A program made the translations under genes and the position numbers. From Planctomycetota bacterium (lineage in GTDB: Bacteria > Planctomycetota > Phycisphaerae > Phycisphaerales > SM1A02): a stretch of DNA of 64,000 nucleotides. Below are positions 1 through 64,000 of this stretch, piece by piece. How positions within the stretch are numbered: position 1 is the first letter of the stretch; each line of letters starts with the position of its first letter. The stretch is from contig QWPW01000009.1 of the NCBI GenBank assembly GCA_003671025.1, forward strand, positions 1-64,000, given 5' to 3'. The notes beneath the pieces are model-generated. The model worked only from the letters and a program-made list of their open reading frames with translations, was not told the DNA's origin and searched no databases.

Positions 1-37
1 CAGATTTCCTCGCGATCCCTCACGCTCGATCACGCCG

Positions 38-229
38 TCAATACAACGGCCCCCAGCGATCGAGCAGCACCGCGAGATCCGCTCCGCCGATCGCGCCGTC
101 GTCGTTGAGATCGCCATAAGGGGGATTCGCAAACCCCCACAGCGAGAGCAACTCCGCGAGATCTGCCCCGCAAGCGAGCGCGCGCGATGAGACTGCTTCG
201 GATGTGAGGTGAACGTGGTGAGAGCGTGG
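38..229 (-). pseudogene. C-terminal remnant of a dockerin-like exported protein
   Basis: The reverse frame reads two ADLAxLLxxWG calcium-binding repeats joined by a PYGDLNDDGAIGG stretch and stops at 38-40, which is how dockerin-like domains at the C-terminus of planctomycete exoproteins look. The frame is closed at 230 by a stop. There is no start codon, signal peptide or N-terminal domain, so only the tail survives. It resembles the remnant at 1788-2165. A displaced 3' end of a gene broken by rearrangement is the simplest reading. Confidence 0.6.
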
Positions 230-363
230 TTAGAACACGGGACCGGCGCGTTCGCTCCGCTCGTCCGTTCTTCGAATTCCGTACGTCCACAGTCATTCCC
301 GAATCCGCCGAGTTCGCGACGGAGCGGTGATGACACACTTGAGTCGGGAGATTCGCGTGCTCT

Positions 364-711
364 TTGATCTTACTCCGCCGATCGTTGCGCCTTCATTGGG
401 TGCTCGCCTCGGCGCTGCTTGGGGCTTGCTCGAGTGCGACGACCATTGATGTTCATGATTGGTACGAAGTCGTGTCCGCGCGCGTGGGTCGTGAGGTCAT
501 GGACGCTTCGATGCGGCGGAAGATTGAGGAGAGCGGGTGTCCTTGGAAGGCGCGTGATCGGCGCACAGGGATAGACATGGTGCTGGTGATGCCGAGTGAG
601 TTTCTGATGGGTTCGCCAGAATCTGAACGCGGTCGCGCGCAGGAGACGGTGGTTTGGACAGACGGTGGTTTGGACGGGCACTGTGTCAGGCACTGTGTCG
701 CGACTGAGTGA
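364..711 (+). pseudogene. Truncated formylglycine-generating-enzyme (SUMF1) family lipoprotein
   Basis: The frame encodes a lipoprotein-type signal (LASALLGAC) and then GIDMVLVMPSEFLMGSPESE, the entry motif of FGE-sulfatase/SUMF1 domains. Full proteins run another 200 or so residues and end in a Cys-containing active site, but here homology stops after MGSPESERGR and the frame runs into repeats (646-699). It is therefore a fragment whose 3' part was lost at a repeat insertion or deletion. A functional short peptide is unlikely. Confidence 0.6.
646..704. repeat. REP-like repeat cluster at the FGE break
   Basis: GACGGTGGTTTGGAC occurs twice (646-660, 662-676) and GGCACTGTGTC twice (677-687, 689-699). 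The GGAC(A/G)GGCAC theme matches the repeats at 1.65 and 4.5 kb. It sits where FGE homology ends. Confidence 0.5.
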
Positions 712-896
712 CGCAGAGGAATGAGCTGCACTCGGTCTTGCGTCTCAGCCTCGCGACTCGCGACTCGATCAGAGTTGTGTGTCCCAAGTCTGTTCTCAGT
801 CTGCCAAATCTGTTCCGTCAATCAACGCCCACGGAAGCTCCTGCGCAAGCCGGAGTCTGAGCGTGTCACGCGCGTTCGTCGCGTCAACTCCAAACG

Positions 897-1502
897 TCAC
901 TGCGCCGAATCGGTGTCGACAGTGAAGTAGAAGCTGTCGCCGTTGTTGACGCCCGCGGAGAAGTAGATGGAGAGCATGTTGTACGCATCGTTGCGTACCG
1001 GAGCCGTTCCCACTTTGATCGGATTCGACCAGACGGCTCTCGCATCCCACAGACCTTGGACGGAGATGGCGGCGACATCTTGACCAGCGAGCGAGCCCGC
1101 GCTGCCGGGGTTTGGGCTCGTGCGATCGAACACGAGCGGCTGTTGCGCACCGCCAAAGTGAATTCGCACGATGCTTTCTGGAGTCAACGCGAGATGCCGC
1201 AGTCCAAACATCGTTTGGGTGGCAGTTTGCATGGTGGCGACGATCACGTACCCGTTGCCCTGCGCGACGGCGGTGATCGAATTTTGGGCGACGAACACGG
1301 GCGCCTCAACGGCACCCGAGGCCATGACCACTTTGATCGGCAGCGCCAAGATGTGCGCCAATGGAGTCGATTGATTCATCGCTTGCACAGAGCGCCCCGA
1401 ACCCGGAATCGCGTAATTGCCCACGAATCCTGCAGCGCTCGCGATGGTGGTGGTCAGTGCGGCAGCGGTGAGTGCGAGTGTGGCGATCGTTGCGTGGCGC
1501 AT
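897..1502 (-). CDS. Exported protein of unknown function
   Basis: A 201-residue protein with a clear Sec signal peptide (MRHATIATLALTAAALTTTIASA, mature N-terminus near residue 24). The chosen ATG at 1502 follows a GAGGAAACCGCC Shine-Dalgarno; the frame is open further upstream but that part is not signal-like. The mature part is rich in small and hydrophobic residues with alternating beta-type stretches and no Cys pair or catalytic motif that I recognise. It ends at FTVDTDSAQ without a sorting tail. Nothing nearby suggests an operon. It may be a small surface or periplasmic beta protein. Confidence 0.7.
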   Translation of the reverse strand: MRHATIATLALTAAALTTTIASAAGFVGNYAIPGSGRSVQAMNQSTPLAHILALPIKVVMASGAVEAPVFVAQNSITAVAQGNGYVIVATMQTATQTMFGLRHLALTPESIVRIHFGGAQQPLVFDRTSPNPGSAGSLAGQDVAAISVQGLWDARAVWSNPIKVGTAPVRNDAYNMLSIYFSAGVNNGDSFYFTVDTDSAQ

Positions 1503-1643
1503 GGCGGTTTCCTCGATTGAGTTGAGTGTGTCCTGACTCTTGTCTGCGGACGAGCAGGCAACAAAGGAGTTCCGCGCGCGCACAGGGCGCTCTCTCTGCG
1601 TTCACCCGATTGGGCGTCATTTTCCAAAAGCAGAGAGCAGGCG

Positions 1644-1752
1644 ATCGTGGACAGGCACATTTCGATCAGCGACCGATGGGGTCGCAGGTGCGTGACTCAG
1701 GTTCGCCGATCACCCGAAATATGCCTGTCCACGATCTCGTGTCCACGATCTC
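1644..1752. repeat. REP-like inverted repeat pair
   Basis: Two 21-bp arms at 1644-1664 and 1715-1735 are reverse complements with one mismatch and carry the GGACAGGCACA core. They flank a 50-bp spacer. The end of the right arm (TGTCCACGATCTCG) is repeated immediately downstream. The layout resembles paired REP units mobilised by REP-associated transposases; no transposase lies in the window. Confidence 0.65.
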
Positions 1753-1787
1753 GCCACCGGGTCGCGCATTGACGAACGCGTGCGCCG

Positions 1788-2165
1788 TCACTCCGCGCAC
1801 GTTCCCCACGCGTTGAGGAGCACTGCGAGATCTGCGCCGTTGATGATTCCATCGGGTACAGGATCGAGTCTGGGTAAACCAGGCGCGGGACCCCATGGGT
1901 TGAAGATTTGCGCGAGGTCAGTCGCGCCGACTTCGCCATTCTGATCAAAGTCCGCAGGGTAGGCGGCCAATCCGCTCTCGCAAATGTCGAGGATGCCGTT
2001 GCCGTTGATGTCGCCGTACGGCAGATTGGGAAATCCCCACCGCGACAGAAGTTCCGCAAGATCAGGCGCGCTGACTTTTCCATCAAGCGCGAAGTCGCCG
2101 CGCCCGCGTTTGCAACTGTCGAGCGCGCCATCCGCGTCGTTGTCTTCGCCGCCGGTGACAATCAC
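1788..2165 (-). pseudogene. Second dockerin-like C-terminal remnant
   Basis: The reverse frame encodes an acidic DNDADGALDSC segment followed by three ADLAxLLxxWG-type units (SAPDLAELLSRWGF, GATDLAQIFNPWG, NGADLAVLLNAWG) and a GDINGNGILDICE spacer. This is typical of the last ~120 residues of large planctomycete extracellular proteins. The frame is closed by a stop at 2175-2177, inside the hairpin that ends the neighbouring A1-B1 cassette. The gene therefore appears cut at the cassette junction, and the listed GTG at 2165 is not a credible start. Confidence 0.6.
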
Positions 2166-2206
2166 GGCGGCCGTTCATGGGCAACTCATGTGACGGCCGC
2201 CGTGAT
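2161..2206 (-). repeat. Cassette 3' hairpin, copy 1
   Basis: Perfect 14-bp arms (ATCACGGCGGCCGT and its complement) enclose an 18-nt loop, about 90 nt past the stop of B1. Read in the gene direction it is nearly identical to the hairpin at 21036-21082 after B2. It has no U-tract, so it may be a 3' stabiliser or Rho-type end rather than an intrinsic terminator. Confidence 0.75.
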
Positions 2207-2297
2207 GCATTTTCGAATTGATCTGATGACTGATGCGACCAACGACGCGCGGACTATCGCAGGCGATTGTGCGGTGTGACTCGAATCTCGTCACCAC

Positions 2298-2768
2298 TCA
2301 CTTTGACAACACGATCCACGCGCCATTGCCAATCATCGTGACGATGCTCGCGAGCAAAAACCAACCACCTAAACGCCAACACTTCGCCGCGACACCTGAT
2401 CGAAGCGCCGCCTCACCGCGAGACACAAGCGCAATCGTGACCACGAAGAACATCACCGCCGCGATGCTTGGAAACGATCCGGTCACGATCGCGCGCACGG
2501 GGGCTTTCGCGACGAGGTAGGTCAGCGACGATTGAAGTGAAAGGAATGTGGAAAAGCAGACGAGTGCCACGCCGACCAATGAAGCATGCACGCGGACGCC
2601 GAGGCTTGGTGCGCTATGCGCTTGCTCGGCGGGTAAATCCACATCCACGCCACAGAACCGCATTGACACGCCGATCAGCGCCCACAGGATGATTACGGCG
2701 CAAGCACCCGAGCCCGTGTACGCCATGAGTTGCGCAAGAAGAGGTACGAGAGGCGTGATCGGTTCCAT
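2298..2768 (-). CDS. Small membrane protein, cassette B copy 1
   Basis: A 156-residue hydrophobic protein with about four membrane segments, paralogous to B2 (158 residues). Shared blocks include SLGVR(V/L)H(A/S)SLVG, the run (V/A)AKCWR and the segment around VTGxFPS. No family is recognised. The start was set at ATG 2768 because the length and the LEP/MEP alignment match B2. However, the best Shine-Dalgarno (GGAGCCCC) and an ATGA overlap with A1 point to ATG 2827, which lies in another frame. A small indel near the 5' end is possible. The partner is A1 upstream. Confidence 0.6.
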   Translation of the reverse strand: MEPITPLVPLLAQLMAYTGSGACAVIILWALIGVSMRFCGVDVDLPAEQAHSAPSLGVRVHASLVGVALVCFSTFLSLQSSLTYLVAKAPVRAIVTGSFPSIAAVMFFVVTIALVSRGEAALRSGVAAKCWRLGGWFLLASIVTMIGNGAWIVLSK

Positions 2769-2823
2769 GAGTCGCAGACTTTCTGAACGAAGTTCTGATT
2801 GGTGAGATTCACGTCGAAGAGAT

Positions 2824-4089
2824 TCATGGGGCTCCTTCACCGACTGCGCATGCTTCATCGAAGAGCTTGTGCATTTCTGCCTGAAACGCGGCAAGGCAGA
2901 TGACGTTTCGCGCTTGAAACATCTGAAAGTCATTCCAGATCAGCGCCCCGATTAATCCAAGCGAAGCCAAGCACGCCACCAATACCGGCCATGTCTTGGG
3001 AATGCGCACTCCCTTTGGAAAATTGATTTTCCAGACCCCTCCAACCTGCTGGATCGCGACGCCAAAGCACAGTGATGCCACGACTGAGGCCGCTGTGCCT
3101 TTCCAAAGCAGAGCAAGGGCAAGGCTCTCAAGTGCTTTCCCGACGCACACGTCGTACCGGGCTCGCGCCACACTTGCCGCTGAAGTGCCCTTCAAAAACT
3201 CGTCCCAACAAAAGCCCCCTGTTCCGTCGGGACAAAGAACACATGGAACGGGAAACTCATGGGCGCGTTGATCGATCACTTCGTCCAGTCCATGGGGATC
3301 GCGCACGATCTGCAGAAAATGCTTGAAGCTCCAGCTCGGAGGCATCAGTCCATCGAACGTTGGAAAACTGTCGTAGTAGTCGCGTGGCAGAATGACATCG
3401 AATGGAATCGACACGCCACATCCTGGCGCGTCTGGTGACGTGAGCGACAAGCAGGCAGGGCGCTCCCACTGCGGCACGGTCCAGCGAAGTGTGCGCGAGG
3501 AGAAACTGTCACCCGACAAGCCGGTTGCGATGAAGTCGATGAGCTGGATCGACGAGTCCGTGGACAACACGTGCGCAAAGTCTTCGTGATACGCCGCCAT
3601 CTCGGAATCAAGCAACGCCTGCTCAAGATGAAGACGACCATCTTCGACCTTGATCACGTCGATGACCACATGCTGCCCCATCACTTGCGCCTCTTGCACA
3701 CCCAACTCGATCGAGAACATCGGATTGTTGTATTCCTCAGCGAAAACCAGTGCCAAATCAACATCGCCACAGTCGGGGGATGCGCCGACGATGTGCTTCA
3801 CCGTGCGCATGCGGTTCTGCATTTTACGTGCACTGGCTTCGAGTTCTGGCGACAGCTCCGCTAAACCTGGCGCGATAAGAATGGGAGTGCTCGCGTCGTC
3901 ATTGGAAGCGCGTGCCACTGGTTGCGGCACCGCCCAAAGCATGCCCGCGACAACAACTGCGACAAGGGTCGTGCCGAGCGTGGTGGAGAGCGTCCTGCGC
4001 CATCGCTCCGGCGCATGAGTGGGCGCGACAGCGCAAAAAGTCAGTGACTTCAATCGCGTGATTGACGCGGTGAGTAGTTCATGTGACAT
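2824..4089 (-). CDS. Membrane-anchored protein of unknown family, cassette A copy 1
   Basis: A 421-residue protein: one N-terminal membrane anchor (about 34-53, ending AVPQPVARA), a large outside domain, then two probable membrane helices in the last 100 residues. Conserved with A2 are RMRTVKHIVGAS, GVSIPFDVILPRDYY and a cysteine-rich block PCVLCPDGTGGFCWDEF, which could bind metal or form disulfides. No known domain is evident. ATG 4089 has GGAG ten bases upstream; a TTG at 4098 would add three residues. It is the first gene of a two-gene unit with B1 and is an inverted paralog of A2 15 kb away. Confidence 0.7.
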   Translation of the reverse strand: MSHELLTASITRLKSLTFCAVAPTHAPERWRRTLSTTLGTTLVAVVVAGMLWAVPQPVARASNDDASTPILIAPGLAELSPELEASARKMQNRMRTVKHIVGASPDCGDVDLALVFAEEYNNPMFSIELGVQEAQVMGQHVVIDVIKVEDGRLHLEQALLDSEMAAYHEDFAHVLSTDSSIQLIDFIATGLSGDSFSSRTLRWTVPQWERPACLSLTSPDAPGCGVSIPFDVILPRDYYDSFPTFDGLMPPSWSFKHFLQIVRDPHGLDEVIDQRAHEFPVPCVLCPDGTGGFCWDEFLKGTSAASVARARYDVCVGKALESLALALLWKGTAASVVASLCFGVAIQQVGGVWKINFPKGVRIPKTWPVLVACLASLGLIGALIWNDFQMFQARNVICLAAFQAEMHKLFDEACAVGEGAP

Positions 4090-4490
4090 CGGATGCAAGC
4101 TCCGTTTTTTATGAGTATTGCGACTCTGCTCATGCAGTGACTTGTCTCAACGCGCACGGTGCGCATCGAACGCTTGAGTCAATCTAAGCGGAGAATTGAG
4201 GCGATCTCACAATTATTAACAAAAACGTGCATGATGTTGCATTTTGAAATGTGTGTGCGATTGCGTACGTTGATCGCGCGACTCGCGTCGATCGATTGTT
4301 CGACCGTCGCCACGCGCGGGTCATGCGCTCCCACGATTCCCGATGCGCCAACGACGCACACCGCAGCGCGAATCAAACTCGCCAAACCACCGCGTCGACC
4401 GCGTAAAAATTTCGTCATGCCTCCACAACCAAGGAACTCGCGAGTTTCTTGTGTCGCGCCATCCAACACCGCGTGCGTGTCCAGTCGCGG
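4090..4490. other. A1 upstream region
   Basis: No gene is supported here. Reading toward A1, the leader shares blocks with that of A2: a TTGACT...GCGTTCGATGCGC stretch (near 4182-4158), CTGC(A/G)TGAGCAGAGTC, and farther out GCAACATCATGCACG (4240-4226), which matches 19015-19029 with one mismatch. A TTGCAA, 17 nt, TTAATA arrangement on the minus strand near 4240-4212 is a possible promoter. The rest is featureless. Confidence 0.4.
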
Positions 4491-4785
4491 CAATTGGTGA
4501 CAGGCACTTTGTTGAGGCAATCGTGGCCAGGGGCGATCGCGGACAGGCACAATTCGAAGCCGCGCGTTCGTCGGGCGAATCGTGGACAGGCACAATTCGG
4601 GGCCTGGTTGACCGATCGCGGACAGGCACAATTCGCGCCAATCGCGGACAGGCACAATTCGAAGCCGCGCGAATCGCGGGCGATCGCGGACAGGCACAAT
4701 TCGGGGCCTGGTTGACCGATCGCGGACAGGCACAATTCGTAGCCTGGTTGAAGCCGCGCGAATCGCGGACAGGTTGCATCCGCTC
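4488..4785. repeat. Array of REP-like GCGGACAGGCACAATTC units
   Basis: Six near-identical units centred near 4548, 4590, 4625, 4652, 4694 and 4729, plus decayed copies at about 4491 and 4765, all in the same orientation. Spacers recycle two short phrases (GAAGCCGCGCG and GGGGCCTGGTTGACC). Unit spacing is irregular (27-43 bp), so this is not a CRISPR array. It directly abuts the break of the Fic gene. Confidence 0.75.
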
Positions 4786-4806
4786 ATCCTCATCGCAATC
4801 TGAAAT

Positions 4807-5305
4807 GTGGGCTTCTTGGAAATCCATCCGTTCCAAGATGGAAATGGACGACTCTCGCGCATCGTCACGACGCTGCTCATGCTGCAGGCGGGCTACGCAA
4901 TTGTTCCCTACTGCTCGCTCGAGAGCGTCATCGAGCAAAACAAGGACGCGTCATACTTTGCGCTTCGTCGCACGCAATTGACCATCGGTACTCCGTCACC
5001 CGACTGGCAAACGTGGATTGATTTCTTCGTGCAATCAGTAGCGACGCAAGTGGCAAACCTCGAGGCGAAGTTGGACGTGGAGCGCATCGTGATCGCGGCG
5101 ATCCCCGCACTCTCGCTCGCCATCATCGAATTCGCGCGCAATCACGGTCGCGTCACCCTTGGCGCAAGCGATTCGTGTGACTGGTGCTAATCGCAACACA
5201 CTCAAGATGCAATTTCGATCGCTGCAGGCGAACGGAACACTTGTGCAGCAAGGCCGCGCGCGCGGTGCGTGGTACGAGTTGGGATCGACGCCGCTGGGCA
5301 AGTGA
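4807..5305 (+). pseudogene. Fic family protein, N-terminally truncated and frameshifted
   Basis: Translation begins inside the Fic core: FLEIHPFQDGNGRLSR is the catalytic HPFxDGNGR loop that transfers AMP to target proteins. Several helices follow, and then a C-terminal winged helix appears in a different frame (VTGANRNTLKMQFRSL through YELGSTPLGK, stop 5303-5305). One indel near 5158-5170 would rejoin the frames. Everything before the active site, normally about 200 residues including any inhibitory helix, is missing and replaced by the REP-like array. A stop at 4801 closes the frame. Not expected to be functional. Confidence 0.75.
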
Positions 5306-5433
5306 GCGCGCGGGGTGAGGCTGTTTCAGGCTCCGCGTCTGGCGCAAATGGGGAAGCTCGAACATGCACGAGTTCAAGACGCGCTGCGCAACCTCCATCC
5401 TCACCACCCCGTGCGGATTGTTAGGATGGCCTC

Positions 5434-6105
5434 ATGACTCCGCGCACGCTTGTTGCTGTTCTTCTCGTTGTCCCGTTTCTCGCGGTGATTCCTTCCGCGT
5501 GTGTTGCGCGGTCGACGTATCCGCCGACTGCGGGGCGTTCGATTTCCAAGCCCAGCGTTTCGCCAGGGCCTGAGGTCATGGCGGGTTCGATCAAAGAAGC
5601 GCATCGCGTGAGCGGTGGCGCGGGCGAAGTCGTGTTTAACTTGCCTGCTGGTCTCGACGCGAACACGTGGAAGCTGGTGACCAAGTTGTTGCCTGCGGGC
5701 GCGCGCGCGATGAAGCAGGGCGATGAGCGCGTGTACTCGGTGCAGCAACTGCGCATCGATGGTGGTCGCGCTGAAGTCGACATCGTCTATCCCGATCGCG
5801 GCGTGTATCAACTGATGACGGTGAGTTTCGAAGGCGGATCGTTCTTGCCGTGGAGGCCGCGCTTCTCGCATCGTTGGGTGATTCCAGCGACGCCGCCGAT
5901 GGCGAATGATCCGATGATCGCAATCAACGCGGCTGCTGCTGCGGCTGCCGCGACGAACGAAGTGATTGTCGAAGTGATTGAGATTGTTCCTGTCGTTGAA
6001 GTTGAAGTTGAAGTCGATGTGGTTGTGCCGGAAAGCGCGGCGCCAGAAGCGGCGGCGATTCCTGATCCTGCGACGCAACCAGTTGCGCCACCAACTTCGA
6101 ATTGA
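5434..6105 (+). CDS. Putative lipoprotein
   Basis: A 223-residue protein with a signal peptide ending in a lipobox-like IPSAC (Cys near residue 23), so probably membrane-attached in the periplasm. The middle part (about 50-150) is a compact beta-type domain with no recognised family. The C-terminus is low complexity: an Ala run, then a VEVEVEVDVVV acidic-hydrophobic repeat and a Pro/Ala tail. It stands alone between the Fic remnant and proS. Start ATG 5434 begins directly at the signal peptide. Confidence 0.65.
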   Translation: MTPRTLVAVLLVVPFLAVIPSACVARSTYPPTAGRSISKPSVSPGPEVMAGSIKEAHRVSGGAGEVVFNLPAGLDANTWKLVTKLLPAGARAMKQGDERVYSVQQLRIDGGRAEVDIVYPDRGVYQLMTVSFEGGSFLPWRPRFSHRWVIPATPPMANDPMIAINAAAAAAAATNEVIVEVIEIVPVVEVEVEVDVVVPESAAPEAAAIPDPATQPVAPPTSN

Positions 6106-6269
6106 TTGACGACGCGTGCGCGTGCAGTGCTTGCACCCGACGAACTCCACACGACAACACACGAAACAAAACGCGCGGCGCACAGATTCACTGTGCGCCG
6201 CGCGTGTTTTTGGATGATTGGTTTTGTGCTGCGCGTACTCGTGCGCAACTCGCGCGCGTTACTCGTACG

Positions 6270-7880
6270 TCAATAGCTCTTCGCAAACACCGCGCGTCGC
6301 GTCGACGGACGTCCCGTGAAGATGCACACGCCTGGCTCCTCGTCGCCATCAATGGGAATGCAACGACAGGTCACGGCGAACTTCGCTTTGAGTTCATCTT
6401 CGACTTTGGGATCAGGCGAGTAGTGCGCCAATGCGAAACCGCCTTGAACCGAGCCGCCGCCGTCTTCGCTGTCATTCTTGCTGCCGAAAAACGCCTCAAA
6501 CTCGGCGCGTGAATCGACGCGCTTGGAGTTCTGTTCGCGATGCGCCTTGGCGCGCGCAAACAAGCCCGACTGCATGTCTTCGAGAATCGTGGTGATGGTT
6601 GCGACAAACTCATCGCGCTTGAGCGACTGCTTGTCCTTGTGCGCGCGATCGCGGCGCGCCATGAACACCGAGTCCTGCTCCATGTCGCGCGGACCAACTT
6701 CCACGCGCAGTGGAATTCCCTTCTTGATCCATTGCCACGCCTTGTCGCCGCCGCGAATATCGCGCGCATCGAGTTCGACTTCGACCGTGCGTCCCGCGTA
6801 GGTAATCGTGCGCAATTCTGCGGCGAGACGCGTGCAGTACTCGAGCACCGCGGCGGCGGTTTCTGGTTTGTGCGTGACAGGAATGATCACCACATGCGCC
6901 GGCGCGAGTCGTGGTGGCAACACCATGCCGTCATCATCGGCGTGGGTCATGATCATGCCGCCGATGAGACGTGTCGACACGCCCCACGACGTTGTCCATG
7001 CAAACGAAATCGAGCCGCTGGCATCGCTGAACTTGATGTCGCTCGACTTCGCGAAGTTCTGTCCGAGGAAGTGCGACGTGCCCGCTTGCAACGCTTTGCG
7101 ATCTTGCATCATCGCTTCGATGCAATAGGTCGTGACCGCGCCGGGGAATCGCTCGCCCTCGGTCTTCTCGCCTTTGATGACGGGCATCGCCATCCAGTTC
7201 TCTGTGAAATCAGCGTAAACCTCGAGCATTTTCATGGTTTCCACCATGGCCTCTTCGGAAGTGGCGTGCGCGGTGTGTCCTTCTTGCCACAAGAATTCCG
7301 TGGTGCGCAAGAACAAACGCGTGCGCATTTCCCAGCGCACCACGTTGGCCCATTGATTGATGAGCAGCGGCAAATCGCGGTAGCTCTGCACCCACTTGGA
7401 GAAACTCGCGCCGATGATCGTCTCCGAAGTTGGACGCACGACCAGCGGCTCTTCGAGTTCGCCCGCAGGCACGAGGCCGGGCTTTCCGTCGGCTTTGATT
7501 CCTGGCTGCAAACGATGATGGGTAACGACCGCGCACTCTTTGGCGAAGCCGTCGACGTGTTCCGCTTCCTTCTCCAGAAACGAAAGCGGGATGAGCAGCG
7601 GGAAATACGCGTTGCGATGTCCCGTGTCCTTGAACATGCGGTCGAGCACGCGCTGAATGTTTTCCCACGTCGCGTATCCCCACGGCTTGATCACCATGCA
7701 GCCGCGCACAGGACTGGTCTCGGCCAACTCGGCCGCACGCACGACTTGTTGATACCACTCGGCGTAGTTCTCGCTCCGTGTGGGCGTGATCGCGCTGGTG
7801 GTGACGGGAGCCGCGGTGGCGGCGGCGGGCTTCTTCTGATTCTGATTTTGGTTTTGGATTTTGTTTTCTGGTTCTGACAT
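6270..7880 (-). CDS. proS: Prolyl-tRNA synthetase, archaeal/eukaryal-type
   Basis: Charges tRNA-Pro with proline. The 536-residue protein shows the short ProRS form without the bacterial editing insertion: MVIKPWGYATWENIQ, the class II motif 2 region RPTSETIIGASFSKW, and GVSTRLIGGMIMTHADDDGMVLPPRLAP of the catalytic core. It then has an anticodon-binding domain and a C-terminal zinc-ribbon-like part ending in ...FAKSY, a C-terminal Tyr common in this type. The first ~30 residues are an Asn/Gln/Ala-rich extension. ATG 7880 follows GGAAGCGAG. Single gene, divergent from the CHAD gene. Confidence 0.93.
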   Translation of the reverse strand: MSEPENKIQNQNQNQKKPAAATAAPVTTSAITPTRSENYAEWYQQVVRAAELAETSPVRGCMVIKPWGYATWENIQRVLDRMFKDTGHRNAYFPLLIPLSFLEKEAEHVDGFAKECAVVTHHRLQPGIKADGKPGLVPAGELEEPLVVRPTSETIIGASFSKWVQSYRDLPLLINQWANVVRWEMRTRLFLRTTEFLWQEGHTAHATSEEAMVETMKMLEVYADFTENWMAMPVIKGEKTEGERFPGAVTTYCIEAMMQDRKALQAGTSHFLGQNFAKSSDIKFSDASGSISFAWTTSWGVSTRLIGGMIMTHADDDGMVLPPRLAPAHVVIIPVTHKPETAAAVLEYCTRLAAELRTITYAGRTVEVELDARDIRGGDKAWQWIKKGIPLRVEVGPRDMEQDSVFMARRDRAHKDKQSLKRDEFVATITTILEDMQSGLFARAKAHREQNSKRVDSRAEFEAFFGSKNDSEDGGGSVQGGFALAHYSPDPKVEDELKAKFAVTCRCIPIDGDEEPGVCIFTGRPSTRRAVFAKSY

Positions 7881-7951
7881 CAATCAACTCGCTTCCGCGC
7901 GGTGGTCCGCGCAAGGCCCGAGAAGGTAGCACAGAGTCGCGAAAACCACCG

Positions 7952-8962
7952 ATGAAACGAGGAGTTTGCGATGACCACCGCTACAGTCGCGTCGTGCCTG
8001 ATTCGCCAGACATGTCGCCGCCATCGCGCGAGTTCAACGAATGGCGTGAGCCCTCTGGGCTCTTGCTTGGCGCGCTCGAGAATGCGATTCGCGCGGCCGA
8101 TGATGCATTGGAAGATCTCTCAACCGCGCCTCTGCGTCGTGAAGCAGTCCGCACGGCGCGTCGCGAATTGAAGTCGGTGCGCGCCATCGCGCCACTATGC
8201 CGCGTCAACACCAGAGCGCGCAGCATCAACGCCGCCGTCGACGGAATGCTCGAGTTTTCGGCCAAAGCCAATCAACTGCTCGGGCCGTTGCGTGATCGCG
8301 ATGCGCTCGCGCGTTCGATTCAGCGTCTCGCCGATCGCTTCGCCGACGCCGAGTCGCGCCGCGTGGTGCGCACGGTGTTGCTCGCGACCTTGGTGTTCGC
8401 CGAAGCAGATCGACGCGATGACTCCACGTTCGCCGCCGCCGCCATCGATCGCGCGCGTCGCGCGATTCGCGCGGCGCGCACAGCACTCGAGGCACACACG
8501 CTTCACGTCAACGCGAACAACTTGCCGCGCAGTGACAGCTTCGACGCGATGCATGCACTCGCGTTGCTGGGACGAACATTCATGACGGCGCGACGCGAAC
8601 TTGCGGCGGCGCTGGAGACGGGAGACCTCGTGCGTCTTCACGAATGCCGCAAAAAAGCAGCGTTTATCGCGTTAGCGCTGCGACCGTTCGATGACAGCCT
8701 GCCGTCGGCGGCGCGTCGCTTGCGTTCGCGCGCGCGCACACTCGCGTCCACGCTCGGCGAAGATCGCGACTGGGCGCTGCTCGATGTTGAGATGCGCGCG
8801 GCACGACAACGACTCGATGGTTCGCCGCTCGTAGTCGCGATTGATGGAGCGTTGCGTTTGGCTCGCATCGAAGCGCATGCACGCGTGGAAGATTCGGCAC
8901 GCGCGTTTCTTCGCCTCTCGCGCAAACGTGTCGCCAACGCGCTCGCGGTTGCGTTTGAGTGA
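7952..8962 (+). CDS. CHAD domain protein
   Basis: Helical protein matching the CHAD family (conserved histidine alpha-helical domain), which binds inorganic polyphosphate through basic and His residues. Typical signatures are visible: RREAVRTARRELKSVRAI, LHECRKKAAFIALALRP and LGEDRDWALLDVEM, with many Arg throughout. Length 336 residues. The start is uncertain: ATG 7952, a GTG near 7997 and ATG 8012 are in frame and none has a good Shine-Dalgarno. CHAD is often fused to or beside CYTH; here a separate CYTH gene lies at 49995. Followed by coaE after 37 bp. Confidence 0.8.
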   Translation: MKRGVCDDHRYSRVVPDSPDMSPPSREFNEWREPSGLLLGALENAIRAADDALEDLSTAPLRREAVRTARRELKSVRAIAPLCRVNTRARSINAAVDGMLEFSAKANQLLGPLRDRDALARSIQRLADRFADAESRRVVRTVLLATLVFAEADRRDDSTFAAAAIDRARRAIRAARTALEAHTLHVNANNLPRSDSFDAMHALALLGRTFMTARRELAAALETGDLVRLHECRKKAAFIALALRPFDDSLPSAARRLRSRARTLASTLGEDRDWALLDVEMRAARQRLDGSPLVVAIDGALRLARIEAHARVEDSARAFLRLSRKRVANALAVAFE

Positions 8963-8999
8963 GTGTTGCGCACCACACAGTCGCGTTACTCTGCACACG

Positions 9000-9677
9000 G
9001 TGACCAGCCACGACTCTCACGCATCCACGCATCCGCCACGCGCATCGCGTCCGACCATTGGAATTGTCGGCGGCATCGGCAGCGGCAAGAGCGCAGTCGC
9101 GCGTCATCTGAGCAACCTCGGTTGCGTCGTGTCGAGCGCGGATGATCTCGCGCGTCGCGTGCTCACTGAACCAATCGTGATCAACGCAATCATCGAATGT
9201 CTTGGGCGCGAAGTTCTTGCCGCAGATGGATCGATCGATCGCGCGGCATTGGCGCGCGCGATCTTCACTGATTCATCGGTGCGTCAACAGGTCGAAGCGA
9301 TCATGCATCCGCGCATTCACGCGCAACGTCTGCGCGACTTCGCGTCTGCGCCCAGCCACACACTCGCGTTCGTCATCGATGCGCCGTTGTTGCTCGAGGT
9401 CGGTCTCGACCGCGAATGTGACGCGGTGATCTTTGTAGACGCTCTGCACGAAGCTCGCGCGCGTCGCGTCGCCGCCACGCGCCACTGGGATGTTGCGCAG
9501 CTCACACAGCGCGAAGCAGCACAGCTTCCGCTCGACGAAAAGCGCGAGCGCTCCACCCACGTAGTTATCAATTCCCTCGACGATCCGCAGGAAATTCAGT
9601 TAAAGCACGATGTCGCTCGGGTCTTTGCGCAAATCATCGAGAGCGCAAATCGTCGCGCGTCGAATCCCGCGACTTGA
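9000..9677 (+). CDS. coaE: Dephospho-CoA kinase
   Basis: Catalyses the last step of coenzyme A synthesis, ATP-dependent 3'-phosphorylation of dephospho-CoA. The P-loop GIVGGIGSGKSAVA is followed by the SADDLARRV substrate motif, IMHPRIHA, the DAPLLLE/GLD segment and a C-terminal DEKRERSTHVVINS, all in family order. The length of 225 residues fits. A GTG at 9000 was chosen because it begins ~17 residues before the P-loop; the open frame further upstream overlaps the CHAD gene and has no family similarity. Confidence 0.92.
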   Translation: MTSHDSHASTHPPRASRPTIGIVGGIGSGKSAVARHLSNLGCVVSSADDLARRVLTEPIVINAIIECLGREVLAADGSIDRAALARAIFTDSSVRQQVEAIMHPRIHAQRLRDFASAPSHTLAFVIDAPLLLEVGLDRECDAVIFVDALHEARARRVAATRHWDVAQLTQREAAQLPLDEKRERSTHVVINSLDDPQEIQLKHDVARVFAQIIESANRRASNPAT

Positions 9678-9730
9678 CCAACGGCGTTGCGCGCGTCAGT
9701 ATTCCCCGACTCGCCGCAAGACGAGAGGAA

Positions 9731-9754
9731 GGGGCCGCGAGGCGTCGCGACCCC
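9731..9754 (+). other. Hairpin in the rho leader
   Basis: GGGGCCGCGA and TCGCGACCCC pair around a GGCG loop with one internal C-A mismatch. It lies 55 bp after coaE and 165 bp before rho. No U-tract follows, so it may end coaE mRNA in a Rho-dependent way or belong to the rho leader. Confidence 0.4.
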
Positions 9755-9917
9755 CGAAACACTCACAACGTTTCGCACACCGATGGATGCATCAAGAGAC
9801 TTGTCGCCCGCGTGGGTGGCGCAGCGCTCCGATCCAACGCATCGAATCCACAGCACATGAAGCAGAGGACGCGCGCAAGCTTTCGTTTGCGGCGACTGAA
9901 GTCGAGGAGTTCGCCAG

Positions 9918-11411
9918 ATGAGTCACAAACAAGGTCGTCGTCGTAGTCGCAAGGGCAGTGGCGGTGGTGGAGGCGGCGGTGGTGGTGGTGGTGGAGGAGG
10001 CGGTGGCGGCGGCGGCGGCGGTCCGCGCCAGCCGTACATCCCGAGTCTTGATCTCGCTCCTGGCCAATTGCCCACCGATGAACAACTCATCAATGAGCTT
10101 GCCGAGTTGGGCAAAGAACTCGAAGGCAAGTACGAGCTCGCGAAGAAAGACGATCTCAATCTCGCGAAGCTGCAGAAGATGCCGCTTGAGCAGATCAACA
10201 AGTTGGCCAAGGCCACGGGCATCGACGATCTCACGCAGCCCAAGCAGAAGCTTGTGTTTGAGATCCTCAAGATCCGCGCGCAAAAAGCCGGACTGATGAT
10301 CGCCGAGGGCACGCTCGAGATCACGCCCGATGGTTACGGATTTTTGCGCAGCGCGGATTACTCATACGCGCCCAGCGCCGATGACATCTATGTTTCGCCG
10401 ACGCAGATTCGTCACTTTGGACTTCGTCGCGGTCACGTGGTGAAGGGACTGGTTCGTCCACCCAAGGACGACGAGGTCTACTTCGCGCTGCTGCGCGTGG
10501 AGAGCGTGAATGGTCAGGACCCATCGGTGCTGCACGATTTGCCGATCTTCGAGAACCTCACGCCGTTGCACCCAAACAAGCGTATTCACTTGGAAATGCT
10601 GGGTTCGGGCAAAGTCGAGACGCGCATCATCGACATGGTGACGCCGCTTGGCTTCGGTCAGCGCGCGCTCATCGTCGCGCCACCGCGCACGGGTAAGACT
10701 GTGATCTTGCAACAGATCACCTGTGCCATCGCGACCAATCATCCCGAGGTGCACGTCATCGTGTTGCTCGTCGATGAGCGTCCCGAAGAAGTCACCGACT
10801 TCAAGCGCAACACGCCCGCGCACGTTGAAGTCGTTGCGAGCACGTTCGATGAAGAAGTCATTCGTCACATCCAAGTCGCCGAAGTGGTGATGGAAAAAGC
10901 GCGACGCATGGTTGAGTTCGGTCAACACGTGGTGATCTTGCTTGACTCGATCACGCGACTCGCGCGTGGCTACAACAACGCGATGCCTTCGTCGGGCAAG
11001 ATTGGTTCGGGCGGCGTCGACACCGGCGCGCTCATCAAGCCCAAGAAGTTCTTCGGTTCGGCGCGCAACATCGAGAACGGTGGCTCACTCACGATTCTGG
11101 GCACGGCGCTCGTTGACACGGGCTCGCGCGCAGATGAAGTGATCTTCGAAGAGTTCAAAGGTACGGGCAACGCCGAGCTTCATCTCGACCGCAAATTGGT
11201 GGAGAAGCGCGTCTACCCCGCGATCAACATCGGAGCGTCGGGCACCCGTCGCGAAGAGTTGTTGCTTGATCCCAAGGAACACGAACTCATCATTCGTCTG
11301 CGCAAAGTCGTGAGCGACATGAACATCGTTGACTCGATGGAACTGCTGCGCACCCGCGTTTCTAAGACCAAGTCCAACGCCGAGTTCTTGATGACGATGG
11401 CGATGGGATAA
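9918..11411 (+). CDS. rho: Transcription termination factor Rho with poly-Gly N-terminus
   Basis: Hexameric RNA-dependent ATPase that ends transcription. The 497 residues comprise a basic start ([14 protein letters not shown]), a run of 21 Gly (15-35), a Rho N-terminal helix bundle ([20 protein letters not shown]), the cold-shock-like RNA-binding domain ([15 protein letters not shown]) and the ATPase core with Walker A APPRTGKT (about 254-261). Further signatures are [16 protein letters not shown] and the [10 protein letters not shown]-loop region. The Gly codons are mixed (GGC, GGT, GGA), so this is not a simple triplet expansion. Monocistronic, with a hairpin downstream. Confidence 0.96.
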
Positions 11412-11481
11412 TGGCCAGCGGACTCACGCGCGCCGAATCAAGGTAAACACAGGCATTTCCCGCCATTTCCCGCCAGTAAAC

Positions 11482-11533
11482 CGCCGCCGCGATGCGATGA
11501 GACCACTTGTGGTACTCACTGCTCGCGGCGGCG
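11482..11533 (+). other. Long hairpin after rho
   Basis: CGCCGCCGCGA (11482-11492) pairs with TCGCGGCGGCG (11523-11533), and an inner GATGAG/CTCA segment extends the pairing. It begins 70 bp past the rho stop and could define the 3' end of the transcript. No U-tract. Confidence 0.45.
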
Positions 11534-11773
11534 TTCTTGCAGAGCCGCGCGCGCGTCAACCTGTCCAATCGGACAAGCAACGAGTTGTCGCGGTGTGTCG
11601 TTGCTGACTTCGAAGCGTCGCGTATGTACGATGACTTCTCGCGCCGCGCATTCGTGTGGCGGAACTTTCTGACGTCTGTTCACGGCCGTCACAGTGGACG
11701 CTCAATCCTCATGAACTCGATCACCATGACTTCGATATTGGCTTGCAGCGCCGTGAATCCCGCCACCACGTGC

Positions 11774-12679
11774 ATGAACGCACGCGCGAATACACGCGCG
11801 AATCGCCGCGGAATGTCGATCGTCGAAATGCTCACGGTCATCGGTGTCATCGCGCTTCTGCTCGCGATTCTGCTGCCTGCGCTCAACGTTGCGCGACGCA
11901 ACGCGCTGTGGGGCACGAGTCAAGCGAACATGAAACAGATCGGCCAATTGCTCACGCTGTACGCGGGCGAAAATCGCGACGCGATCGTGCCGACTGCGTT
12001 TGACTACCGACTCAACCTCGGGCCGGGCAAAGTGCGCTCGGCCTCACCTGCGGGTGTGGCGCCGCCCATCGGCGCGCTGAATTACGGATCGTGGACTGAC
12101 ATCCTCTGGGCCCACGGCGAGTTTGGGCCGCTCGTCTACAGCAGCGCCGTCGACCCCGACCTGTTCTGGGACTACCGCTTCGATTCGCCCGACGCGGCGC
12201 TCTACGCGTCGGCATGGGAAGACAAGAACATTTTCCGATCCGCCGAACCGCTCGCGCACGCGAAGGGTGGCACTGGTGCGACGCCGTTTGGCGATGGCGC
12301 GTCGGTCGATGAAGATGGAAACCCGGGATATTTCGGCGGCAATCCATTCTTCGACGCGCGACCAGTCGCAACCGGAACGCCCAACAGCGGCAAGTTTTGG
12401 ACCATGGGTCAGATCCGTCGTCCCGAAGCATCGATGTACATCGCTGATAGCAACGTGGGCGAACTTCTCGGCCTCAGCGCTCAAGTGCTCGACCCAAATA
12501 ACCTCACGCTCGATCTCGTCGGCGTCGAGTATCGCTACTCGGGCGACATCACGCTGATGCTCTTCCTCGACGGTCACGTCGATGGCTTCACCCAGTGGGA
12601 GAACCTGCTCGAGCTCGAGAAGGAACTCGGCGTGCGCGTTCTCGATTTGGACAAGAACCGCTTCTTTCCGACGCAGTAA
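11774..12679 (+). CDS. Type II pseudopilin-like protein
   Basis: A 13-residue basic leader (MNARANTRANRRG) is followed by MSIVEMLTVIGVIALLLAIL, the classic prepilin peptidase site (cut after Gly, Glu at mature position 5) and hydrophobic N-terminal helix. The rest resembles planctomycete pseudopilins with an ANMKQIGQLLTLYAGEN segment and a C-terminal FLDGHVDGF motif. These proteins build type II secretion or pilus-like fibres, or are exported and cell-surface anchored. ATG 11774 gives a normal leader; ATG 11711 would give 34 residues. Mature length about 288. Stands alone. Confidence 0.75.
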   Translation: MNARANTRANRRGMSIVEMLTVIGVIALLLAILLPALNVARRNALWGTSQANMKQIGQLLTLYAGENRDAIVPTAFDYRLNLGPGKVRSASPAGVAPPIGALNYGSWTDILWAHGEFGPLVYSSAVDPDLFWDYRFDSPDAALYASAWEDKNIFRSAEPLAHAKGGTGATPFGDGASVDEDGNPGYFGGNPFFDARPVATGTPNSGKFWTMGQIRRPEASMYIADSNVGELLGLSAQVLDPNNLTLDLVGVEYRYSGDITLMLFLDGHVDGFTQWENLLELEKELGVRVLDLDKNRFFPTQ

Positions 12680-13144
12680 TGGCGTGCGATTAACGTGACT
12701 CGCACGGACTCATGATGCGCGCGTGAACGCCTGATGATTCGCATGAGTCACGCGGCGAAACGAGTGACGCGATCACATCGCGCGCGAGTACGAGTGCATG
12801 CGCTTCAAGCCCTTGCGTCTACTCATTCCCTTGATACACTTTCCGTCCCACCGTCCTTCTTGGACGGTTTTTCATCGGGCATTCATGCACTTGTTTGTGC
12901 TCTCGTCAGAGCGTGCGCGCGCGTCATCGATTGATCATTACTTGATCATGCGTTGATCGTCACGCATGCGAAAACGAAGGCAAGAGATCGGCGCATGAAT
13001 GGATGATGATGGCACGCGCTCCGGCTGCGCGTGTGGGACGAATGGCCGGACTTCATCGCGCGTCTGTCACAACAGATCACCGATGGAGCGTGCGCGCATG
13101 TGGTGGTAGTTCAACCGTATGCGCAGACAGTTCAACGACAATTT
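12680..13144. other. Intergenic region before tRNA-Thr
   Basis: No gene seen. It contains the terminator at 12850-12872 and three GATC sites spaced 11 bp (12932, 12943, 12954), resembling the denser arrays at 28.65 and 38.82 kb. Confidence 0.5.
12850..12872 (+). terminator. Rho-independent terminator after the pseudopilin gene
   Basis: ACCGTCC, loop TTCTT, GGACGGT, then a run of T. Located 170 bp beyond the pseudopilin stop. Confidence 0.7.
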
Positions 13145-13216
13145 GCCACCGTAGCTCAGTGGTAGAGCACACCCTTGGTAAGGGTGAGGTCGAGGGTTCA
13201 AATCCCTTCGGCGGCT
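13145..13216 (+). tRNA. tRNA-Thr (GGT anticodon)
   Basis: A complete cloverleaf: D arm GTAGCTCAGTGGTAGAGC, anticodon stem ACCC/GGGT around TTGGTAA (anticodon GGT, decodes ACC/ACU), T loop TTCAAAT. CCA is not encoded. The acceptor stem GCCACCG/CGGCGGC has one A-C mismatch at the fourth pair. It lies directly upstream of tuf, a gene order conserved in many bacteria. Confidence 0.93.
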
Positions 13217-13227
13217 TTGACAGCTTC

Positions 13228-13252
13228 GGCAGCGTCTGTGGATGACGCTGCC
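13228..13252 (+). other. Hairpin between tRNA-Thr and tuf
   Basis: GGCAGCGTC pairs perfectly with GACGCTGCC around a 7-nt loop, 11 bp after the tRNA. It may be a processing or attenuation signal between the tRNA and tuf; only CCCTTC follows, so it is not a strong intrinsic terminator. Confidence 0.45.
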
Positions 13253-13354
13253 CCTTCATCCCAGTTGGTCTTTCCCGTGATGGGTGAGGCCGAAATTTTT
13301 CACAGATGTCCGCTCATCCGAGCGGCGAGCGGCGCGAGCCGGAGATCAAGAGTC

Positions 13355-14563
13355 ATGGCCAAAGAAAATTTCAATCGCAACAAGCCCCACGTCAATGTCG
13401 GCACCATCGGCCACGTCGATCACGGTAAGACCACCCTTACTGCCGCGATCACCGCGGTGCAGGCGGCGCGCGGCTTTTCCAAGCCCGTGTCGTACGACCA
13501 AGTCGCCAAGGCGTCTGAGTCGGAAGGTCGCCGCGACCCAACCAAGATCGTGACCATCGCCACGTCGCACGTCGAGTACGAGACGGCCAACCGTCACTAC
13601 GCTCACGTCGACTGCCCCGGCCATGCTGACTACGTCAAGAACATGATCACCGGCGCCGCACAAATGGACGGCGCGATCCTCGTCGTCTCCGGCGTCGACG
13701 GCGTGATGCCGCAAACCAAGGAGCACATCCTCCTCGGTCGCCAGGTCGGCGTTCCGAAGATGGTCGTCTTCCTCAACAAGTGCGACATCGCCGACATCGA
13801 ACTCGTCGAGCTCATCGAAGAGGAAGTCCGCGACCTTCTCACCAAGTACGGCTACCCAGGCAAGGACACGCCGATCATCCGCGGCGCTGCGTTCCCTGCT
13901 CTGCAGAACCCAGGTGATGCTGAGAAGAACAAGTGCATCTGCGAGCTCATGGACGCGATCGACACGTTCATCCCTGAACCAGTGCGCGAGACCGACAAGC
14001 CATTCCTCATGTCCATCGAAGACGTGTTCTCGATCAAGGGTCGTGGCACCGTCGCCACCGGCCGTATTGATCGCGGCGTGGTCAAGGTCGGCGACGAGTG
14101 CGAAATCGTTGGTCTCCGTCCTGACGTGAAGAAGACGACCGTCACCGGCGTCGAGATGTTCCAGAAGACTCTTGACAGCGGCATGGCAGGCGACAACGTC
14201 GGCCTCCTCCTCCGCGGCGTCGAGAAGTCGGACATCGAGCGTGGTCAAGTTCTTTGCAAGGTGAACTCGATCAAGCCACACACCAAGTTCAAGTCTCAGG
14301 TGTACGTCCTCACCAAGGACGAAGGCGGTCGTCACACGCCGTTCTTCAAGGGCTACAAGCCACAGTTCTACTTCCGTACCACCGACATCACTGGCAAGAT
14401 CGACGAATTGCTCGGCGCAGAAATGTGCATGCCTGGCGACAACATCCAAATGGTTGTCGACCTCGAAGGCAAGGGCGTCGCGATGGAACCAGGTGTGCGC
14501 TTCGCGGTTCGCGAAGGTGGACGCACCGTGGGTTCGGGCGTTGTCACTGAAATCATCGTCTGA
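13355..14563 (+). CDS. tuf: Elongation factor Tu with planctomycete-type switch I
   Basis: GTPase that delivers aminoacyl-tRNA to the ribosome. The 402-residue protein shows GHVDHGKT (19-26), DCPGH, NKCD and the complete three-domain pattern ending [14 protein letters not shown]. Switch I differs from the usual ARGITINTSHVEY: residues 59-75 read [17 protein letters not shown], keeping the Mg-binding Thr (T67) but replacing the Arg-Gly before it and adding residues. I recall similar forms in other planctomycetes. The start [15 protein letters not shown] is unambiguous; the frame upstream is the tRNA gene. Confidence 0.97.
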
Positions 14564-14623
14564 GTTTGTGATTCAAAAGTTTGAGTCAAAAGTTTGAATT
14601 TGGGTTTCCAAGATTTTTAGGCC

Positions 14624-14652
14624 GCTGCGGGCGGAGCAGTTCCGTCCGCAGC
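14624..14652 (+). other. Strong hairpin after tuf
   Basis: GCTGCGGGCGGA pairs with TCCGTCCGCAGC (one G-U) around GCAGT, 60 bp after tuf and 80 bp before rpmG. No U-tract follows, so it may attenuate or stabilise rather than terminate. A short CTGATGCTGATACTGATG repeat follows. Confidence 0.5.
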
Positions 14653-14732
14653 GTGCACTGATGCTGATACTGATGCTGAAACTGATACTGGTGCCGATCT
14701 CGATCGAGTACCGCGAAGAAAGCGAATAGACC

Positions 14733-14912
14733 ATGGCAAAGCGAGCAATGGACCGTGAATGGGTGTGGCTGGTCTGCACCGAGAACGGCGATATGAACTA
14801 CCGCACCAACATCCGCGTCAAAGGCGGAATCATCGAGCGCGTCAAGGAGGGGTACATGAAGTATTCCCCCAAGCTGATGAAGCACACGCTCCACAAAATC
14901 AAGCGTAAGTAA
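14733..14912 (+). CDS. rpmG: 50S ribosomal protein L33
   Basis: A small basic protein of 59 residues: MAKRAMDREWVWLVCTENG at the start, then NYRTNIRVKGG and LMKHTLHKIKRK at the end, which is the L33 pattern (WVWL.CTE.GD.NY and KHTxHK). It has one Cys where zinc-binding L33 has four, so it is the Cys-poor type. The position between tuf and the tRNA-Trp/secE/nusG group is the common bacterial arrangement. The Shine-Dalgarno is weak (GAAAGCG). Confidence 0.85.
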   Translation: MAKRAMDREWVWLVCTENGDMNYRTNIRVKGGIIERVKEGYMKYSPKLMKHTLHKIKRK

Positions 14913-14980
14913 GCCTTGACCGAACTCGTTCGAACGAGATTGGTTGAGGTGCGCGCCACTCGCGCGACTTCGCATGTGTT

Positions 14981-15053
14981 ACGCCGGTAGCTCAGCTGGT
15001 AGAGCAGCGGATTCCAAATCCGCAGGTCGTGGGTTCGATCCCCCCCCGGCGTG
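14981..15053 (+). tRNA. tRNA-Trp (CCA anticodon)
   Basis: Cloverleaf with acceptor ACGCCGG/CCGGCGT, discriminator G, anticodon arm GCGGA TTCCAAA TCCGC (anticodon CCA) and T arm TTCGATC. CCA tail not encoded. The T stem has one T-C mismatch within a C-rich run. It precedes secE as in many bacteria. Confidence 0.93.
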
Positions 15054-15185
15054 TTTGCTGAAAGATGTCGCGTCGTTCTCGTTGCACGAACGTGTGACGA
15101 GTGCGTGATGACGTGTGATCACCACTGTTTGATTACGACGTCGTCAATCATGAGACGTGATGAGACGTGAAAAGAACTGTGACCC

Positions 15186-15653
15186 ATGACTGACCACAAC
15201 AACACCATCTCCGCTTCGGCGATCACCGGCCCCGAGCATTCGAGCGGCCTGTCGGTCTACAAATCGGGACAGGGTTACTACACACGCATGGGCACCGTCA
15301 TCGGTGTCTTGCTCGTGACCCTGCTCGGTGTTCAGTGGCTGTGGCAGTACCTTCTGCTGGTTCGCATCGGCACGATTCCGACGATTTACATCGCCACCGC
15401 AGGCTCCATTCTGGCTGGCGGCGCGGTGGTGTTTGTCATGTATTACCTCGTGTTCGTGAAGCCACGCACGGTGGACTTTCTCGTTGCCACCGAAGGCGAG
15501 ATGAAGAAGGTCAACTGGTCGACACGTCGTGAAATCGTCGGATCGACCCTGGCTGTGATCACATCAGCGTTCATCCTTACGGTGTTCTGCTGGGTGGTTG
15601 ATCTCGGCTTCTCCGAGTTCTTCAAACTGATCAACGTGCTGCGCAGCAACTGA
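15186..15653 (+). CDS. secE: Preprotein translocase subunit SecE (three-helix form)
   Basis: Part of the SecYEG channel in the inner membrane. The 155 residues contain three membrane helices (about 36-58, 64-89 and 118-143). The amphipathic motif FLVATEGEMKKVNWSTRREIVGST just before the last helix is the SecE signature. Most bacterial SecE have one helix; E. coli-type and some planctomycete proteins have three. It sits between tRNA-Trp and nusG. Confidence 0.92.
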   Translation: MTDHNNTISASAITGPEHSSGLSVYKSGQGYYTRMGTVIGVLLVTLLGVQWLWQYLLLVRIGTIPTIYIATAGSILAGGAVVFVMYYLVFVKPRTVDFLVATEGEMKKVNWSTRREIVGSTLAVITSAFILTVFCWVVDLGFSEFFKLINVLRSN

Positions 15654-15704
15654 TGCACAGCACTCGTGAGCGCGGACTGAATCGCGTGACGAGAGATTTC
15701 CTCA

Positions 15705-16490
15705 ATGGCAAAAACTAAGACCCCCAAAGAAACCACGCCCGCCGAACCTGAGCAGAAGTCGCTCAAGCGCGGCGCCGATGCGCGTTCCGCTGTCGAACGT
15801 CCGCACGAGGTGCAGGGCGTTTCCACACAGATCATCGCCGACGTCTCGCGCAAAGGGAAAGCGGGCGAAAAGTCTGTGCTCGAGGTCACCGAGAACTTCG
15901 ACCCCGCGACCGACATGCCGATGTTCCGCGAGGGCATGAACTGGTTCGTGCTGCGCGTTGCGAGCAACAAAGAAAACTCGGTGCGTCGCACACTGCTGCG
16001 CAAAGTGCAGATCGAAGGCATGGATCAATTCGTCGGTCGCATCATGGTGCCGACTGAGAAGACCAAGACCCTCAAGGCCGGCAAGCAGCGCGTCACCGAG
16101 ACCCATCTTTATCCTGGCTACGTCTTCGTCGAAATGCGACTCGAGCCCGATGGCCGCATTCCGCAGGACATCTTCTTCTTGATCAAAGAGACCGATGGCG
16201 TCGGCGATTTCGTCGGCACCGCGGGACGCCCTACGCCGATGGCGCAGCACGAAGTCGAGAAGATGCTCTTCGACTCGCGCAAGCCCGAAGAGGCTCCGCA
16301 AGTCAAGATGGAGTTCGTCAAGGGCGACAAGATCACCATCAAAGAAGGCCCGTTCCAGAACTACGAAGGCGAAGTCGAGGATGTGGTGCCCGAGAAGGGT
16401 CTCGTCCGCGTGCTGGTCACGATCTTCGGCCGTCAGGCTCCGATCGAACTCGAGTACTGGCAGATCTCCAAAGGTATTGAAGAGCGCTGA
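15705..16490 (+). CDS. nusG: Transcription antitermination/elongation factor NusG
   Basis: Binds RNA polymerase and links it to Rho or the ribosome. The 261 residues have a charged extension of about 75, an NGN domain (NWFVLRVASNKENSVRRTL to YPGYVFVEMRL) and a C-terminal KOW domain (VKGDKITIKEGPFQNYEGEV). ATG 15705 lies 51 bp after secE, so both are probably one transcript. A strong terminator follows at once; the usual rplK-rplA-rplJ-rplL genes are not here. Confidence 0.95.
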   Translation: MAKTKTPKETTPAEPEQKSLKRGADARSAVERPHEVQGVSTQIIADVSRKGKAGEKSVLEVTENFDPATDMPMFREGMNWFVLRVASNKENSVRRTLLRKVQIEGMDQFVGRIMVPTEKTKTLKAGKQRVTETHLYPGYVFVEMRLEPDGRIPQDIFFLIKETDGVGDFVGTAGRPTPMAQHEVEKMLFDSRKPEEAPQVKMEFVKGDKITIKEGPFQNYEGEVEDVVPEKGLVRVLVTIFGRQAPIELEYWQISKGIEER

Positions 16491-16514
16491 GCGCAACTCG
16501 CAACGCAATGTTTC

Positions 16515-16550
16515 AGCGACCTCGAACATGTTCGAGGTCGCTGTGTTTTT
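16515..16550 (+). terminator. Rho-independent terminator of secE-nusG
   Basis: A perfect AGCGACCTCGAACA palindromic stem of 14 bp (16515-16542) followed by GTGTTTTT, 25 bp after the nusG stop. It closes the transcription unit. Confidence 0.9.
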
Positions 16551-16622
16551 AGTGGGTGGTGAGTGCGCGAATGCTCGCGTGGCGCAGCGATTACTCGCAG
16601 TATTCGCGGGTGAAACGTCGGG

Positions 16623-17069
16623 TCACTCCGCGCCGCCGACTTTCACTTTGACACGACGCACGCGGCCAGGCATGCGTTCGATGAGGGCACGCTCGAGTCC
16701 ATCGCGCAGCGCGCGCGAAAGCTCGAATGACGCCGAGGAACTCGACGCAGCAACCGTGAGTGTGCCACCAGTGATCCCTGCAATCGACACCGCGCCGCGC
16801 AGCGATGCGGGCACGAGCGAGTTCCACATATCGATGACGTCGCCGAGCGTGCGTTGTCGATCGGAGAACTCGCGCTCGAGCCCACCGATCATGCGACCCA
16901 GTGAGAGGTCGGGCTCGCGACGGCCACGAAACGTGCGCATGTAATCCATCCACGCCAAGCGCGGATCGAGGGGAGTGGTGGGGGTCACGCGAGTCGCGCC
17001 GCTTGCTTTCACGCCATGCGTCACATCTTTCGACGCGTTCTGTGATTGATGTTGGATGCGTTTGGCCAC
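16623..17069 (-). CDS. DUF721/DciA family protein
   Basis: A 148-residue protein with a basic N-terminus and a DUF721 core: IDMWNSLVPASLRGAVSIAGI, GGTLTVAASSSSASFELSRAL and a C-terminal VRRVKVKVG strand, the family order (W..LVP, G.L.V...S.A...L). DciA proteins load the replicative helicase DnaB in bacteria lacking DnaC/DnaI; that role is inferred from family. The gene is convergent with nusG and divergent from the ABC ATPase, whose start lies about 60 bp away. Confidence 0.75.
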   Translation of the reverse strand: MAKRIQHQSQNASKDVTHGVKASGATRVTPTTPLDPRLAWMDYMRTFRGRREPDLSLGRMIGGLEREFSDRQRTLGDVIDMWNSLVPASLRGAVSIAGITGGTLTVAASSSSASFELSRALRDGLERALIERMPGRVRRVKVKVGGAE

Positions 17070-17131
17070 GAAGGTTCAATGGTACAGAGGCATGCTCTCC
17101 GCGCCGCGCATGTGCGCGGTACCTTGCGTCG

Positions 17132-18193
17132 ATGACCGCGATCCGCATCGAAGGCCTCGTCAAGAAATTCGGCGATACCGCCGCCGTTTCTGATGTCACC
17201 CTCGACATTCCTACCGGCAGTCTTTTCTTTCTGCTCGGACCTTCTGGTTGCGGCAAGACCACGCTCTTGCGCATGATCGCGGGCTTCACCGAGCCGACCG
17301 AGGGACGCATTCTCTTTGGCACGCGCAACGTCGCGCGCACGCCAGCCAACGAGCGCAACACGGGAATGGTGTTCCAAAACTACGCGCTGTGGCCGCACAT
17401 GACGGTGTTTGAAAACGTCGCGTTTGGCCTTGAAGTGCGCAAACTTCCGCGCGAGCAGATTCGCGAGAAGGTCGCGCGCGCACTCGAACTCGTGCGCATG
17501 GGCGAGTACTCCGCGCGCAAGCCCGCAGAGTTGTCGGGTGGACAACAACAGCGCGTGGCACTCGCGCGCGCAGTCGTGTTCGAGCCGAGCGTGTTGCTGC
17601 TCGACGAACCGCTGTCCAATCTCGACGCGAAGCTGCGCTTGGAGATGCGACTGGAGATTCGTCGCATCGTCGACACGCTCAAGATCACCACCGTCTACGT
17701 CACCCACGATCAAGCGGAAGCGCTCTCGCTCGCTGACTCAATGGCGGTGTTGCGCAGTGGCAAAGTCATTCAAGTCGGCGCGCCGCGCGCGATGTATCGC
17801 CGTCCCGCGAATCGTTTCGTCGCGGACTTCTTAGGCGACACCAACTTCTTGCCCGCGATTCTCGTGCGCAGTGATGCGAATGAAGCGCTGTACAAGTCGG
17901 CCGCGGGCGAGTTGATCTCGTCTGTCGCGCCGTTTCCGCTCGCGAGCGAACTCGCACTCTCGCTGCGACCAGAAGCGTTGCGCATCACCACTGCGACTGT
18001 GGGACGCAATGCGCTCGCGGGTGTGGTGCAGTCGAGCATCTATCTGGGCAACGTCGCGCAACATGAAGTGGTGCTCGAAGGCTCAGGCACATTGCTGCGC
18101 GTTGCCGAGTTGAATCCGAAGACTCCGCCCGCCATCGGTGATCGCGTGACGCTTGAGATTGACGCCGACGATGTCGTGCCGCTGGCGAATTGA
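17132..18193 (+). CDS. ABC transporter ATP-binding protein (CUT1/MOI-type with TOBE)
   Basis: A 353-residue ATPase with Walker A GPSGCGKTT, Q-loop VFQNYALWPHMTVFEN, signature LSGGQQQRVALARA, Walker B LLLDEPLSNLD and switch THDQAEAL, plus a C-terminal TOBE domain (about 275-350). This architecture energises importers for spermidine/putrescine, Fe3+, sugars or glycerol-3-phosphate. No permease or binding protein is nearby, so the substrate cannot be named. Its stop overlaps the gmk start region, suggesting one transcript. Confidence 0.88.
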   Translation: MTAIRIEGLVKKFGDTAAVSDVTLDIPTGSLFFLLGPSGCGKTTLLRMIAGFTEPTEGRILFGTRNVARTPANERNTGMVFQNYALWPHMTVFENVAFGLEVRKLPREQIREKVARALELVRMGEYSARKPAELSGGQQQRVALARAVVFEPSVLLLDEPLSNLDAKLRLEMRLEIRRIVDTLKITTVYVTHDQAEALSLADSMAVLRSGKVIQVGAPRAMYRRPANRFVADFLGDTNFLPAILVRSDANEALYKSAAGELISSVAPFPLASELALSLRPEALRITTATVGRNALAGVVQSSIYLGNVAQHEVVLEGSGTLLRVAELNPKTPPAIGDRVTLEIDADDVVPLAN

Positions 18194-18195
18194 AT

Positions 18196-18771
18196 ATGTC
18201 CAACAGCACGCGCGGCATCCTCGTTGTTGTCTCTGGCCCATCAGGTGTGGGCAAGACCACCATCGTGCACGAAGTCATTCGTCGCCTCGGTGGCGAGTTC
18301 AGCGTGAGCGCCACCACCCGCGCGCGTTCGGAACATGAACGCGATGGCGTGGACTACCACTTCGTTGATCAAGCAACCTTTCAACAGTGGATCGATGAAG
18401 GACGCTTCCTCGAGTACGCGCAAGTGTTCGGCCGCTCGTGGTACGGAACGCTGCGTGCGCAAGTGGAGTCGGCGCTTGCGCAGAGCCACCTCTTAGTGCT
18501 CGACATCGATGTGCAAGGCGCGCGCGATGTGAAGATCGCGATGCCCAGTGCCTTCGCGATTTTCATTCTTCCGCCCGATGAAGAAACGCTGCTCAAGCGT
18601 CTGCACGCACGCGGCCGCGAAGACGAAGCATCGATTGAACGACGATTCGCGCAAGCGAAGACCGAGATCGACTTCGCGCAATCGAGCACGGTGTACGACG
18701 CGTTTGTCGTGAACGACGACCTCGAGGTTGCGATCGATCAGCTGTGCGATCTCGTGCGCGCGAGGCGCTAG
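18196..18771 (+). CDS. gmk: Guanylate kinase
   Basis: Converts GMP to GDP with ATP. The 191 residues show the P-loop VVSGPSGVGKTT, the GMP-binding SVSATTRARSEHERDGVDYHF segment, EYAQVFGRSWYGT and DIDVQGA, and the lid GREDEASIERR. ATG 18196 comes 3 bp after the ABC gene stop; a TTG at 18190 would overlap it. Tight spacing suggests translational coupling with the unrelated ABC gene. Confidence 0.95.
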   Translation: MSNSTRGILVVVSGPSGVGKTTIVHEVIRRLGGEFSVSATTRARSEHERDGVDYHFVDQATFQQWIDEGRFLEYAQVFGRSWYGTLRAQVESALAQSHLLVLDIDVQGARDVKIAMPSAFAIFILPPDEETLLKRLHARGREDEASIERRFAQAKTEIDFAQSSTVYDAFVVNDDLEVAIDQLCDLVRARR

Positions 18772-19196
18772 CGCCTTTAGGACTGCGCGACCTGCGCACG
18801 AATCACAACCGCGGCGTGTCCATCAAAAGTGCGCGGCATCACACGGCGTTGATGCGTCGCGATCACTCCGCGCACTCGCGTGACGCATGAGTCGATATGC
18901 CGCGAAGACTTCGCGTCCCACACACGACTCTGAACCAATCGATCAACGCGATCAATGCACGCAAGCACACACATGTATTGTGACACCATCACTTTGTCAT
19001 AAAGTACACAGAACGCAACATGATGCACGCAGTCGTCGGAGTGTCGTCATTTGCGTCGGTTTTTCGCGTTGCGCTGCATCGCGTTTGAGCATCTCTGCGC
19101 TCTGCGTATGTTGACTTCGGCGTTCGATGCGCGCGTTGCGCATTGCGCAATTCACTGCGTGAGCAGAGTCACAACACACTCATAGGAGGAACCACC
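18772..19196. other. Intergenic region upstream of A2
   Basis: No gene found. The part nearest A2 is homologous to the A1 leader: GCAACATGATGCACG (19015-19029), TTGACT...GCGTTCGATGCGC (19111-19136), and CTGCGTGAGCAGAGTC. This suggests the duplicated block includes the promoter. A clear -10 box cannot be fixed by eye. Confidence 0.45.
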
Positions 19197-20471
19197 ATGC
19201 GATCAAGCGCACTTCAACGACTGACCGAATCACTCGCGCGATTGAAGTCACAGTCTGATCACACCGTCGTGCACATCCTTGCAGCGAAGCGATTGCGCAT
19301 GACGCTCTCTCCCGTTCTTTCCACCTCGCTCGGCGTCGCCGTTGTCGCGGGCATGCTTTGGGCAGTGCCGCATCCAGTGGCACTCGCCTCCAACGAAGAC
19401 GCGAACGAATCCACTTTGACCACGGCTACGCTGGGGGAGCTTCCACCTGAACTCGAAGCCGCTGCACGCAGAATGCAGCACCGCATGCGCACGGTGAAAC
19501 ACATCGTCGGCGCATCCTCTGACTGGGGTGACCTTGATTTGGCACTTGTCTTTGCCGAGGAATACACCAATCCGACGTTCTCCATCGAGCCTGGCGTGCA
19601 ACAAGCACAAGTGATGGGGAAGGATGTCGTCGTCGACGTGCTCAAGGTCGAAGATGGCCGTCTTCATCTTGAGCGGGCGCTGTCTGATCCGTCGATGGCG
19701 CCGTACCACGGTGACTTCGAACAAGTGTTGTCCACCCACTCGTCGATTCATCTCATCGAGTTCATCGCAACGGGTCAATCGGGTGAGCGGTTCTCTTCTC
19801 GCACATTGCGCTGGACCGGTCCACAGTGGGAGCGCCCAGACTGCTTGGCGCTTACCTCACCAGATGCGCCAATGTGTGGCGTTTCGATTCCCTTTGATGT
19901 CATTCTGCCGCGCGACTACTACGAAAGTTTTCCGACAGTGCACCCACTAGTGCCGCCAAGCTGGAGCTTCAAGGAGTTTGTGCTGGTCGTGCGCGATCCT
20001 AATCGGTTGGACGAAGTCATCGAAGAACGGGCCCATGAGTTTCCCGTTCCATGTGTTCTTTGCCCCAACGGAACAGGGGGCTTTTGTTGGGACGAGTTCT
20101 TGAAGGGCAACTCAGAGGCGGGGCTGGCGAAGGCCAATTACGACCTATGCATGGAGCAGGCGTGGGGTGATTTTCAAAGCGACATACTGTGGGAACTTGC
20201 AGCGCTTCTGGTCGTGTTAAAATTATGCTTAAACATCGACATCTCGTTGAGCCCTCCGAGCCCTGAGATCAAGTTCCCGAAGCGCGTTAACTTTCCAAAA
20301 ACATGGCCCTCAATAATCGCGTGTGCGCTTGGGACTGGCATCCCTCTGTACTTTCTCTATAGGGATTGGAAAGAACTGCTAGCGGCTGAGGCCGTCTGTC
20401 TCTGGACGTTTCGAGTGAAGATGGAGGAGTTGTTCGACGAAGTCTGTGCCGCCGGCGGAGGAACACCATGA
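19197..20471 (+). CDS. Membrane-anchored protein of unknown family, cassette A copy 2
   Basis: A 424-residue paralog of A1 with the same plan: N-terminal anchor (about 42-62, AGMLWAVPHPVALAS), an outside domain carrying RMRTVKHIVGAS, GVSIPFDVILPRDYY and PCVLCPNGTGGFCWDEF, then two C-terminal helices. The region between PCVLC and the last helix has diverged most and is richer in A/T, including an LKLCLNIDISLSPPSPE insert. ATG 19197 follows an ideal AGGAGG. The stop overlaps the start of B2 (ATGA). No family recognised; the pair looks like a two-subunit membrane unit. Confidence 0.75.
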   Translation: MRSSALQRLTESLARLKSQSDHTVVHILAAKRLRMTLSPVLSTSLGVAVVAGMLWAVPHPVALASNEDANESTLTTATLGELPPELEAAARRMQHRMRTVKHIVGASSDWGDLDLALVFAEEYTNPTFSIEPGVQQAQVMGKDVVVDVLKVEDGRLHLERALSDPSMAPYHGDFEQVLSTHSSIHLIEFIATGQSGERFSSRTLRWTGPQWERPDCLALTSPDAPMCGVSIPFDVILPRDYYESFPTVHPLVPPSWSFKEFVLVVRDPNRLDEVIEERAHEFPVPCVLCPNGTGGFCWDEFLKGNSEAGLAKANYDLCMEQAWGDFQSDILWELAALLVVLKLCLNIDISLSPPSPEIKFPKRVNFPKTWPSIIACALGTGIPLYFLYRDWKELLAAEAVCLWTFRVKMEELFDEVCAAGGGTP

Positions 20472-20944
20472 ATAACGATCATCTCACGCTGGAACCAGCC
20501 ATCAGTCACATTCCAACACTCATGATCTTCTCATGGATAGCCGGCGGCGCGCTAATTATCCTGTGCTTCCTGATCGGTGGTGCCATGCGTAGTGCTGGTA
20601 CGGATGTCAACGACGAGCAAACGCAGAACGCAGCAAGCCTTGGTGTCCGCCTTCACTCCTCGTTGGTTGGTGCGGGACTCTTCTTGATTTCCATGGGCTT
20701 TGCGTTTTCGGGATTGGCGACCTACTGCATCGGCAGATCCCCCGCGCGCGCTGTCGTGACCGGATTGTTTCCCAGCGCCGCTGCAGTGGCGTTCTTCATA
20801 ATCACAATTGCACTGGCGCTGCGCGGCCAACGGGCGCTTGATTCCGGGTTCGTAGCCAAGTGTTGGCGATGGGGATGGCGGTTCTTATTTCTGAACATCA
20901 TCATCATGCTTGGCGCGGAAGCATTGAGAGCCCTGAACCCGTGA
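20468..20944 (+). CDS. Small membrane protein, cassette B copy 2
   Basis: A 158-residue protein with about four membrane helices (near 17-38, 60-80, 87-117, 135-155) and a polar loop GTDVNDEQTQNAASLGVR after the first. It starts inside the A2 stop codon (ATGA) behind GGAGGAACACC, so it is translationally coupled to A2. It is paralogous to B1. The family is unknown. The constant pairing and coupling of A and B in both copies suggest that the products interact. Confidence 0.75.
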   Translation: MNNDHLTLEPAISHIPTLMIFSWIAGGALIILCFLIGGAMRSAGTDVNDEQTQNAASLGVRLHSSLVGAGLFLISMGFAFSGLATYCIGRSPARAVVTGLFPSAAAVAFFIITIALALRGQRALDSGFVAKCWRWGWRFLFLNIIIMLGAEALRALNP

Positions 20945-21035
20945 GCGTTGACGATCTCCGCGTGACACAGAAGTATTGCCTTCGATAGTCCGTGCGTCAT
21001 TCGTTGCGTTCGTACTCCAACCAACTTGAAAAAGC

Positions 21036-21082
21036 ATCACGGCGGCCGTTCACATGAGTTGCTCATGAACGGCCGCCGTGAT
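21036..21082 (+). repeat. Cassette 3' hairpin, copy 2
   Basis: Arms of 17 bp pair perfectly around a loop that contains an inner TGAG-TTG-CTCA stem. It is about 90 nt after B2 and nearly identical, in the gene direction, to 2161-2206. The 90 nt between stop and hairpin are also alignable between copies (shared CGATAGTCCG). Confidence 0.8.
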
Positions 21083-21116
21083 TGTGTACGCGTTGTCTAT
21101 GCGCTCGCGATGAAAC

Positions 21117-22214
21117 TCAGTGGCAACCGCAGCCGGAGCCGCACTTGCCTGCGCCGACGAGTTGCTTCGAGGCCGCGCCCTCAGCGATGCGACGCTTGGC
21201 GTAGTTGATCGCCGCTGTGCTGGTTGATCCGCCGTTGGCTTCTCGCAGCACATCGAGCGTGGTCGCTTCGATGTCGACGATCTTCTGATCGATCTCTGCT
21301 TCGCTCATGCCGAGATAGAGGCCGGCGAGTCGAATGAGTCCGCCCGCGTTGGCGACAAAGTCGGGCGAGTAGAGAATGCCGCGCTTGGCCAGAGTTTCGC
21401 CATCGGTGGAAGGATGCGCGAGTTGGTTGTTCGCGGTGCCGCACACGATCTGGCAGTTGAGGCTTGCGATCGTCTTCGCGTCGAGCATTCCGCCCAACGC
21501 GCATGGAGCGAGGATGTCGATCTTCTCTTCGAAGAGATTCTTGTCGTTGCCCAGCGCCACGCAGCCGAGCTCTTCGACGGCGCGCTTCATCGTTGGAACA
21601 TGAACATCGGTGACCAACACCGCCGCGCCAGCGCTGCGCAGCAACTTGGCCAAGCGATATCCCGTCGCGCCGCAACCTTGAATGGCCACAGTCAACTGCG
21701 AGAACTCAGGCTTGCGACCCAAGTGCACCAAGCACGCCTTCATCGAGTTGAAACATCCGAGCGCGGTGTACGGCGAAGGATCGCCGCCGTGGCTCACAGT
21801 GTTGCCGCCCATGACGTGCTTGGTCTCGAGCGCCATCCAGTCGCAGTACTGCGGGCTCACGCCAACATCTTCCGCGGCGATGTACTTGCCCGCGAACGTG
21901 TCAACGAAGCGACCCATCGCGCGCGCCTCAGCCTCGGTGGGCTGTTGACCAGGGTTAGGCATGATGATGACGCTCTTCGCGCCGCCCATCGCGAGGCCCG
22001 ATGCCGCGGCCTTGTAAGTCATGCCTTCGGAGAGACGCAGCACATCGTGCAGCGCATCGCTCTCGCTGGCGTAGGCCCAGCGGCGAGTGCCACCGAGCGC
22101 ATTGCCCAACGTCGTCGAATGAATCGCGATGACGGCCTTGAGGCCGGTCTTGGTGTCCTGATGGAAAGCCACACGCTCGTGGCCGTAAGACTGCATCTGC
22201 TCAAGTACCTTCAT
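21117..22214 (-). CDS. Leucine/valine dehydrogenase family protein
   Basis: NAD-dependent oxidative deamination of a branched-chain amino acid is the family role. The 365 residues show the substrate-binding Lys in GLAMGGAKSVII and the catalytic Lys in MTYKAAASG, followed by AAEDVGVSPQYCDWM and a dinucleotide fold at IQGCGATGYRLAKLL. CGTANNQLAH follows. The exact substrate cannot be read. The C-terminus carries an unusual GKCGSGCGCH tail with three Cys and a His that could bind a metal. It neighbours acyl-CoA dehydrogenase and crotonase genes, consistent with branched-chain amino-acid breakdown. Confidence 0.85.
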   Translation of the reverse strand: MKVLEQMQSYGHERVAFHQDTKTGLKAVIAIHSTTLGNALGGTRRWAYASESDALHDVLRLSEGMTYKAAASGLAMGGAKSVIIMPNPGQQPTEAEARAMGRFVDTFAGKYIAAEDVGVSPQYCDWMALETKHVMGGNTVSHGGDPSPYTALGCFNSMKACLVHLGRKPEFSQLTVAIQGCGATGYRLAKLLRSAGAAVLVTDVHVPTMKRAVEELGCVALGNDKNLFEEKIDILAPCALGGMLDAKTIASLNCQIVCGTANNQLAHPSTDGETLAKRGILYSPDFVANAGGLIRLAGLYLGMSEAEIDQKIVDIEATTLDVLREANGGSTSTAAINYAKRRIAEGAASKQLVGAGKCGSGCGCH

Positions 22215-22371
22215 AACGAATCTCGTGACCTTCTTTGGAGTGGTTTGAACTGAACGGTTGACGCCGTTTGACCGAGTCGATGCAACATGACGACAGCGAT
22301 GGAGGATCGGTGAAGATAGCGGTTGTCTCGCCGCGACGTGTGTCCGCGAGGGCCGGTGAATGACTGCGTGA

Positions 22372-24327
22372 TCAGCGCGATTTCAGTGCGGACATGTCGC
22401 CCTCATACACGCTGCCTGCACCAAACTGTGGAATGCCAGATTGTTGCGCGGCGACGCTGCGCCCCGTGCCGAAATAGGTGTGATCGGGCGACTTTTCGGA
22501 GATCGAATAGTTTGCGTTGGGAAGCAAGTTGGCAGCGGCCAAAGCTGCGGCCGCAGCCTTTTTCATGCTCGAATCGGTGTTCACGAAGAGAGCGCGCAGT
22601 TCTCTGGCGATCTCAACTCGCGCGAGCGAGAACAAGTGCTCGACCAGCGCGCACTCGCGTTCTGCTGCCGCGCCTTCGAGGCCGCTTGCGAGATTCGCAT
22701 CGAGCCGCGAGAGCGCACAGGTCATCGCGTGAATCCACAACGCGCTCATCGAAAGCCGCGCCTGAATCGTTTGATTGGCGATGAGACGCTCCTCGTGTTC
22801 CTTGAACATGAGCTTCACATGATGGCTGTGCTCTTGGATGCGGACCATCAAGTCATCCGCGAGATGACGCAGACGCGGCTGAATGCGCGTGAGTTTCGGC
22901 GCCGCGCGACGCACGCCCAAGAACAACTCCGCGCCGACTTGCAATGCCGTGCCCATGTGCTTCGTGGGATTCGCGCGCACCTTGAGCAGATACTCGCCGA
23001 GCTGCTTGGATCCGTACGCGAAGATGAACGAGTGCATGACTTCGTTCGCGCCTTCAACAATGATGTTGATGCGCGAGTCGCGCCACATGCGCTCGACATG
23101 ATTCTCCGTCATGTAACTTTCGCCGCCCATGATCTGCATGGCATCATCGACCGTGCGATAGCCGAACTCGCTGCAGAAGACTTTGCACATCGCGGTCTCG
23201 AGCATGATGTCGTCGTGATGCGCATCAAGGAACCCAGTGGTCATGTACAGCATCGCGTCCATCGCGTAGACATAGGCGGCCATGCGCGCGAGCTTCTCTT
23301 GCACGAGATCAAATTCAGCGAGCGCGCGATCGAATTGATGACGCGACTGCGCCCACTTGCATGCTTGTTCAGACGAGTAGCGCGCGGCGCCGAGCATGCC
23401 CGCAGAGAGCGTGCAGCGGCCGAAATTGAGGCAACTGAGCGCGACATTGAGTCCCTTGCCCTCTTTGAAAAGCAGGTTCTCGCGCGGCACTTTGACGTTC
23501 GTCAATCGAATGCGCGCCTGCCAAGTGCCGCGGATGCCGCACTTCGAACGATTGCGGTTGAAGATGTCAACGCCTTCCATGTCGGGCGTGCAAATGAGTG
23601 CCGTGACCGCCTCTTTGCTCTTGCCGGTTTTTGGATCGATGACTTGCTGCTTGGCCATCACGGTGAACAGACCAGCGAGCGCGCCCGAAGTCGCCCACTT
23701 CTTTTCACCGTTAAGGATGTAGTGGGTGCCGTCAGCGGAGAGTTCGCAGCGCGTCTCTTGTCCGCCCGCGTCGCAACCGACGTTTGGTTCGGAAAGACAA
23801 AACGCGCTCAGGGTTGACTTCGCCATGAGCGGAAGGAAGCGCTTCTTCTGCTCATCGTTTCCAAAGAGCATGAGCGCTTTGCAACCGATCGACTGATGCG
23901 CCGAGACCAACACCGCCGTCGAACCACATGTTTGTCCCACGCGCTCAAGCACGCGGTTGTAACTGGTGATGCCCAATCCCAGTCCGCCGTACTGCGCGGG
24001 AATGGTCATGCCCAGCACGCCTAAATCAAAGAGTCGTTGAATGACCCACTGCGGAATTTCTTGCTTCTGATCGATCTCAATCGCGGGATGATCCGTGCGC
24101 AGATAGTGATCGAGTGCGGCCAACAACTGGTCGCACTTGGCGATCTCTTCCGGCGCTGACTTGGGATACGGGAAGACGAGGTCCTCGCGAAAATTCCCCC
24201 AGAACACATTCTTGATCACGCCCATCGTCGAAGGATCAGGGCCCAACATCTCCTGTGCTTGCTCGATCTGCTTACGGTCCTTTGCGGAGACATTCTTGAG
24301 ATCGTTCGCGAGATTCGGAGTCGACAT
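22372..24327 (-). CDS. Acyl-CoA dehydrogenase, long two-domain form
   Basis: FAD enzyme that introduces the alpha-beta double bond in acyl-CoA. At 651 residues it is longer than short-chain forms (~380) and resembles VLCAD/ACAD9-type proteins with an extra C-terminal helical domain (about 440-620). Visible: YGGLGLGITSYNRVLE, the FAD-binding FCLSEPNVGCDAGGQET, WATSGALAG, and IIVEGANEVM with the catalytic-base Glu. ATG 24327 follows AAGG; the frame upstream lacks similarity. The C-terminal FGTGRSVAAQQSGIPQFG is unassigned. Confidence 0.9.
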   Translation of the reverse strand: MSTPNLANDLKNVSAKDRKQIEQAQEMLGPDPSTMGVIKNVFWGNFREDLVFPYPKSAPEEIAKCDQLLAALDHYLRTDHPAIEIDQKQEIPQWVIQRLFDLGVLGMTIPAQYGGLGLGITSYNRVLERVGQTCGSTAVLVSAHQSIGCKALMLFGNDEQKKRFLPLMAKSTLSAFCLSEPNVGCDAGGQETRCELSADGTHYILNGEKKWATSGALAGLFTVMAKQQVIDPKTGKSKEAVTALICTPDMEGVDIFNRNRSKCGIRGTWQARIRLTNVKVPRENLLFKEGKGLNVALSCLNFGRCTLSAGMLGAARYSSEQACKWAQSRHQFDRALAEFDLVQEKLARMAAYVYAMDAMLYMTTGFLDAHHDDIMLETAMCKVFCSEFGYRTVDDAMQIMGGESYMTENHVERMWRDSRINIIVEGANEVMHSFIFAYGSKQLGEYLLKVRANPTKHMGTALQVGAELFLGVRRAAPKLTRIQPRLRHLADDLMVRIQEHSHHVKLMFKEHEERLIANQTIQARLSMSALWIHAMTCALSRLDANLASGLEGAAAERECALVEHLFSLARVEIARELRALFVNTDSSMKKAAAAALAAANLLPNANYSISEKSPDHTYFGTGRSVAAQQSGIPQFGAGSVYEGDMSALKSR

Positions 24328-24749
24328 GGGGTGCCTTGGAGAAGGATGAAACGAGTCGGTCAATGTGCGCACTCTGCAGTACGTCACCGAAAAATGAGCA
24401 CAGTGGTTTGAGATGATAGAGCGCGCATGCAACGCCGTCGCGCCCATCACCAGCAATGGACACGAGTTCGCGCACAGTAAGTTTTATCAATCGGAGACAT
24501 ACAGCCGTCGTACGCTCATGTCGGAGCATCCATCACGCGCAAAACTAGCAAATCGCCCCGAAAAACGCGGGGTTTCGCGATGGACCAGAAGGCCGCGCGC
24601 GCGACTGGCTCGGCACAAACCTCTGCGTCGCACGCACGAGCGAACGAACCGAAACCACTGAGGAGTTTGGGTTTCGTGAGGCTCTCGGACGCGTTGAAAT
24701 TTCATGCGCTCGCATCCGACGAACGTTACTCGCAACGCGACCCGCAGCA
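24328..24749. other. Intergenic region between acyl-CoA dehydrogenase and crotonase 1
   Basis: About 420 bp that must hold the promoter of the dehydrogenase. I see no convincing gene, hairpin or repeat. Confidence 0.4.
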
Positions 24750-25637
24750 CTACTTCTTGAGGAACGCATCAAGCTTCGCGCGCGCGGGTGCGCTGTGTCG
24801 CAGCGCGACGAGATGTGCGCGTTCGCGCGCGACGCCCGCTGCAAATCCGTGCGCGACTCCTTGTCGCACCGCATCAAGACACGCGGCGCCGTGCAGCGTG
24901 TTGCCGACGCTCTTGGCAAGTTCATCACAGATCGGCGTGATCGCGGCAGCGTTGCGCGTGGAGAGCGCGCGCCGCGGCGTGGTCGACGCCGCGTATGCCC
25001 CGCCACTCACATCTTGCGCCTTGATCCATTTGATCGCCGCCGCGATCGCGCCTTCACTGCCACTGCCTGCTTCGGCGCGCACATCGAACAAACACAACGG
25101 CGCCGTATCAGATGGCCACGTTTCACCCGTCGCAGTTTTCTCGATGGCCAACGCGGGAATGATGCGCGCAGGCAACATCAATGTGCCGCCCCAACCAGGA
25201 CAGATGCACAGGCCCGCTTCGGGAAGTCCAACGCGCCACGGCTTCGCATCCGCGGCCGGAAGCGCGGCGACAAGCGCATCACAGTGCATCGCGATTTCGA
25301 GTCCGCCGCCAAGCGTCGCGCCATGAATCGCCGAGGCCGTCGGACAACCAAGTTGAGGAATCATGGAAAACGCCGCCGAGCCGCGCAGCAGGTATTGCTC
25401 GAGCGCGGCATCGTCGAGCGCATCGATCTCCGCGAGATCCGCGCCCGCGACGTAGACGCGCGTCGAGGCACTCGCGAGCACCAGGCCAGCAGGTTTTTCG
25501 CGGGCGATGACCTCGAGCGTCGCGTGAATCTCCGCGATCAACCACGAGTCAAGGACCACCACGCCACCGCGCAGATTCTCGGGATTTGGCTGCAAAAACA
25601 GGACGTGGACGCCATCGCGGATTTCGTAAGCAAGCAT
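24750..25637 (-). CDS. Enoyl-CoA hydratase/isomerase family protein
   Basis: Crotonase fold, 295 residues. The oxyanion and active-site motifs are present: SASTRVYVAGADLAEID, HGATLGGGLEIAMHCDALVA with the first catalytic Glu, and GLPEAGLCICPGWGG with the second. It resembles the hydratase part of multifunctional FadB/FadJ proteins, but the 3-hydroxyacyl-CoA dehydrogenase part is absent; the last 90 residues are an Ala-rich helical tail. A role in beta-oxidation is inferred from the motifs and the neighbouring dehydrogenase. It is divergent from crotonase 2. Confidence 0.85.
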   Translation of the reverse strand: MLAYEIRDGVHVLFLQPNPENLRGGVVVLDSWLIAEIHATLEVIAREKPAGLVLASASTRVYVAGADLAEIDALDDAALEQYLLRGSAAFSMIPQLGCPTASAIHGATLGGGLEIAMHCDALVAALPAADAKPWRVGLPEAGLCICPGWGGTLMLPARIIPALAIEKTATGETWPSDTAPLCLFDVRAEAGSGSEGAIAAAIKWIKAQDVSGGAYAASTTPRRALSTRNAAAITPICDELAKSVGNTLHGAACLDAVRQGVAHGFAAGVARERAHLVALRHSAPARAKLDAFLKK

Positions 25638-25824
25638 GAATCTCTCCAGTGGTTTGGTCTCGTTCGCTCAGCGTGTGAGTGAACTTCAACAGTCCACACG
25701 CGATCACACCGCACGCATTTCGCACGCCGACATCGATGAGACACTTCGGCGCATCGAACTATCCCAACACACTCAGTGTCGCATATCAACTCAGAGGCGC
25801 ACGTCGTGCACTACTCTTCGCGCC

Positions 25825-26565
25825 ATGTTGGTACGCGCGCATTCTTCTCACGGCATCGTCACGCTCGACCTCGCGCGGCCTGAAGCGCGCAACGCGCTCT
25901 GTGCGGAGTTGATTGCCGATCTCGGCACTGCGGTTGACGCGGTGGCCATTGATGCGTCGGCGCGCGTGCTTATTCTTGGCGGCGAAGGAAAGTCCTTCTG
26001 CGCGGGCATGGATCTCAAGGCTGTTGCCGATGATCCTGTCGCGATGGGCGACATGCTGCGCGCTCTCTCGCGCGTGTCGCGTGCGATTCGTCGTCTGTCG
26101 ATTCCCACCATCGCTCGCGTGCAAGGTGCAGCCATCGGTGGCGGTTGCGGACTCATGGTGGTGTGCGATTTCGCCATCACCCATCCCGAGTCCAAACTCG
26201 GCTATCCCGAAGTTGATCTGGGCATTTGTCCTGCGGTGGTTGCGCCGTGGTTGATGAAGAAGATCGGCGCGGGTGCAGCGCGCGCGATGCTGCTCGCGGG
26301 CGGAACGATGTCCGGCGCTGAAGGTTTTCGTAACGGTCTCGCGACACAACTCGTCGCCGAGTCTGAGCTCATCGACGCGGCACAAACGCTCGCGGATCGA
26401 TTGGCCAAAGGTGGCGCGCAGGCGCTTGCGGCAACCAAGCATTGGCTCAATGAACTCGATGGCTCGCTCGATGATGCGATCGCTGATGAAGCTGCGGAAA
26501 TCAGTGCGCGCATCATTGCGGGCGACGAAGCGCAGAGTCGTTTGCGCGCGGCATGGAAGCGCTAG
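25825..26565 (+). CDS. Enoyl-CoA hydratase family protein, methylglutaconyl-CoA hydratase-like
   Basis: Crotonase fold of 246 residues. It shows GKSFCAGMDLKA, AAIGGGCGLMVVCDFAI and GYPEVDLGICPAVVAPWLM. The first Glu position is Gly and the second Glu is kept, as I recall for LiuC/AUH-type enzymes that hydrate 3-methylglutaconyl-CoA in leucine breakdown. That fits the Leu/Val dehydrogenase nearby, but the substrate assignment is inference. ATG 25825 begins the conserved domain; upstream sequence is the divergent promoter region shared with crotonase 1. Confidence 0.8.
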   Translation: MLVRAHSSHGIVTLDLARPEARNALCAELIADLGTAVDAVAIDASARVLILGGEGKSFCAGMDLKAVADDPVAMGDMLRALSRVSRAIRRLSIPTIARVQGAAIGGGCGLMVVCDFAITHPESKLGYPEVDLGICPAVVAPWLMKKIGAGAARAMLLAGGTMSGAEGFRNGLATQLVAESELIDAAQTLADRLAKGGAQALAATKHWLNELDGSLDDAIADEAAEISARIIAGDEAQSRLRAAWKR

Positions 26566-26588
26566 GCGTAGCGCCGCGCGTTCGTCGT

Positions 26589-27317
26589 TCAATACTCTGG
26601 TCGCTCATACACCGAGCTGCCGCATTCGGGACATCGACCGAGGATCATCGTGCTGCGAACGTTGTAGCCACAGTTGGGGCAACGCGAAGTGTTCATGCGA
26701 TTTTGTCGAATGGCGTTGCGCGCGCGTTTGCGGACGACGGCGATGAAGCGCGCCGGCAAGAGCAACAGCGCGACGAGAGCAGAGATCATGAACCACCACG
26801 CGCCGACGGAGAAGATCCACGAGCCGTAATGCACGCGTGTGCGCGAATACTCGGTGAATACGCCAGCTTTTAGCGCGACTTCGCGCGCGACCGAATCGAC
26901 ATCGGCACGCATCGATTCTTGACACGGTGGAATGAGCGTCGAACGCAACACCGTCGTCGGCGTGAAGTCGACGGTCGTGAGCGGCCATCCGTGACGCACG
27001 GTTTCGTCGACCACAATCACTTGCGCCATCGGAGTCACGCCGATCCACCCGAGCTTAAGGTCCTTCTCCGCGATAGCGAATCCCGTGAGTCCGCCGTGTT
27101 CGGTACGCTCATTTTCGGGCGAAAGAAACACACGCACATGAAGCAGCACTTCGGATTCAACTTGCGTGTACATGCGTTGAGCATTCCACACGATGAAGGG
27201 CGCGATGAAGAACGCGACGACAAACGCGCCGCTCTGAATAGCGTCGAAGATCGTGTGCTGCTTTGGTTTGGAGTAGCGTGCAATCTCGCGTTGTGATTTG
27301 CGAAACGCGCGCCACAT
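26589..27317 (-). CDS. Membrane protein with C-terminal zinc ribbon
   Basis: A 242-residue protein with one N-terminal helix (about 33-50, SGAFVVAFFIAPFIVW), an outside domain of ~110 residues, a second helix (AWWFMISALVALLLLPARF), and then a cytoplasmic ribbon CPNCGYNVRSTMILGRCPECG. Such CPxCGY...RCPECG tails are common on planctomycete proteins. ATG 27317 overlaps the crotonase 3 stop (TGATG), so the two are coupled. A longer TTG start at 27344 is possible but less likely. Function unknown. Confidence 0.7.
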   Translation of the reverse strand: MWRAFRKSQREIARYSKPKQHTIFDAIQSGAFVVAFFIAPFIVWNAQRMYTQVESEVLLHVRVFLSPENERTEHGGLTGFAIAEKDLKLGWIGVTPMAQVIVVDETVRHGWPLTTVDFTPTTVLRSTLIPPCQESMRADVDSVAREVALKAGVFTEYSRTRVHYGSWIFSVGAWWFMISALVALLLLPARFIAVVRKRARNAIRQNRMNTSRCPNCGYNVRSTMILGRCPECGSSVYERPEY

Positions 27318-28132
27318 CAGCGAGGTGCTTTCCGCGTTGACCAAAATGCGCGCAACATGCTGGAAAACTCGTCGCCATGCGCCAACGCGAGACTGGCATC
27401 GCGCACCGCATCCATCGCCGATTCGTCGCGCGCAACCGCACTGCCGAGATCATGCGCGCCGCGCGCTTCGATGAAACGAATCCACGCCTTAGTCGCACGC
27501 ATCGCTTGCGGACCGTTGCGCAGCAGTCGTTGCACCAGCGCGTCCACGGCTCCATCAAGCGCATCGTTGTTCGCGGCGAGATGCGTCGCCAACCCGCGCT
27601 CATGCGCGACGACTCCGCTGATGATTTCGTTCGACATCATGAACGCGCGCGTCGCTGCGCCCATGCGCGAGAACAGCGACACCGCACTCACCGCCGGCGA
27701 AATGCCGATGCGATGCACGGGGTATCCCAACTGCGCGTCCGCGGCGACGACGACGAAATCGCATCCCGTAATTAACGCGCATCCGCCCGCAAGAGCCGAG
27801 CCCTGAACTCGTGCGACGACGGGCGCGTCGATCGCTCGCAGCGCGCGCACGCAGGCACTCAAACCATCGAGCAGCACCGCGACACGCGAGGGATCCTCCG
27901 CACACAGCGCGAGGTCGAATCCTGCACAAAACGCGCTGCCCACGCCCGAAAGCACCACAACGTCCACAGTGCCATCGCGCGCGAGACTCGCCGCCTGCGC
28001 GATGGCGCGCTGCAGTGAAGCGATCGCTTGGGCATCGAGCGCGTTGCGCCGCGCGGGATCGCGCAGGGAAACGTGCGCGATGCGATGCTCGTGCATGCAC
28101 TGCGGTTCAATTGACTCCGACGCGTTTGACAT
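27317..28132 (-). CDS. Crotonase-fold protein lacking both catalytic glutamates
   Basis: A 271-residue crotonase homolog: RRNALDAQAIASL, GSAFCAGFDLAL, GSALAGGCALITGCDFV, GYPVHRIGISPAVSAVSLF. The positions that carry the catalytic Glu in hydratases are Ala (GGCAL) and Val (YPVH). Ordinary hydration is therefore unlikely; isomerase, decarboxylase or structural roles remain possible. Start ATG 28132 (MSNASESIEP) precedes the domain. It is coupled to the downstream ribbon protein. Confidence 0.75.
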   Translation of the reverse strand: MSNASESIEPQCMHEHRIAHVSLRDPARRNALDAQAIASLQRAIAQAASLARDGTVDVVVLSGVGSAFCAGFDLALCAEDPSRVAVLLDGLSACVRALRAIDAPVVARVQGSALAGGCALITGCDFVVVAADAQLGYPVHRIGISPAVSAVSLFSRMGAATRAFMMSNEIISGVVAHERGLATHLAANNDALDGAVDALVQRLLRNGPQAMRATKAWIRFIEARGAHDLGSAVARDESAMDAVRDASLALAHGDEFSSMLRAFWSTRKAPR

Positions 28133-28239
28133 GGCGCAAGTGTGCGGGGAAAGGCAGTTGAATGCCAACTCGATGCTCGCAGCGCGGGAGGGTGATGAGC
28201 GTCTCTTAATCAATCACAAACTTCGCGTCTTACGTGAAC

Positions 28240-28472
28240 CGTCGCGCGTGTGTCGCGTAAAGACCAATGTCGGAGAGAACACCGTCAACAAGACGCTTCT
28301 AGAGAATCAGGCAACAACGCGGCCACCACCACGGAAGCCTGGCGGACTGGAGCTTCGTGCGCGACAGCGCACACCTCATGACGACTGTCTGTGGCACGAG
28401 CCGTCTGTGCTGCAGCAGGAGGCTGGCTCCCGCGCGCTCCTCAGCGCGATTCCGCCGGGCTCCCTTTTTTTT
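28240..28472 (+). ncRNA. Candidate structured RNA ending at a U8 terminator
   Basis: No coding frame is convincing here. It contains a perfect hairpin GTGCGC-GACA-GCGCAC (28357-28372) and CAGGC/GCCTG segments (28307-28341) that can pair. A terminal stem CGCGC-TCCTCA-GCGCG (28433-28448) is flanked by CCCG/CGGG and followed by eight T (28465-28472). There is no plus-strand gene upstream that would need this terminator. The boundaries and 5' end are guesses. It does not match SRP RNA, tmRNA or RNase P motifs that I know. Confidence 0.35.
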
Positions 28473-28590
28473 GAGGGCGCAATGCGCGTCGATTGAATGA
28501 CGGAAACGTGCGAACGACGTGCGAATGACGTGCGAACAGCACACCTACAGCGCATTCATCTCCCACAACTTCAAGAATGTGCATTCGATT

Positions 28591-28627
28591 GACCGACGGC
28601 GCGGAAACCGTCGGTCGATCTTTTTTT
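28591..28627 (+). terminator. Strong Rho-independent terminator without an obvious upstream gene
   Basis: GACCGACGG, 8-nt loop, CCGTCGGTC, GATC, seven T. It terminates plus-strand transcription, yet the nearest plus-strand gene ends at 26565. This supports an unannotated small transcript between 28.2 and 28.6 kb. Three copies of ACGTGCGAA lie just upstream (28507-28540). Confidence 0.75.
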
Positions 28628-28648
28628 GTGCCTCGAGGTCGGCGCCCT

Positions 28649-28692
28649 GATCGAGCTTGATCAGACGTGATCAAACCTGATCAAACCTGATC
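28649..28692. repeat. Five GATC sites at exact 10-bp spacing (array 1)
   Basis: GATC starts at 28649, 28659, 28669, 28679 and 28689, mostly inside TGATCAAACC units. It lies between the terminator and the 3' end of the NrtR-like gene. A matching array is at 38820-38863. Confidence 0.8.
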
Positions 28693-28702
28693 AATTTTTG
28701 CA

Positions 28703-29638
28703 TCAGCCTTCGAGGGAAGCGAAGCGATTCCACGCGGGGCGATCAAACGTGAAGAGTTGTCCCGCGCGATGGGGAACGTCGCGCTCAAAGATGGGCAACG
28801 CGCGGATTGGACCCTTCGCGATGATCTCCTGGAACTGGCGACGAAAGTTGCCGCGATCCAAAGGCGCACCCAACAGTCGCTCGTACAACGCGCGCAGCGA
28901 TGAGAGCGGAAAGGGATCAGGAAGCAACGCGACAAAAATCGGGATGTCGATGCCGCTGCTGTTGGCTTCGACTTTGCTCGCACTCGGCGCAGCAGCGGCT
29001 GCGGGAACTTCGTTTCGCGCGCCATTGGCCGCGTCGATGGTGGCAAGCCCAGCCTCGAGCGGACTGCGCGCCGCGAAGCCGTCAGTCTTGCGAAAGAGCA
29101 CGTGCCGCGGCAGCAATCGTCGCGTGAGAGCGTCGGCGAGTGTTGCGTCAAGAAACGCTTCGAACGCGCAGGCCAGCAGTGAACGCGTGCCGTCATCGAG
29201 CTCAGGCAGCGCGGAAAGCGGCACGAAATGCTCGTTTGCTTCGAGTGACTCAATGGCGCCGTGCACTGCGACGACCGGACGCGCAATCGCCCACGACACG
29301 ATGCACATACGCGCGCGTGCGGGCGCATCCTTGTTCACGCTCAAGATCACGCGCACGCCTGCGCGGCTCATGCGCATCACATCGCGCAGCGAGACCGCGG
29401 AGTTGGCCGCGTCTCGCGCGGCAGCGTCGAGTCCCGCATCACCGGCTTCAGCGTTGGGCGCGCGCTGAGGAATGGCGCGCACACCATGACCGTCACGCGG
29501 AAGCCCCACACACAACTCATCGCGCACCACACGAAATACCACCGTGGAACATGCAACATCAAACGCTGCAGACACAGAATCGTCCCGTTGCAAAGGGAGG
29601 GTGCGGGACAAAGACGAAGGGACGGACCCGAGTGACAT
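28703..29638 (-). CDS. NrtR-like protein: degenerate NUDIX plus winged helix
   Basis: A 311-residue protein. The C-terminal ~80 residues (FPLSSLRALYERLLGAPL, then DRGNFRRQFQEI, ending GQLFTFDRPAW) match the winged-helix domain of NrtR-type regulators, which sense ADP-ribose-like ligands and control NAD metabolism. The N-terminal FDVACSTVVFRVVRDELCVGL resembles a NUDIX beta-strand start, but no GX5EX7REUXEEXGU box is visible, so catalysis is not expected. The middle is Ala-rich with an unusual insertion. ATG 29638 is divergent from the histidine phosphatase gene, a plausible target. Confidence 0.55.
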   Translation of the reverse strand: MSLGSVPSSLSRTLPLQRDDSVSAAFDVACSTVVFRVVRDELCVGLPRDGHGVRAIPQRAPNAEAGDAGLDAAARDAANSAVSLRDVMRMSRAGVRVILSVNKDAPARARMCIVSWAIARPVVAVHGAIESLEANEHFVPLSALPELDDGTRSLLACAFEAFLDATLADALTRRLLPRHVLFRKTDGFAARSPLEAGLATIDAANGARNEVPAAAAAPSASKVEANSSGIDIPIFVALLPDPFPLSSLRALYERLLGAPLDRGNFRRQFQEIIAKGPIRALPIFERDVPHRAGQLFTFDRPAWNRFASLEG

Positions 29639-29695
29639 GGTTCGATGATAGGGCGAAGCAGCACCTGTTGCGGGTATGCTCGGGTTGGAGAACAC

Positions 29696-30280
29696 ATGCC
29701 CGAGTCCGCACATTTGCAGCGCATTTTCCTTGTTCGTCACGGCGAAACCGAGTGGAGTCTTAACGGACGCCACACGTCAATTACAGACATCCCGCTCACC
29801 GCGGAAGGCGAACGACGCGCCGCATTGCTTGCGTTCACCTTCGCCAAGCAACCGTTCGCATTAGTGTTGACCAGCCCGCGACAGCGCGCGTTGCGCACGT
29901 GCGAACTCACGGGTCTCCTCGACAACGCGCAGCGCACCGAAGATCTCGCAGAGTGGAACTATGGCGACTACGAAGGTCTGACCACGATTGAGATTCGCGC
30001 GACTGTTCCCGACTGGACGATTTTTCACGACGGCGTGCCCGGTGGTGAAACCGCTGAGGATGTAGGAGCGCGCGTGCGTCGCGTGGTCGATCGCTGCATT
30101 GCGGCGAAAGGCGACTGCATCATCTTTGCGCACGGGCATGTGCTGCGGGTCCTCACCGCGGTTTGGCTGCGCTTCGCCGCGGAAGATGGCGAGCGGTTTC
30201 TTCTCGAGACTGGCACCGTTTCCATCCTCGGCTTTGAGCGCGACACTCGTGTAATCCGTATGTGGAACGCTCGCCCGTAA
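29696..30280 (+). CDS. Histidine phosphatase (phosphoglycerate mutase-like)
   Basis: A 194-residue branch-1 histidine phosphatase: FLVRHGETEWSLNGRHTSITDIPLT with the phosphorylated His, SPRQRALRTCEL, AEWNYGDYEGLT with the acid Glu, and FAHGHVLRVL with the second His. Substrates in this family range from sugar phosphates to alpha-ribazole phosphate and phosphoserine; the motif set does not decide. ATG 29696 was chosen because the domain starts 10 residues later. Divergent from the NrtR-like gene by 57 bp. Confidence 0.9.
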   Translation: MPESAHLQRIFLVRHGETEWSLNGRHTSITDIPLTAEGERRAALLAFTFAKQPFALVLTSPRQRALRTCELTGLLDNAQRTEDLAEWNYGDYEGLTTIEIRATVPDWTIFHDGVPGGETAEDVGARVRRVVDRCIAAKGDCIIFAHGHVLRVLTAVWLRFAAEDGERFLLETGTVSILGFERDTRVIRMWNARP

Positions 30281-30305
30281 CCGCTTCGCGCTCGCAGCAA
30301 GGCGG

Positions 30306-30350
30306 CGCGGGGGGGAGTGGTTTTCGGACGGCTGGAATTCACCCCCCGCG
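30306..30350 (+). other. G/C-run hairpin after the histidine phosphatase gene
   Basis: CGCGGGGGG pairs with CCCCCCGCG across about 27 nt, 25 bp after the stop. No U-tract, so probably a 3'-end structure rather than an intrinsic terminator. Confidence 0.4.
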
Positions 30351-30530
30351 AGCGACCCCGCGTGAGGCGCTCTCAGGGCGGTCGCGCCTCGATCAGCGAT
30401 GGTGGCGGTAAACACGATCTCACCGTTTTGCCGCAAAGATAAGCGGGTTTCCGTGCGTTTTCACGCAGGGGCGTAATCGTATGACAACAATGCGAGGCTC
30501 CGAAAATCCGCCGATCTGAGGGAAGGTCCC

Positions 30531-31163
30531 ATGCTGCTCCGTGACTACACGCTCGCTCACTCTCGCACCAAAGTCCGTGGCATTTTTTGTCTCGAGACCG
30601 ACTGGTCGGAGGTTCGCACTTCGCCTTCCGTTGAGCCGATGCTTGAGTTGCTCAAGCGTTCGCCACTCACGATCCCGTTTGTGCATCGCAACGTCGTCAC
30701 CACCGACACGCTCGCGTACTACATCGGGAAGTGGGCGCAGAAGCGTCACGACGATTACCCGATTCTCTATCTCGCATTTCACGGCATTCAGGGCGAAGTG
30801 CAGTTTGGAGATTTGCGTCGCCGCACCGCCCGCGTGACGCTCGATCAACTCGAAGAATCGCTGCGTGGGAAATGTGCTGGCCGCGTGATCCACTTCGGTT
30901 CGTGCGGAACACTGGGCGTCAGCTTGCGTCGCATGCGTCGATTCGTCGAGGAAACTGGCGCGCTCGCGGTGAGCGGTTACGAGAAGGACATTGATTGGGT
31001 GCGCTCTGCGGCGCTTGATTTCTCGTACTTCGCGAGCATTCAGCAGAACACGATGACCGTGCCTGGTCTGCGCGCAGTCCGTCGGCGTGTGCTGTTGCGC
31101 CACGGTCGCGAAGTGCGATCGCTTGCGTTTCGCTTCGCGTTGCGCGAAGCGCGTCCGCGCTAA
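30531..31163 (+). CDS. DUF6642-like protein with caspase-type His/Cys pair
   Basis: A 210-residue soluble protein. The pattern ILYLAFHGIQG (His84) followed by GRVIHFGSCGTLGV (Cys125) after a hydrophobic strand is the His-Gly / Ser-Cys arrangement of caspase-like and CHAT peptidases. LDQLEESLRGKCAGRV and ALAVSGYEKDIDWVRSAALDF also match my memory of DUF6642. Peptidase activity is an inference from that fold signature. The start follows GGGAAGGTCCC. The last 40 residues are Arg-rich. It stands alone, convergent with the helicase. Confidence 0.6.
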   Translation: MLLRDYTLAHSRTKVRGIFCLETDWSEVRTSPSVEPMLELLKRSPLTIPFVHRNVVTTDTLAYYIGKWAQKRHDDYPILYLAFHGIQGEVQFGDLRRRTARVTLDQLEESLRGKCAGRVIHFGSCGTLGVSLRRMRRFVEETGALAVSGYEKDIDWVRSAALDFSYFASIQQNTMTVPGLRAVRRRVLLRHGREVRSLAFRFALREARPR

Positions 31164-31193
31164 AACCTCTTCGCTTCGAGTGCGACGCGTCGA

Positions 31194-32657
31194 TTACTTC
31201 GCGCGTCGCACGCCGCCGCCGGGCTTCTCGCCTTTGGTGATCGGCGTGTTGGAACGCGTGCCGCGCAGTTGCGTCGAGTCGTGTCGAGGCGCCTTCAACT
31301 TGCGCAGACGAGATGCTTCCTTGAGTCGCTTGGCCGCGGCCTTCTCGGCGCGCTCTTTGGCCTCGATGGTGGCGATGACTTTGGACTCTTCGTACTTCCT
31401 GTTGTCGTGGCGCTTGCGATCGGTATCGCGCATAAAGCCGGACACATCTTCCGGCACTTTCACTGAGTCCCAATCGGGCTGCGCGAGCGAGACGACGTTT
31501 TCCCAACGATGGCGTTCTTCAGGCGAAACAAAGGTGATACTCGCACCATCGCCGCCACCGTGACCTGCGCGACCAACGCGATGGATCCACTCTTCGGGTG
31601 AGACGGGCACGTCGTAATTGACGACCAAGCGAATCCCCGGCACATGCAATCCGCGCGCGGCAACATCGGTGGCCACCAACACACGACAGCGTCCGTGGGA
31701 AAAACTTTCCAAGGCCTTGTCGCGTTGCAATTGCGAGCGATCACCGTGAACCACGACGGTCGACACTTCATGTTTGCGCAGCGCGCCCGCAACCCATCCC
31801 GTGCGTCGACGACTGGCGCAATACACCACGATGCCGCGGCTCAAGTCTTCGCGCGCCAACAACGAAAGCAACGCAGGCGTCTTGAGCTCTTCATCCACAA
31901 GCATGCGTTGATGGGTGAGATGCGCCGCCGCAGTGTTGCGCACTCCGACTTCGAGTTTGCGCGGCTTGTTCAGAAGCTTGTGCACAAGATCTTCGACTTG
32001 CTTAGGCAATGTCGCGGAAAGCAGCCATTTCGCGCGGCCTTCGGGCGCTCGCGAGAGAACCCATTCGACTTGCGGCAAGAAGCCCATGTCGAGCATGCGG
32101 TCCGCTTCATCGCACACGACGTAGAGCAAATGCGCGAGCGTCATCGCGTCGAGATCAACCAATTCGCGCGCGCGTCCTGGAGTCGCCACCACAATGTCAA
32201 CGCCCTTCTTGAGCGCATCGACTTGGGGCGCCAACGCGACCTTTCCATACGCGGCCAACACGCGCAGCAGCGAGCCGCGCGTGAGCAAGCGAATCTCTTC
32301 GGCGACTTGTTGTGCGAGTTCGCGCGTGGGAACCAACACCAACGCGCGCAGGCGATTGCGGGCATCGCGCCGTCTTCCACCAGTCTCGACAGGCTTGTGT
32401 CGCAGCAGTAATTCTGCGAGCGGAATGCCATACGCGAGTGTCTTGCCCGTGCCTGTTGGCGCGAGGCCGATCAAGTCACGGCTGCGAAAGTGATCGCCCG
32501 ATTCGTTGGGCATCAGCGCGGCAGGGATGAATTCAGCTTGAATCGGCGTCGGCGCCGTGAAGCTCATCTCCTTGATGCCGCGGAGGACGAGTCGATGGAG
32601 CGTGTCGGGAAACGCGGCGCCTGCCGCAGATGGATTGCCTTCAGTTGGTGCGGTCAC
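31194..32657 (-). CDS. DEAD-box RNA helicase
   Basis: ATP-dependent RNA unwinding enzyme of about 487 residues. All motifs are present: FTAPTPIQ (Q), APTGTGKT (I), PTRELA (Ia), CDEADRMLDMG (II, DEAD), SATLP (III), ATDVAARGLHVPG (V) and HRVGRAGHGG (VI). A basic, Lys/Arg-rich tail of ~80 residues follows, as in RhlE/CsdA-type helicases, and probably binds RNA. The start is uncertain: a GTG at 32657 (VTAPTEG) or a TTG at 32675. It is divergent from and nearly overlaps the next gene. Confidence 0.92.
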   Translation of the reverse strand: MTAPTEGNPSAAGAAFPDTLHRLVLRGIKEMSFTAPTPIQAEFIPAALMPNESGDHFRSRDLIGLAPTGTGKTLAYGIPLAELLLRHKPVETGGRRRDARNRLRALVLVPTRELAQQVAEEIRLLTRGSLLRVLAAYGKVALAPQVDALKKGVDIVVATPGRARELVDLDAMTLAHLLYVVCDEADRMLDMGFLPQVEWVLSRAPEGRAKWLLSATLPKQVEDLVHKLLNKPRKLEVGVRNTAAAHLTHQRMLVDEELKTPALLSLLAREDLSRGIVVYCASRRRTGWVAGALRKHEVSTVVVHGDRSQLQRDKALESFSHGRCRVLVATDVAARGLHVPGIRLVVNYDVPVSPEEWIHRVGRAGHGGGDGASITFVSPEERHRWENVVSLAQPDWDSVKVPEDVSGFMRDTDRKRHDNRKYEESKVIATIEAKERAEKAAAKRLKEASRLRKLKAPRHDSTQLRGTRSNTPITKGEKPGGGVRRAK

Positions 32658-32674
32658 TCGGCGAGTATCGCACA

Positions 32675-33304
32675 ATGCGTGCCATGTCGATTCCGCGCGT
32701 TCGCTTGGACTGGTCTCTTCGAGTCACTCGTCTCATCATCGCGTGCGTGGCGGCTTCGCTGGTCACGACGGGGCTGACCGTGATTCCACCGTGGTGGCAT
32801 GAACGGGGAAGTGGCGCGCAGATCACGCAAATCTTCCGTGGTCATCATGGATGGTGGAGCGCGCGCGACGAAGTTTTTGCGATGCGTTGGTCGAATCTGC
32901 AGTTGATGCAAGAGACGCTCGGAAGCCCGATCGATGCGGGAGAACTTCCCGCGTGGGCGGAGCCGCCGCCGCCGCCGTATCCGCAATCAGACTTCTATCG
33001 CGTGGCCACACTCGCGGTCGGATGGCCCTTTCCCACGCGCACCTTTCGTTGGGTCGCGCCGAGCCACGAGCACAACTTTCCTATCGCGGCGGAGCTAGAC
33101 GACGCAGACACAAGCATCGTGTACGCCGCCGAAGATGCGCGCACACATGTGCGTGCGGGCGGACCAACGCAGAGCGCGTGGTTGTGGAGCGGCATCGGCT
33201 TTGATGTGGCGTTTTTCACCGGCCTCATCGTGGGGCCGGGAGCACTGTTGGTGCGCGGACTGCGTTATTTCATGCGCGGTAAGCGCATCGTCGCTGTCGC
33301 GTGA
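32675..33304 (+). CDS. Two-helix membrane protein of unknown function
   Basis: A 209-residue protein with an N-terminal helix (about 17-38), a Trp-rich outside domain (GHHGWWSARDEVFAMRW, a PPPPPYPQSDFYRVA stretch, VGWPFPTRTFRW) and a C-terminal helix near residues 175-195 before a basic end. The phrase GWPFPTRTFRW recalls a small family of paralogous planctomycete membrane proteins, but I cannot name it. A second ATG at 32684 is possible. Confidence 0.6.
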   Translation: MRAMSIPRVRLDWSLRVTRLIIACVAASLVTTGLTVIPPWWHERGSGAQITQIFRGHHGWWSARDEVFAMRWSNLQLMQETLGSPIDAGELPAWAEPPPPPYPQSDFYRVATLAVGWPFPTRTFRWVAPSHEHNFPIAAELDDADTSIVYAAEDARTHVRAGGPTQSAWLWSGIGFDVAFFTGLIVGPGALLVRGLRYFMRGKRIVAVA

Positions 33305-33310
33305 GTGCGA

Positions 33311-33583
33311 TTACTCCGCAGGCAACAGCGGCAGCACAACAAGCACAAGCAGATAGAGCCCAACGGCGATACCCACGATGACGCCGACGATTTGCGTCGT
33401 CATCCACGCAACATCACGCGGCCATCGAGCAAGGTCATGCGTGCGAATCGATTTGTACGACATCGCTACGCCAAGAGCCATCGGCAACACCAGCAGCCAC
33501 CACCACACTTGCACAAGCGGAGCAGGCTGAAGAAACGGCGTCCACGCAAGGGTTGACATCAAGTGTGCGGCGCTCTGCGTCAT
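33311..33583 (-). CDS. Small two-helix membrane protein
   Basis: A 90-residue protein with helices at about 23-43 and 65-86 and a charged loop YKSIRTHDLARWPRD between them. It starts in the stop codon of the upstream gene (ATGA) behind a good GGGAGG site, so the two are translationally coupled. No family recognised. Confidence 0.65.
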   Translation of the reverse strand: MTQSAAHLMSTLAWTPFLQPAPLVQVWWWLLVLPMALGVAMSYKSIRTHDLARWPRDVAWMTTQIVGVIVGIAVGLYLLVLVVLPLLPAE

Positions 33584-34113
33584 TGCGCGCCTCCCACAGA
33601 AATCGAGTTGGCCGCAGGCTTCGCGCGAGCGTCTTCGCTGCGTCGTCCGCTGCCGATGACTTCATCACTCTTTGGTTCGCGCACCGCGGCGTCAAGTATC
33701 ACGCAAATGTTCATCAGGCCCGCGAGAAACACGAGCAGCGTTCCAAACTCATTCGCGTGCGCGACTCCTTTGAATGTGCTCGCGATCACTTTCGGCGCAC
33801 CAGGAGGCGCGGCCATTTCGATCATGGGCGCGGCCGAACCAGACTTGAGCTGCGAGTCATTCACGAAGCTGGCCACGAAGGCAATCGGTCCACAGCCCGC
33901 TTGGCCGACGAACCAAAGTCGATCTTCGGTGCGGTCCACACAATCCACGCCGCCTACAAGTACGCCGCTCAAGAACAGGAAAAGCACGCCAGTCATGGCG
34001 TAGACGCCGCGGCGAGTGTTGCCCGCCACGATGTGACCAAGGCCAGGAAAAATCCACCCTAAGAGGGCCCCAAGGGGGCGAAAGGCGGTTTCGGTAGAAC
34101 TGGAATCAGGCAA
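33580..34113 (-). CDS. Membrane protein, possibly DUF6677-like
   Basis: A 177-residue protein beginning RPLGALLGWIFPGLGHIVAGNTRRGVYAM, the Pro-Gly-x-Gly-H pattern of small membrane proteins annotated DUF6677 or TM2-like in planctomycetes. It has helices near 14-30, 38-57 and 124-145 and a Gly/Pro-rich loop. The only in-frame start before the motif is a TTG at 34113. It is coupled to the downstream 90-residue membrane protein. Function unknown. Confidence 0.55.
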   Translation of the reverse strand: MPDSSSTETAFRPLGALLGWIFPGLGHIVAGNTRRGVYAMTGVLFLFLSGVLVGGVDCVDRTEDRLWFVGQAGCGPIAFVASFVNDSQLKSGSAAPMIEMAAPPGAPKVIASTFKGVAHANEFGTLLVFLAGLMNICVILDAAVREPKSDEVIGSGRRSEDARAKPAANSISVGGAQ

Positions 34114-34295
34114 CGGTGGTCTCAGGTGCGCGGTGGCGCGTCAGCGGTTTTGGCTTGGTTTTGCCGTGGTTCTTGGTTGGCGCGTTTGGATTGGCTGAAG
34201 TCGCCCATCGTCGCGGCCGATAGGGTCGACAGTGTAGCGCTCGCGGTGTGCCGCGCCTTCGCGTGTGCACGTTGAGCCTCTGCCACGGAGTTGTC

Positions 34296-34760
34296 ATGTC
34301 ACACGATGAGTCCACGAATCCCAGTTCTGAGTTTGACCCACACGCGGCAGAGTTGCACGCGATTGATCCGCGCTCAGACAGCGTGGTTGATCGACGCGTT
34401 GGAATAGATCGACGCCTCGTTGAACCGCTCGAGCCGACAAATCTCGAGCGTCGTCGCGGTCCAGGCCGTCGATTGAGTGACTTCGTACGCGATGCCGAAG
34501 AAGGTGAGATGAACAAGGAGCAGTTCATGTTCTTGATGGCGATTGATGCCTTCAAGCGCGTGAATGGCAAGACGTTCCCTAGCTGGACGGACGTGTTGGA
34601 GATCGTGCGAAAGCTCGGCTATCGCAAGACGATGGCCAGCGAACTGAACCTCGGCGGCCGCGCCGAAGACTGGCACGAGCGCGCGGATGCGCCTTCAAAC
34701 ACCACGCATTCCGATGATGGCACCGCAGTCGAGATCACTCCGCGTCGTCGCGTCGCATGA
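34296..34760 (+). CDS. Conserved soluble protein of unknown function
   Basis: A 154-residue protein. The N-terminal half is charged and includes DRRVGIDRRLVE and ERRRGPGRRLSDF, an Arg-rich pattern seen in several planctomycete regulators. The C-terminal half (about 80-130) is a small helical domain, KEQFMFLMAIDAFKRVNG...WTDVLEIVRKLGYRK, that resembles a winged-helix or HTH unit. ATG 34296 has GGAG six bases upstream. Possible DNA-binding protein, by inference. Confidence 0.55.
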   Translation: MSHDESTNPSSEFDPHAAELHAIDPRSDSVVDRRVGIDRRLVEPLEPTNLERRRGPGRRLSDFVRDAEEGEMNKEQFMFLMAIDAFKRVNGKTFPSWTDVLEIVRKLGYRKTMASELNLGGRAEDWHERADAPSNTTHSDDGTAVEITPRRRVA

Positions 34761-34899
34761 TGTGATGGGCGTTTCACGCAGGCCGCGGGATCGCTGAAGG
34801 CGACACGCCGTTCTCGATTTCACATCGCACCCGAATTGAATCCTCGCTTCGACAGGGCGACCGGAGCCGTGTCGTGCCGCGATGCATCTCCGGATTACC

Positions 34900-35583
34900 T
34901 CAGCCGAGGATGTCTTCCATGGTGTAGAGCCCGGCAGGTTTTCCTGCGAGCCACTTGGCCCCACGAAGCGCTCCCGCGGCGAATAGGTCACGGGTCACCG
35001 CTTGATGCATGATGTGGATTCTTTCCGAAGGACCCGCGAAACGAATCTCATGTTCGCCGATGGTGTCGCCGGCGCGAATCGCATGAATTTGCCTGTTTTC
35101 CAGCGACATTCCGCCATCGACCAGTGCGCGTGCCAACGCAAGCGCGGTGCCTGATGGCGCATCTTTCTTGCGATCGTGATGACTCTCGATGATGTCGACT
35201 GACCAACCCGAAGGGCCAAGCAGTTCCGCGGCAAGGCGCGCCAAACGCTTCGTGACCGCAACTCCGAGCGAAGTATTCGGCGCGATGAGGACGGCAGAAA
35301 TTTTTGCGAGCTCGCGCAGCGCGCCATCGACCTCGCGTGAGAGCCCGGTGGTACCCACGAGCAGCGCCGCACCAGTGGCCCGCGCGATGGAGATCGCGTT
35401 GCGTGTTCCTTCCTCACTCGAGAAGTCGATGATCACATCAATCGTGCTGATTCGCGCCGATTCACTGCTGTTTTTAGCAGTGATGCGCGCGGCAACATGC
35501 ACCGCATCATCATCAATGGCCAACGCATCAATGCGTTGACCCATGCGTCCATCGGCTCCAACAAGTGCAAGGCGTGTGGTCAT
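34900..35583 (-). CDS. dapB: 4-hydroxy-tetrahydrodipicolinate reductase
   Basis: NAD(P)H-dependent step in diaminopimelate and lysine synthesis, so it also feeds peptidoglycan. The 227 residues show VGADGRMGQRI, DVIIDFSS, GTTGLS, APNTSLGV and ESHHDRKKDAPSGTALALA, which carries the catalytic His and Lys. AGDTIGEHEIRFAGP follows. It is slightly shorter than most DapB (~265). Start ATG 35583. It stands alone; dapA is not nearby. Confidence 0.95.
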   Translation of the reverse strand: MTTRLALVGADGRMGQRIDALAIDDDAVHVAARITAKNSSESARISTIDVIIDFSSEEGTRNAISIARATGAALLVGTTGLSREVDGALRELAKISAVLIAPNTSLGVAVTKRLARLAAELLGPSGWSVDIIESHHDRKKDAPSGTALALARALVDGGMSLENRQIHAIRAGDTIGEHEIRFAGPSERIHIMHQAVTRDLFAAGALRGAKWLAGKPAGLYTMEDILG

Positions 35584-35663
35584 CGAATCAGATTCTGTAT
35601 CAAGGGATCAACCATCGCGTAGAGCACTTCATGCGTTTCATGTTGTAATTTTTGTCAAGTGCC

Positions 35664-35693
35664 TTTCGCACGCTGTCCGATGTGTGTATAACT
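35664..35693 (+). promoter_or_regulatory. Possible promoter of the Lys/Ala peptide gene
   Basis: A TATAACT box at 35687-35693 with a weak TTTCGC 17 bp upstream, 80 bp before the start of the small basic gene. It is a rare A/T-rich spot in GC-rich DNA. Suggestive only. Confidence 0.35.
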
Positions 35694-35772
35694 ACATGAG
35701 GTAGCAGTTCAGTTACGCCGGCTGATACCTCACTCCGACCCAAGCGCGTAACCCATCCAAAGGATGATCACT

Positions 35773-35868
35773 ATGGCTGCAAAGAAGAAGGCCGCTAAGA
35801 AGGCCGCAAAGAAGACTGCAAAGAAGACCGCGAAGAAGGCTGGCAAGAAAGCCGCCGCTAAGAAGTGA
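35773..35868 (+). CDS. Lys/Ala-repeat basic peptide (histone H1 tail-like)
   Basis: A 31-residue peptide, MAAKKKAAKKAAKKTAKKTA then KKAGKKAAAKK, built of AAKK/TAKK repeats. It has a proper AAAGGA Shine-Dalgarno, an upstream promoter-like TATAACT and a perfect terminator right after it, so it looks like a real gene. Such repeats resemble histone H1 or HC1-like tails that coat DNA; a nucleic-acid-binding role is inferred. It could also be the remnant of a longer H1-like protein. Confidence 0.65.
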   Translation: MAAKKKAAKKAAKKTAKKTAKKAGKKAAAKK

Positions 35869-35891
35869 GTCTCTCGCTTTGAACGATGCTT

Positions 35892-35925
35892 GGAGGCCGC
35901 CGCAAGGCGGCCTCCGGCATTTTTA
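35892..35925 (+). terminator. Rho-independent terminator of the Lys/Ala peptide gene
   Basis: GGAGGCCGCC, GCAA tetraloop, GGCGGCCTCC, GGCA, then five T; 24 bp after the stop codon. A very stable stem. Confidence 0.9.
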
Positions 35926-36129
35926 GGCTGTTTTATAGTGGTTTGCGGCGCGTTGCAGAAATGGCTTGCGCGTATCATCGCCGCCCTCGCACGCAGCGTG
36001 CGACTTCATTCAACAATGCGCACTGCGCAACGCCATCTTCATCACATCACACACGACGCATGATTGTTGCGTGACGTTCGTGTGCGAACAGTGAGCGATG
36101 CGCGTGTGAACTCAAAGAGAATTCGCTTC

Positions 36130-36390
36130 ATGGCACACGTCATCACTGAACCTTGCATCGGAACCAAGGACACCGCCTGCGTCGAAGTTTGCCCCGTCGA
36201 CTGCATCCATCCGACAAAAAAAGCGGGCGACCATGGTGCCGCAGTCCAGCTCTACATCGACCCCGATACCTGTATCGATTGCGGTCTGTGCGTAGACGAG
36301 TGTCCTGTGCAGGCGATCTTTCCACAGGACGACGTGCCTGCTGAGTGGCACAAGTACATCCAGATCAACATTGATCACTTCAAAAAGTGA
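36130..36390 (+). CDS. 7Fe-type ferredoxin
   Basis: An 86-residue electron carrier. The N-terminal motif EPCIGTKDTACVEVCPVDCI gives Cys at C-x7-C-x3-CP spacing, and the second motif is CIDCGLCVDECP. This is the [3Fe-4S][4Fe-4S] pattern of FdxA-like ferredoxins, and the C-terminal DDVPAEWHKYIQIN is also typical. ATG 36130 starts at MAHVITEPC. The stop codon lies within the first of three tandem hairpin repeats. Confidence 0.92.
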   Translation: MAHVITEPCIGTKDTACVEVCPVDCIHPTKKAGDHGAAVQLYIDPDTCIDCGLCVDECPVQAIFPQDDVPAEWHKYIQINIDHFKK

Positions 36391-36473
36391 GCCTGAAGCG
36401 CAGGGCGCTTCATGTAAGTGAGCCTGAAGCGAGGGCGCTTCATGAAGTGAGCCTGAAGCGGCGCGCTTCATGA
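36386..36473 (+). repeat. Three tandem hairpin repeats after the ferredoxin gene
   Basis: AGTGAGCCTGAAGCG...CGCTTCATG occurs three times (36386-36416, 36417-36445, 36446-36473). Each copy is a small stem (TGAAGCG/CGCTTCA), and each repeats the TGA-containing end of the ferredoxin gene. Probably slippage of the 3' end. Confidence 0.8.
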
Positions 36474-36590
36474 AGTGCATGCGTTGCTGCAAGCACAGAC
36501 GAACGCAGCGTGGATGAATGAACGCTGCACGTCGCGCCCGTTCACCGCCTCGTGCGAAAGCGGCTCTCTCACACCGAGCTCACAACGACA

Positions 36591-36625
36591 AACGCGTCCG
36601 ATTTGATCGGACGCGTTTTTGTTTG
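36591..36625 (+). terminator. Rho-independent terminator
   Basis: AACGCGTCCGAT and ATCGGACGCGTT pair perfectly around TTG, followed by TTTTGTTTGTT. It serves the ferredoxin transcript and, because of A residues on the left, may also stop transcription from the convergent gene. Confidence 0.85.
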
Positions 36626-36678
36626 TTCCTCGGCGAAAACCACCATTTCGCGGGCGTAAGCGCTGATTTTTCATCCGA

Positions 36679-37146
36679 TCAGGGCGACCAAGACTCGCCG
36701 TTGACCAGTTCGTAGAGCTCGCGACTGGTGGCGTCGCTGGCCTGCTGCGGCACGCGTGCGCGCACGACTCCGCGAATCGGGTTGTACCAAAACATCGCGC
36801 CGCGCCCGCCGCAGAACGTGGGGTCGGTCGGATGCATGAGCTCCGCTTCATGCTCGAGCGCCATCTCAATCCATGGAGCTGGACTCTCGGCGAGTGCGTT
36901 GCGCGGCTCGATATCGCCAAACCACGCCGGGTCAACGGAAGGAGGATGACCGTATTGATTGAGCGCCGGTCCGCCCAACGCGCTGCGAATGCCGATCTCC
37001 GCATCAATGGTCGAAAGTGCCGCACGGGTGGACTCAATGTCGGATTGTTCGGCAAGTCCCGATTGATACATCCGCAGCGTGGTCACCAGGACCGCCGCTG
37101 CGGAGCACACAATCAACACATCGATGCACGCACGGAGTGGACGCAT
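36679..37146 (-). CDS. Membrane-anchored protein of unknown function
   Basis: A 155-residue protein with a short basic start (MRPLRAC) and one helix (IDVLIVCSAAAVLVTTL), then a helical-then-loop outside part. The layout recalls minor pseudopilins, but no Gly-Glu prepilin site is present. DPTFCGGRGAMFWYNPIRG and VRARVP near the end are the most conserved-looking parts. Start ATG 37146 fits the helix position. Function unknown. Confidence 0.55.
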   Translation of the reverse strand: MRPLRACIDVLIVCSAAAVLVTTLRMYQSGLAEQSDIESTRAALSTIDAEIGIRSALGGPALNQYGHPPSVDPAWFGDIEPRNALAESPAPWIEMALEHEAELMHPTDPTFCGGRGAMFWYNPIRGVVRARVPQQASDATSRELYELVNGESWSP

Positions 37147-37549
37147 AGTGAAGTTCGGCGGTGCGGGGACTATCGCAAACGGCGGACCAAGAGCCATCGA
37201 CGCGCGATGTGCACCGCGTGAACAGTGGGGGACTTCTCCCGACACATCGAGCCGCTCTACGCGGGTCGTGCCGATTGCGCAGGGCGAAGTAGGGTGGCGA
37301 CGGCGCGCGGTAACAATGAAAACCTCATCTTTGCGCCGCTTTTTGCAGGCGTGGTGTGTGAAAGGGATGTGTCCGCATGATCACCCGACGTGTTCGAATG
37401 GTGTTTGAAAGGGATGTGTCCGCATGATCACTCGACGTGTTCGAAGATCAGATTCGCGCTCGGCCGTGAATGAATCACAAGCGCGTTCGCAGCTCGCGTG
37501 AGTGACACGCGCGGGCGCCTGATGTGAGTGGCGTGTTAGCATCAAACGC
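37147..37549. other. Intergenic region with a 46-bp direct repeat
   Basis: No gene supported. The only structure is the tandem duplication at 37353-37445. Confidence 0.4.
37353..37445. repeat. Tandem direct repeat of about 46 bp
   Basis: Two copies (37353-37398, 37400-37445) differ at few bases and share GAAAGGGATGTGTCCGCATG and CGACGTGTTCGAA. Confidence 0.8.
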
Positions 37550-38821
37550 ATGACGAGCGCACCACGGAAGAATCCAATTCACGTCCGCATCCTCGACTGC
37601 GGCATGCCGCTGCTGGTCGAGTCGATGGCGGGGGTGCGCACTGCCGCGCTGAGTTGGTTGTTGCCCGCGGGAAACGCGAGTGACCCAGCGGGCGAAGCGG
37701 GTGAAGGTTGGTCCACGATGCTCGCGGAACTGGCGCAGCGCGGCGCAGGAACGCTCGATAGCCGCGGATTTTCCGATGCGCTCGATCGCGCGGGCGTGCA
37801 GCGCGCCGTGACTCCCGCGACCGTGCACATCGTCATTGGCGCAACCACCATCGGCGCGCGCATCAACGAAGCGTTGCCGCTTCTCGCGGACCTTGTCATT
37901 CGTCCCCATCTTCCCGGCGACGCGCTTGATGCCGTGCGCAGCCTCGCGATTCAATCGCTCGAGTCGTTGCAAGATGATCCGCAACACCGCGTCGGGTTGG
38001 ACTTGCGCGCGCGTCATCTTCCGCCGCCATTTGATCGCTCGGGCTACGGCAATCGCACGGCGTTTGAGCGCGTCACCATCGACGACCTCAAGGGAAGTTG
38101 GTCCCAGCGCGTGCGCCCAATTGGCTCGATTCTCAGCGTCGCGGGCGCAGTTGACGCGGATGAGCTTGCCGCGACGCTCGATGGATTGCTCAAGAATTGG
38201 CATGGCACCGCGGGCGATGTCACGGCGGACGGAGCCGCGCTCGGCGGCATCAGCCACGAGGAAGACGATTGCAATCAAACACACATCGCGATGGGCTTGC
38301 ACGCCCCGAGCGAGCGCGATCCCGAGTCGCTGCACTGCCGTATCGCCACCAGCATTCTCGGCGGCGAAACATCGAGTCGACTGTTCACCGAAGTGCGCGA
38401 GCGCCGCAGCCTGTGTTACTCGGTGAGCGCGAGTTACGCCGGTGGGCGCGATCGTGGCATGGTGTCGGTGTATGCGGGAAGCACGCCCGAACGCGCGCAA
38501 GAGACACTCGACACGATCATGCGTGAGCTCGAGCGTTTCGAGCAGGGCGTCACACCCGATGAGTTTCGCCGCGCGATTGTGGGCTTTCGCAGTCGCTTGG
38601 TGATGCAGGGCGAGAGCACCGCCGCGCGCGCCGCGGCACTAGGCAGTGATTGGTATCGACTCGGTCGTTGCCGTTCGCTCGGCGAGCTTTCCACCGAAGT
38701 GGATTCGCTCACGGTGGACGATCTCAACGCGTGGATCAGTACGTCGATGGGACATGCGTGGCGCAGCGCGCTCACCCTGTGCACAGTGGGCAAGGCCGCG
38801 CTGTCTACTCAACTGGCTTGA
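37550..38821 (+). CDS. M16-family peptidase fold without the zinc-binding motif
   Basis: A 423-residue M16-type protein. The N-terminal half follows the family (GMPLLVESMAGVRTAALSWLLPAG), but the HxxEH zinc site is replaced by GEGWSTMLAELAQRGAGT. The C-terminal half shows GGETSSRLFTEVRERRSLCYSVSASY, as in processing-peptidase-like proteins. M16 enzymes often work as a catalytic plus a non-catalytic subunit; no partner lies in the window. Start ATG 37550. Probably a non-peptidase partner or scaffold. Confidence 0.8.
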   Translation: MTSAPRKNPIHVRILDCGMPLLVESMAGVRTAALSWLLPAGNASDPAGEAGEGWSTMLAELAQRGAGTLDSRGFSDALDRAGVQRAVTPATVHIVIGATTIGARINEALPLLADLVIRPHLPGDALDAVRSLAIQSLESLQDDPQHRVGLDLRARHLPPPFDRSGYGNRTAFERVTIDDLKGSWSQRVRPIGSILSVAGAVDADELAATLDGLLKNWHGTAGDVTADGAALGGISHEEDDCNQTHIAMGLHAPSERDPESLHCRIATSILGGETSSRLFTEVRERRSLCYSVSASYAGGRDRGMVSVYAGSTPERAQETLDTIMRELERFEQGVTPDEFRRAIVGFRSRLVMQGESTAARAAALGSDWYRLGRCRSLGELSTEVDSLTVDDLNAWISTSMGHAWRSALTLCTVGKAALSTQLA

Positions 38822-38863
38822 TCAGTCTTGATCACGCTTGATCACGCTTGATCACGCTTGATC
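38820..38863. repeat. Five GATC sites at exact 10-bp spacing (array 2)
   Basis: GATC starts at 38820, 38830, 38840, 38850 and 38860 in CTTGATCACG units. The array begins in the stop codon of the M16-like gene and ends at the stop of the convergent gene. Confidence 0.85.
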
Positions 38864-39113
38864 ACGCAATGCAATCGATGCGGCTGTAGCGATCAAGATT
38901 GAGCGTGACCAACTCGCCGTCATCCTTCTTGATTTCCAAGCGATCGAGCCAAAGCTTGTCGCTCTTCGCGTGCGCAAACCATGAACCTGTCTGCGCTTGG
39001 CGGAAGCGGCACACCACGCCTTCAATCGCCGTCGTCCAAACCGCGTGGGTTTGGGGCAACTGCTGGGTCACACGGACGCGGGTACCTGGTTCGAGGGCGG
39101 CAAGCTCAAGCAT
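38862..39113 (-). CDS. Small conserved protein of unknown function
   Basis: An 83-residue soluble protein: MLELAALEPGTRVRVTQQLP, AVWTTAIEGVVCRFRQAQTGSWF, DKLWLDRLEIKKDDGELVTLNLD. The beta-rich layout resembles an SH3 or KOW-like barrel. The C-terminal residues overlap the GATC array. No family name can be given. Confidence 0.6.
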   Translation of the reverse strand: MLELAALEPGTRVRVTQQLPQTHAVWTTAIEGVVCRFRQAQTGSWFAHAKSDKLWLDRLEIKKDDGELVTLNLDRYSRIDCIA

Positions 39114-39191
39114 GATTGAACGGAGTGTACCGATGGCGCGCGTTGGCGCCGTCTACAACTTGTCGTGCAGCGTGCTGCCATCGTTGACGGA

Positions 39192-39905
39192 TCAGCCGCC
39201 GACGCGCGCGGGTGTCACGGAGTGAAACTTCGCGTGCTCCCATGCTTGCAGCGTGACCACGACGTCGCTCTTCGTTCCTGCGCGCATGACCGTGAAGGTC
39301 ATCGTGTCGCCCGGCTTCTTCGCCATCAGCGCCTTGCGAATATGCGAGGGATTTGCTGGCGTTTTTCCATCAACCGCAACGATGACATCGTGATCGCGCA
39401 GTCCGCCCTCATGGCCGTTGAGTTCTTCAGCGACATCTTCGAGCACCGCAGCGGTGCGAGCATCAATCCCTAGGTGTGTGGCAAGGATGGGATCAACTTC
39501 ACTCATGCGCACACCAAGCATCACGGGGCATGGCGCTGCGGGGATCGCGGCGGTTGCGGGAGCAGCTTGCGCGACGGCACCCGCGTTTATCACGGGCATC
39601 ATCGTTCCGAAGGTCGCCATTTGGCCAGGCTGATTGGAGTCCATCACAATCATGCGTCGGCGCTCGATGCGCGGGGCGTTCGCATTCGCAGAGCCGGCTG
39701 CGGCGTCATCGACCAACTCCACTTCGATTTCCATCTCGCCGCCACCGCCGAATTGCGGATTGACCATGATCACGCGCGATGTTCCCTCGGGTGTCTCGAA
39801 CGCCATGTATTCGACGGTTTCTTCGCGTTGCGTGCGATTCGAATCGCATGCCGTGAGCAGCGCGAGAAGGGCGAGCGATCCAGTAGCAGGAGCAAGTCGG
39901 TTCAT
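39192..39905 (-). CDS. Lipoprotein with C-terminal PDZ domain
   Basis: A 237-residue protein with a lipobox LLALLTAC (Cys near 19), a variable middle rich in Ala, and a PDZ domain at about 140-230 (PVMLGVRMSEVDP...LRDHDVIVAVDGKTPANPSHIRKAL...GDTMTFTVMRAG). PDZ domains bind C-terminal peptides, often beside proteases; no protease domain is present. ATG 39905 begins the signal peptide; the frame upstream is not signal-like. Divergent from the next lipoprotein. Confidence 0.8.
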   Translation of the reverse strand: MNRLAPATGSLALLALLTACDSNRTQREETVEYMAFETPEGTSRVIMVNPQFGGGGEMEIEVELVDDAAAGSANANAPRIERRRMIVMDSNQPGQMATFGTMMPVINAGAVAQAAPATAAIPAAPCPVMLGVRMSEVDPILATHLGIDARTAAVLEDVAEELNGHEGGLRDHDVIVAVDGKTPANPSHIRKALMAKKPGDTMTFTVMRAGTKSDVVVTLQAWEHAKFHSVTPARVGG

Positions 39906-39971
39906 GCGCAATGAATCGACCGTTGACCTTCCGCTTCTGCAATCGATGCGCTGTCGCGTACGCTGCGTTTC

Positions 39972-40505
39972 ATGCATGCGCACCTATCTCGGCGAATTCT
40001 GTTGACGGGAACGATGACCGCCGCATTGTGCGCGTGTTCGCACGAGCTCCCTGATCCGACGCGAGTCGCGCCAGTGACCCCGATCAGTGGATCGGCTGCG
40101 GAAAGCATGTTGGCCAACGGATCGAGTGCTTCGTATGCGGTCAATCACGCGAGTCGGATTGTGCTCTCAGGACTTTCGCGGGTGAATCGAAGCGATGCCA
40201 CGCGGCCGTCGCTCGATCTGCGCATTGATGCGCTCGACCGCGCGGGTGCTCCAGCGCGCACAGCCGGTGTGTTTCGCATCGAAGTACGGACCGAGGCAGA
40301 TCCAGCGCTGCTCAACTTCGACATTCCGCTTCTCACGCCCGCGGCGCAAGCGGCGCGCTTTGACACCGTGCTCTCGCAGTACGTCTTGCGCGTTGAGCCG
40401 CAATGGACTCGTGCTCCTGCATTAGGCGCATCAATCTCAGTGACGGTGACGCTGGTGACGCAAGCCGACACCACGCTCACGACTTCGAACACGATTCGTT
40501 GGTGA
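39972..40505 (+). CDS. Putative lipoprotein
   Basis: A 177-residue protein with a basic start and signal ending in AALCAC (lipobox Cys near 22). The mature part is a beta-type domain (PSLDLRIDALDRAGAPARTAG...FRIEVRTEADPALLNFDIPLL...SQYVLRVEP), perhaps Ig-like. No family recognised. Divergent from the PDZ lipoprotein and convergent with the amidohydrolase genes. Confidence 0.65.
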   Translation: MHAHLSRRILLTGTMTAALCACSHELPDPTRVAPVTPISGSAAESMLANGSSASYAVNHASRIVLSGLSRVNRSDATRPSLDLRIDALDRAGAPARTAGVFRIEVRTEADPALLNFDIPLLTPAAQAARFDTVLSQYVLRVEPQWTRAPALGASISVTVTLVTQADTTLTTSNTIRW

Positions 40506-40528
40506 GTCGCGCGCGTGATCACTTCGCC

Positions 40529-41869
40529 TTAGTTGCCGCGTTGCAACTTCTCTTCATACTTCGCCTTCATCTCGCTCTGATGCGATGAGAGATCGATCGA
40601 CCTGCCATCGATCCAAGCAGCAGCCACTGCGCTGGTGAGTTCGAGCGGATGTCCGCGCGTCATGATGATGGTCGCACTCTTGATGGGCTCGATGGTTCCG
40701 TATCGCTCGTTGATTCCCGCAAGCACGCACGGTGTTGCCGTGACTGCGCGCAGCGCCGCTTCGGGATCAAGCCCAAACGCCGCCGCCGTCGCTGCGTGAT
40801 GCGGCAAGTTGCGCTCATGCGCGGGTTCATCGCCCGTGGCAATCGAGAAGGGAATTCCCGCGTCAAACAAGAGTTTCGGCAGTTGATAGGACGCCGCGGT
40901 GGCATCGTGACGGTTGCCGGGAAGGCGATGCACGCCGCGCACAATCACCGAGATGCCTTCCGCTTTGAGAAACGGAATCGCAGACGCGATGCCTTCGCCG
41001 CCGATGATCACTGTGCGCAGTCCGCGCGCTTTGAGTGCCGTCACCGCGCTCTCGATTTGCGATGCGCTTCCAACTTCGACGAACACAGGATCTTTGCCCG
41101 AGAGCACATCAAGCATCGCTTGCGCGCGTTCATCGTGGGTCACGGTCGGATCGGCCGCGCGCGCCGCGTTGATCGCTTTCATCTCATCGAGAAAGCGATT
41201 GATCTTCTCGAGCTCTTCTTTGGCGCGACGCTTCTGCTCTTCGGGCGAGCGTCGCGACGAGAGCGTGCGCGCGGGTTCGACCACCGGCCACGTCATCACC
41301 AAACCACACGCGCTGTCGATGGTGAGATCTTCCGGCGTCCAACCATCAAGGCGAATCACCGACGCGCTTCCGGAAATGATTCCGCCTTGCGGCACACTCA
41401 CCGCGAGCAGAATTCCCGCAGCGCGCGCGACGGTGAGCAGATCACTGTCGGGATTGATCGCCACTGCGGGCACTGCTTCGGGACGGAAATCACCAAACTC
41501 AGTGCGGTCATCGGTCGCCTCGACTTGCAACGTCTCGACCAATCCCAGCGTGGTGGGAAACGCGCAAAACCCTGGTGAAACATGCATTCCCTGCGCGTCG
41601 ATGATTTCGCATCCTTCGGGAATCACGGGCATCCCCGTGCCCACTGAAGTGATGCGACCTCCATCAAACAGCACATGACCGTCTTCGATGATCGGTTGTG
41701 CAATCGTCGCGGTGTGCACCACCGCGTGAACGATGAGCAACGGACGCGTCTGCGGTTTCGCGGGAACGATGTCGCTCTGCGCTGATGCGGAGAGCGTCGT
41801 CAACATCACCACGCTGGTGAGAAGTGATGCGTAGGTGGCGATGTGGATGCGTGTCGTAGCGGAGGTCAT
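40529..41869 (-). CDS. Exported amidohydrolase-family protein lacking the HxH motif
   Basis: A 446-residue protein with a signal peptide (cut near residue 30) and an amidohydrolase-like TIM barrel (VHTATIAQPIIEDGHVLFDGGRI). Where enzymes have PGLIDxHxH the sequence is SPGFCAFPTTLGLVET, so two metal ligands are missing. Later parts (GNRHDATAASYQLPKLLFDAG, ALRAVTATPCVLAGINERYGTIEP) still follow the family. It lies about 110 bp downstream of the 1237-residue relative and is probably co-transcribed. Likely not a standard hydrolase. Confidence 0.8.
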   Translation of the reverse strand: MTSATTRIHIATYASLLTSVVMLTTLSASAQSDIVPAKPQTRPLLIVHAVVHTATIAQPIIEDGHVLFDGGRITSVGTGMPVIPEGCEIIDAQGMHVSPGFCAFPTTLGLVETLQVEATDDRTEFGDFRPEAVPAVAINPDSDLLTVARAAGILLAVSVPQGGIISGSASVIRLDGWTPEDLTIDSACGLVMTWPVVEPARTLSSRRSPEEQKRRAKEELEKINRFLDEMKAINAARAADPTVTHDERAQAMLDVLSGKDPVFVEVGSASQIESAVTALKARGLRTVIIGGEGIASAIPFLKAEGISVIVRGVHRLPGNRHDATAASYQLPKLLFDAGIPFSIATGDEPAHERNLPHHAATAAAFGLDPEAALRAVTATPCVLAGINERYGTIEPIKSATIIMTRGHPLELTSAVAAAWIDGRSIDLSSHQSEMKAKYEEKLQRGN

Positions 41870-41976
41870 GGAGTGAATCTCAATCGTGGCGAGTTCGGTT
41901 GCGCGAGGCGAACCGTCGTCGAGTGTGTTGCGGTGATCTTGAATCGTGAAGGTGTCGCGTGTTGCCGGCAGTGAAG

Positions 41977-44900
41977 TCAGTTACGCAGTTCTTCCACGGG
42001 GACGGCGTCGGTTTCGCCGCAGCCGCAGTCGCCGGGATTTTTCGGAAGCGGTTCCATGCCGCGCGCGATGCGCAGCCAAATCGTGTCTTCGCGTGACTCC
42101 AACATGCGCTCCATCAATGTCGGAGCGCCGCGACCGCGACGACCGCCACCACCGCCAGGACCACCAGCAGCGCCGCCGCCACCAGCGCGCGCACCTGCGC
42201 CTGCGCGATCACTCGCGGTCGTTGCCTTGGCGATGAGTTCGCCGCGCGTGCGAATCACTTGCGCGTGCACGGCGTCGTCTTCGATGCGCGAGTAGCGACG
42301 CGCGCCGTCGATCCATGTCTCATCGCAATGCGTGAACGCGGAAAGCGGATCGCCGCTCCACAGCACGAAGTCCGCGTCTTTGCCCACTTCGAGCGAGCCC
42401 GTGCGCGCGTCGATCTTCAGTTGCTTCGCGGGATTGAGCGTGACCAGCTTGAGCGCTTCTTCGGGCGAAAGTCCGCCGTAACGCACGGCCTTGGCCGCTT
42501 CCATGTTGAGTCGACGCGCGAGTTCATCCGAGTCACTGTTGAAACTCACGAGCACGCCTGCTTTGTGCATCAACGCGCCGTTCCATGGAATCGCATCCAT
42601 CACTTCAACTTTGTACGCCCACCAATCACTGAAGCTCGATGCGCCTGCGCCGTGCTTGGCAATCTCGCCGGCGAGTTTGTAACCCTCGAGCACATGCTGC
42701 AGCGTGGCCACGCGGAAACCGAATTGCTCGGCGGTGCGCAGCAGCATGAGAATCTCATCTTGGCGATAGCTGTGACAGTGAACCAATCGACTGCCCTCGA
42801 GGATTTCCGCGAGCGTTTCCAATTCGAGATCGGTGCGCGGCGGAAGTCCACGGGTGGCGACGGGCGCAGCGGCGTAGGTCACTTGACGCGCGCGATATTC
42901 ACGAGCCGCGAGGAACGAGTCTTGCAAGAACGTCTTCACGCCCATGCGCGACGATGGGTAACGCGAACTGCTGCGCGTCACGTTTTCACCGAGCGCGAAC
43001 TTGATGCCCGAGGGCGCGCCTTCGAAGCGAAACGCTTCTGCGCCTTCGCCCCAACGAATCTTCACCACTGAGTTGCGTCCACCGATGGGATTGGCGGAGC
43101 CGTGCAGTTGATTCACCGCAACCAATCCACCCGCGAGTTGGCGATACCAATTGATGTCAGTGGGATCGATGCAATCGCCGATCCACACTTCAGCGGTGCA
43201 CGACTGACTGCCCTCGTTGACGCCACCAGAAATTCCCGTGTGACTATGGCAATCGATGAGTCCGGGCGTGATGTGTTTGCCCTTGCCATCGATCACGGTC
43301 GCGCCTTCAGGTACGGCGATGTCGAGCGCGACCTCGATGATCTTTCCGTCGCGAATCAACATGTCGCCGTCTTTGATGATCCCCTGCGCGCCGAGCGTCC
43401 ACACCGTCGCGTCTTTCACGACGACTGTTCCCGCGAGCGGTTTTTCGATGCGGCCGTACTCACCAAACGGAAACGGAAGCACGTCTTTCCACAGGGTTTC
43501 GCGCTCGTCGGGCTTCTTCTCGTCGCTTGCTTCGCCGTTCTTGCCGGCTTCGCCGATCTTGCTCGGCGCATTGCCATCGCCTCCGCGTTGACCACGCATA
43601 CCGCGGCCGCCGCGTTGATCACGCGCGGGACGATCCGCGTTTGGCGAAGGCGTGGCGTTGTCATCGGTGACCGCCGCGTCGCTGGTCTTCGTGTCTTGCG
43701 TGGTTGGTTCGCTTGGATTGTTTGCGTCGACGATGACGGCTGCTGGTGCGGCGTCATCTTTCTTGACGTCATCATTCTTCGCGTCTGTCTTCGCGTCTGT
43801 CTTCGTGTCGTCCTTCTTCGCTTCTTCGACGACACGCACCAACGCAAACGCGGCGCGTGCGCCCGTTGCAGTTTCGATCGTCATGGTCGCAGTCGCGCCA
43901 GTGCCCGCGAGCGAGACGCGGATTTCGCCTTCGAAACCAAACGGCGCGCCGTCGAACATTCCCCACGCGCGACCATCGGAGATGCCAGCGCGCTTGGCGG
44001 TCGCACTTCCTGCGACGTCTTTCTTCTCTTCGACTTTGCTCTCTGCATTCGCCGCGTCACTCGCAGGCGCATCGTTGTTGGTCGCGGGCTTGGTCACATC
44101 TTCTACGGGCTTTGCGACTTCAACTGCAGCGGCCTCGACAGGCTTCGCATCCGCAGCGGGCGCTTCTGGTGTCCACTTCGCTTTGAGCGAACTGTCCTTC
44201 GGGTCAAGCACGATGCGCAGATCTTTCGCGAGCGGCTTCGCAGTCGTGTCGAGCGCCGTGACCGTGAAACTTCCCGCAGCGAGCACCGGCGCATCGGGCG
44301 GCAACATCACAGGCGCGCCTGCGACGAAGATGCCTTCGAACTTCGTCTCCGCATCGAACGGGTCACCCGCGGCGATGATGAGATTGGCTATTTTTCCCGC
44401 TTCAATCGTGCCTGCGCGTGCGTCGATGCCCAGCAATTTCGCCGGCGTCGTCGTCAATGCCGCGAGCGCTTGATCTTTGGTGAGTCCATGCGTGATCGCA
44501 TCGGCGAGTTTGCGACGGAAACCAGATTTGTCAGACATGCGATGCGAACTCAACACGACGGTGGAGCCCGCTTCGATGAGACGCTTGGGATTCGTCGGCG
44601 CGTAACGCCACGTCATCAAGTCGCGCAACGACATGCTGTCGGATGCCATGGGCGAAACGAGATCGGGTGCTTGAGGAAACTCGATGGGAATGATGAACGC
44701 GGCGTGCATGTTGGCCGCGAGAGCCACGAGTTCTTGTTGCCCGCGAAACTCAAGGCCGCTGCCGAGCACAGTGAGTGGCGCGTTGGGTGCTTGCGCCTGC
44801 GCGAGGCGCATCATGCGCGCGGCTTCGAGTTCATCACTGGCATCGATGATGATTCCATGTGTGCCCGCGAGCAACGGCTGCAGCGCGTCGAGTGCATTTT

Positions 44901-45690
44901 GATCTTCCACTGGAAGCGTCGTCGCGGTGTTCGCGGCGAGGCAATCGCGTCGCCACGCGGCATCCATGAAGGTCTGCCGCATGAGCGCGTACGAGCCCAT
45001 CAAACTCGAAGGAAAGCGACTATCGCGATCCCCCCGCGCGCCCGGCGCGAACGGAGTCGACGGAGTGCTCACGCCGGGAGTTACTGGTGTTTGTCCCATG
45101 AATTGGCTGAAATCCCGTGTCACTGGTCCGACGAGTTGAACGGTCACGCCACCAAGTTCGCGCGCGAGCACGCGCTCGGAAGTTTTCGCGAGCAGACGAA
45201 GGTCCGAGCTTCCACGAAAGATTCCGTCTTCCGGAAGCAATCGTGCGATGGTGAAACCTTGCGCGCGCAGCGACTCGAGCGTCGCATCGGGAATGATTAG
45301 CGCAGTGCCGGAAACTTCAGGCGTGACGTTCTGATTCCAATGCGCACCCACCGCGCGCAGCGCAGCACTTTGCGCTTCAGTGGAGTCGATCACCAGCGCG
45401 CTCTCGATGAATCCTGCGAACACCGTTTTGCCCGCACCATCGAAGACGCGGTAGCCCGCGGGTGTCGCGATCTCCGCGCCAATCGCTTCGATGATTCCAT
45501 CGCGAATCAAAATCGTTGCCTTCTCAAGCGTGACCCCTGGCGAAACCAGCACCTTTGCGCCAACGATTGCGCAGCGCGCAGCGTCACTGGGTCGCATACC
45601 GACGACGGGTGCTTGTTGCGCAGAAAGTGTGGTGAGTGGAACGGCGGTAACGGCGAGCGTGAGAAACGCACAGGCGCGGGGCAATTGCAT
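41977..45690 (-). CDS. Large exported protein with two amidohydrolase domains
   Basis: A 1237-residue protein: signal peptide (1-24), amidohydrolase-like domain 1 (about 30-470, HxH missing: FAGFIESALVID), a beta domain, a Lys/Asp/Ala low-complexity linker (about 600-740), then domain 2 with an intact TPGLIDCHSHTGISGG near 810. Domain 2 continues through VHCHSYRQDEIL and NPAKQLKIDARTGSLEVGKDADFVLW. The C-terminus is Gly/Arg-rich and ends PGDCGCGETDAV. Exported amidohydrolase fusions of this kind are known from planctomycetes and Bacteroidetes; the substrate is unknown. First gene of the pair. Confidence 0.85.
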   Translation of the reverse strand: MQLPRACAFLTLAVTAVPLTTLSAQQAPVVGMRPSDAARCAIVGAKVLVSPGVTLEKATILIRDGIIEAIGAEIATPAGYRVFDGAGKTVFAGFIESALVIDSTEAQSAALRAVGAHWNQNVTPEVSGTALIIPDATLESLRAQGFTIARLLPEDGIFRGSSDLRLLAKTSERVLARELGGVTVQLVGPVTRDFSQFMGQTPVTPGVSTPSTPFAPGARGDRDSRFPSSLMGSYALMRQTFMDAAWRRDCLAANTATTLPVEDQNALDALQPLLAGTHGIIIDASDELEAARMMRLAQAQAPNAPLTVLGSGLEFRGQQELVALAANMHAAFIIPIEFPQAPDLVSPMASDSMSLRDLMTWRYAPTNPKRLIEAGSTVVLSSHRMSDKSGFRRKLADAITHGLTKDQALAALTTTPAKLLGIDARAGTIEAGKIANLIIAAGDPFDAETKFEGIFVAGAPVMLPPDAPVLAAGSFTVTALDTTAKPLAKDLRIVLDPKDSSLKAKWTPEAPAADAKPVEAAAVEVAKPVEDVTKPATNNDAPASDAANAESKVEEKKDVAGSATAKRAGISDGRAWGMFDGAPFGFEGEIRVSLAGTGATATMTIETATGARAAFALVRVVEEAKKDDTKTDAKTDAKNDDVKKDDAAPAAVIVDANNPSEPTTQDTKTSDAAVTDDNATPSPNADRPARDQRGGRGMRGQRGGDGNAPSKIGEAGKNGEASDEKKPDERETLWKDVLPFPFGEYGRIEKPLAGTVVVKDATVWTLGAQGIIKDGDMLIRDGKIIEVALDIAVPEGATVIDGKGKHITPGLIDCHSHTGISGGVNEGSQSCTAEVWIGDCIDPTDINWYRQLAGGLVAVNQLHGSANPIGGRNSVVKIRWGEGAEAFRFEGAPSGIKFALGENVTRSSSRYPSSRMGVKTFLQDSFLAAREYRARQVTYAAAPVATRGLPPRTDLELETLAEILEGSRLVHCHSYRQDEILMLLRTAEQFGFRVATLQHVLEGYKLAGEIAKHGAGASSFSDWWAYKVEVMDAIPWNGALMHKAGVLVSFNSDSDELARRLNMEAAKAVRYGGLSPEEALKLVTLNPAKQLKIDARTGSLEVGKDADFVLWSGDPLSAFTHCDETWIDGARRYSRIEDDAVHAQVIRTRGELIAKATTASDRAGAGARAGGGGAAGGPGGGGGRRGRGAPTLMERMLESREDTIWLRIARGMEPLPKNPGDCGCGETDAVPVEELRN

Positions 45691-45987
45691 GGGGCGAATC
45701 GTACTCAGAGGCTCAGCAACGAGTGCGTGCTCAGGCTCGAAGCGCGATGGGTCGAACGCAGCACGATCCGCACAAAAAACCTCGCCGCGAACGCTTTGGG
45801 CAACGCAGCGATCACCGAGTGAATCGATGGCTCATACGAGCCAGAACGGAGGCGCTCAACGATGAGAGGAGCAACTCCAATGAACTACGAATTGAGTTGG
45901 CAACAGCGTCAGTCGATGACATAATCAACCTGTCCATCAACCCGACGCGAGCTCCGACTATTCGGAGCCGCCATTGCAGGAGCACTC
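45691..45987. other. Region upstream of the HNH gene
   Basis: No real gene. A 20-codon frame from 45860 with a good GAGGAG site may be a leader peptide or fragment. A hairpin GCTCCG-ACTATT-CGGAGC (45951-45968) lies 9 bp before the AGGAG site of the HNH gene and could affect its translation. Confidence 0.4.
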
Positions 45988-46857
45988 TTGTATTACGACC
46001 CAAAGCTCGAGACCGGCGGCGCCTATCTGCTCACGTGGAAGCCTGATTTCGTGAGTGGGGATCTGAAATCAATGGTGCAAAAATTTGAGCGAGGCACACT
46101 CGGTATCTGCAGGTGGTCCACCGGCGGCACCAAGTGGATGCAGCCTGGCGCACCGTTCTTCTTTCTGCTTCAGGGCCTTGTCGATCCGGGCATCATTGGG
46201 TGGGGTCGAATTCGAAGCCAAGTCCGCCAAGATAAGCACTGGGATCTGGCGAGGCGCAAGGTCGGCATTCTGTCGAACTATGTGGACGTCGAGTTCAGCT
46301 TCCTGACCAAGCACAACAGCGATGAGGCCATCTCGCGGAAAGCGCTTCTCGAAGATCAACGCACCAAAGACGGGCAATGGAACACCCAATCCAGCGGCAC
46401 TCGACTCAAGACCAAGGTCGCCGAGGGTGTTCGGCAGTTGTTCAATGATCGGTGCGTGAAGATTCCCACGCTCGATGCGCTTCCCGACGTGAAGCAGCGC
46501 AGCACGGAGTATTTCCTTGAGGGTGCTGCGAAGCTGGTTCAGATGACTCGCCATGAGCGATCCACAGCTGCGAGGGTTGCGTGCATCGAGCATTACGGCT
46601 GCGTGTGCCAAGCTTGCAAATTCGACTTTGGTCTCTTCTACGGACCCGAGGCTGACGGCATGATCGAGGTTCACCATCTGCGCCCCATCAGCCAAGAGCG
46701 CAAGACGTCACGGGTGAATCCGACGCGGGATCTCGTACCACTGTGCGCGAACTGCCATCGGGTCGCTCACATGCATGGACGGAACGAGGAGCCGATTTCC
46801 ATCAAACGATTGCAAGCCATGGTCAAGCGGTCTAAGAGCAACGAAGCATCGCGCTGA
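45988..46857 (+). CDS. HNH endonuclease with probable EVE/PUA-like N-terminus
   Basis: A 289-residue protein. The C-terminal part is a clear HNH nuclease: YGCVCQACKFDFGLFYG, IEVHHLRPIS, DLVPLCANCHRVAHM, with two CxxC zinc pairs and the HH...N...H residues. The N-terminus (LLTWKPDFVSGDL, GICRWSTGGTKWMQPGAPFFFLLQG, GIIGWGRI) resembles EVE/PUA-like modules that read modified bases. Such fusions act as modification-dependent restriction enzymes; that role is inferred. The TTG start at 45988 is supported by AGGAG six bases upstream. Codon use is less GC-biased than its neighbours, suggesting transfer. Confidence 0.75.
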   Translation: MYYDPKLETGGAYLLTWKPDFVSGDLKSMVQKFERGTLGICRWSTGGTKWMQPGAPFFFLLQGLVDPGIIGWGRIRSQVRQDKHWDLARRKVGILSNYVDVEFSFLTKHNSDEAISRKALLEDQRTKDGQWNTQSSGTRLKTKVAEGVRQLFNDRCVKIPTLDALPDVKQRSTEYFLEGAAKLVQMTRHERSTAARVACIEHYGCVCQACKFDFGLFYGPEADGMIEVHHLRPISQERKTSRVNPTRDLVPLCANCHRVAHMHGRNEEPISIKRLQAMVKRSKSNEASR

Positions 46858-46931
46858 GGCTTGATTTCGCTTGAAAACGGCTGCGCGCAGCGATTCGTTC
46901 GCGCGAGTCAATCCCGCAAATCCAAAAAAGA

Positions 46932-46967
46932 AAACCCCGCGCGGGCAAAGGTGCCGGCGCGGGGTTT
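46932..46967. terminator. Bidirectional terminator between convergent genes
   Basis: AAACCCCGCGC and GCGCGGGGTTT pair across 14 nt, with an A-rich left flank and a T-containing right flank, between the HNH and FlgM-like genes. Confidence 0.75.
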
Positions 46968-47056
46968 GAGTTTCGAGTGGTCTGTGCGAGCTGGCTTTGA
47001 ATCACTCACACCACATGAGTGACACGCGACTGATCTCGCACCAACTTCGCTTCACT

Positions 47057-47362
47057 TCACATCACATCATCAAGCATGCTCTGCACAGCGGTCGCAAGTC
47101 GCTCATCGTTATCGAGTGTTCCGTTGGCAATCGAGGCTTTCGCAGCGGCGACTTTGCTTTCGCGAATCGCGGGGAGGCGATTCATTTCGCCGAGCCAACG
47201 CGCTACTTCAGAGACTTCGACTCGGTCACCCATTGTGCGGGTTGGCGTGGCCGTTGTCGTGTCCATCATGCGGGGTGCCGCAGGATCTACACTCTGACGC
47301 ACGCCTGTTGCGTACGCCGAACTCAGACTTGACTTTCCGCCGATGTTTCCGATTTCAGACAT
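47057..47362 (-). CDS. FlgM-like anti-sigma-28 factor
   Basis: A 101-residue protein whose second half, RVEVSEVARWLGEMNRLPAIRESKVAAAKASIANGTLDND then ERLATAVQSMLDDV, matches the FlgM family (V..kI..G.Y..d...iA..ml). FlgM binds the flagellar sigma factor FliA and is exported through the hook. The N-terminus is Ser/Gly-rich and disordered, as usual. ATG 47362 has a strong AAGGAG. No flagellar genes are in the window. Confidence 0.7.
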   Translation of the reverse strand: MSEIGNIGGKSSLSSAYATGVRQSVDPAAPRMMDTTTATPTRTMGDRVEVSEVARWLGEMNRLPAIRESKVAAAKASIANGTLDNDERLATAVQSMLDDVM

Positions 47363-47724
47363 TGCAAACTCCTTCGAAGTGAACGCCGCGAACATGTTCG
47401 TCACGCCACTCTATACATGAGGCCAAACCGTCCTGGTTGTGGTTCTCATCTTTGGTACTAAACCAGTGGGTTGAGAGCTCGAACCACGCGATGCCGAGCT
47501 CTGCATCCTGCCCACAACTTCATCGGCGAATTCGAACGCACAGCATGAACGATCGCTCCTCAAGGAACACTCACCTAAGTCTTTATCTTTCAACGACTTT
47601 CGCGCGCGAATAGGCAACTTGCCCAATTAGATTCTCGTCCACTTGCAAGTGGTCAGTAAATAAGCCGCCAAGACCGCTTCGCAAGTGTCATTATCAGACG
47701 ATTCAACTATCACCAAGGCAAACC
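47363..47724. other. Divergent intergenic region with palindrome
   Basis: About 360 bp between the FlgM-like and SPOR-like genes, so it holds both promoters. It contains the 14-bp palindrome at 47639 and a related GGCAACTTGCCC half-site (47613-47624). No gene seen. Confidence 0.45.
47639..47652. promoter_or_regulatory. Candidate operator palindrome
   Basis: CCACTTGCAAGTGG is a perfect 14-bp palindrome 73 bp before the SPOR-like gene. Its size suits a dimeric repressor. Confidence 0.4.
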
Positions 47725-48741
47725 ATGCTTGTACACGCGCACAATCTTCCTCGTCTGCTCTGGGTCGCGTTGATTTCTGCATGTTGCGCGCACGTTGTCG
47801 CCTGCGGCGAGGGCGCGACAACGACCAAGCAAAAGCAACTCACATCGAACGCGACATCGTCGTCTTCGAACGGACTCGAATTGCTCGATCCCGCAGACGA
47901 TGTGATGGCAGGTGTGGGCGAGAGTCCAACTCAAACGAACACTCTTGCGAACCCAACTAACAAGGCAGCGACGCGCGCGCCGCAAAGCAAGGGCGCTGCG
48001 ACTTCGAGCAACGCCACATCGAATGCGAATTCCAAGAATGTAAGTTCCAAGGGTCGCTGGTCGGTGATGCTGCAAACGTTTTCGCAACCGGATCATGTCG
48101 ATCGCGCCGCAGCATTTCGTGCGCAACTCGTGCGTGAGTATCCAGAACTTGCAGGTGCAACTTCGCGTCGAGTCGGCAAAGGATCGGCGATTGTGCTCGG
48201 TCGTTTCGAGTCACCCGATGACATGGCCGCGCAAGCGGAGCTCAAGCGCGTCAAAGCGATTCAACGTCAAGGGCAACGACCGTTCGGCGGATCGATGTTG
48301 ATTCGCACGGCGACCGACGACGCGTCGATCGTGATCAAGCCGTTTGATCTGCGCAACCTGCGCGCGAAGTACCCCAAGGTGCGACCACTGTTTAGTTTGC
48401 AAGTGGCTGCGTGGTCGACCTTCAATGAGAAGGGTGTCGACTACGCGCCGATGCGCGTCAACGCGGAGCGATACTGCGCAGAGTTGCGCGCCAAAGGACA
48501 CGACGCGTGGTTTCATCACGATGAAGACAGCGAGACGAGCGTGGTCACGGTGGGTATGTTTGACCGCCGTGCCTACGACGCGCAGTCGACGTTGTTTTCT
48601 GCTGAGGTCGAAGATTTGATGCGGCAATTCCCTGCAAATCTGCTCAACGGCGAACCACTGCTCGTTCCCGTCGATGCGTCGAACCCTTCAGGGAAGACCA
48701 AGGCACAACCGTGTCGCTTGGTCGAAGTGCCCGAGACGTGA
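47725..48741 (+). CDS. Lipoprotein with SPOR-like repeats
   Basis: A 338-residue protein with a lipobox AHVVAC (Cys near 27), a Ser/Thr/Asn-rich linker, and two SPOR-like modules: RWSVMLQTFSQPDHVDRAAAF...VGKGSAIVLGRFESPDDM and PLFSLQVAAWSTFNEKG...AELRAKGHDAWFHHDED...VVTVGMFDRR. SPOR domains bind denuded peptidoglycan at the septum; the match here is by pattern, not certain. ATG 47725 starts the signal peptide. Confidence 0.65.
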   Translation: MLVHAHNLPRLLWVALISACCAHVVACGEGATTTKQKQLTSNATSSSSNGLELLDPADDVMAGVGESPTQTNTLANPTNKAATRAPQSKGAATSSNATSNANSKNVSSKGRWSVMLQTFSQPDHVDRAAAFRAQLVREYPELAGATSRRVGKGSAIVLGRFESPDDMAAQAELKRVKAIQRQGQRPFGGSMLIRTATDDASIVIKPFDLRNLRAKYPKVRPLFSLQVAAWSTFNEKGVDYAPMRVNAERYCAELRAKGHDAWFHHDEDSETSVVTVGMFDRRAYDAQSTLFSAEVEDLMRQFPANLLNGEPLLVPVDASNPSGKTKAQPCRLVEVPET

Positions 48742-48816
48742 TTGGGTTGCGTGCGCGTGTTGGCATAGTCATGAGCGGAGATTCAGCGCGCGCAACTCTC
48801 GTACCATGGACTGTGC

Positions 48817-49998
48817 ATGGCGAAGCGCGCGACAACTACTGCAGCAGACAAAGCGCCCAGTCGCGTTGTCCGCTCGCGCATCGGTGATCAAGCACCAGTC
48901 ACGCAAGCGCGTCCCGTTCATCACGATGGTCCGGTGCTCTTCGGGCAAGACGCGGCGACCTCGCAACTCACGCACGCGATTCGCTCGGGTCACATGCATC
49001 ACGCGTGGATTCTCTTTGGACCGTGCGGCGTGGGAAAGTGCACCGCTGCGCTGGAGTGCGCGCGATTGCTCCTCGACGGCGAAGTGAACCCGTCGCATCT
49101 CGATGAGTTCAAGGCGCCACGCAACACGCGCGTCGCGGAACTGATCGATGCGCAATCGCATCCTGATCTCCACATCGTGCGCAAGGAACGCGCGGAATCC
49201 TCGTCGATCAAAGAACTGCGCGATCGCAAGCAAACCAACATTCCACTTGATCTCTTGCGCGAGCTCATGATCGGCGGCGCGGTGAGCGACGGCAAGAGTT
49301 TCGATTCGCCAGTGTGGCGCAGTCCCTACATGGGACATCACAAAGTGTTCATCATTGACGAAGCGGAACTGCTCGATCCTTACGGGCAAAACGCGTTGTT
49401 GAAGACGCTCGAAGAGCCACCCGCGGGCACCTACATCTTTCTGGTCACCACCCAGGAAGAGCGGCTTTTGCCCACGATTCGCAGTCGCTGCCAACGCGTG
49501 GGGTTCCGCGCAGTCAACGCATGGGCGATGGACGCGTGGTTTGATCGCTATGAAATTCCCGTTGAGGCACGCGCATGGCTCGCCGAGTTTTGTGACGGCG
49601 CGCCCGGCACTGCTGAGTTGGCTCATCGCAATGGATTGCGAGCGTGGAGCGACGAACTGCTGCCGCGTTTTTCCACCATCGAAGAAGGACGCTTCGACGC
49701 AACGCTCGCCGATCGCTTGGGCGAATTGGTCAGCGAGTTCGCGGAGCGCATGGTCAAAGAAAATCCCAAGGGCTCCAAGGAAGCGGCGAATCGCTTGGGC
49801 ACGCGATGCTTGCTCTTGACCGTTGCCGCGCGATTACGCGCGCAACTATCAGGAGCCGCGCAACGCAAGGACATCGAAATGATCGCGCGCGTGGCGCAAC
49901 GCGTGGAGTTGGTTTCCGCGCTCGAACGCGAAGTGCGCTCGAATGTGAATCTCAAACATGCGCTCGCGAATCTCGTCGCGCAGTGGGGTGTCATGTGA
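48817..49998 (+). CDS. holB: DNA polymerase III delta-prime-like clamp-loader subunit
   Basis: A 393-residue AAA+ protein: SGHMHHAWILFGPCGVGKCTAALECARLLL (P-loop), then HKVFIIDEAELLDPYGQNALLKTLEEPPAGTYIFLV and TIRSRCQRVGF. These are the delta-prime/gamma signatures for loading the sliding clamp. A 60-residue insert after the P-loop (SSIKELRDRKQTNIPLDLLREL) is typical of planctomycete forms, as I recall. The N-terminal 45 residues are variable. Its stop overlaps the GTG start of the CYTH gene. Confidence 0.85.
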   Translation: MAKRATTTAADKAPSRVVRSRIGDQAPVTQARPVHHDGPVLFGQDAATSQLTHAIRSGHMHHAWILFGPCGVGKCTAALECARLLLDGEVNPSHLDEFKAPRNTRVAELIDAQSHPDLHIVRKERAESSSIKELRDRKQTNIPLDLLRELMIGGAVSDGKSFDSPVWRSPYMGHHKVFIIDEAELLDPYGQNALLKTLEEPPAGTYIFLVTTQEERLLPTIRSRCQRVGFRAVNAWAMDAWFDRYEIPVEARAWLAEFCDGAPGTAELAHRNGLRAWSDELLPRFSTIEEGRFDATLADRLGELVSEFAERMVKENPKGSKEAANRLGTRCLLLTVAARLRAQLSGAAQRKDIEMIARVAQRVELVSALEREVRSNVNLKHALANLVAQWGVM

Positions 49999-50558
49999 GT
50001 GACGCGCACGCGAGCCACGGTCGCGAGATCGAACGCGTGTGGGTTTTGCGAGAAATGCCAGTGATTCCGCACAACGCAGAGATTTGGGAGATCGAGCAGG
50101 GATATCTCGCGGCAACCGATGCGCATGAACACGCGCGTGCTAACGACGGCGATTCACCTGCGCCGTTGACTGGTCGTTTGCGACGAGTCGAAGATTCCTC
50201 CGGCGCGTCGCGCTACTTCCACACCGTCAAGACCGGATCAGGACTCGTGCGCATCGAGCATGAACGCGAGCTGTCGCGCGCAGAGTTTGATGCGGCGTGG
50301 CCGCACACCGAAGGCAGTCGATTGACCAAGACGCGCTCGCGTGTGCGTTGCAGCGGAGAAGGCGGCGAAACGCTGGTGTGGGAGATCGATCGCTTTCACG
50401 CATTGCCGCTGGTGATGGCGGAAGTCGAGCTCACGAGCGAAACACAACGCGCGCCATTTCCATCGTGGCTTGCGCCGCTGATCGTGAAGGAAGTCACGCT
50501 TGATGCGCGCTATCGCAACTCGTCGCTTGTGTTCAAGGGGATGCCGCGCGAGGCTTAA
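49995..50558 (+). CDS. CYTH domain protein (triphosphate tunnel fold)
   Basis: A 187-residue protein. REIERVWVLREMP at the start is the EXEXK-type CYTH entry (here E-I-E-R-V), and ERELSRAEFDAAWPHTEGSRLTKTRSRV, then WEIDRF and MAEVELTSE, give the charged strands that line the tunnel. CYTH proteins hydrolyse inorganic or nucleoside triphosphates. The GTG at 49995 overlaps the holB stop (GTGA). A CHAD protein, its usual fusion partner, is encoded at 7.95 kb. Confidence 0.8.
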   Translation: MSDAHASHGREIERVWVLREMPVIPHNAEIWEIEQGYLAATDAHEHARANDGDSPAPLTGRLRRVEDSSGASRYFHTVKTGSGLVRIEHERELSRAEFDAAWPHTEGSRLTKTRSRVRCSGEGGETLVWEIDRFHALPLVMAEVELTSETQRAPFPSWLAPLIVKEVTLDARYRNSSLVFKGMPREA

Positions 50559-50590
50559 TGAGAGCCGCGTGTGCGTGAGCCATGCGGCGA

Positions 50591-51544
50591 CTAGCGCAAA
50601 TCTTTCGCTTGCGGCAGATCGCTCAACGTGGCGATGCCGAACACGCGCAGAAACTCAGGAGTCGTGCCGTACAACATGGGGCGACCGACCTCTTCAGCGC
50701 GTCCGACGATCTTGACCAGTCGGCGTTCCATGAGGCTCTTGAGAATCTCGCCGCACGCGACGCCGCGAATCGCTTCGAGTTGTGCGCGCAGCATCGGTTG
50801 GCGATAGGCGATGATCGCCAGTGTTTCCAACGCGGCTTGCGAGAGTCGCGTTTGCGCGCGCGCGCCCTTCATGCGCATCAACACCGGTCCGTAGGCCGCG
50901 ATGGTGAGCATCTGACGGCCACCGGCAAGACTCTCGATGCGAAACGCGCGATTGCCATCGGCGTACTGGCGATTGAGCGTGTCGACGGCTTCGCGCACGA
51001 GTCGCAACGCCTCGCGTCGACGCCCCGCGATGGCCGCGCTTTCGCGTGAAGCGATGTTTGACGGCGCGCCTTCAGTCGTTTCGACGGCTCCCGCGTCGCT
51101 GTCACTCTCTTTGCCCGCGCGCCTCTCTGTGGCGACGGCTGCAGGCACGAGCCCGAGGACTTCGGCGATGCGACCATCCGAAATCGGGCGATCGGCAAGG
51201 AGAATCGCGGCCTCGACGCGCAGCGGAAACGGCATCGCAAACGAGGGCAACTCGGGATCGTCAAGATTGATTTCGAAGAGCGAAGGGTGATCCGCTTCAG
51301 GCGTTTGCGCAGATTTGCGCCGACGCTTGGGCGCGCGCTCGGGCGAAGCGGTCGCCGCGGAAGCATCTGCATCGATGGTGCTTTCCGAAGTCGGCGCGTT
51401 CGATTCGTCGGTCGATTCATCGGTTGAATCGCCGGTCGAATCGTCAGTCGAATCGCCGTCACTCGCGGCGTTTGCAGTCGGCGCGTCCGTGCCGATGGTG
51501 GCGAGGACCTCGTCAGTCGTCGCGCTCGCTTCATGCTCAATCAT
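50591..51544 (-). CDS. scpB: Segregation and condensation protein ScpB
   Basis: Subunit of the SMC-ScpA-ScpB chromosome condensin. The C-terminal 200 residues carry the two winged helices: MPFPLRVEAAILLADRPISDGRIAEVLGL, REALRLVREAVDTLNRQY, QAALETLAIIAYRQPMLRAQLEAIRGV and LVKIVGRAEEVGRPMLYGTT. The first ~85 residues are a disordered acidic DSTDES-type repeat followed by a basic patch, longer than usual. Start ATG 51544. scpA is not adjacent. Confidence 0.9.
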   Translation of the reverse strand: MIEHEASATTDEVLATIGTDAPTANAASDGDSTDDSTGDSTDESTDESNAPTSESTIDADASAATASPERAPKRRRKSAQTPEADHPSLFEINLDDPELPSFAMPFPLRVEAAILLADRPISDGRIAEVLGLVPAAVATERRAGKESDSDAGAVETTEGAPSNIASRESAAIAGRRREALRLVREAVDTLNRQYADGNRAFRIESLAGGRQMLTIAAYGPVLMRMKGARAQTRLSQAALETLAIIAYRQPMLRAQLEAIRGVACGEILKSLMERRLVKIVGRAEEVGRPMLYGTTPEFLRVFGIATLSDLPQAKDLR

Positions 51545-51670
51545 GGGGCGCAGAGTACCACAGCACTCACGCGAATCTTGTGCGAAAACCGCGGCAAAAC
51601 GCTGCGAATTGCTGCGCGAATCGATAAGCGAGTTGGTGTTGCGCGCTGATCACGCGCGTTGCGAAAAATT

Positions 51671-52081
51671 TCAGCGGCGCGTCGAACGCGCGATCGAGAC
51701 GCGTGCTCGTGCGAGTCGTTGACGATGCTCGTTGTCGACGCGCTCGCTTGGCGTGCCGCGCGTGAGTGCCGAGGCGTTCGCATCGGCGAGCTCTTTGTCG
51801 GCGGCTGTTGCATCGATGGCGGCAGGAAGCGTGACGCCGTCCGCGAGAATCGTGAGCGTGCCACCGTTCATCTGCGCGAATCCGCGATCGAGGAGAAAGA
51901 CGTCGGCCGCGCCGGAGCCCTTCTCGATACGCAGACTGCCTTCGCCAAGACGCACCAGAAACGGCGCGGCGCCGGGCATCACGCCGCGTTGTCCATCCCA
52001 CGCCGAAAACTCGACATAGGTCGCGTCGCAATCAAGGACGCTTTCAGTGGGGGTAACAACGGTGCAGCGCAGTCCAGCCAT
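51671..52081 (-). CDS. atpC: F1Fo ATP synthase epsilon subunit
   Basis: A 136-residue protein: LRCTVVTPTESVLDCDATYVEFSAWDGQRGVMPGAAPFLVRL is the beta-sandwich of epsilon, and ADVFLLDRGFAQMNGGTLTILADGV completes it; the C-terminal helices are Arg-rich. It connects the rotor to catalysis. Normally atpC follows atpD, but no other ATP synthase gene is here. Start ATG 52081 has no clear Shine-Dalgarno. Confidence 0.85.
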   Translation of the reverse strand: MAGLRCTVVTPTESVLDCDATYVEFSAWDGQRGVMPGAAPFLVRLGEGSLRIEKGSGAADVFLLDRGFAQMNGGTLTILADGVTLPAAIDATAADKELADANASALTRGTPSERVDNEHRQRLARARVSIARSTRR

Positions 52082-52531
52082 GGGGGGCGAATAGTACGGG
52101 CAAGGCCGCGCGGGCTCAAGTCACTCGGCGGTGGGTGGTGGATCGGTCCGGAGATTGCACAACGCAAACGCGTGGCGACGAGCGACGATCAATCGCTTCA
52201 TGCGCGGAACGAGGGCTGAGTCGTTCGACCAAAAAAGACGCCGCCCAAACTCGACTTGCATCGGGTTCGGGCGGCGGGCGGAAAGGGACACTGTGAGCGA
52301 TTTGCGCGTCGTGAGCGATGCTTTCGCATCAATCACGGGCGCGTATTCGGAACGGCGCGAATCACTCTCCGAGGATTGGCGGCGTTCCAGTGTCCTAGTG
52401 CCTCTGGCCTGAGGTCCCTCATGGATCTCAGTGTGTTGCCAGGGCTCCCTTGCGGGATTGCGGGGTCCCTTTCGGGATTGTGCTGATGTGCGTTCGAGAC
52501 GTCTTTGGTTGTCTCGAGCGCGATGATTGAT
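52082..52531. other. Intergenic region with terminator and short repeats
   Basis: No gene seen. It holds the minus-strand terminator at 52231-52275 and two copies of TCCCTTnCGGGATTG near 52447-52482 that can each form a small stem. Confidence 0.45.
52231..52275 (-). terminator. Rho-independent terminator (minus strand)
   Basis: Read on the minus strand, GCCGCCCGAAC pairs with GTTTGGGCGGC (one mismatch) across a 14-nt loop, then GTC and six T. It probably ends the transcript of the PEP-CTERM-like gene. Confidence 0.75.
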
Positions 52532-53263
52532 TTAGCGACGACGACGGCGGTTGAGAAGTCCCGCGCCACCAAGAACAGCGAGGACGCCCGGAGCGGGAAT
52601 CGCCACGCCTGCGCCACCGAGTTGGGTGGAGAACGAGGCGGTGTCGCCCGCCGAGAGCACGAAGCTCAGGGTCACAGCGATGTTGGTGCCGAAGGTCGGT
52701 GCGGGCAACGATGGGGTGGAACCACCGAAGGCTGCCGAACCGATCAATGTTGTGCCAGTACTATTTCGGTTGACATTCACAGGCGCCGCCAAGAGCGAGT
52801 TCACCACACTTGCTCCCGAAGTGGCGAGCCAGCATGGTGCGGTGTCGACGGAGCGGAAGTAGCCAGCGCCACTCGTAAACAGCACCGCGGAAATGGAGCC
52901 GTTGAAGAGTCCGCTGAGCGGCTCGAATGCTGCGGTTGGCAGCGAAAGCGTGATGGAAAAGGTCATTTCACCGCCGCTGAGATTCTGAATCGACATCGAT
53001 CCAGACTGCATCGCGGTGTCAGTGGCGCTGGCGGCACTGAAGTTGTAGTTCACGTTCCACAGCCCATCGCTCGCAGCGACGGAACCGGTATACGTTCCCA
53101 TACCGCTGGCAGAAACGGAGTTCGGATTCAGGTTGACCTGTTTACCGAAAGCCCCAGAGTTGACAGTGAGTGTCATGGGAGGCGCGTCTGCGAAGGCCGG
53201 TGCTGCAAGAGCACAGACCGCCACAGCCGCGGCAAGCCGCGTACTGTTTGAAAAAGACAGCAT
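52532..53263 (-). CDS. Exported protein with PEP-CTERM-like tail
   Basis: A 243-residue protein with a signal peptide (LAAAVAVCALAAPAFA), a beta-rich Ser/Thr/Gly domain, and a C-terminal IPAPGVLAVLGGAGLL followed by five Arg. This is the PEP-CTERM sorting signal as used in Phycisphaerae (PAP variant, helix, Arg cluster), so it is probably handled by an exosortase and ends up on the surface. ATG 53263 has AAAAGGGA upstream. Possible adhesin or exopolysaccharide-associated protein. Confidence 0.8.
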   Translation of the reverse strand: MLSFSNSTRLAAAVAVCALAAPAFADAPPMTLTVNSGAFGKQVNLNPNSVSASGMGTYTGSVAASDGLWNVNYNFSAASATDTAMQSGSMSIQNLSGGEMTFSITLSLPTAAFEPLSGLFNGSISAVLFTSGAGYFRSVDTAPCWLATSGASVVNSLLAAPVNVNRNSTGTTLIGSAAFGGSTPSLPAPTFGTNIAVTLSFVLSAGDTASFSTQLGGAGVAIPAPGVLAVLGGAGLLNRRRRR

Positions 53264-53383
53264 GTTGTAAATCCCTTTTCGTTTGGAACCGAGTCGGTTC
53301 ATCCCTCTTCAAGGCCAAGTCGGTTCCCGCCGACAAGGCCTCCCTCGACCACGCACAAGGCAATGGTCCTTACATCTTCGAAT

Positions 53384-54484
53384 CTAACCCAAGGATTGCT
53401 CGGAGCAAATCTCTTGAGCAATTTCTTGCGCATCAGTTAAGTTCGCTGCCGCAAAGCTCGTCCGAGAAGGTGGCGCCGCGACAATATCGAGCCCGTCGTA
53501 CCGCTCGATCGCGCGCATGAGCACCTCGCGAATCGTCTCGAGCGAGGTCGCGAGCCGAATCGCCTCTTTGATGGGCTTGATGTGTCCCATCGACTTGCCA
53601 AAGCGCGCGATCTGCTGGCGCATGCAGATGAGTGCGTAGCCCGTCCCGTCGTATTGCTCGCTCAATTGCAGATGGCGCAACGCGACGCGGAACTTGTCGG
53701 CGAGGCAGGGTTCTGGCGACGCAACTCCTGTGGTGAGCAGAGCGTGCGTGCGGCGGAACATCCACGGAGTTCGCAGCGCGGCGCGCGCGATCATGACTCC
53801 CGCGCAGCCGGTGGTATCGATGAGTTCGCGCGCATGTTCGGGCTCGGAGACGTCACCGTTTCCGATCACGGGAATGTTGGGCACCGCGTCGACGACGAGG
53901 CGAATCGCGTTCCAGTCCGCCTTGCCCGAGAAGAATTGCACCGTGTAACGGCCGTGCACGGTGACGGCGGCGATGCCTACGTCGGCCAGTTGCCGCGCCA
54001 GTTGCGGCGCAACCATGTGTTCGGGATCCCAACCCAAACGCATCTTTGCGGTGACGGGCACGCGGCCGTTGCTGTGTTTTTCCACAGCCTTCACGATGCG
54101 CGAGGCGAGCAGGGTGGTGTTGCCGCAGTCGCGCAGCAACAGACTGCCGCCATCGCGCTTGGCGACTTTGTCGACGGGGCAACCCATGTTGATGTCAACG
54201 ACGCGCGCGCCTTTGTCGACCGCCCACATTGCAGCTTCGGGCAACGGGTCATCGGAGTTGCCGTAGAGCTGCATGCCCGCGGGTTGGTCGAACTCGTTGG
54301 TGCGCGCGAGGTCGAGGGTGCGCGAAGTCTCTCGTTGAATTGCGCGCGAGCTCAGCAGATCGGTGTACGCAATGCCAACGCCGCCGAGCTCGCGACAGAG
54401 AATGCGAAACGCGAGATCGGTGTATCCCGCAATCGGCGCGAGAAGAACGTTTGATTCAAGTTGAACAGGGCCAATGCGGAGCAC
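53384..54484 (-). CDS. dus: tRNA-dihydrouridine synthase
   Basis: Flavin enzyme that reduces uridines in tRNA. Family motifs in order: LAPIAGYTDLAFR, AGMQLYGNSD, VVDINMGCPVDKVAKRDGGSLLL with the active Cys, PVTAKMRLGWD, VTVHGRYTVQFFSGKADW and IPVIGNGDV. CAGVMIARAAL follows. About 366 residues. The start is uncertain: GTG 54484 begins just at the domain, while ATG 54553 or 54628 would add 23-48 unconserved residues. It lies downstream of the DUF3299-like gene on the same strand. Confidence 0.92.
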   Translation of the reverse strand: MLRIGPVQLESNVLLAPIAGYTDLAFRILCRELGGVGIAYTDLLSSRAIQRETSRTLDLARTNEFDQPAGMQLYGNSDDPLPEAAMWAVDKGARVVDINMGCPVDKVAKRDGGSLLLRDCGNTTLLASRIVKAVEKHSNGRVPVTAKMRLGWDPEHMVAPQLARQLADVGIAAVTVHGRYTVQFFSGKADWNAIRLVVDAVPNIPVIGNGDVSEPEHARELIDTTGCAGVMIARAALRTPWMFRRTHALLTTGVASPEPCLADKFRVALRHLQLSEQYDGTGYALICMRQQIARFGKSMGHIKPIKEAIRLATSLETIREVLMRAIERYDGLDIVAAPPSRTSFAAANLTDAQEIAQEICSEQSLG

Positions 54485-54711
54485 TGAGAGAGAGTAGCGG
54501 TTCTGTGCGCCTGAACAAAGCGCGGCAAAGCTCGGTGAGGCGCGCGTGAACATGCGCGCGTGCGAGTGCAGCGGCTGATCGTTCGCAGTGAAACCATCGG
54601 TTGGATAATGCCTTGCGACGATGCTCATGAGCGCGCGTTGAGCGCATGCACCGATGCGTCGGTGTTGCAACGCTGTTTGCGCACGCCAACTGCGCACATC
54701 ACTTAGGTGCA

Positions 54712-55575
54712 CTACTTGGCGACAAACACCGCGTCTTCGATTCGATAGAGACCGATGAGGTACCCCGCGGCCTCGAACACTTCCACGCGCATTCGTCCGC
54801 GAAATGTGCCAAAGCGAAGCAAGTGCAGTCCCTTCATTTCCATCGGCTCGCGCAGCACGAGATCAATCGCGTCGAAGGGAGTTGGTGGAAGACCAACGCA
54901 ACAGCCATCCCAACGGTTGAGCGTGAGCATCAAACTCTTGGTGCGATCGACTCGCAGGGGCGTCGAGTAGTAGCCGGAGATTTCGACGACGGTGTCGTCA
55001 AGCAGACGAATCCACGGCGGCGGCGTCACTGCGAGTTGCGCGGGATCGATGTACGCGCTGGCCGATGTCAGCAATTCCCACGAGATGCGATAGGGATCGT
55101 CGTCGCGACCGCCGCCGATCACGCGAAATCGTTTGTCCAGTTCGATGGTGCGTTCATCGATGCGGTGCAGGACTTCGTTGGGCGTGCGCGTGTCGTGAAG
55201 CAGTGCTGGTGGTGTGCGAGTGGCAACGAGATTCGTCGGCGCGATGGGCGGGCCATCTTCGCCGAGGAGATCGATGTCTGGCCGAGGCGCGTCGACGGGC
55301 GCGGTGTCCGCGTTGCTTGTCGCGTTGGACTCACTCGTTGCCGCAGTGCCTAACGCGCTGGCGCTCGGTGAAGACTCCTGACTCGTGATGTCATCACTCG
55401 TGTCTTGATCGCGCCTGTCGTGATCGTTTCGCGTGTCCGCGGCGCTTCCCGCATTGGTGTCATCGTTCGATTGACTTGGCAACGCCACGAGTGCGGAATC
55501 ACGCGTCGCGTCAGGTTGCAGCATCCACATCGCGAGGATGATCAGCAACGCGACGCCGATCCAGAACCATTTCAT
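54712..55575 (-). CDS. Membrane-anchored DUF3299-like protein
   Basis: A 287-residue protein with an N-terminal anchor (MKWFWIGVALLIILAMWML), a long Ser/Asp/Thr-rich linker (about 25-120), and a C-terminal domain. That domain shows WELLTSASAYIDP, VVEISGYYSTPLRVDRTKSLMLT, WDGCCVGLPPTPFDAIDLVL and GTFRGRMRVEVF, matching DUF3299 as I know it (GY..P, CC..GPPP, G.f). ATG 55575 overlaps the eboF stop (TGATG), so it is translated with eboF. Probably periplasmic. Confidence 0.7.
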   Translation of the reverse strand: MKWFWIGVALLIILAMWMLQPDATRDSALVALPSQSNDDTNAGSAADTRNDHDRRDQDTSDDITSQESSPSASALGTAATSESNATSNADTAPVDAPRPDIDLLGEDGPPIAPTNLVATRTPPALLHDTRTPNEVLHRIDERTIELDKRFRVIGGGRDDDPYRISWELLTSASAYIDPAQLAVTPPPWIRLLDDTVVEISGYYSTPLRVDRTKSLMLTLNRWDGCCVGLPPTPFDAIDLVLREPMEMKGLHLLRFGTFRGRMRVEVFEAAGYLIGLYRIEDAVFVAK

Positions 55576-57026
55576 CAGCGGCGCGCTCGCGTGAGAAATG
55601 TGCGCGTTGCTGCGGTGAATTCGGCTTCGACCGCGCGTGCGTGCGTTGCTCCCAACGTGAGCGCGAGAATCGCGTCGCGCACGCACTCCATCGGAAGGGA
55701 GACATCGAGAAATGGATCAGGAAGATTTCCGATGAGCACGGGATCGAATCCGCTCGGTTGTTCGACGCGACCATGCGAGCCGCGCACGAGCGCCGCATCG
55801 AGCGGAATCACGTCGAGGTTCGTGCGCAGTCCAAGACGGCGCATCGCGAGCTTGCGTAACACGCGACCCTTGGGCCAGAGCAATGTGGGGTCAAGAAACA
55901 ATTCGCACGGGTCGTAGCCGGGCTTGCGATGGATGTCGACGGTGCGCGCAAAGTCGGGCGCCTTGGCGTCATCGTTCCACCAGCCGTAGGCGAACCAACG
56001 GTCGGACGCGCTCACGCACACGATGTCGCCTGCGCGCGCGTGATCGAGTCCCGCCGCGGCGCGCGTGTTGCCAAAGAGTGTGTGCTCGACGCCATCGACC
56101 GCGGCAAGAATCGCCGCGACTGGCGCGATGTCAGCAGCATCGCGCACCGAGACGTGCGCAACTTGATGATCCGCAACGGCGAAGGCGCGGCTGTGTTCGA
56201 GATCAAGAATCTCGCGGCCATCTTCGAGGCGGACCGCGAGGAATCCCGCGTCGCGCAAGACGCGGTTGAGCCACACGGCATCGCGCACGGGGACGATTCC
56301 ATACTCGCTCACGATGACCGGCTGCACGCCGAGTTGATCGCACAGATCGATCATCGCGCCGGCGATGCGATCGATTTCGCGCAACTCGTTGCGAATGGAA
56401 GTGTGTCCCGGCCCAAACTTCTGCAACGCGTAGTCGAGGTGCGGCAAGTACGACAGCGTGAGCGTGGACGGCGTGCGTTCGAGCAGTCGTTGCGTCGCGA
56501 GCGCGATCCAATCGCTGGACTCGATTCCTGCCATCGGTCCCCAGAACTTGAACAACGGAAATTGCCCGTGCTCTGCTTGGAGTTCGTCGCGCAACGACGC
56601 AGGCGTGGTCAGGCAATCGGGGAGCTTGCGTCCGTCGGCCTTGTAAATCGGCCTCGGCGTGATCATGACGTCGGTGCTCGCGTGCATCGCGTACCACCAG
56701 CACGCGTTGGCGCATGTGAAGGACGGATCGATGCGACGCGCGGTTTCCCAAACTTTTTCGCCGCTCACGAGGCGATTCGATTGTTTCCAGAAGTGCACTT
56801 CGCCCAGCGCGCGATCGTGCCAACCGTTGCCCACGATTCCATGCGCAGTTGGCGCGAGTCCAGTGAGCATTGTCGATTGCGACGAACACGTGACCGCGGG
56901 AAGCGGTGGTCGCATCGTGCGCACTCCGCCGCAGCGCTTCGCAAATGCGCGAATGCGCGGAGTCGCATCGCCGATCAAGTTGGGCGAGAGCGCGACGATG
57001 TTGAGGACGCAGACGCGTTGAGCCAC
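55575..57026 (-). CDS. eboF: EboF-like alkaline phosphatase/phosphodiesterase family protein
   Basis: A 483-residue protein closely following EboF: ALSPNLIGDATPRIRAFAKR, LPAVTCSSQSTMLTGLAPTA with the nucleophile Thr, HGIVGNGWHDR, DPSFTCANACWWYAMHASTD, VMITPRPIYKADGRKLPD, YLPHLDYALQKFGPG, VSEYGI, FAVADHQVAHV and RTVDIHRKPGYDPCELF. EboF belongs to the nucleotide pyrophosphatase superfamily and to the ebo cluster, which in cyanobacteria helps scytonemin precursors reach the periplasm. The GTG start at 57026 is the only one near the domain. Coupled to the DUF3299-like gene. Confidence 0.88.
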   Translation of the reverse strand: MAQRVCVLNIVALSPNLIGDATPRIRAFAKRCGGVRTMRPPLPAVTCSSQSTMLTGLAPTAHGIVGNGWHDRALGEVHFWKQSNRLVSGEKVWETARRIDPSFTCANACWWYAMHASTDVMITPRPIYKADGRKLPDCLTTPASLRDELQAEHGQFPLFKFWGPMAGIESSDWIALATQRLLERTPSTLTLSYLPHLDYALQKFGPGHTSIRNELREIDRIAGAMIDLCDQLGVQPVIVSEYGIVPVRDAVWLNRVLRDAGFLAVRLEDGREILDLEHSRAFAVADHQVAHVSVRDAADIAPVAAILAAVDGVEHTLFGNTRAAAGLDHARAGDIVCVSASDRWFAYGWWNDDAKAPDFARTVDIHRKPGYDPCELFLDPTLLWPKGRVLRKLAMRRLGLRTNLDVIPLDAALVRGSHGRVEQPSGFDPVLIGNLPDPFLDVSLPMECVRDAILALTLGATHARAVEAEFTAATRTFLTRARR

Positions 57027-57116
57027 GCATCAATAGTAATGGCGTTGAAAGTCCCGCGCGCATGCACGGATGCATGTGCGCGGGACCGGTGGTGACAGCG
57101 TCAATGGCTCGGCGCA

Positions 57117-57920
57117 TTACGGAGTTGGTTGAAAGAGGATGCGAGCGTCGTAGGGTTTGCCGTCGCGATACACGGCCATCACCGCGAAGTTGGGATCGAT
57201 CTCGATATGCCACGCGGATCCATCGACTTTGAAGTCGAGCGTCCGCACACCGATGTTGGCCGCGTAGTGCGCCGCGAGATCGAACGGACCCGCGATGCGC
57301 AGTTCAGTTCCAGAGTCGAGTTCGTAATCGCCGCGTGTAGGAACATCAACGCCGTCGGCGGTGATCACGAGTTGCGAGTACGCCGATCGATCCGGCATCA
57401 CCCGATGATTTGGCAGCAGCAACGTTGCATCGAGATGCGTTTCGGTCGTGCTGGTTTCGACGTGAGCTGTCGCGACGAGTAACTCGTCGCAGACGAATTT
57501 CTCGATGTGCACATCCGAGCGGTCGATCGATAGCGTCGCTGGTTCTTCAAGCGGAGGATGGACCTCGTAGTACAGCCCTGTGCAGTTCCACTGGACATAG
57601 AACCCGTCGTCGAAATCTCCGGTCCAGAAAGCGCAGAGCTTGAAGAAGTAAAGATCGATCGGGTTCTCGGGAATCGGCCTGAAATCCGGAGGCAACGACT
57701 CCACGCCTTCTCCGTGAACGGCGGCGATGGCGCCCGCACAGACCAACATGTTGAGATTCACTGGAACGCGCTCGGTGCTGTTGCAGCCGGTGACGAGAAC
57801 CACTCCGCTTAAGGCCAATGATCCAGTCAAGGCCACCGCTCCAATGGCGGAGACGTTGATGATTGCGTGCGTGGCTTTAGCCCAAGCGCGTGAGAAAACA
57901 GTCAATGCATTGATAGACAT
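57117..57920 (-). CDS. Lipoprotein of a three-gene tandem family, member 1
   Basis: A 267-residue protein with a long signal ending in a lipobox-like VLVTGC. The C-terminal 130 residues are shared with members 2 and 3: CDE..VA, STTETHLDATLLLPNHRVMP, DRSAYSQLVITADGVDVP, YELDSGTELRIAGPFDLAAH, YAA..GVRTLD and WHIEIDPNFAVM. It looks like a beta-sandwich that carries an added N-terminal domain. No known family. ATG 57920 was chosen from the shared leader, where the purine-rich RBS is GAAAGGGAAC. It lies 90 bp upstream of eboF. Confidence 0.7.
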   Translation of the reverse strand: MSINALTVFSRAWAKATHAIINVSAIGAVALTGSLALSGVVLVTGCNSTERVPVNLNMLVCAGAIAAVHGEGVESLPPDFRPIPENPIDLYFFKLCAFWTGDFDDGFYVQWNCTGLYYEVHPPLEEPATLSIDRSDVHIEKFVCDELLVATAHVETSTTETHLDATLLLPNHRVMPDRSAYSQLVITADGVDVPTRGDYELDSGTELRIAGPFDLAAHYAANIGVRTLDFKVDGSAWHIEIDPNFAVMAVYRDGKPYDARILFQPTP

Positions 57921-58049
57921 CTTGTTCCCTTTCTTCAGAAAGTTAGACCCAGAAATCTGGGAGTTGTGTGTGATGTGATCGCGTCGCGCGATCAGCGTGC
58001 GCATCTTCGCAGCAGCGATTGCCACTTCTTCATTTCACCACAGTAATAC
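57921..58049 (-). promoter_or_regulatory. Shared leader, copy 1
   Basis: Conserved with the leaders at 58.94 and 60.01 kb: a GTATTACTG box (58049-58041), a GATCGCG/GCGATC segment, a hairpin CCCAG-nnnn-CTGGG (57948-57961), then a purine-rich RBS. The distance from box to ATG is about 121 nt. Confidence 0.65.
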
Positions 58050-58145
58050 CGCTCGGATTTTCACTTGTCGTTAATGATCTTCAGCGCGCAGGCGCAAGTC
58101 GGAACAGATCCGTTGACTTGCGCCATTGCTCGAGCGCGCTACGCC

Positions 58146-58940
58146 TCAGTGCGGCGGAGCGAAGAGGAATCGCGTGTCATGCACATCGTGATTGCGCAGA
58201 ATCGTCATGACCGCATAGTTGGGGTCGATCTCGACGTGCCACTTCGCGCCGTCGGCCTTGTAGTCAAGCGTGCGCACGCCGAGCAACGCGGCGTAGTGCG
58301 CGGCGAGATCAAACGGACCAGTGATGCGCAACTCGGTGCCGACATCGAGTTCGAACTCGCCTTCTGTCGGAACATCCTGGCCATCTGCAAGGATCGTGAG
58401 GCCCGCGTACGCCGAGCGATCCGGGAGCGTGCGCCGATCGGGTAGAACGATGCTCGCGTCGAGATGCGTTTCGGTCGTACTCGCATTGCTGTAAGCGAAG
58501 GCTTTGACTCGTTCATCGCACGAGATCTTGTTCAATCCCGCGCCCGAGCCATCCGCGGTGTCCAGCATCATTGGACTTTCGCGCACGACCGCTGGGTAGA
58601 GCGAGCCTTCGCAGTTGAGCTGGACATAGCGCACGTCATCGGGCTCGCCGTTGCAATACACGCAGAGTTTGTACCGCTTGTTGGCAAGTTCCAAGTCGTC
58701 TTCCTTGCACAGTTGATAGCCCGTCGGCGGTGCGGAAATCCCTGCCGCCGAAATCTGCGTCATCAAATCGTTGCACAACGACATGCCAACCTCGACAGCA
58801 ACGACAAAGCCAGCACATCCAGTGATCACCGGTAGCGTTGTCACGAAGAGTGAACCCAGCACAGCACCAACCAACAGTCCTCGACGTGTACCGAAAGATG
58901 AAGCAAACGATGTCACAAACGATGAAGTGAGCATTGGCAT
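58146..58940 (-). CDS. Lipoprotein of a three-gene tandem family, member 2
   Basis: A 264-residue relative of members 1 and 3 with lipobox LPVITGC, a Cys-rich middle (LCKEDDLELANKRYKLCVYCNGEPDD) and the shared C-terminal domain (CDERVKAFAYSNASTTETHL, DASIVLPDRRTLPDRSAYAG, TELRITGPFDLAAHYAALLG, WHVEIDPNYAVMTILRN). The middle CVYCNxEP block is shared with member 3 but replaced in member 1. ATG 58940 follows GGGAAAGGA. Function unknown. Confidence 0.7.
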   Translation of the reverse strand: MPMLTSSFVTSFASSFGTRRGLLVGAVLGSLFVTTLPVITGCAGFVVAVEVGMSLCNDLMTQISAAGISAPPTGYQLCKEDDLELANKRYKLCVYCNGEPDDVRYVQLNCEGSLYPAVVRESPMMLDTADGSGAGLNKISCDERVKAFAYSNASTTETHLDASIVLPDRRTLPDRSAYAGLTILADGQDVPTEGEFELDVGTELRITGPFDLAAHYAALLGVRTLDYKADGAKWHVEIDPNYAVMTILRNHDVHDTRFLFAPPH

Positions 58941-59055
58941 CACAAGTCCTTTCCCCAGTGTTCTGGGAGTTGAGTGTGTTGTGGCCGCGCGATGCGGTCA
59001 GCGCGTGCATGATCGCATCACCTTCGTGTGCTTCATCAATTTGACGCACTAATAC
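58941..59055 (-). promoter_or_regulatory. Shared leader, copy 2
   Basis: GTATTAGTG box at 59055-59047, hairpin CCCAG-TGTT-CTGGG (58954-58967), then GGGAAAGGA before the ATG. Box to ATG is 107 nt, exactly as in copy 3. Confidence 0.7.
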
Positions 59056-59186
59056 TGCGCGGAAATTCTGTCGCGCTCTCGGTGTGCGCGTTCACTCACC
59101 ACAAATGATTACGCAACAGATCGCACCGCGCGCGTTCAGACGAACGCACGCGATGCGATGAGTCGAAAGTTGTTCGCGGCGCCGCG

Positions 59187-60008
59187 TTACGGTTGAGGCG
59201 CAGTCAAGAATCGCACGTCGTACAACTGGTCATTGCGCAGCACTCCTATGACGGAGCACTCGGCATTGAACGCGACATGCCATCGCGCGCCATCTGACTT
59301 GTAGTCAATCGACTCGATTCCGAGCGCAGCCGCGTAATGCGCCGCAAGTTCGAATGGTCCCGCGATGCGCAGTTGGGTTCCTCGCGCGAGCTCGTACTCA
59401 CCAGATAGCGGCACGGACATTCCATTGGCAGTGACGGTGAGTTCTGCGTAGAGGCCGAGATCAGGGAGCGTCCGATCGTTCGGTAGCACGATGGTGGTGT
59501 CGAGATGAGTTTCGCTCGAGTCTGCTGAAGCAAACGCCAACGCATCGAGGCGTTCGTCGCATCCGACACCTCGCACTTGTGGCTGCGAGTCTTGAAGCGG
59601 CGACTGTTGCAGCGCGTTCGATTCAAACGTGACGCTGCGGTACATCCCCGTGCATCCAATCCGGATGTACTCAGGTGCACCGGGCTCATCGTTGCAATAC
59701 ACGCACATGTCGATCATTCGCCCATGACCTACATCAAACGGTTGGCGCAGGCACAGTCGATAGCCGTTGGGAAGCTCGGAGACCGGAAGACCGAAGATGC
59801 GCGCGATCATTGGTCTACACGCGAGGACGACAGTCTTCACGGTCTCTGGTGTTTCGTCGCACCCCGTCAACATCGATACCGCGCCGAGGCCAACGCCAAT
59901 GCAACCAACCGCAGCAGACGCGAGCAATCCTCGGTGAAACAAGCCTCGCCGAGACAGGCCTCGGTGAGAGCCTCGTCGAGACAAACCTTGTGAGATAAAA
60001 AAAGACAT
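59187..60008 (-). CDS. Lipoprotein of a three-gene tandem family, member 3
   Basis: A 273-residue relative. Its N-terminus is unusual: an Arg-rich repeat LSRRGSHRGLSRRGLFHRG, encoded by short DNA repeats, precedes the hydrophobic part and the lipobox SMLTGC. This could favour Tat export. The middle has MCVYCNDEPGAPEYIRIGC; the C-terminal domain has GCDERLDALAFASADSSETH, LPNDRTLPD, TQLRIAGPFELAAHYAAALG and WHVAFN. ATG 60008 follows AAAGGACTGCG. First of the tandem set. Confidence 0.7.
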   Translation of the reverse strand: MSFFISQGLSRRGSHRGLSRRGLFHRGLLASAAVGCIGVGLGAVSMLTGCDETPETVKTVVLACRPMIARIFGLPVSELPNGYRLCLRQPFDVGHGRMIDMCVYCNDEPGAPEYIRIGCTGMYRSVTFESNALQQSPLQDSQPQVRGVGCDERLDALAFASADSSETHLDTTIVLPNDRTLPDLGLYAELTVTANGMSVPLSGEYELARGTQLRIAGPFELAAHYAAALGIESIDYKSDGARWHVAFNAECSVIGVLRNDQLYDVRFLTAPQP

Positions 60009-60123
60009 CGCAGTCCTTTCCCCGGCTCAACCGGGAGTCATGTGTGATGTGACCGCGCGACGCGATCAACATGCGCATCATGGACGCGTGAAAGAGCGAG
60101 TTCCGAATTCACCACACTAATAC
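60009..60123 (-). promoter_or_regulatory. Shared leader, copy 3
   Basis: GTATTAGTG box at 60123-60115, hairpin CCCGG-CTCAA-CCGGG (60021-60035), then a GGGGAAAGGA site. The fourth stem pair is G-C where copies 1 and 2 have A-T, a compensatory change. Confidence 0.7.
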
Positions 60124-60207
60124 TGACACGAATTGTGAGGCGCGAATTGCCGTGAGGGAAGGCGCACGAGATGGAGTCGTGCCGCCGCGACTACTCGCGA
60201 CAACCGC

Positions 60208-61245
60208 CTAACTGCCAGCCACGAATCGCTGCGTCACTCGCGTGGCAACAAAGCACACAAGGCATACTGCCGCGAAGGCGGGTAGTCCCGCACACGCCAT
60301 CGCGAGTGCATCGATCAACGCGAGACATGCGATCCACGCCGCGATCGCCCGCGGAGTCGAACTCGGTGACGCTGCGATCCATCGTCGTGCGCGCACGATG
60401 ACCACGGTCATGATCACGCCGATTGCAACAGCGACAACAGCGAGTGCCAGACGCTGCGCATCCAACGTTGCGCGTTGCGGGATGAACAACAACATCGTCG
60501 CTGTGACGATGACTCCAGTGGCGCCGAATCCGACATTGATCATCGTGCGCAGCGGGGTTGTCGTCGTCGAAGAGGCGATGGCGTGCACGTCAACTTCGCG
60601 TCGCGCGACGATAGAGAGCGCGAGTGTCCACAGCGCGAGCATGATCGGCAGCACGATCACGCCGCTGAAAAAAACGGCGCGCCAGTCGTCGCCTGCGAAT
60701 GCAAGCATGGTGATCAACGACGCATTCGCGCGGCACATTGCCAGCAACAGCGTGCTCCATGCACGGCGCGTGTGCATCACGTTGTAAAGAACAACGAGTG
60801 TCGCGAGCACGATCGCAGCGATCAGCGCGGGCATCGATGACGACGACGCAGCGAGTGCGACAGAGAGCGTGAGTAGGGCAAATCCTGCAACGAATGCGTG
60901 TGCACGACGCACATCGCCGCGCGGAATCGGACGCTGCGCGCGTTCGTGTGCATCGATACGCGCATCGAACGCATCGTTGAGCGCCATACCCGCGATGTAC
61001 CCGAGCACGGGCGTAAGCAGCACGAATGAGCGCGACGGATCAGTGACGCAGGTCCGCAATGGCGCGATCAAATCGTAGATCGTTGGTGAAGCAGCGGTCG
61101 CGCTCTCGATCGTGGCCGCGCCACCGCGCGACGCAACGCTTGCTCCCAGTGCCGCGCCCGCAATCGCGTTGCTGATCACGGTCGGAAGATTGGAGATGCG
61201 AAACAACTCAAGCCATGCGCGAAGGTGTTGACGCGCGTGCGTCAA
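60208..61245 (-). CDS. eboC: EboC-like UbiA prenyltransferase family protein
   Basis: A 345-residue integral membrane protein with 8-9 helices. The UbiA Asp motif is NDAFDARIDAHERAQRPIPRGD, followed by helices with GFALLTLSVALAASS and YNVMHTRR; the start HLRAWLELFRISNLPTVISNAIAG is typical of EboC. In the ebo cluster it sits beside eboE. The TTG start at 61245 overlaps the eboE stop (TTGA), with GAGG seven bases upstream, so the two are coupled. Prenyl-transfer activity of EboC is unproven. Confidence 0.85.
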   Translation of the reverse strand: MTHARQHLRAWLELFRISNLPTVISNAIAGAALGASVASRGGAATIESATAASPTIYDLIAPLRTCVTDPSRSFVLLTPVLGYIAGMALNDAFDARIDAHERAQRPIPRGDVRRAHAFVAGFALLTLSVALAASSSSMPALIAAIVLATLVVLYNVMHTRRAWSTLLLAMCRANASLITMLAFAGDDWRAVFFSGVIVLPIMLALWTLALSIVARREVDVHAIASSTTTTPLRTMINVGFGATGVIVTATMLLFIPQRATLDAQRLALAVVAVAIGVIMTVVIVRARRWIAASPSSTPRAIAAWIACLALIDALAMACAGLPAFAAVCLVCFVATRVTQRFVAGS

Positions 61246-62393
61246 CCGTCAACCTCGAAACCAGCCGCGATCAACGCGTCGCGCGTGAACTGCAGCTCTT
61301 TCGCGATTCCTGCGGCGAGATCGCGTTCGCGCAGATGCGGCGGCAACACGCTCCACGCGTAGGTTTCGACTTCAAAGCATGGCGGGTCAATGTGTGAAGC
61401 CGCAAGCAGCGCGGAAGGAATCTCTTTCGAAGTCGTTCCCAATCGACCGATCGATTCGAGATACACAGGCACATGAAAGTGCGTGCGCCAGAAACCATCG
61501 AGCATTGCATCGAGCGCGAGATCGAGGTCGCTAAAGAACCGCGCGCGTCCCGAGCCTTCCAACACACACGTTTGATGGAGGTAACGCGCTTCGGCGAATT
61601 GCGCGAGCTCAGCGATTTCTTTGGGCGCGCCGTGACACGCAAGCGCGCTCGAAACTTGGACCTTGCCCACGCGAATGCCATGGCGCGCATAGAGCGCGAG
61701 CGCTTCGTCTTGCTCTTCAAACATCACGGCGCTGTGGCAAATGTCGTGACACACACCAAGGTGCGCGCGAGTTTCGTCGCTGCTGAAACACTGATCAAAC
61801 AGCGCAACGACATGTTCGGCGCGATCAAGCATGCAACCCGGCTCAGGTTCGAGATCAACCGTGATGCGCACACCAGTGGTGTCCTCGAGCTGTGCGAGCT
61901 TGCTTGCGATCCATTCAAGTTGCGAGGTCGCTAATCCCGCACTGGCGCCGCAACCTTCGTCGGTGAAGTCGGCGCGCCAACCGATAGGAAGCGTCGAGAT
62001 TGAAGCAGTGGGTGTTCCGGGCTCGACGAGTGCGACGAGAATTTTCGCGAGATCCAATGTGTACAGCGATCGATTGGGATCGGCCCAGTGTGGGTGATAC
62101 ACGCGGGTCTTCACGGTCTCGCCGTGAAAGTCGCCGTAGGGAAATCCATTGATGGTGCGCACCGCGAGATTGCGTGATTCGAGCCAATCGCGAAAGCGCG
62201 CGATGCCATCGGTCTCGGTGAGCAACTCGCGCGCACTCTGCGCCGAGAGCCACAGTCCCAATCCCAACATCGTGTTGGGGCAGGCGAGTTCGCGCACGCG
62301 TGTTGCATGTTGCTCGAGCATCGCCTTCGTGCGCGCCAGCGTGTCGCCGGGATGAACATTGGTGCAGTAAGCAAGTGCGGCGCGCGGTTTCAT
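61242..62393 (-). CDS. eboE: EboE-like TIM-barrel protein
   Basis: A 383-residue xylose-isomerase-like TIM barrel of the EboE (metabolite traffic) type: LAYCTNVHPGDTLARTKAML, LGLGLWLSAQSARELL, VRTINGFPYGDFHGETVKTRVYHPHWADP, TVDLEPEPGC, LGVCHDICHSAVMFEEQ and HFHVPVYLESIGRLGTT. The metal-ligand-like Glu/His/Asp positions are kept. The start is ATG 62393, with GGAGCGG upstream. It leads the eboE-eboC pair. The gene assignment is firm by motif; the reaction is unknown. Confidence 0.88.
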   Translation of the reverse strand: MKPRAALAYCTNVHPGDTLARTKAMLEQHATRVRELACPNTMLGLGLWLSAQSARELLTETDGIARFRDWLESRNLAVRTINGFPYGDFHGETVKTRVYHPHWADPNRSLYTLDLAKILVALVEPGTPTASISTLPIGWRADFTDEGCGASAGLATSQLEWIASKLAQLEDTTGVRITVDLEPEPGCMLDRAEHVVALFDQCFSSDETRAHLGVCHDICHSAVMFEEQDEALALYARHGIRVGKVQVSSALACHGAPKEIAELAQFAEARYLHQTCVLEGSGRARFFSDLDLALDAMLDGFWRTHFHVPVYLESIGRLGTTSKEIPSALLAASHIDPPCFEVETYAWSVLPPHLRERDLAAGIAKELQFTRDALIAAGFEVDG

Positions 62394-62422
62394 CACCGCT
62401 CCATTGTGGCAGAGTTCATGCC

Positions 62423-63526
62423 ATGATTGGCGCTATGAACTCTGTAAACGCTCTCGTGACTCGATCACTCGTTGCTGGTCCACTCGTGGCGCTTTCCCTC
62501 GCAGCGGTCGCGCCGCTTGAATTGAGCGGATGTTCCACAGGACAATCTGCGCCCACTCAAATCACGTCCGCGAGCAGCAGCGCGGACAAGCGCACAGAGG
62601 CATGTCGCGCATACGTGCAAACACTCTCCGACTCCGAGAAAAATAGGGGTTTGCGACCACTCACCGATGGCGAGCGCACACAATGGATTTTCGTGCGCGG
62701 CGATCGCCCGGGACTTTTTCTGCGTGACATGGATGCAGCAACGCGCGCGGCGGCGCTTGAGTTTGTCGACTCGCTTCTCTCCGCCGCGGGGCAAGAACAG
62801 TGGCGACTAATTCGGGTGATCGAGACCATCAACGGGAAAAACGAGAAGGATGCCGGCGTCACTCCACCAAGTTTCGGCGACGACCTTTACACGATGATGC
62901 TCTTCGCTTCGCCTGACGCAGACGCGTGGGCGGTGCAGTTTGAAGGTCATCACTTTGTGCTCAATGTCGCGAGTGTTCATGGAGTGGTGACGGTCACGCC
63001 TGCGTTCACTGGTGCGTCCCCCGTCGCGGTCTCGAGCGGAGTTGATGTGGGCAAGCGTCCGCTAGGAGCAGCGGTCAACGCCGCGTTTCAACTGGCAAAT
63101 TCATTGACTGTGAATCAGCGCGCGACTGCGCGAATTCTCGATGGAACTCCTGCAGATGTGTTGTTCGCGGTTGGTTCCGACGCGAAGAAGCCCGACATGC
63201 GCGGCGTGAATCGACGCGACATGACCGCAGCGCAACAAGAGCTCGTCGACAAACTGCTGGCCTCGCACGCAGGCTTGCTCGCGGAGGAAGTCGTCAACGC
63301 ACAACTGCGTCAATGGCGCGAGGAGTTCAACGGCGAGTTGACCTTCGCTTTCGTGGGCGACACTGATTTGAACAAAGCGCACTACTACCGCTTGACCTCG
63401 CCGTGCTTCACCATCGAGTACGACTGCACCAATGGCGATGCGAATCACGTGCACTGCGTGTGGAGCGATCCGAGCAACAATTTCGGCGGCGATGCGCTGC
63501 GCGAGCATTTGCACTCGGCGCACTGA
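62423..63526 (+). CDS. DUF3500 family lipoprotein
   Basis: A 367-residue protein with a signal ending in LELSGC (lipobox). It follows the DUF3500 pattern: WIFVRGDRPGLFLRDMDAATRAAALEFVDSLLS, WAVQFEGHHFVLNVASVHG, VTPAFTGASPVAV, AQQELVDKLL, and the C-terminal HYYRLTSPCFTIEYDC...HVHCVWSDPSNNFGGDALREH. His-rich end motifs suggest metal binding. ATG 62423 or 62435 are both possible. Divergent from eboE; function unknown. Confidence 0.82.
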   Translation: MIGAMNSVNALVTRSLVAGPLVALSLAAVAPLELSGCSTGQSAPTQITSASSSADKRTEACRAYVQTLSDSEKNRGLRPLTDGERTQWIFVRGDRPGLFLRDMDAATRAAALEFVDSLLSAAGQEQWRLIRVIETINGKNEKDAGVTPPSFGDDLYTMMLFASPDADAWAVQFEGHHFVLNVASVHGVVTVTPAFTGASPVAVSSGVDVGKRPLGAAVNAAFQLANSLTVNQRATARILDGTPADVLFAVGSDAKKPDMRGVNRRDMTAAQQELVDKLLASHAGLLAEEVVNAQLRQWREEFNGELTFAFVGDTDLNKAHYYRLTSPCFTIEYDCTNGDANHVHCVWSDPSNNFGGDALREHLHSAH

Positions 63527-63562
63527 AACACGCTTGTTTTGCGGGCATTCGCGGAGAATCGA

Positions 63563-64000
63563 TCAGCGCGCGGCGTCGACCAGTTGCCGGACCACATCAA
63601 GTCCTGTGGCCGCTGCTTCAGTGCGTTCGGGATGCCACTGCACGCCGACATAGAAGCGTCGCGCGGGATCGATGATGCCCTCGATGATGCCGTCATCGGA
63701 GCGCGCAATGATTGCAAACGTGGGCGCGTCGGCCAGTGCTTGATGATGCCACGAGCGCACGGTGCCCGAAGAGAGCAGCGATCCGCGCTCCGCTTCGACA
63801 TCGTGAATCGCATCGAGTCGATGACGCTCGGCGTTAGGAATCACATCCGCAAGATGTTGAATGAGGGTGGCTCCGCGGTGCACGCCCATCATTTGCATGC
63901 CGAGGCAAATGCCCAGCACGGGTTTGTTGGGTTGCCCATCGAGTTGCTTGAGCAACGCAAACTCCGCAGCTTGACGATCAGCGTGCATGCACTCTGCCTG
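63563..64000 (-). CDS. Class I glutamine amidotransferase-like hydrolase (peptidase C26), partial
   Basis: The gene continues past the right edge; 146 residues are visible. GICLGMQMMGVHRGAT carries the nucleophile Cys, and VGVQWHPERTEA carries the catalytic His and Glu. SWHHQALAD and SDDGIIEGI are typical of the gamma-glutamyl-gamma-aminobutyrate hydrolase (PuuD-like) group. The frame is open to position 64000, so ATG 63988 is internal. Substrate not assignable from this part. Confidence 0.85.
   Translation of the reverse strand, partial: QAECMHADRQAAEFALLKQLDGQPNKPVLGICLGMQMMGVHRGATLIQHLADVIPNAERHRLDAIHDVEAERGSLLSSGTVRSWHHQALADAPTFAIIARSDDGIIEGIIDPARRFYVGVQWHPERTEAAATGLDVVRQLVDAAR

Follow-up and report, generated by a model that had tools for sequence, protein, structure and literature searches.

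An export role for the ebo genes, delivering a metabolite to the periplasm, was demonstrated with deletion mutants in Nostoc punctiforme (PMC6282210, in the sections available). The Nostoc cluster is of the EboA type; its EboB, EboC, EboE and EboF have homologues in the locus described here, and the word "lipoprotein" is absent from its description (PMC6282210). A second variant, the eboG-type operon, was described in Herpetosiphon, Deinococcales, an acidobacterium and Thermithiobacillus, according to the accessible parts of a 2016 paper (PMC5133447). The same parts report no ebo clustering in the three planctomycetes considered there, as well as ebo clusters with extra genes inside. In the portions available, neither paper names an envelope lipoprotein for ebo. 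Among the matches listed in a literature search excluding subscription papers and preprints, none treats lipoproteins as part of an ebo cluster, in agreement with the suggestion of a first-pass annotation that the present architecture is undescribed.

The window analyzed (the whole stretch of 64,000 nucleotides) belongs to a contig of 92,415 bases, and its right edge falls at base 64000. The first-pass annotation recognized eboE, eboC, three paralogous lipoprotein genes (Lp1 to Lp3) and eboF in this order on one strand, which coordinates and model matches bear out (Table 1). It also took the cluster to be a partial one that had lost eboA, eboB and eboD, none of which lies in the listed part of the window (50000-64000). 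That reading can be practically discarded: eboB, an eboG homologue and eboD follow on this contig in the same orientation, at 0.2 to 2.7 kb past the window edge, and the apparent incompleteness was an artefact of that edge. The cluster reads eboD-eboG-eboB-[C26]-[DUF3500, reversed]-eboE-eboC-[three lipoproteins]-eboF.

Table 1. Features of the ebo locus; positions refer to the window, or to the contig where indicated
Feature	Position	Strand	Evidence or remark
eboF, PF01663 hydrolase	55575..57026	-	PF01663, 184.5 bits
Strong hairpin, Lp3/eboF interval	57030..57116	-	folding z -3.77
Lp3, 267 aa	57117..57920	-	hydrophobic leader and lipobox Cys (VTGC)
Lp3 leader hairpin	57948..57961	-	27 nt from start codon
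GTATTAGTGTGGTGAA motif with one mismatch, upstream of Lp3	58034..58049	-	
Lp2, 264 aa	58146..58940	-	hydrophobic leader and lipobox Cys (ITGC)
Lp2 leader hairpin	58954..58967	-	
Strong hairpin, Lp1/Lp2 interval	59090..59186	-	folding z -5.92
Lp1, 273 aa	59187..60008	-	hydrophobic leader and lipobox Cys (LTGC)
Lp1 leader hairpin	60021..60035	-	adjoins GAAAGGA, Shine-Dalgarno-like run
GTATTAGTGTGGTGAA, promoter-like motif upstream of Lp1	60108..60123	-	
eboC, UbiA-type membrane protein	60208..61245	-	PF01040, 67.8 bits (cut-off 34.2)
eboE, TIM-barrel protein	61242..62396	-	NF035939, 392.3 bits (cut-off 250)
DUF3500 gene, lipoprotein-like signal, start uncertain	62420..63526	+	PF12006, 214.5 bits
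C26 amidotransferase-like gene	63563..64000 in window; whole gene contig 63563-64219	-	PF07722, 137.9 bits (whole gene)
eboB, TatD-like hydrolase	contig 64240-65040	-	PF01026, 34.6 bits (cut-off 27)
eboG homologue, 107 aa, between eboD and eboB	contig 65042-65365	-	
eboD, sugar phosphate cyclase	contig 65526-66683	-	PRK06203, 497 bits (cut-off 333)

The first-pass annotation had proposed looking for eboA, eboB and eboD elsewhere in the genome; two of them were thus never missing, and EboA had no match in the source genome (95.9% complete). As controls, the same search matched EboA in Calothrix and Pedobacter and gave none in Herpetosiphon, a published eboG organism. Absence of EboA together with presence of EboG is what the published eboG variant leads one to expect, and the cluster is a complete eboG-type ebo cluster, cut only by the window edge. 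The EboG homologue matches no Pfam or NCBIfam model; along part of its sequence it shares 40% identity with its counterpart at the equivalent site, between eboD and eboB, of Herpetosiphon giganteus. The PRK06203 model is inferred to represent EboD from gene position; against the aroB model the eboD gene scores 208 bits, below the cut-off of 305, whereas a second dehydroquinate synthase gene elsewhere in the genome passes it with 332 bits. The start of eboC overlaps the stop of eboE, and the NDxxDxxxD motif is retained in EboC. With NF035940 this protein reaches 79.1 bits, under the NCBIfam cut-off of 250, as do four further eboG-type EboC proteins (80.6-116.1 bits; one from the genus and three from outside, including Herpetosiphon); NF035940 was apparently built around EboC of eboA-type clusters. 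Identity of EboB is 92-96% across eight genomes of the genus and 73-79% in five relatives outside it, and eboF is 71-84% identical to the eboF of the genus.

The source cluster shares with the eboG-type operon the clustered EboD, EboG, EboB, EboE, EboC and EboF and the lack of EboA, and the order D-G-B-E-C-F is common to it, to several relatives of the order and to H. giganteus. It differs in having three lipoprotein genes inserted in the eboC-eboF interval and, between eboB and eboE, the C26 gene and the opposite-strand DUF3500 gene (the latter also found in the genus), two genes that the first-pass annotation does not mention. It resembles the extra-gene clusters of PMC5133447, as far as the available text describes them, in having inserted genes, but those differ in genes, place and phylum, whereas the genes inserted here encode envelope lipoproteins of one family, have leaders of their own and occur as tandem copies.

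Lp1, Lp2 and Lp3 carry signal peptides with a lipobox, identified by eye, whose cysteine is invariant in all 10 rows of one alignment (A3) and in the 12 rows of another (A6) that cover the site; position -3 is M, G or A in several relatives. In several copies an RR pair precedes the hydrophobic stretch. Identity to Lp1 is 41% for Lp2 and 35% for Lp3, and the range among the three copies (35-43%) rules out a triplication by assembly artefact. In the tree they form a single clade with support of 100/100, and therefore arose from one gene. Six cysteines are conserved in the family (56, 78, 93, 96, 110 and 141 in Lp2 numbering) and are lost pairwise: of 17 rows, two lack both Cys 78 and Cys 96, Lp3 being one of them, and no row lacks just one of this pair, and Cys 56 and Cys 141 are jointly missing in a distant row from genome G529. 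These joint losses look as if disulfides were formed between 78 and 96 and between 56 and 141, which would leave 93 and 110 as the third pair.

The first-pass annotation placed the lipoproteins in an unknown family, and Lp1 to Lp3 indeed have no Pfam match at E 1 and no meaningful NCBIfam match. None of several candidate relatives could be accepted. The DAN cystine-knot model matched 4 of 12 family members, with a best E of 0.022, which is too weak, and in a profile search of the PDB Gremlin-2, a protein of the DAN cystine-knot kind, appeared at E 0.45 (residues 88-130), likewise too weak to accept. The best PDB sequence match, a ribosomal L18 chain (E 0.0013, residues 166-240), was judged a chance one. 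Proteins bearing an RCK_C (TrkA_C) domain occupied the best 20 rows for the whole fold model (Z 5.3-6.8, over the C-terminal half), but this weak resemblance is taken as unproven, as Z for RCK_C rows was 4.2 or less with the domain alone and profile comparison gave a probability of 1.5%. Neither fold model, whole or C-terminal domain alone, has a confident structural relative, which is not proof of a new fold.

Among the genomes searched, the lipoprotein family is restricted to the genus. A three-row profile, applied to the question whether the family occurs in other planctomycetes, found it in eight of the 201 genomes searched in the order, every one of them in the genus, and in none of the 192 others. 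A 12-row profile gave weak matches in 5 of 165 other genomes of the family, limited to a stretch of about 50 residues close to the C-terminal end of proteins encoded away from ebo genes. Within the genus, the lipoprotein adjoins eboF in 14 of 16 genomes, and eboC is seen on the opposite side in 13 of these; most have one copy, one genome has two and the source genome three. In one of the remaining two the contig ends too early. The other, G529, has eboC directly next to eboF, and a distant relative of the lipoprotein sits away from its ebo genes; the EboE and EboF trees, consulted for timing the insertion, do not settle the place of G529 in the genus. The association with ebo loci put forward in the first-pass annotation thus holds inside the genus and fails as a general ebo trait. 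The gap between eboC and eboF is 1029-2111 nt in nine loci of the genus with the lipoprotein and 51 nt in one without; outside the genus it lies between -2 and 27 nt for 16 of the 17 loci compared, which were selected for this order of the two genes; elsewhere other arrangements occur.

A looser version of the GTATTAGTGTGGTGAA motif also precedes Lp2. The full Lp1 leader matches only itself in the source genome by BLAST, so it is not a dispersed repeat. Partial matches are to a stretch of the Lp3 leader and, over 47 bases (82% matched), to a site upstream of a secreted gene on another contig (C48); all remaining ones have E values of 0.018 or above. A consensus scan of the locus found five terminator-like sites against 6.8 expected and no sigma-70 promoter against 1.8 expected. 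This is not above chance, and it is thus leader conservation and the hairpins, not the scan, that argue for separate transcription.

Of 16 leaders, 15 have a covarying hairpin upstream of the start codon, which is retained although protein identity is only about 30%. Some stem was present in 16 of 16 leaders, compared with 29% of random 45-mers from the window and 17% of shuffled leaders; these counts exclude G564, where the contig ends, and G529, where the gene is unlinked. For G563 the stem adjacent to the Shine-Dalgarno run was used, and G556, with fewer than five pairs there, was excluded, hence the 15 of 16. All 75 of 75 cells are paired, partly by construction, as the arms were chosen by seeking a stem in each leader; none of 2000 arm shuffles reached 75 (mean 64). 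In a wider scan the same layout was also found upstream of some other frames, including an exported gene at locus L162, so the leader hairpin is not exclusive to the family.

The reading given most weight here, held at slightly under even confidence, is that the eboG-type cluster is complete and includes an accessory lipoprotein, specific to the genus, that acts on the outward side of the predicted ebo pathway. It competes with an explanation of substantial, though clearly less than even, probability, in which a surface lipoprotein that is independent of ebo and changes fast, as it might under attack by phages, predators or competitors, happened to land between eboC and eboF and was kept there by regional stability. 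Flanking non-ebo genes also hold their positions in the genus, and for this reason synteny alone cannot support an ebo role; the position is perhaps mere inheritance. Such a passenger would also fit the leaders with their common promoter-like motif, part of which recurs before the secreted gene elsewhere in the genome, the strong hairpins 3' of Lp1 and Lp3, and the distant relatives that G529 and, with weak matches, five other genomes of the family carry at sites apart from ebo genes. The lipoprotein family diverges several times faster than its neighbors, with a median end branch of 0.75 versus 0.13 for EboF and 0.079 for EboE, again as expected of a passenger. Against it, the lipoprotein is retained in 14 of the 15 genus genomes with a readable site, despite interrupting a cluster that is nearly gapless in relatives, and a search through 181 genomes of the family turned up no close copy outside the cluster.

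It is improbable that the lipoproteins are envelope subunits that help EboF or the exporter mechanically, in assembly or anchoring, without binding a ligand. Their place directly before eboF in the genus, the lipid anchor and the conserved cysteines would suit such a function; however, relatives outside the genus retain the cluster without lipoproteins, and EboF need not meet them, since, according to the accessible parts of PMC5133447, those of its eukaryotic homologues that lack a signal peptide most probably reside in the cytosol.

Under the preferred reading of an accessory lipoprotein, a small lipoprotein gene would have entered the eboC-eboF interval in an ancestor of most of the genus, and in the source species this gene was probably copied twice in tandem, leader included. 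Following the published hypothesis for Nostoc, the Ebo proteins may act at the inner membrane to make a prenylated lipid, derived from a sugar, with which a metabolite is helped outward. The lipoproteins would then be envelope-anchored, disulfide-bearing, mostly beta-strand binding proteins acting on the outward side of this pathway, a plausible role for which they are candidates; the first-pass annotation had likewise suggested that they could bind or accept the ebo metabolite. Each gene may have a promoter of its own and a leader hairpin that governs its translation, and three diverged copies could bind a broader range of ligands. In its fullest form, in which these lipoproteins are the fast-diversifying receiving end of ebo export, separately expressed, with hairpin-set translation and a ligand range widened by multiplication, the proposal is rather unlikely.

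If that were true, the receiving-end lipoproteins would be, as judged from the literature searched, the first envelope component tied to ebo. The clustering observed here, plain in the source genome and in many relatives (with no eboF nearby in four loci, L038, L040, L047 and L049), corrects the impression, left by the 2016 sample of three genomes, that ebo genes are not clustered in planctomycetes. The leader hairpin constitutes a small, testable case of translational control. A lipoprotein embedded in the cluster lets binding of the ebo product be tested directly.

Within the window, which spans bases 1-64000 of contig C68, eboE, eboC, three lipoprotein-like genes (Lp1, Lp2 and Lp3) and an eboF of the PF01663 family lie on the minus strand, all as read in the first-pass annotation. 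The cluster had there been taken as partial; eboB, a homologue of eboG and eboD follow on the same strand past the window edge of contig C68 (92,415 bases), in a source genome of 3.25 Mb and 68 contigs that is 95.9% complete. Thus, of the genes to be looked for elsewhere in the genome, eboB and eboD were found on this contig and eboA was not. The EboA search was negative in the genome itself and in Herpetosiphon, and positive in Calothrix and Pedobacter. The 107-residue eboG homologue is 40% identical, over partial length, to the Herpetosiphon gene between eboD and eboB, and eboG is described as replacing eboA in that organism (PMC5133447, in excerpt). Judged by gene content, the cluster is therefore the published eboG variant with a complete set, a type already known.

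Genes around and beyond the window edge (positions on contig C68)
Feature	Position	Strand	Remark
DUF3500 gene, lipoprotein-like signal	62420-63526	+	reversed, between eboB and eboE
C26 amidotransferase-like gene (gamma-glutamyl-hydrolase-like)	63563-64219	-	directly after eboB
eboB	64240-65040	-	beyond window edge
107-residue gene (eboG homologue)	65042-65365	-	beyond window edge
eboD	65526-66683	-	beyond window edge

EboE reached 392 bits (cut-off 250); the protein is frequent in the phylum sample of 392 genomes, matching 283 at E 0.001 and 232 above the cut-off, and matches all 16 genomes of the genus, 15 above the cut-off. EboC, a UbiA protein, fell short of the 250-bit cut-off of the NCBIfam EboC model, with 79 bits. 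Since four further EboC proteins from eboG-type clusters, one from the genus and three from outside it (including Herpetosiphon giganteus), reached 80.6-116.1, this low score seems due to the scope of the model. A DHQ synthase search of the genome gave a copy at C68:66078, within eboD, whose protein passed PRK06203 (497, cut-off 333) and failed aroB, and another on contig C1 that passed aroB (332, cut-off 305). Two further genera of the family (genomes G360 and G376) likewise have a C26 gene close to eboB/eboE.

Among 17 loci outside the genus, picked for having eboC and eboF in this order, 16 have the two genes -2 to 27 nt apart, whereas the gap with a lipoprotein gene is 1029-2111 nt in nine genus loci. 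These spacings suggest that the compact order D-G-B-E-C-F is ancestral here and that the lipoprotein was inserted into it. L062, the exception among the 17, carries another UbiA-like frame between eboC and eboF. Other relatives have differing ebo arrangements, with no eboF nearby in four loci (L038, L040, L047 and L049). The L062 gap frame (L062:8778-9827, plus strand, from a Phycisphaerales MAG) encodes 349 aa, UbiA-like by eye, with paired CxxC motifs; a CPRCG...CG insert occurs in the eboC ahead of it and also in the EboC of L061.

Searched against 201 genomes of the order, a profile built from Lp1-Lp3 hit eight, every one a genus member; a profile of ten rows hit 15 of the 16 genomes within the genus. 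The lipoprotein gene adjoins eboF in 14 of these, with eboC on the other side in 13; in G564 a contig end falls within the lipoprotein gene and hides the eboC side. Copy number is usually one, with two in tandem in G562 and three in the window species. G568 gave no lipoprotein match, its contig stopping in or just past eboC. In G529, eboC and eboF stand 51 nt apart with no lipoprotein gene between, and a distant relative sharing 17% identity with Lp2 (E 2e-8) lies away from ebo beside ribH-, nusB- and ftsY-like genes, named by eye. Across 181 genomes of the family, a 12-row profile matched 20, made up of 15 of the 16 in the genus and 5 of the 165 outside it; the latter matches are weak (E 5e-7 to 8e-4, about 50 residues near the C-terminus of frames of 257-324 residues), and no ebo gene matched in the 17 kb surrounding them. 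Matches in the phylum sample numbered 4 of 392 genomes, two genus members and two weak ones. The lipoprotein gene is present in one of 80 named EboF loci, L061, a planctomycete MAG that appears to be the genus genome G556. The search for such lipoproteins beside ebo genes gave 14 genomes of the genus and, among the genomes covered, none beyond it. Small secreted proteins of another genus (L190, L191 and L192, around 7.4-8.9 kb), which adjoin a Dus-like gene, have about 50 C-terminal residues in common with the family. Relatives at L054:1219 and L056:1261 start MTDSWMTWAARPEELG and have a long N-terminal stretch ahead of the signal region, as does L149 similarly; this may be a longer leader peptide or else a wrongly placed start.

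The lipobox cysteine is invariant in the aligned family. Six more cysteines are conserved (56, 78, 93, 96, 110 and 141, Lp2 numbering), complete in 14 of 17 rows covering the region; 78 and 96 are missing together in Lp3 and in one G562 copy, as are 56 and 141 in the distant G529 row, whose alignment is less certain. Such pairwise absence points to possible disulfides between 78 and 96 and between 56 and 141, which would leave 93-110 as the third pair. An AlphaFold2 model (four sequences; mean pLDDT 62.6, pTM 0.62) has two ordered regions rich in beta structure, at about 60-120 and 156-262; the C-terminal part modelled alone reached pLDDT 82.7 and pTM 0.74. Neither gave a confident structural relative. 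A weak likeness to RCK_C, with Z up to 6.8 on the whole model, fell to at most 4.2 on the C-terminal part alone.

In the lipoprotein tree Lp1-Lp3 form one clade (support 100/100), and the two G562 copies, 32% identical, fall outside it without clearly grouping together. End branches have a median length of 0.75 in the lipoprotein versus 0.13 in EboF and 0.079 in EboE, a rough ratio from different rows. Two other genes of the locus are also fast-diverging: EboC (36-53% identical to the window species within the genus) and the DUF3500 gene (present in 13 genus genomes, the other 12 being 51-61% identical to the window species' own). EboB, at 92-96%, hardly diverges.

The three window leaders are alike across about 140 nt (mean column identity 69%) and have a GTATTA-TG-like motif in common, within three mismatches in Lp1 and Lp3 and looser in Lp2. 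A 5-pair hairpin precedes the start codon in 15 of 16 family leaders, with both-sided changes at four of the five pairs, the arms having been picked by looking for a stem in each leader, so that pairing is partly by construction; its 3' arm ends 12-27 nt upstream of the start, in most with a purine-rich run immediately downstream. Strong hairpins lie downstream of Lp1 (z -5.92) and of Lp3 (z -3.77); the values behind Lp2 (-2.16) and eboC (-1.69) do not exceed in strength that of the coding sequence following eboF (-2.41), and those after the lipoprotein in seven relatives range from -5.02 to -0.09. A simple terminator scan found sites not above chance. At L223:1501-1550, the promoter-like motif GGTATTAGTGTGGTGAAATTC of the lipoprotein leaders was matched again, with part of the Lp1 leader, before a secreted gene of contig C48. 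The secreted protein at 52532-53302 (minus strand), with a PEP-CTERM-like tail at its end, has a genus homologue in L162 with a hairpin before a GGGAGGG run, resembling the lipoprotein leaders.

Among the papers listed, literature searches turned up neither this lipoprotein family nor any lipoproteins at that place in ebo clusters, in line with the earlier view of the architecture as undescribed. In Nostoc, the scytonemin monomer stays in the cytoplasm when ebo genes are deleted, and a prenylated cyclitol-type carrier has been proposed (PMC6282210, in excerpt). An unrelated, fast-changing surface lipoprotein merely housed in the cluster is nearly as likely as a role in this pathway, because non-ebo neighbours also keep their places in the genus: DusB and ScpB in four loci (L037, L061, L170 and L172), and, in L037 and L171, genes judged by eye to be rRNA methyltransferase-like and MgtE-like. 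The leading reading still gives the envelope lipoprotein a candidate role in the pathway, in which it might accept or bind the prenylated cyclitol-type carrier or its cargo.
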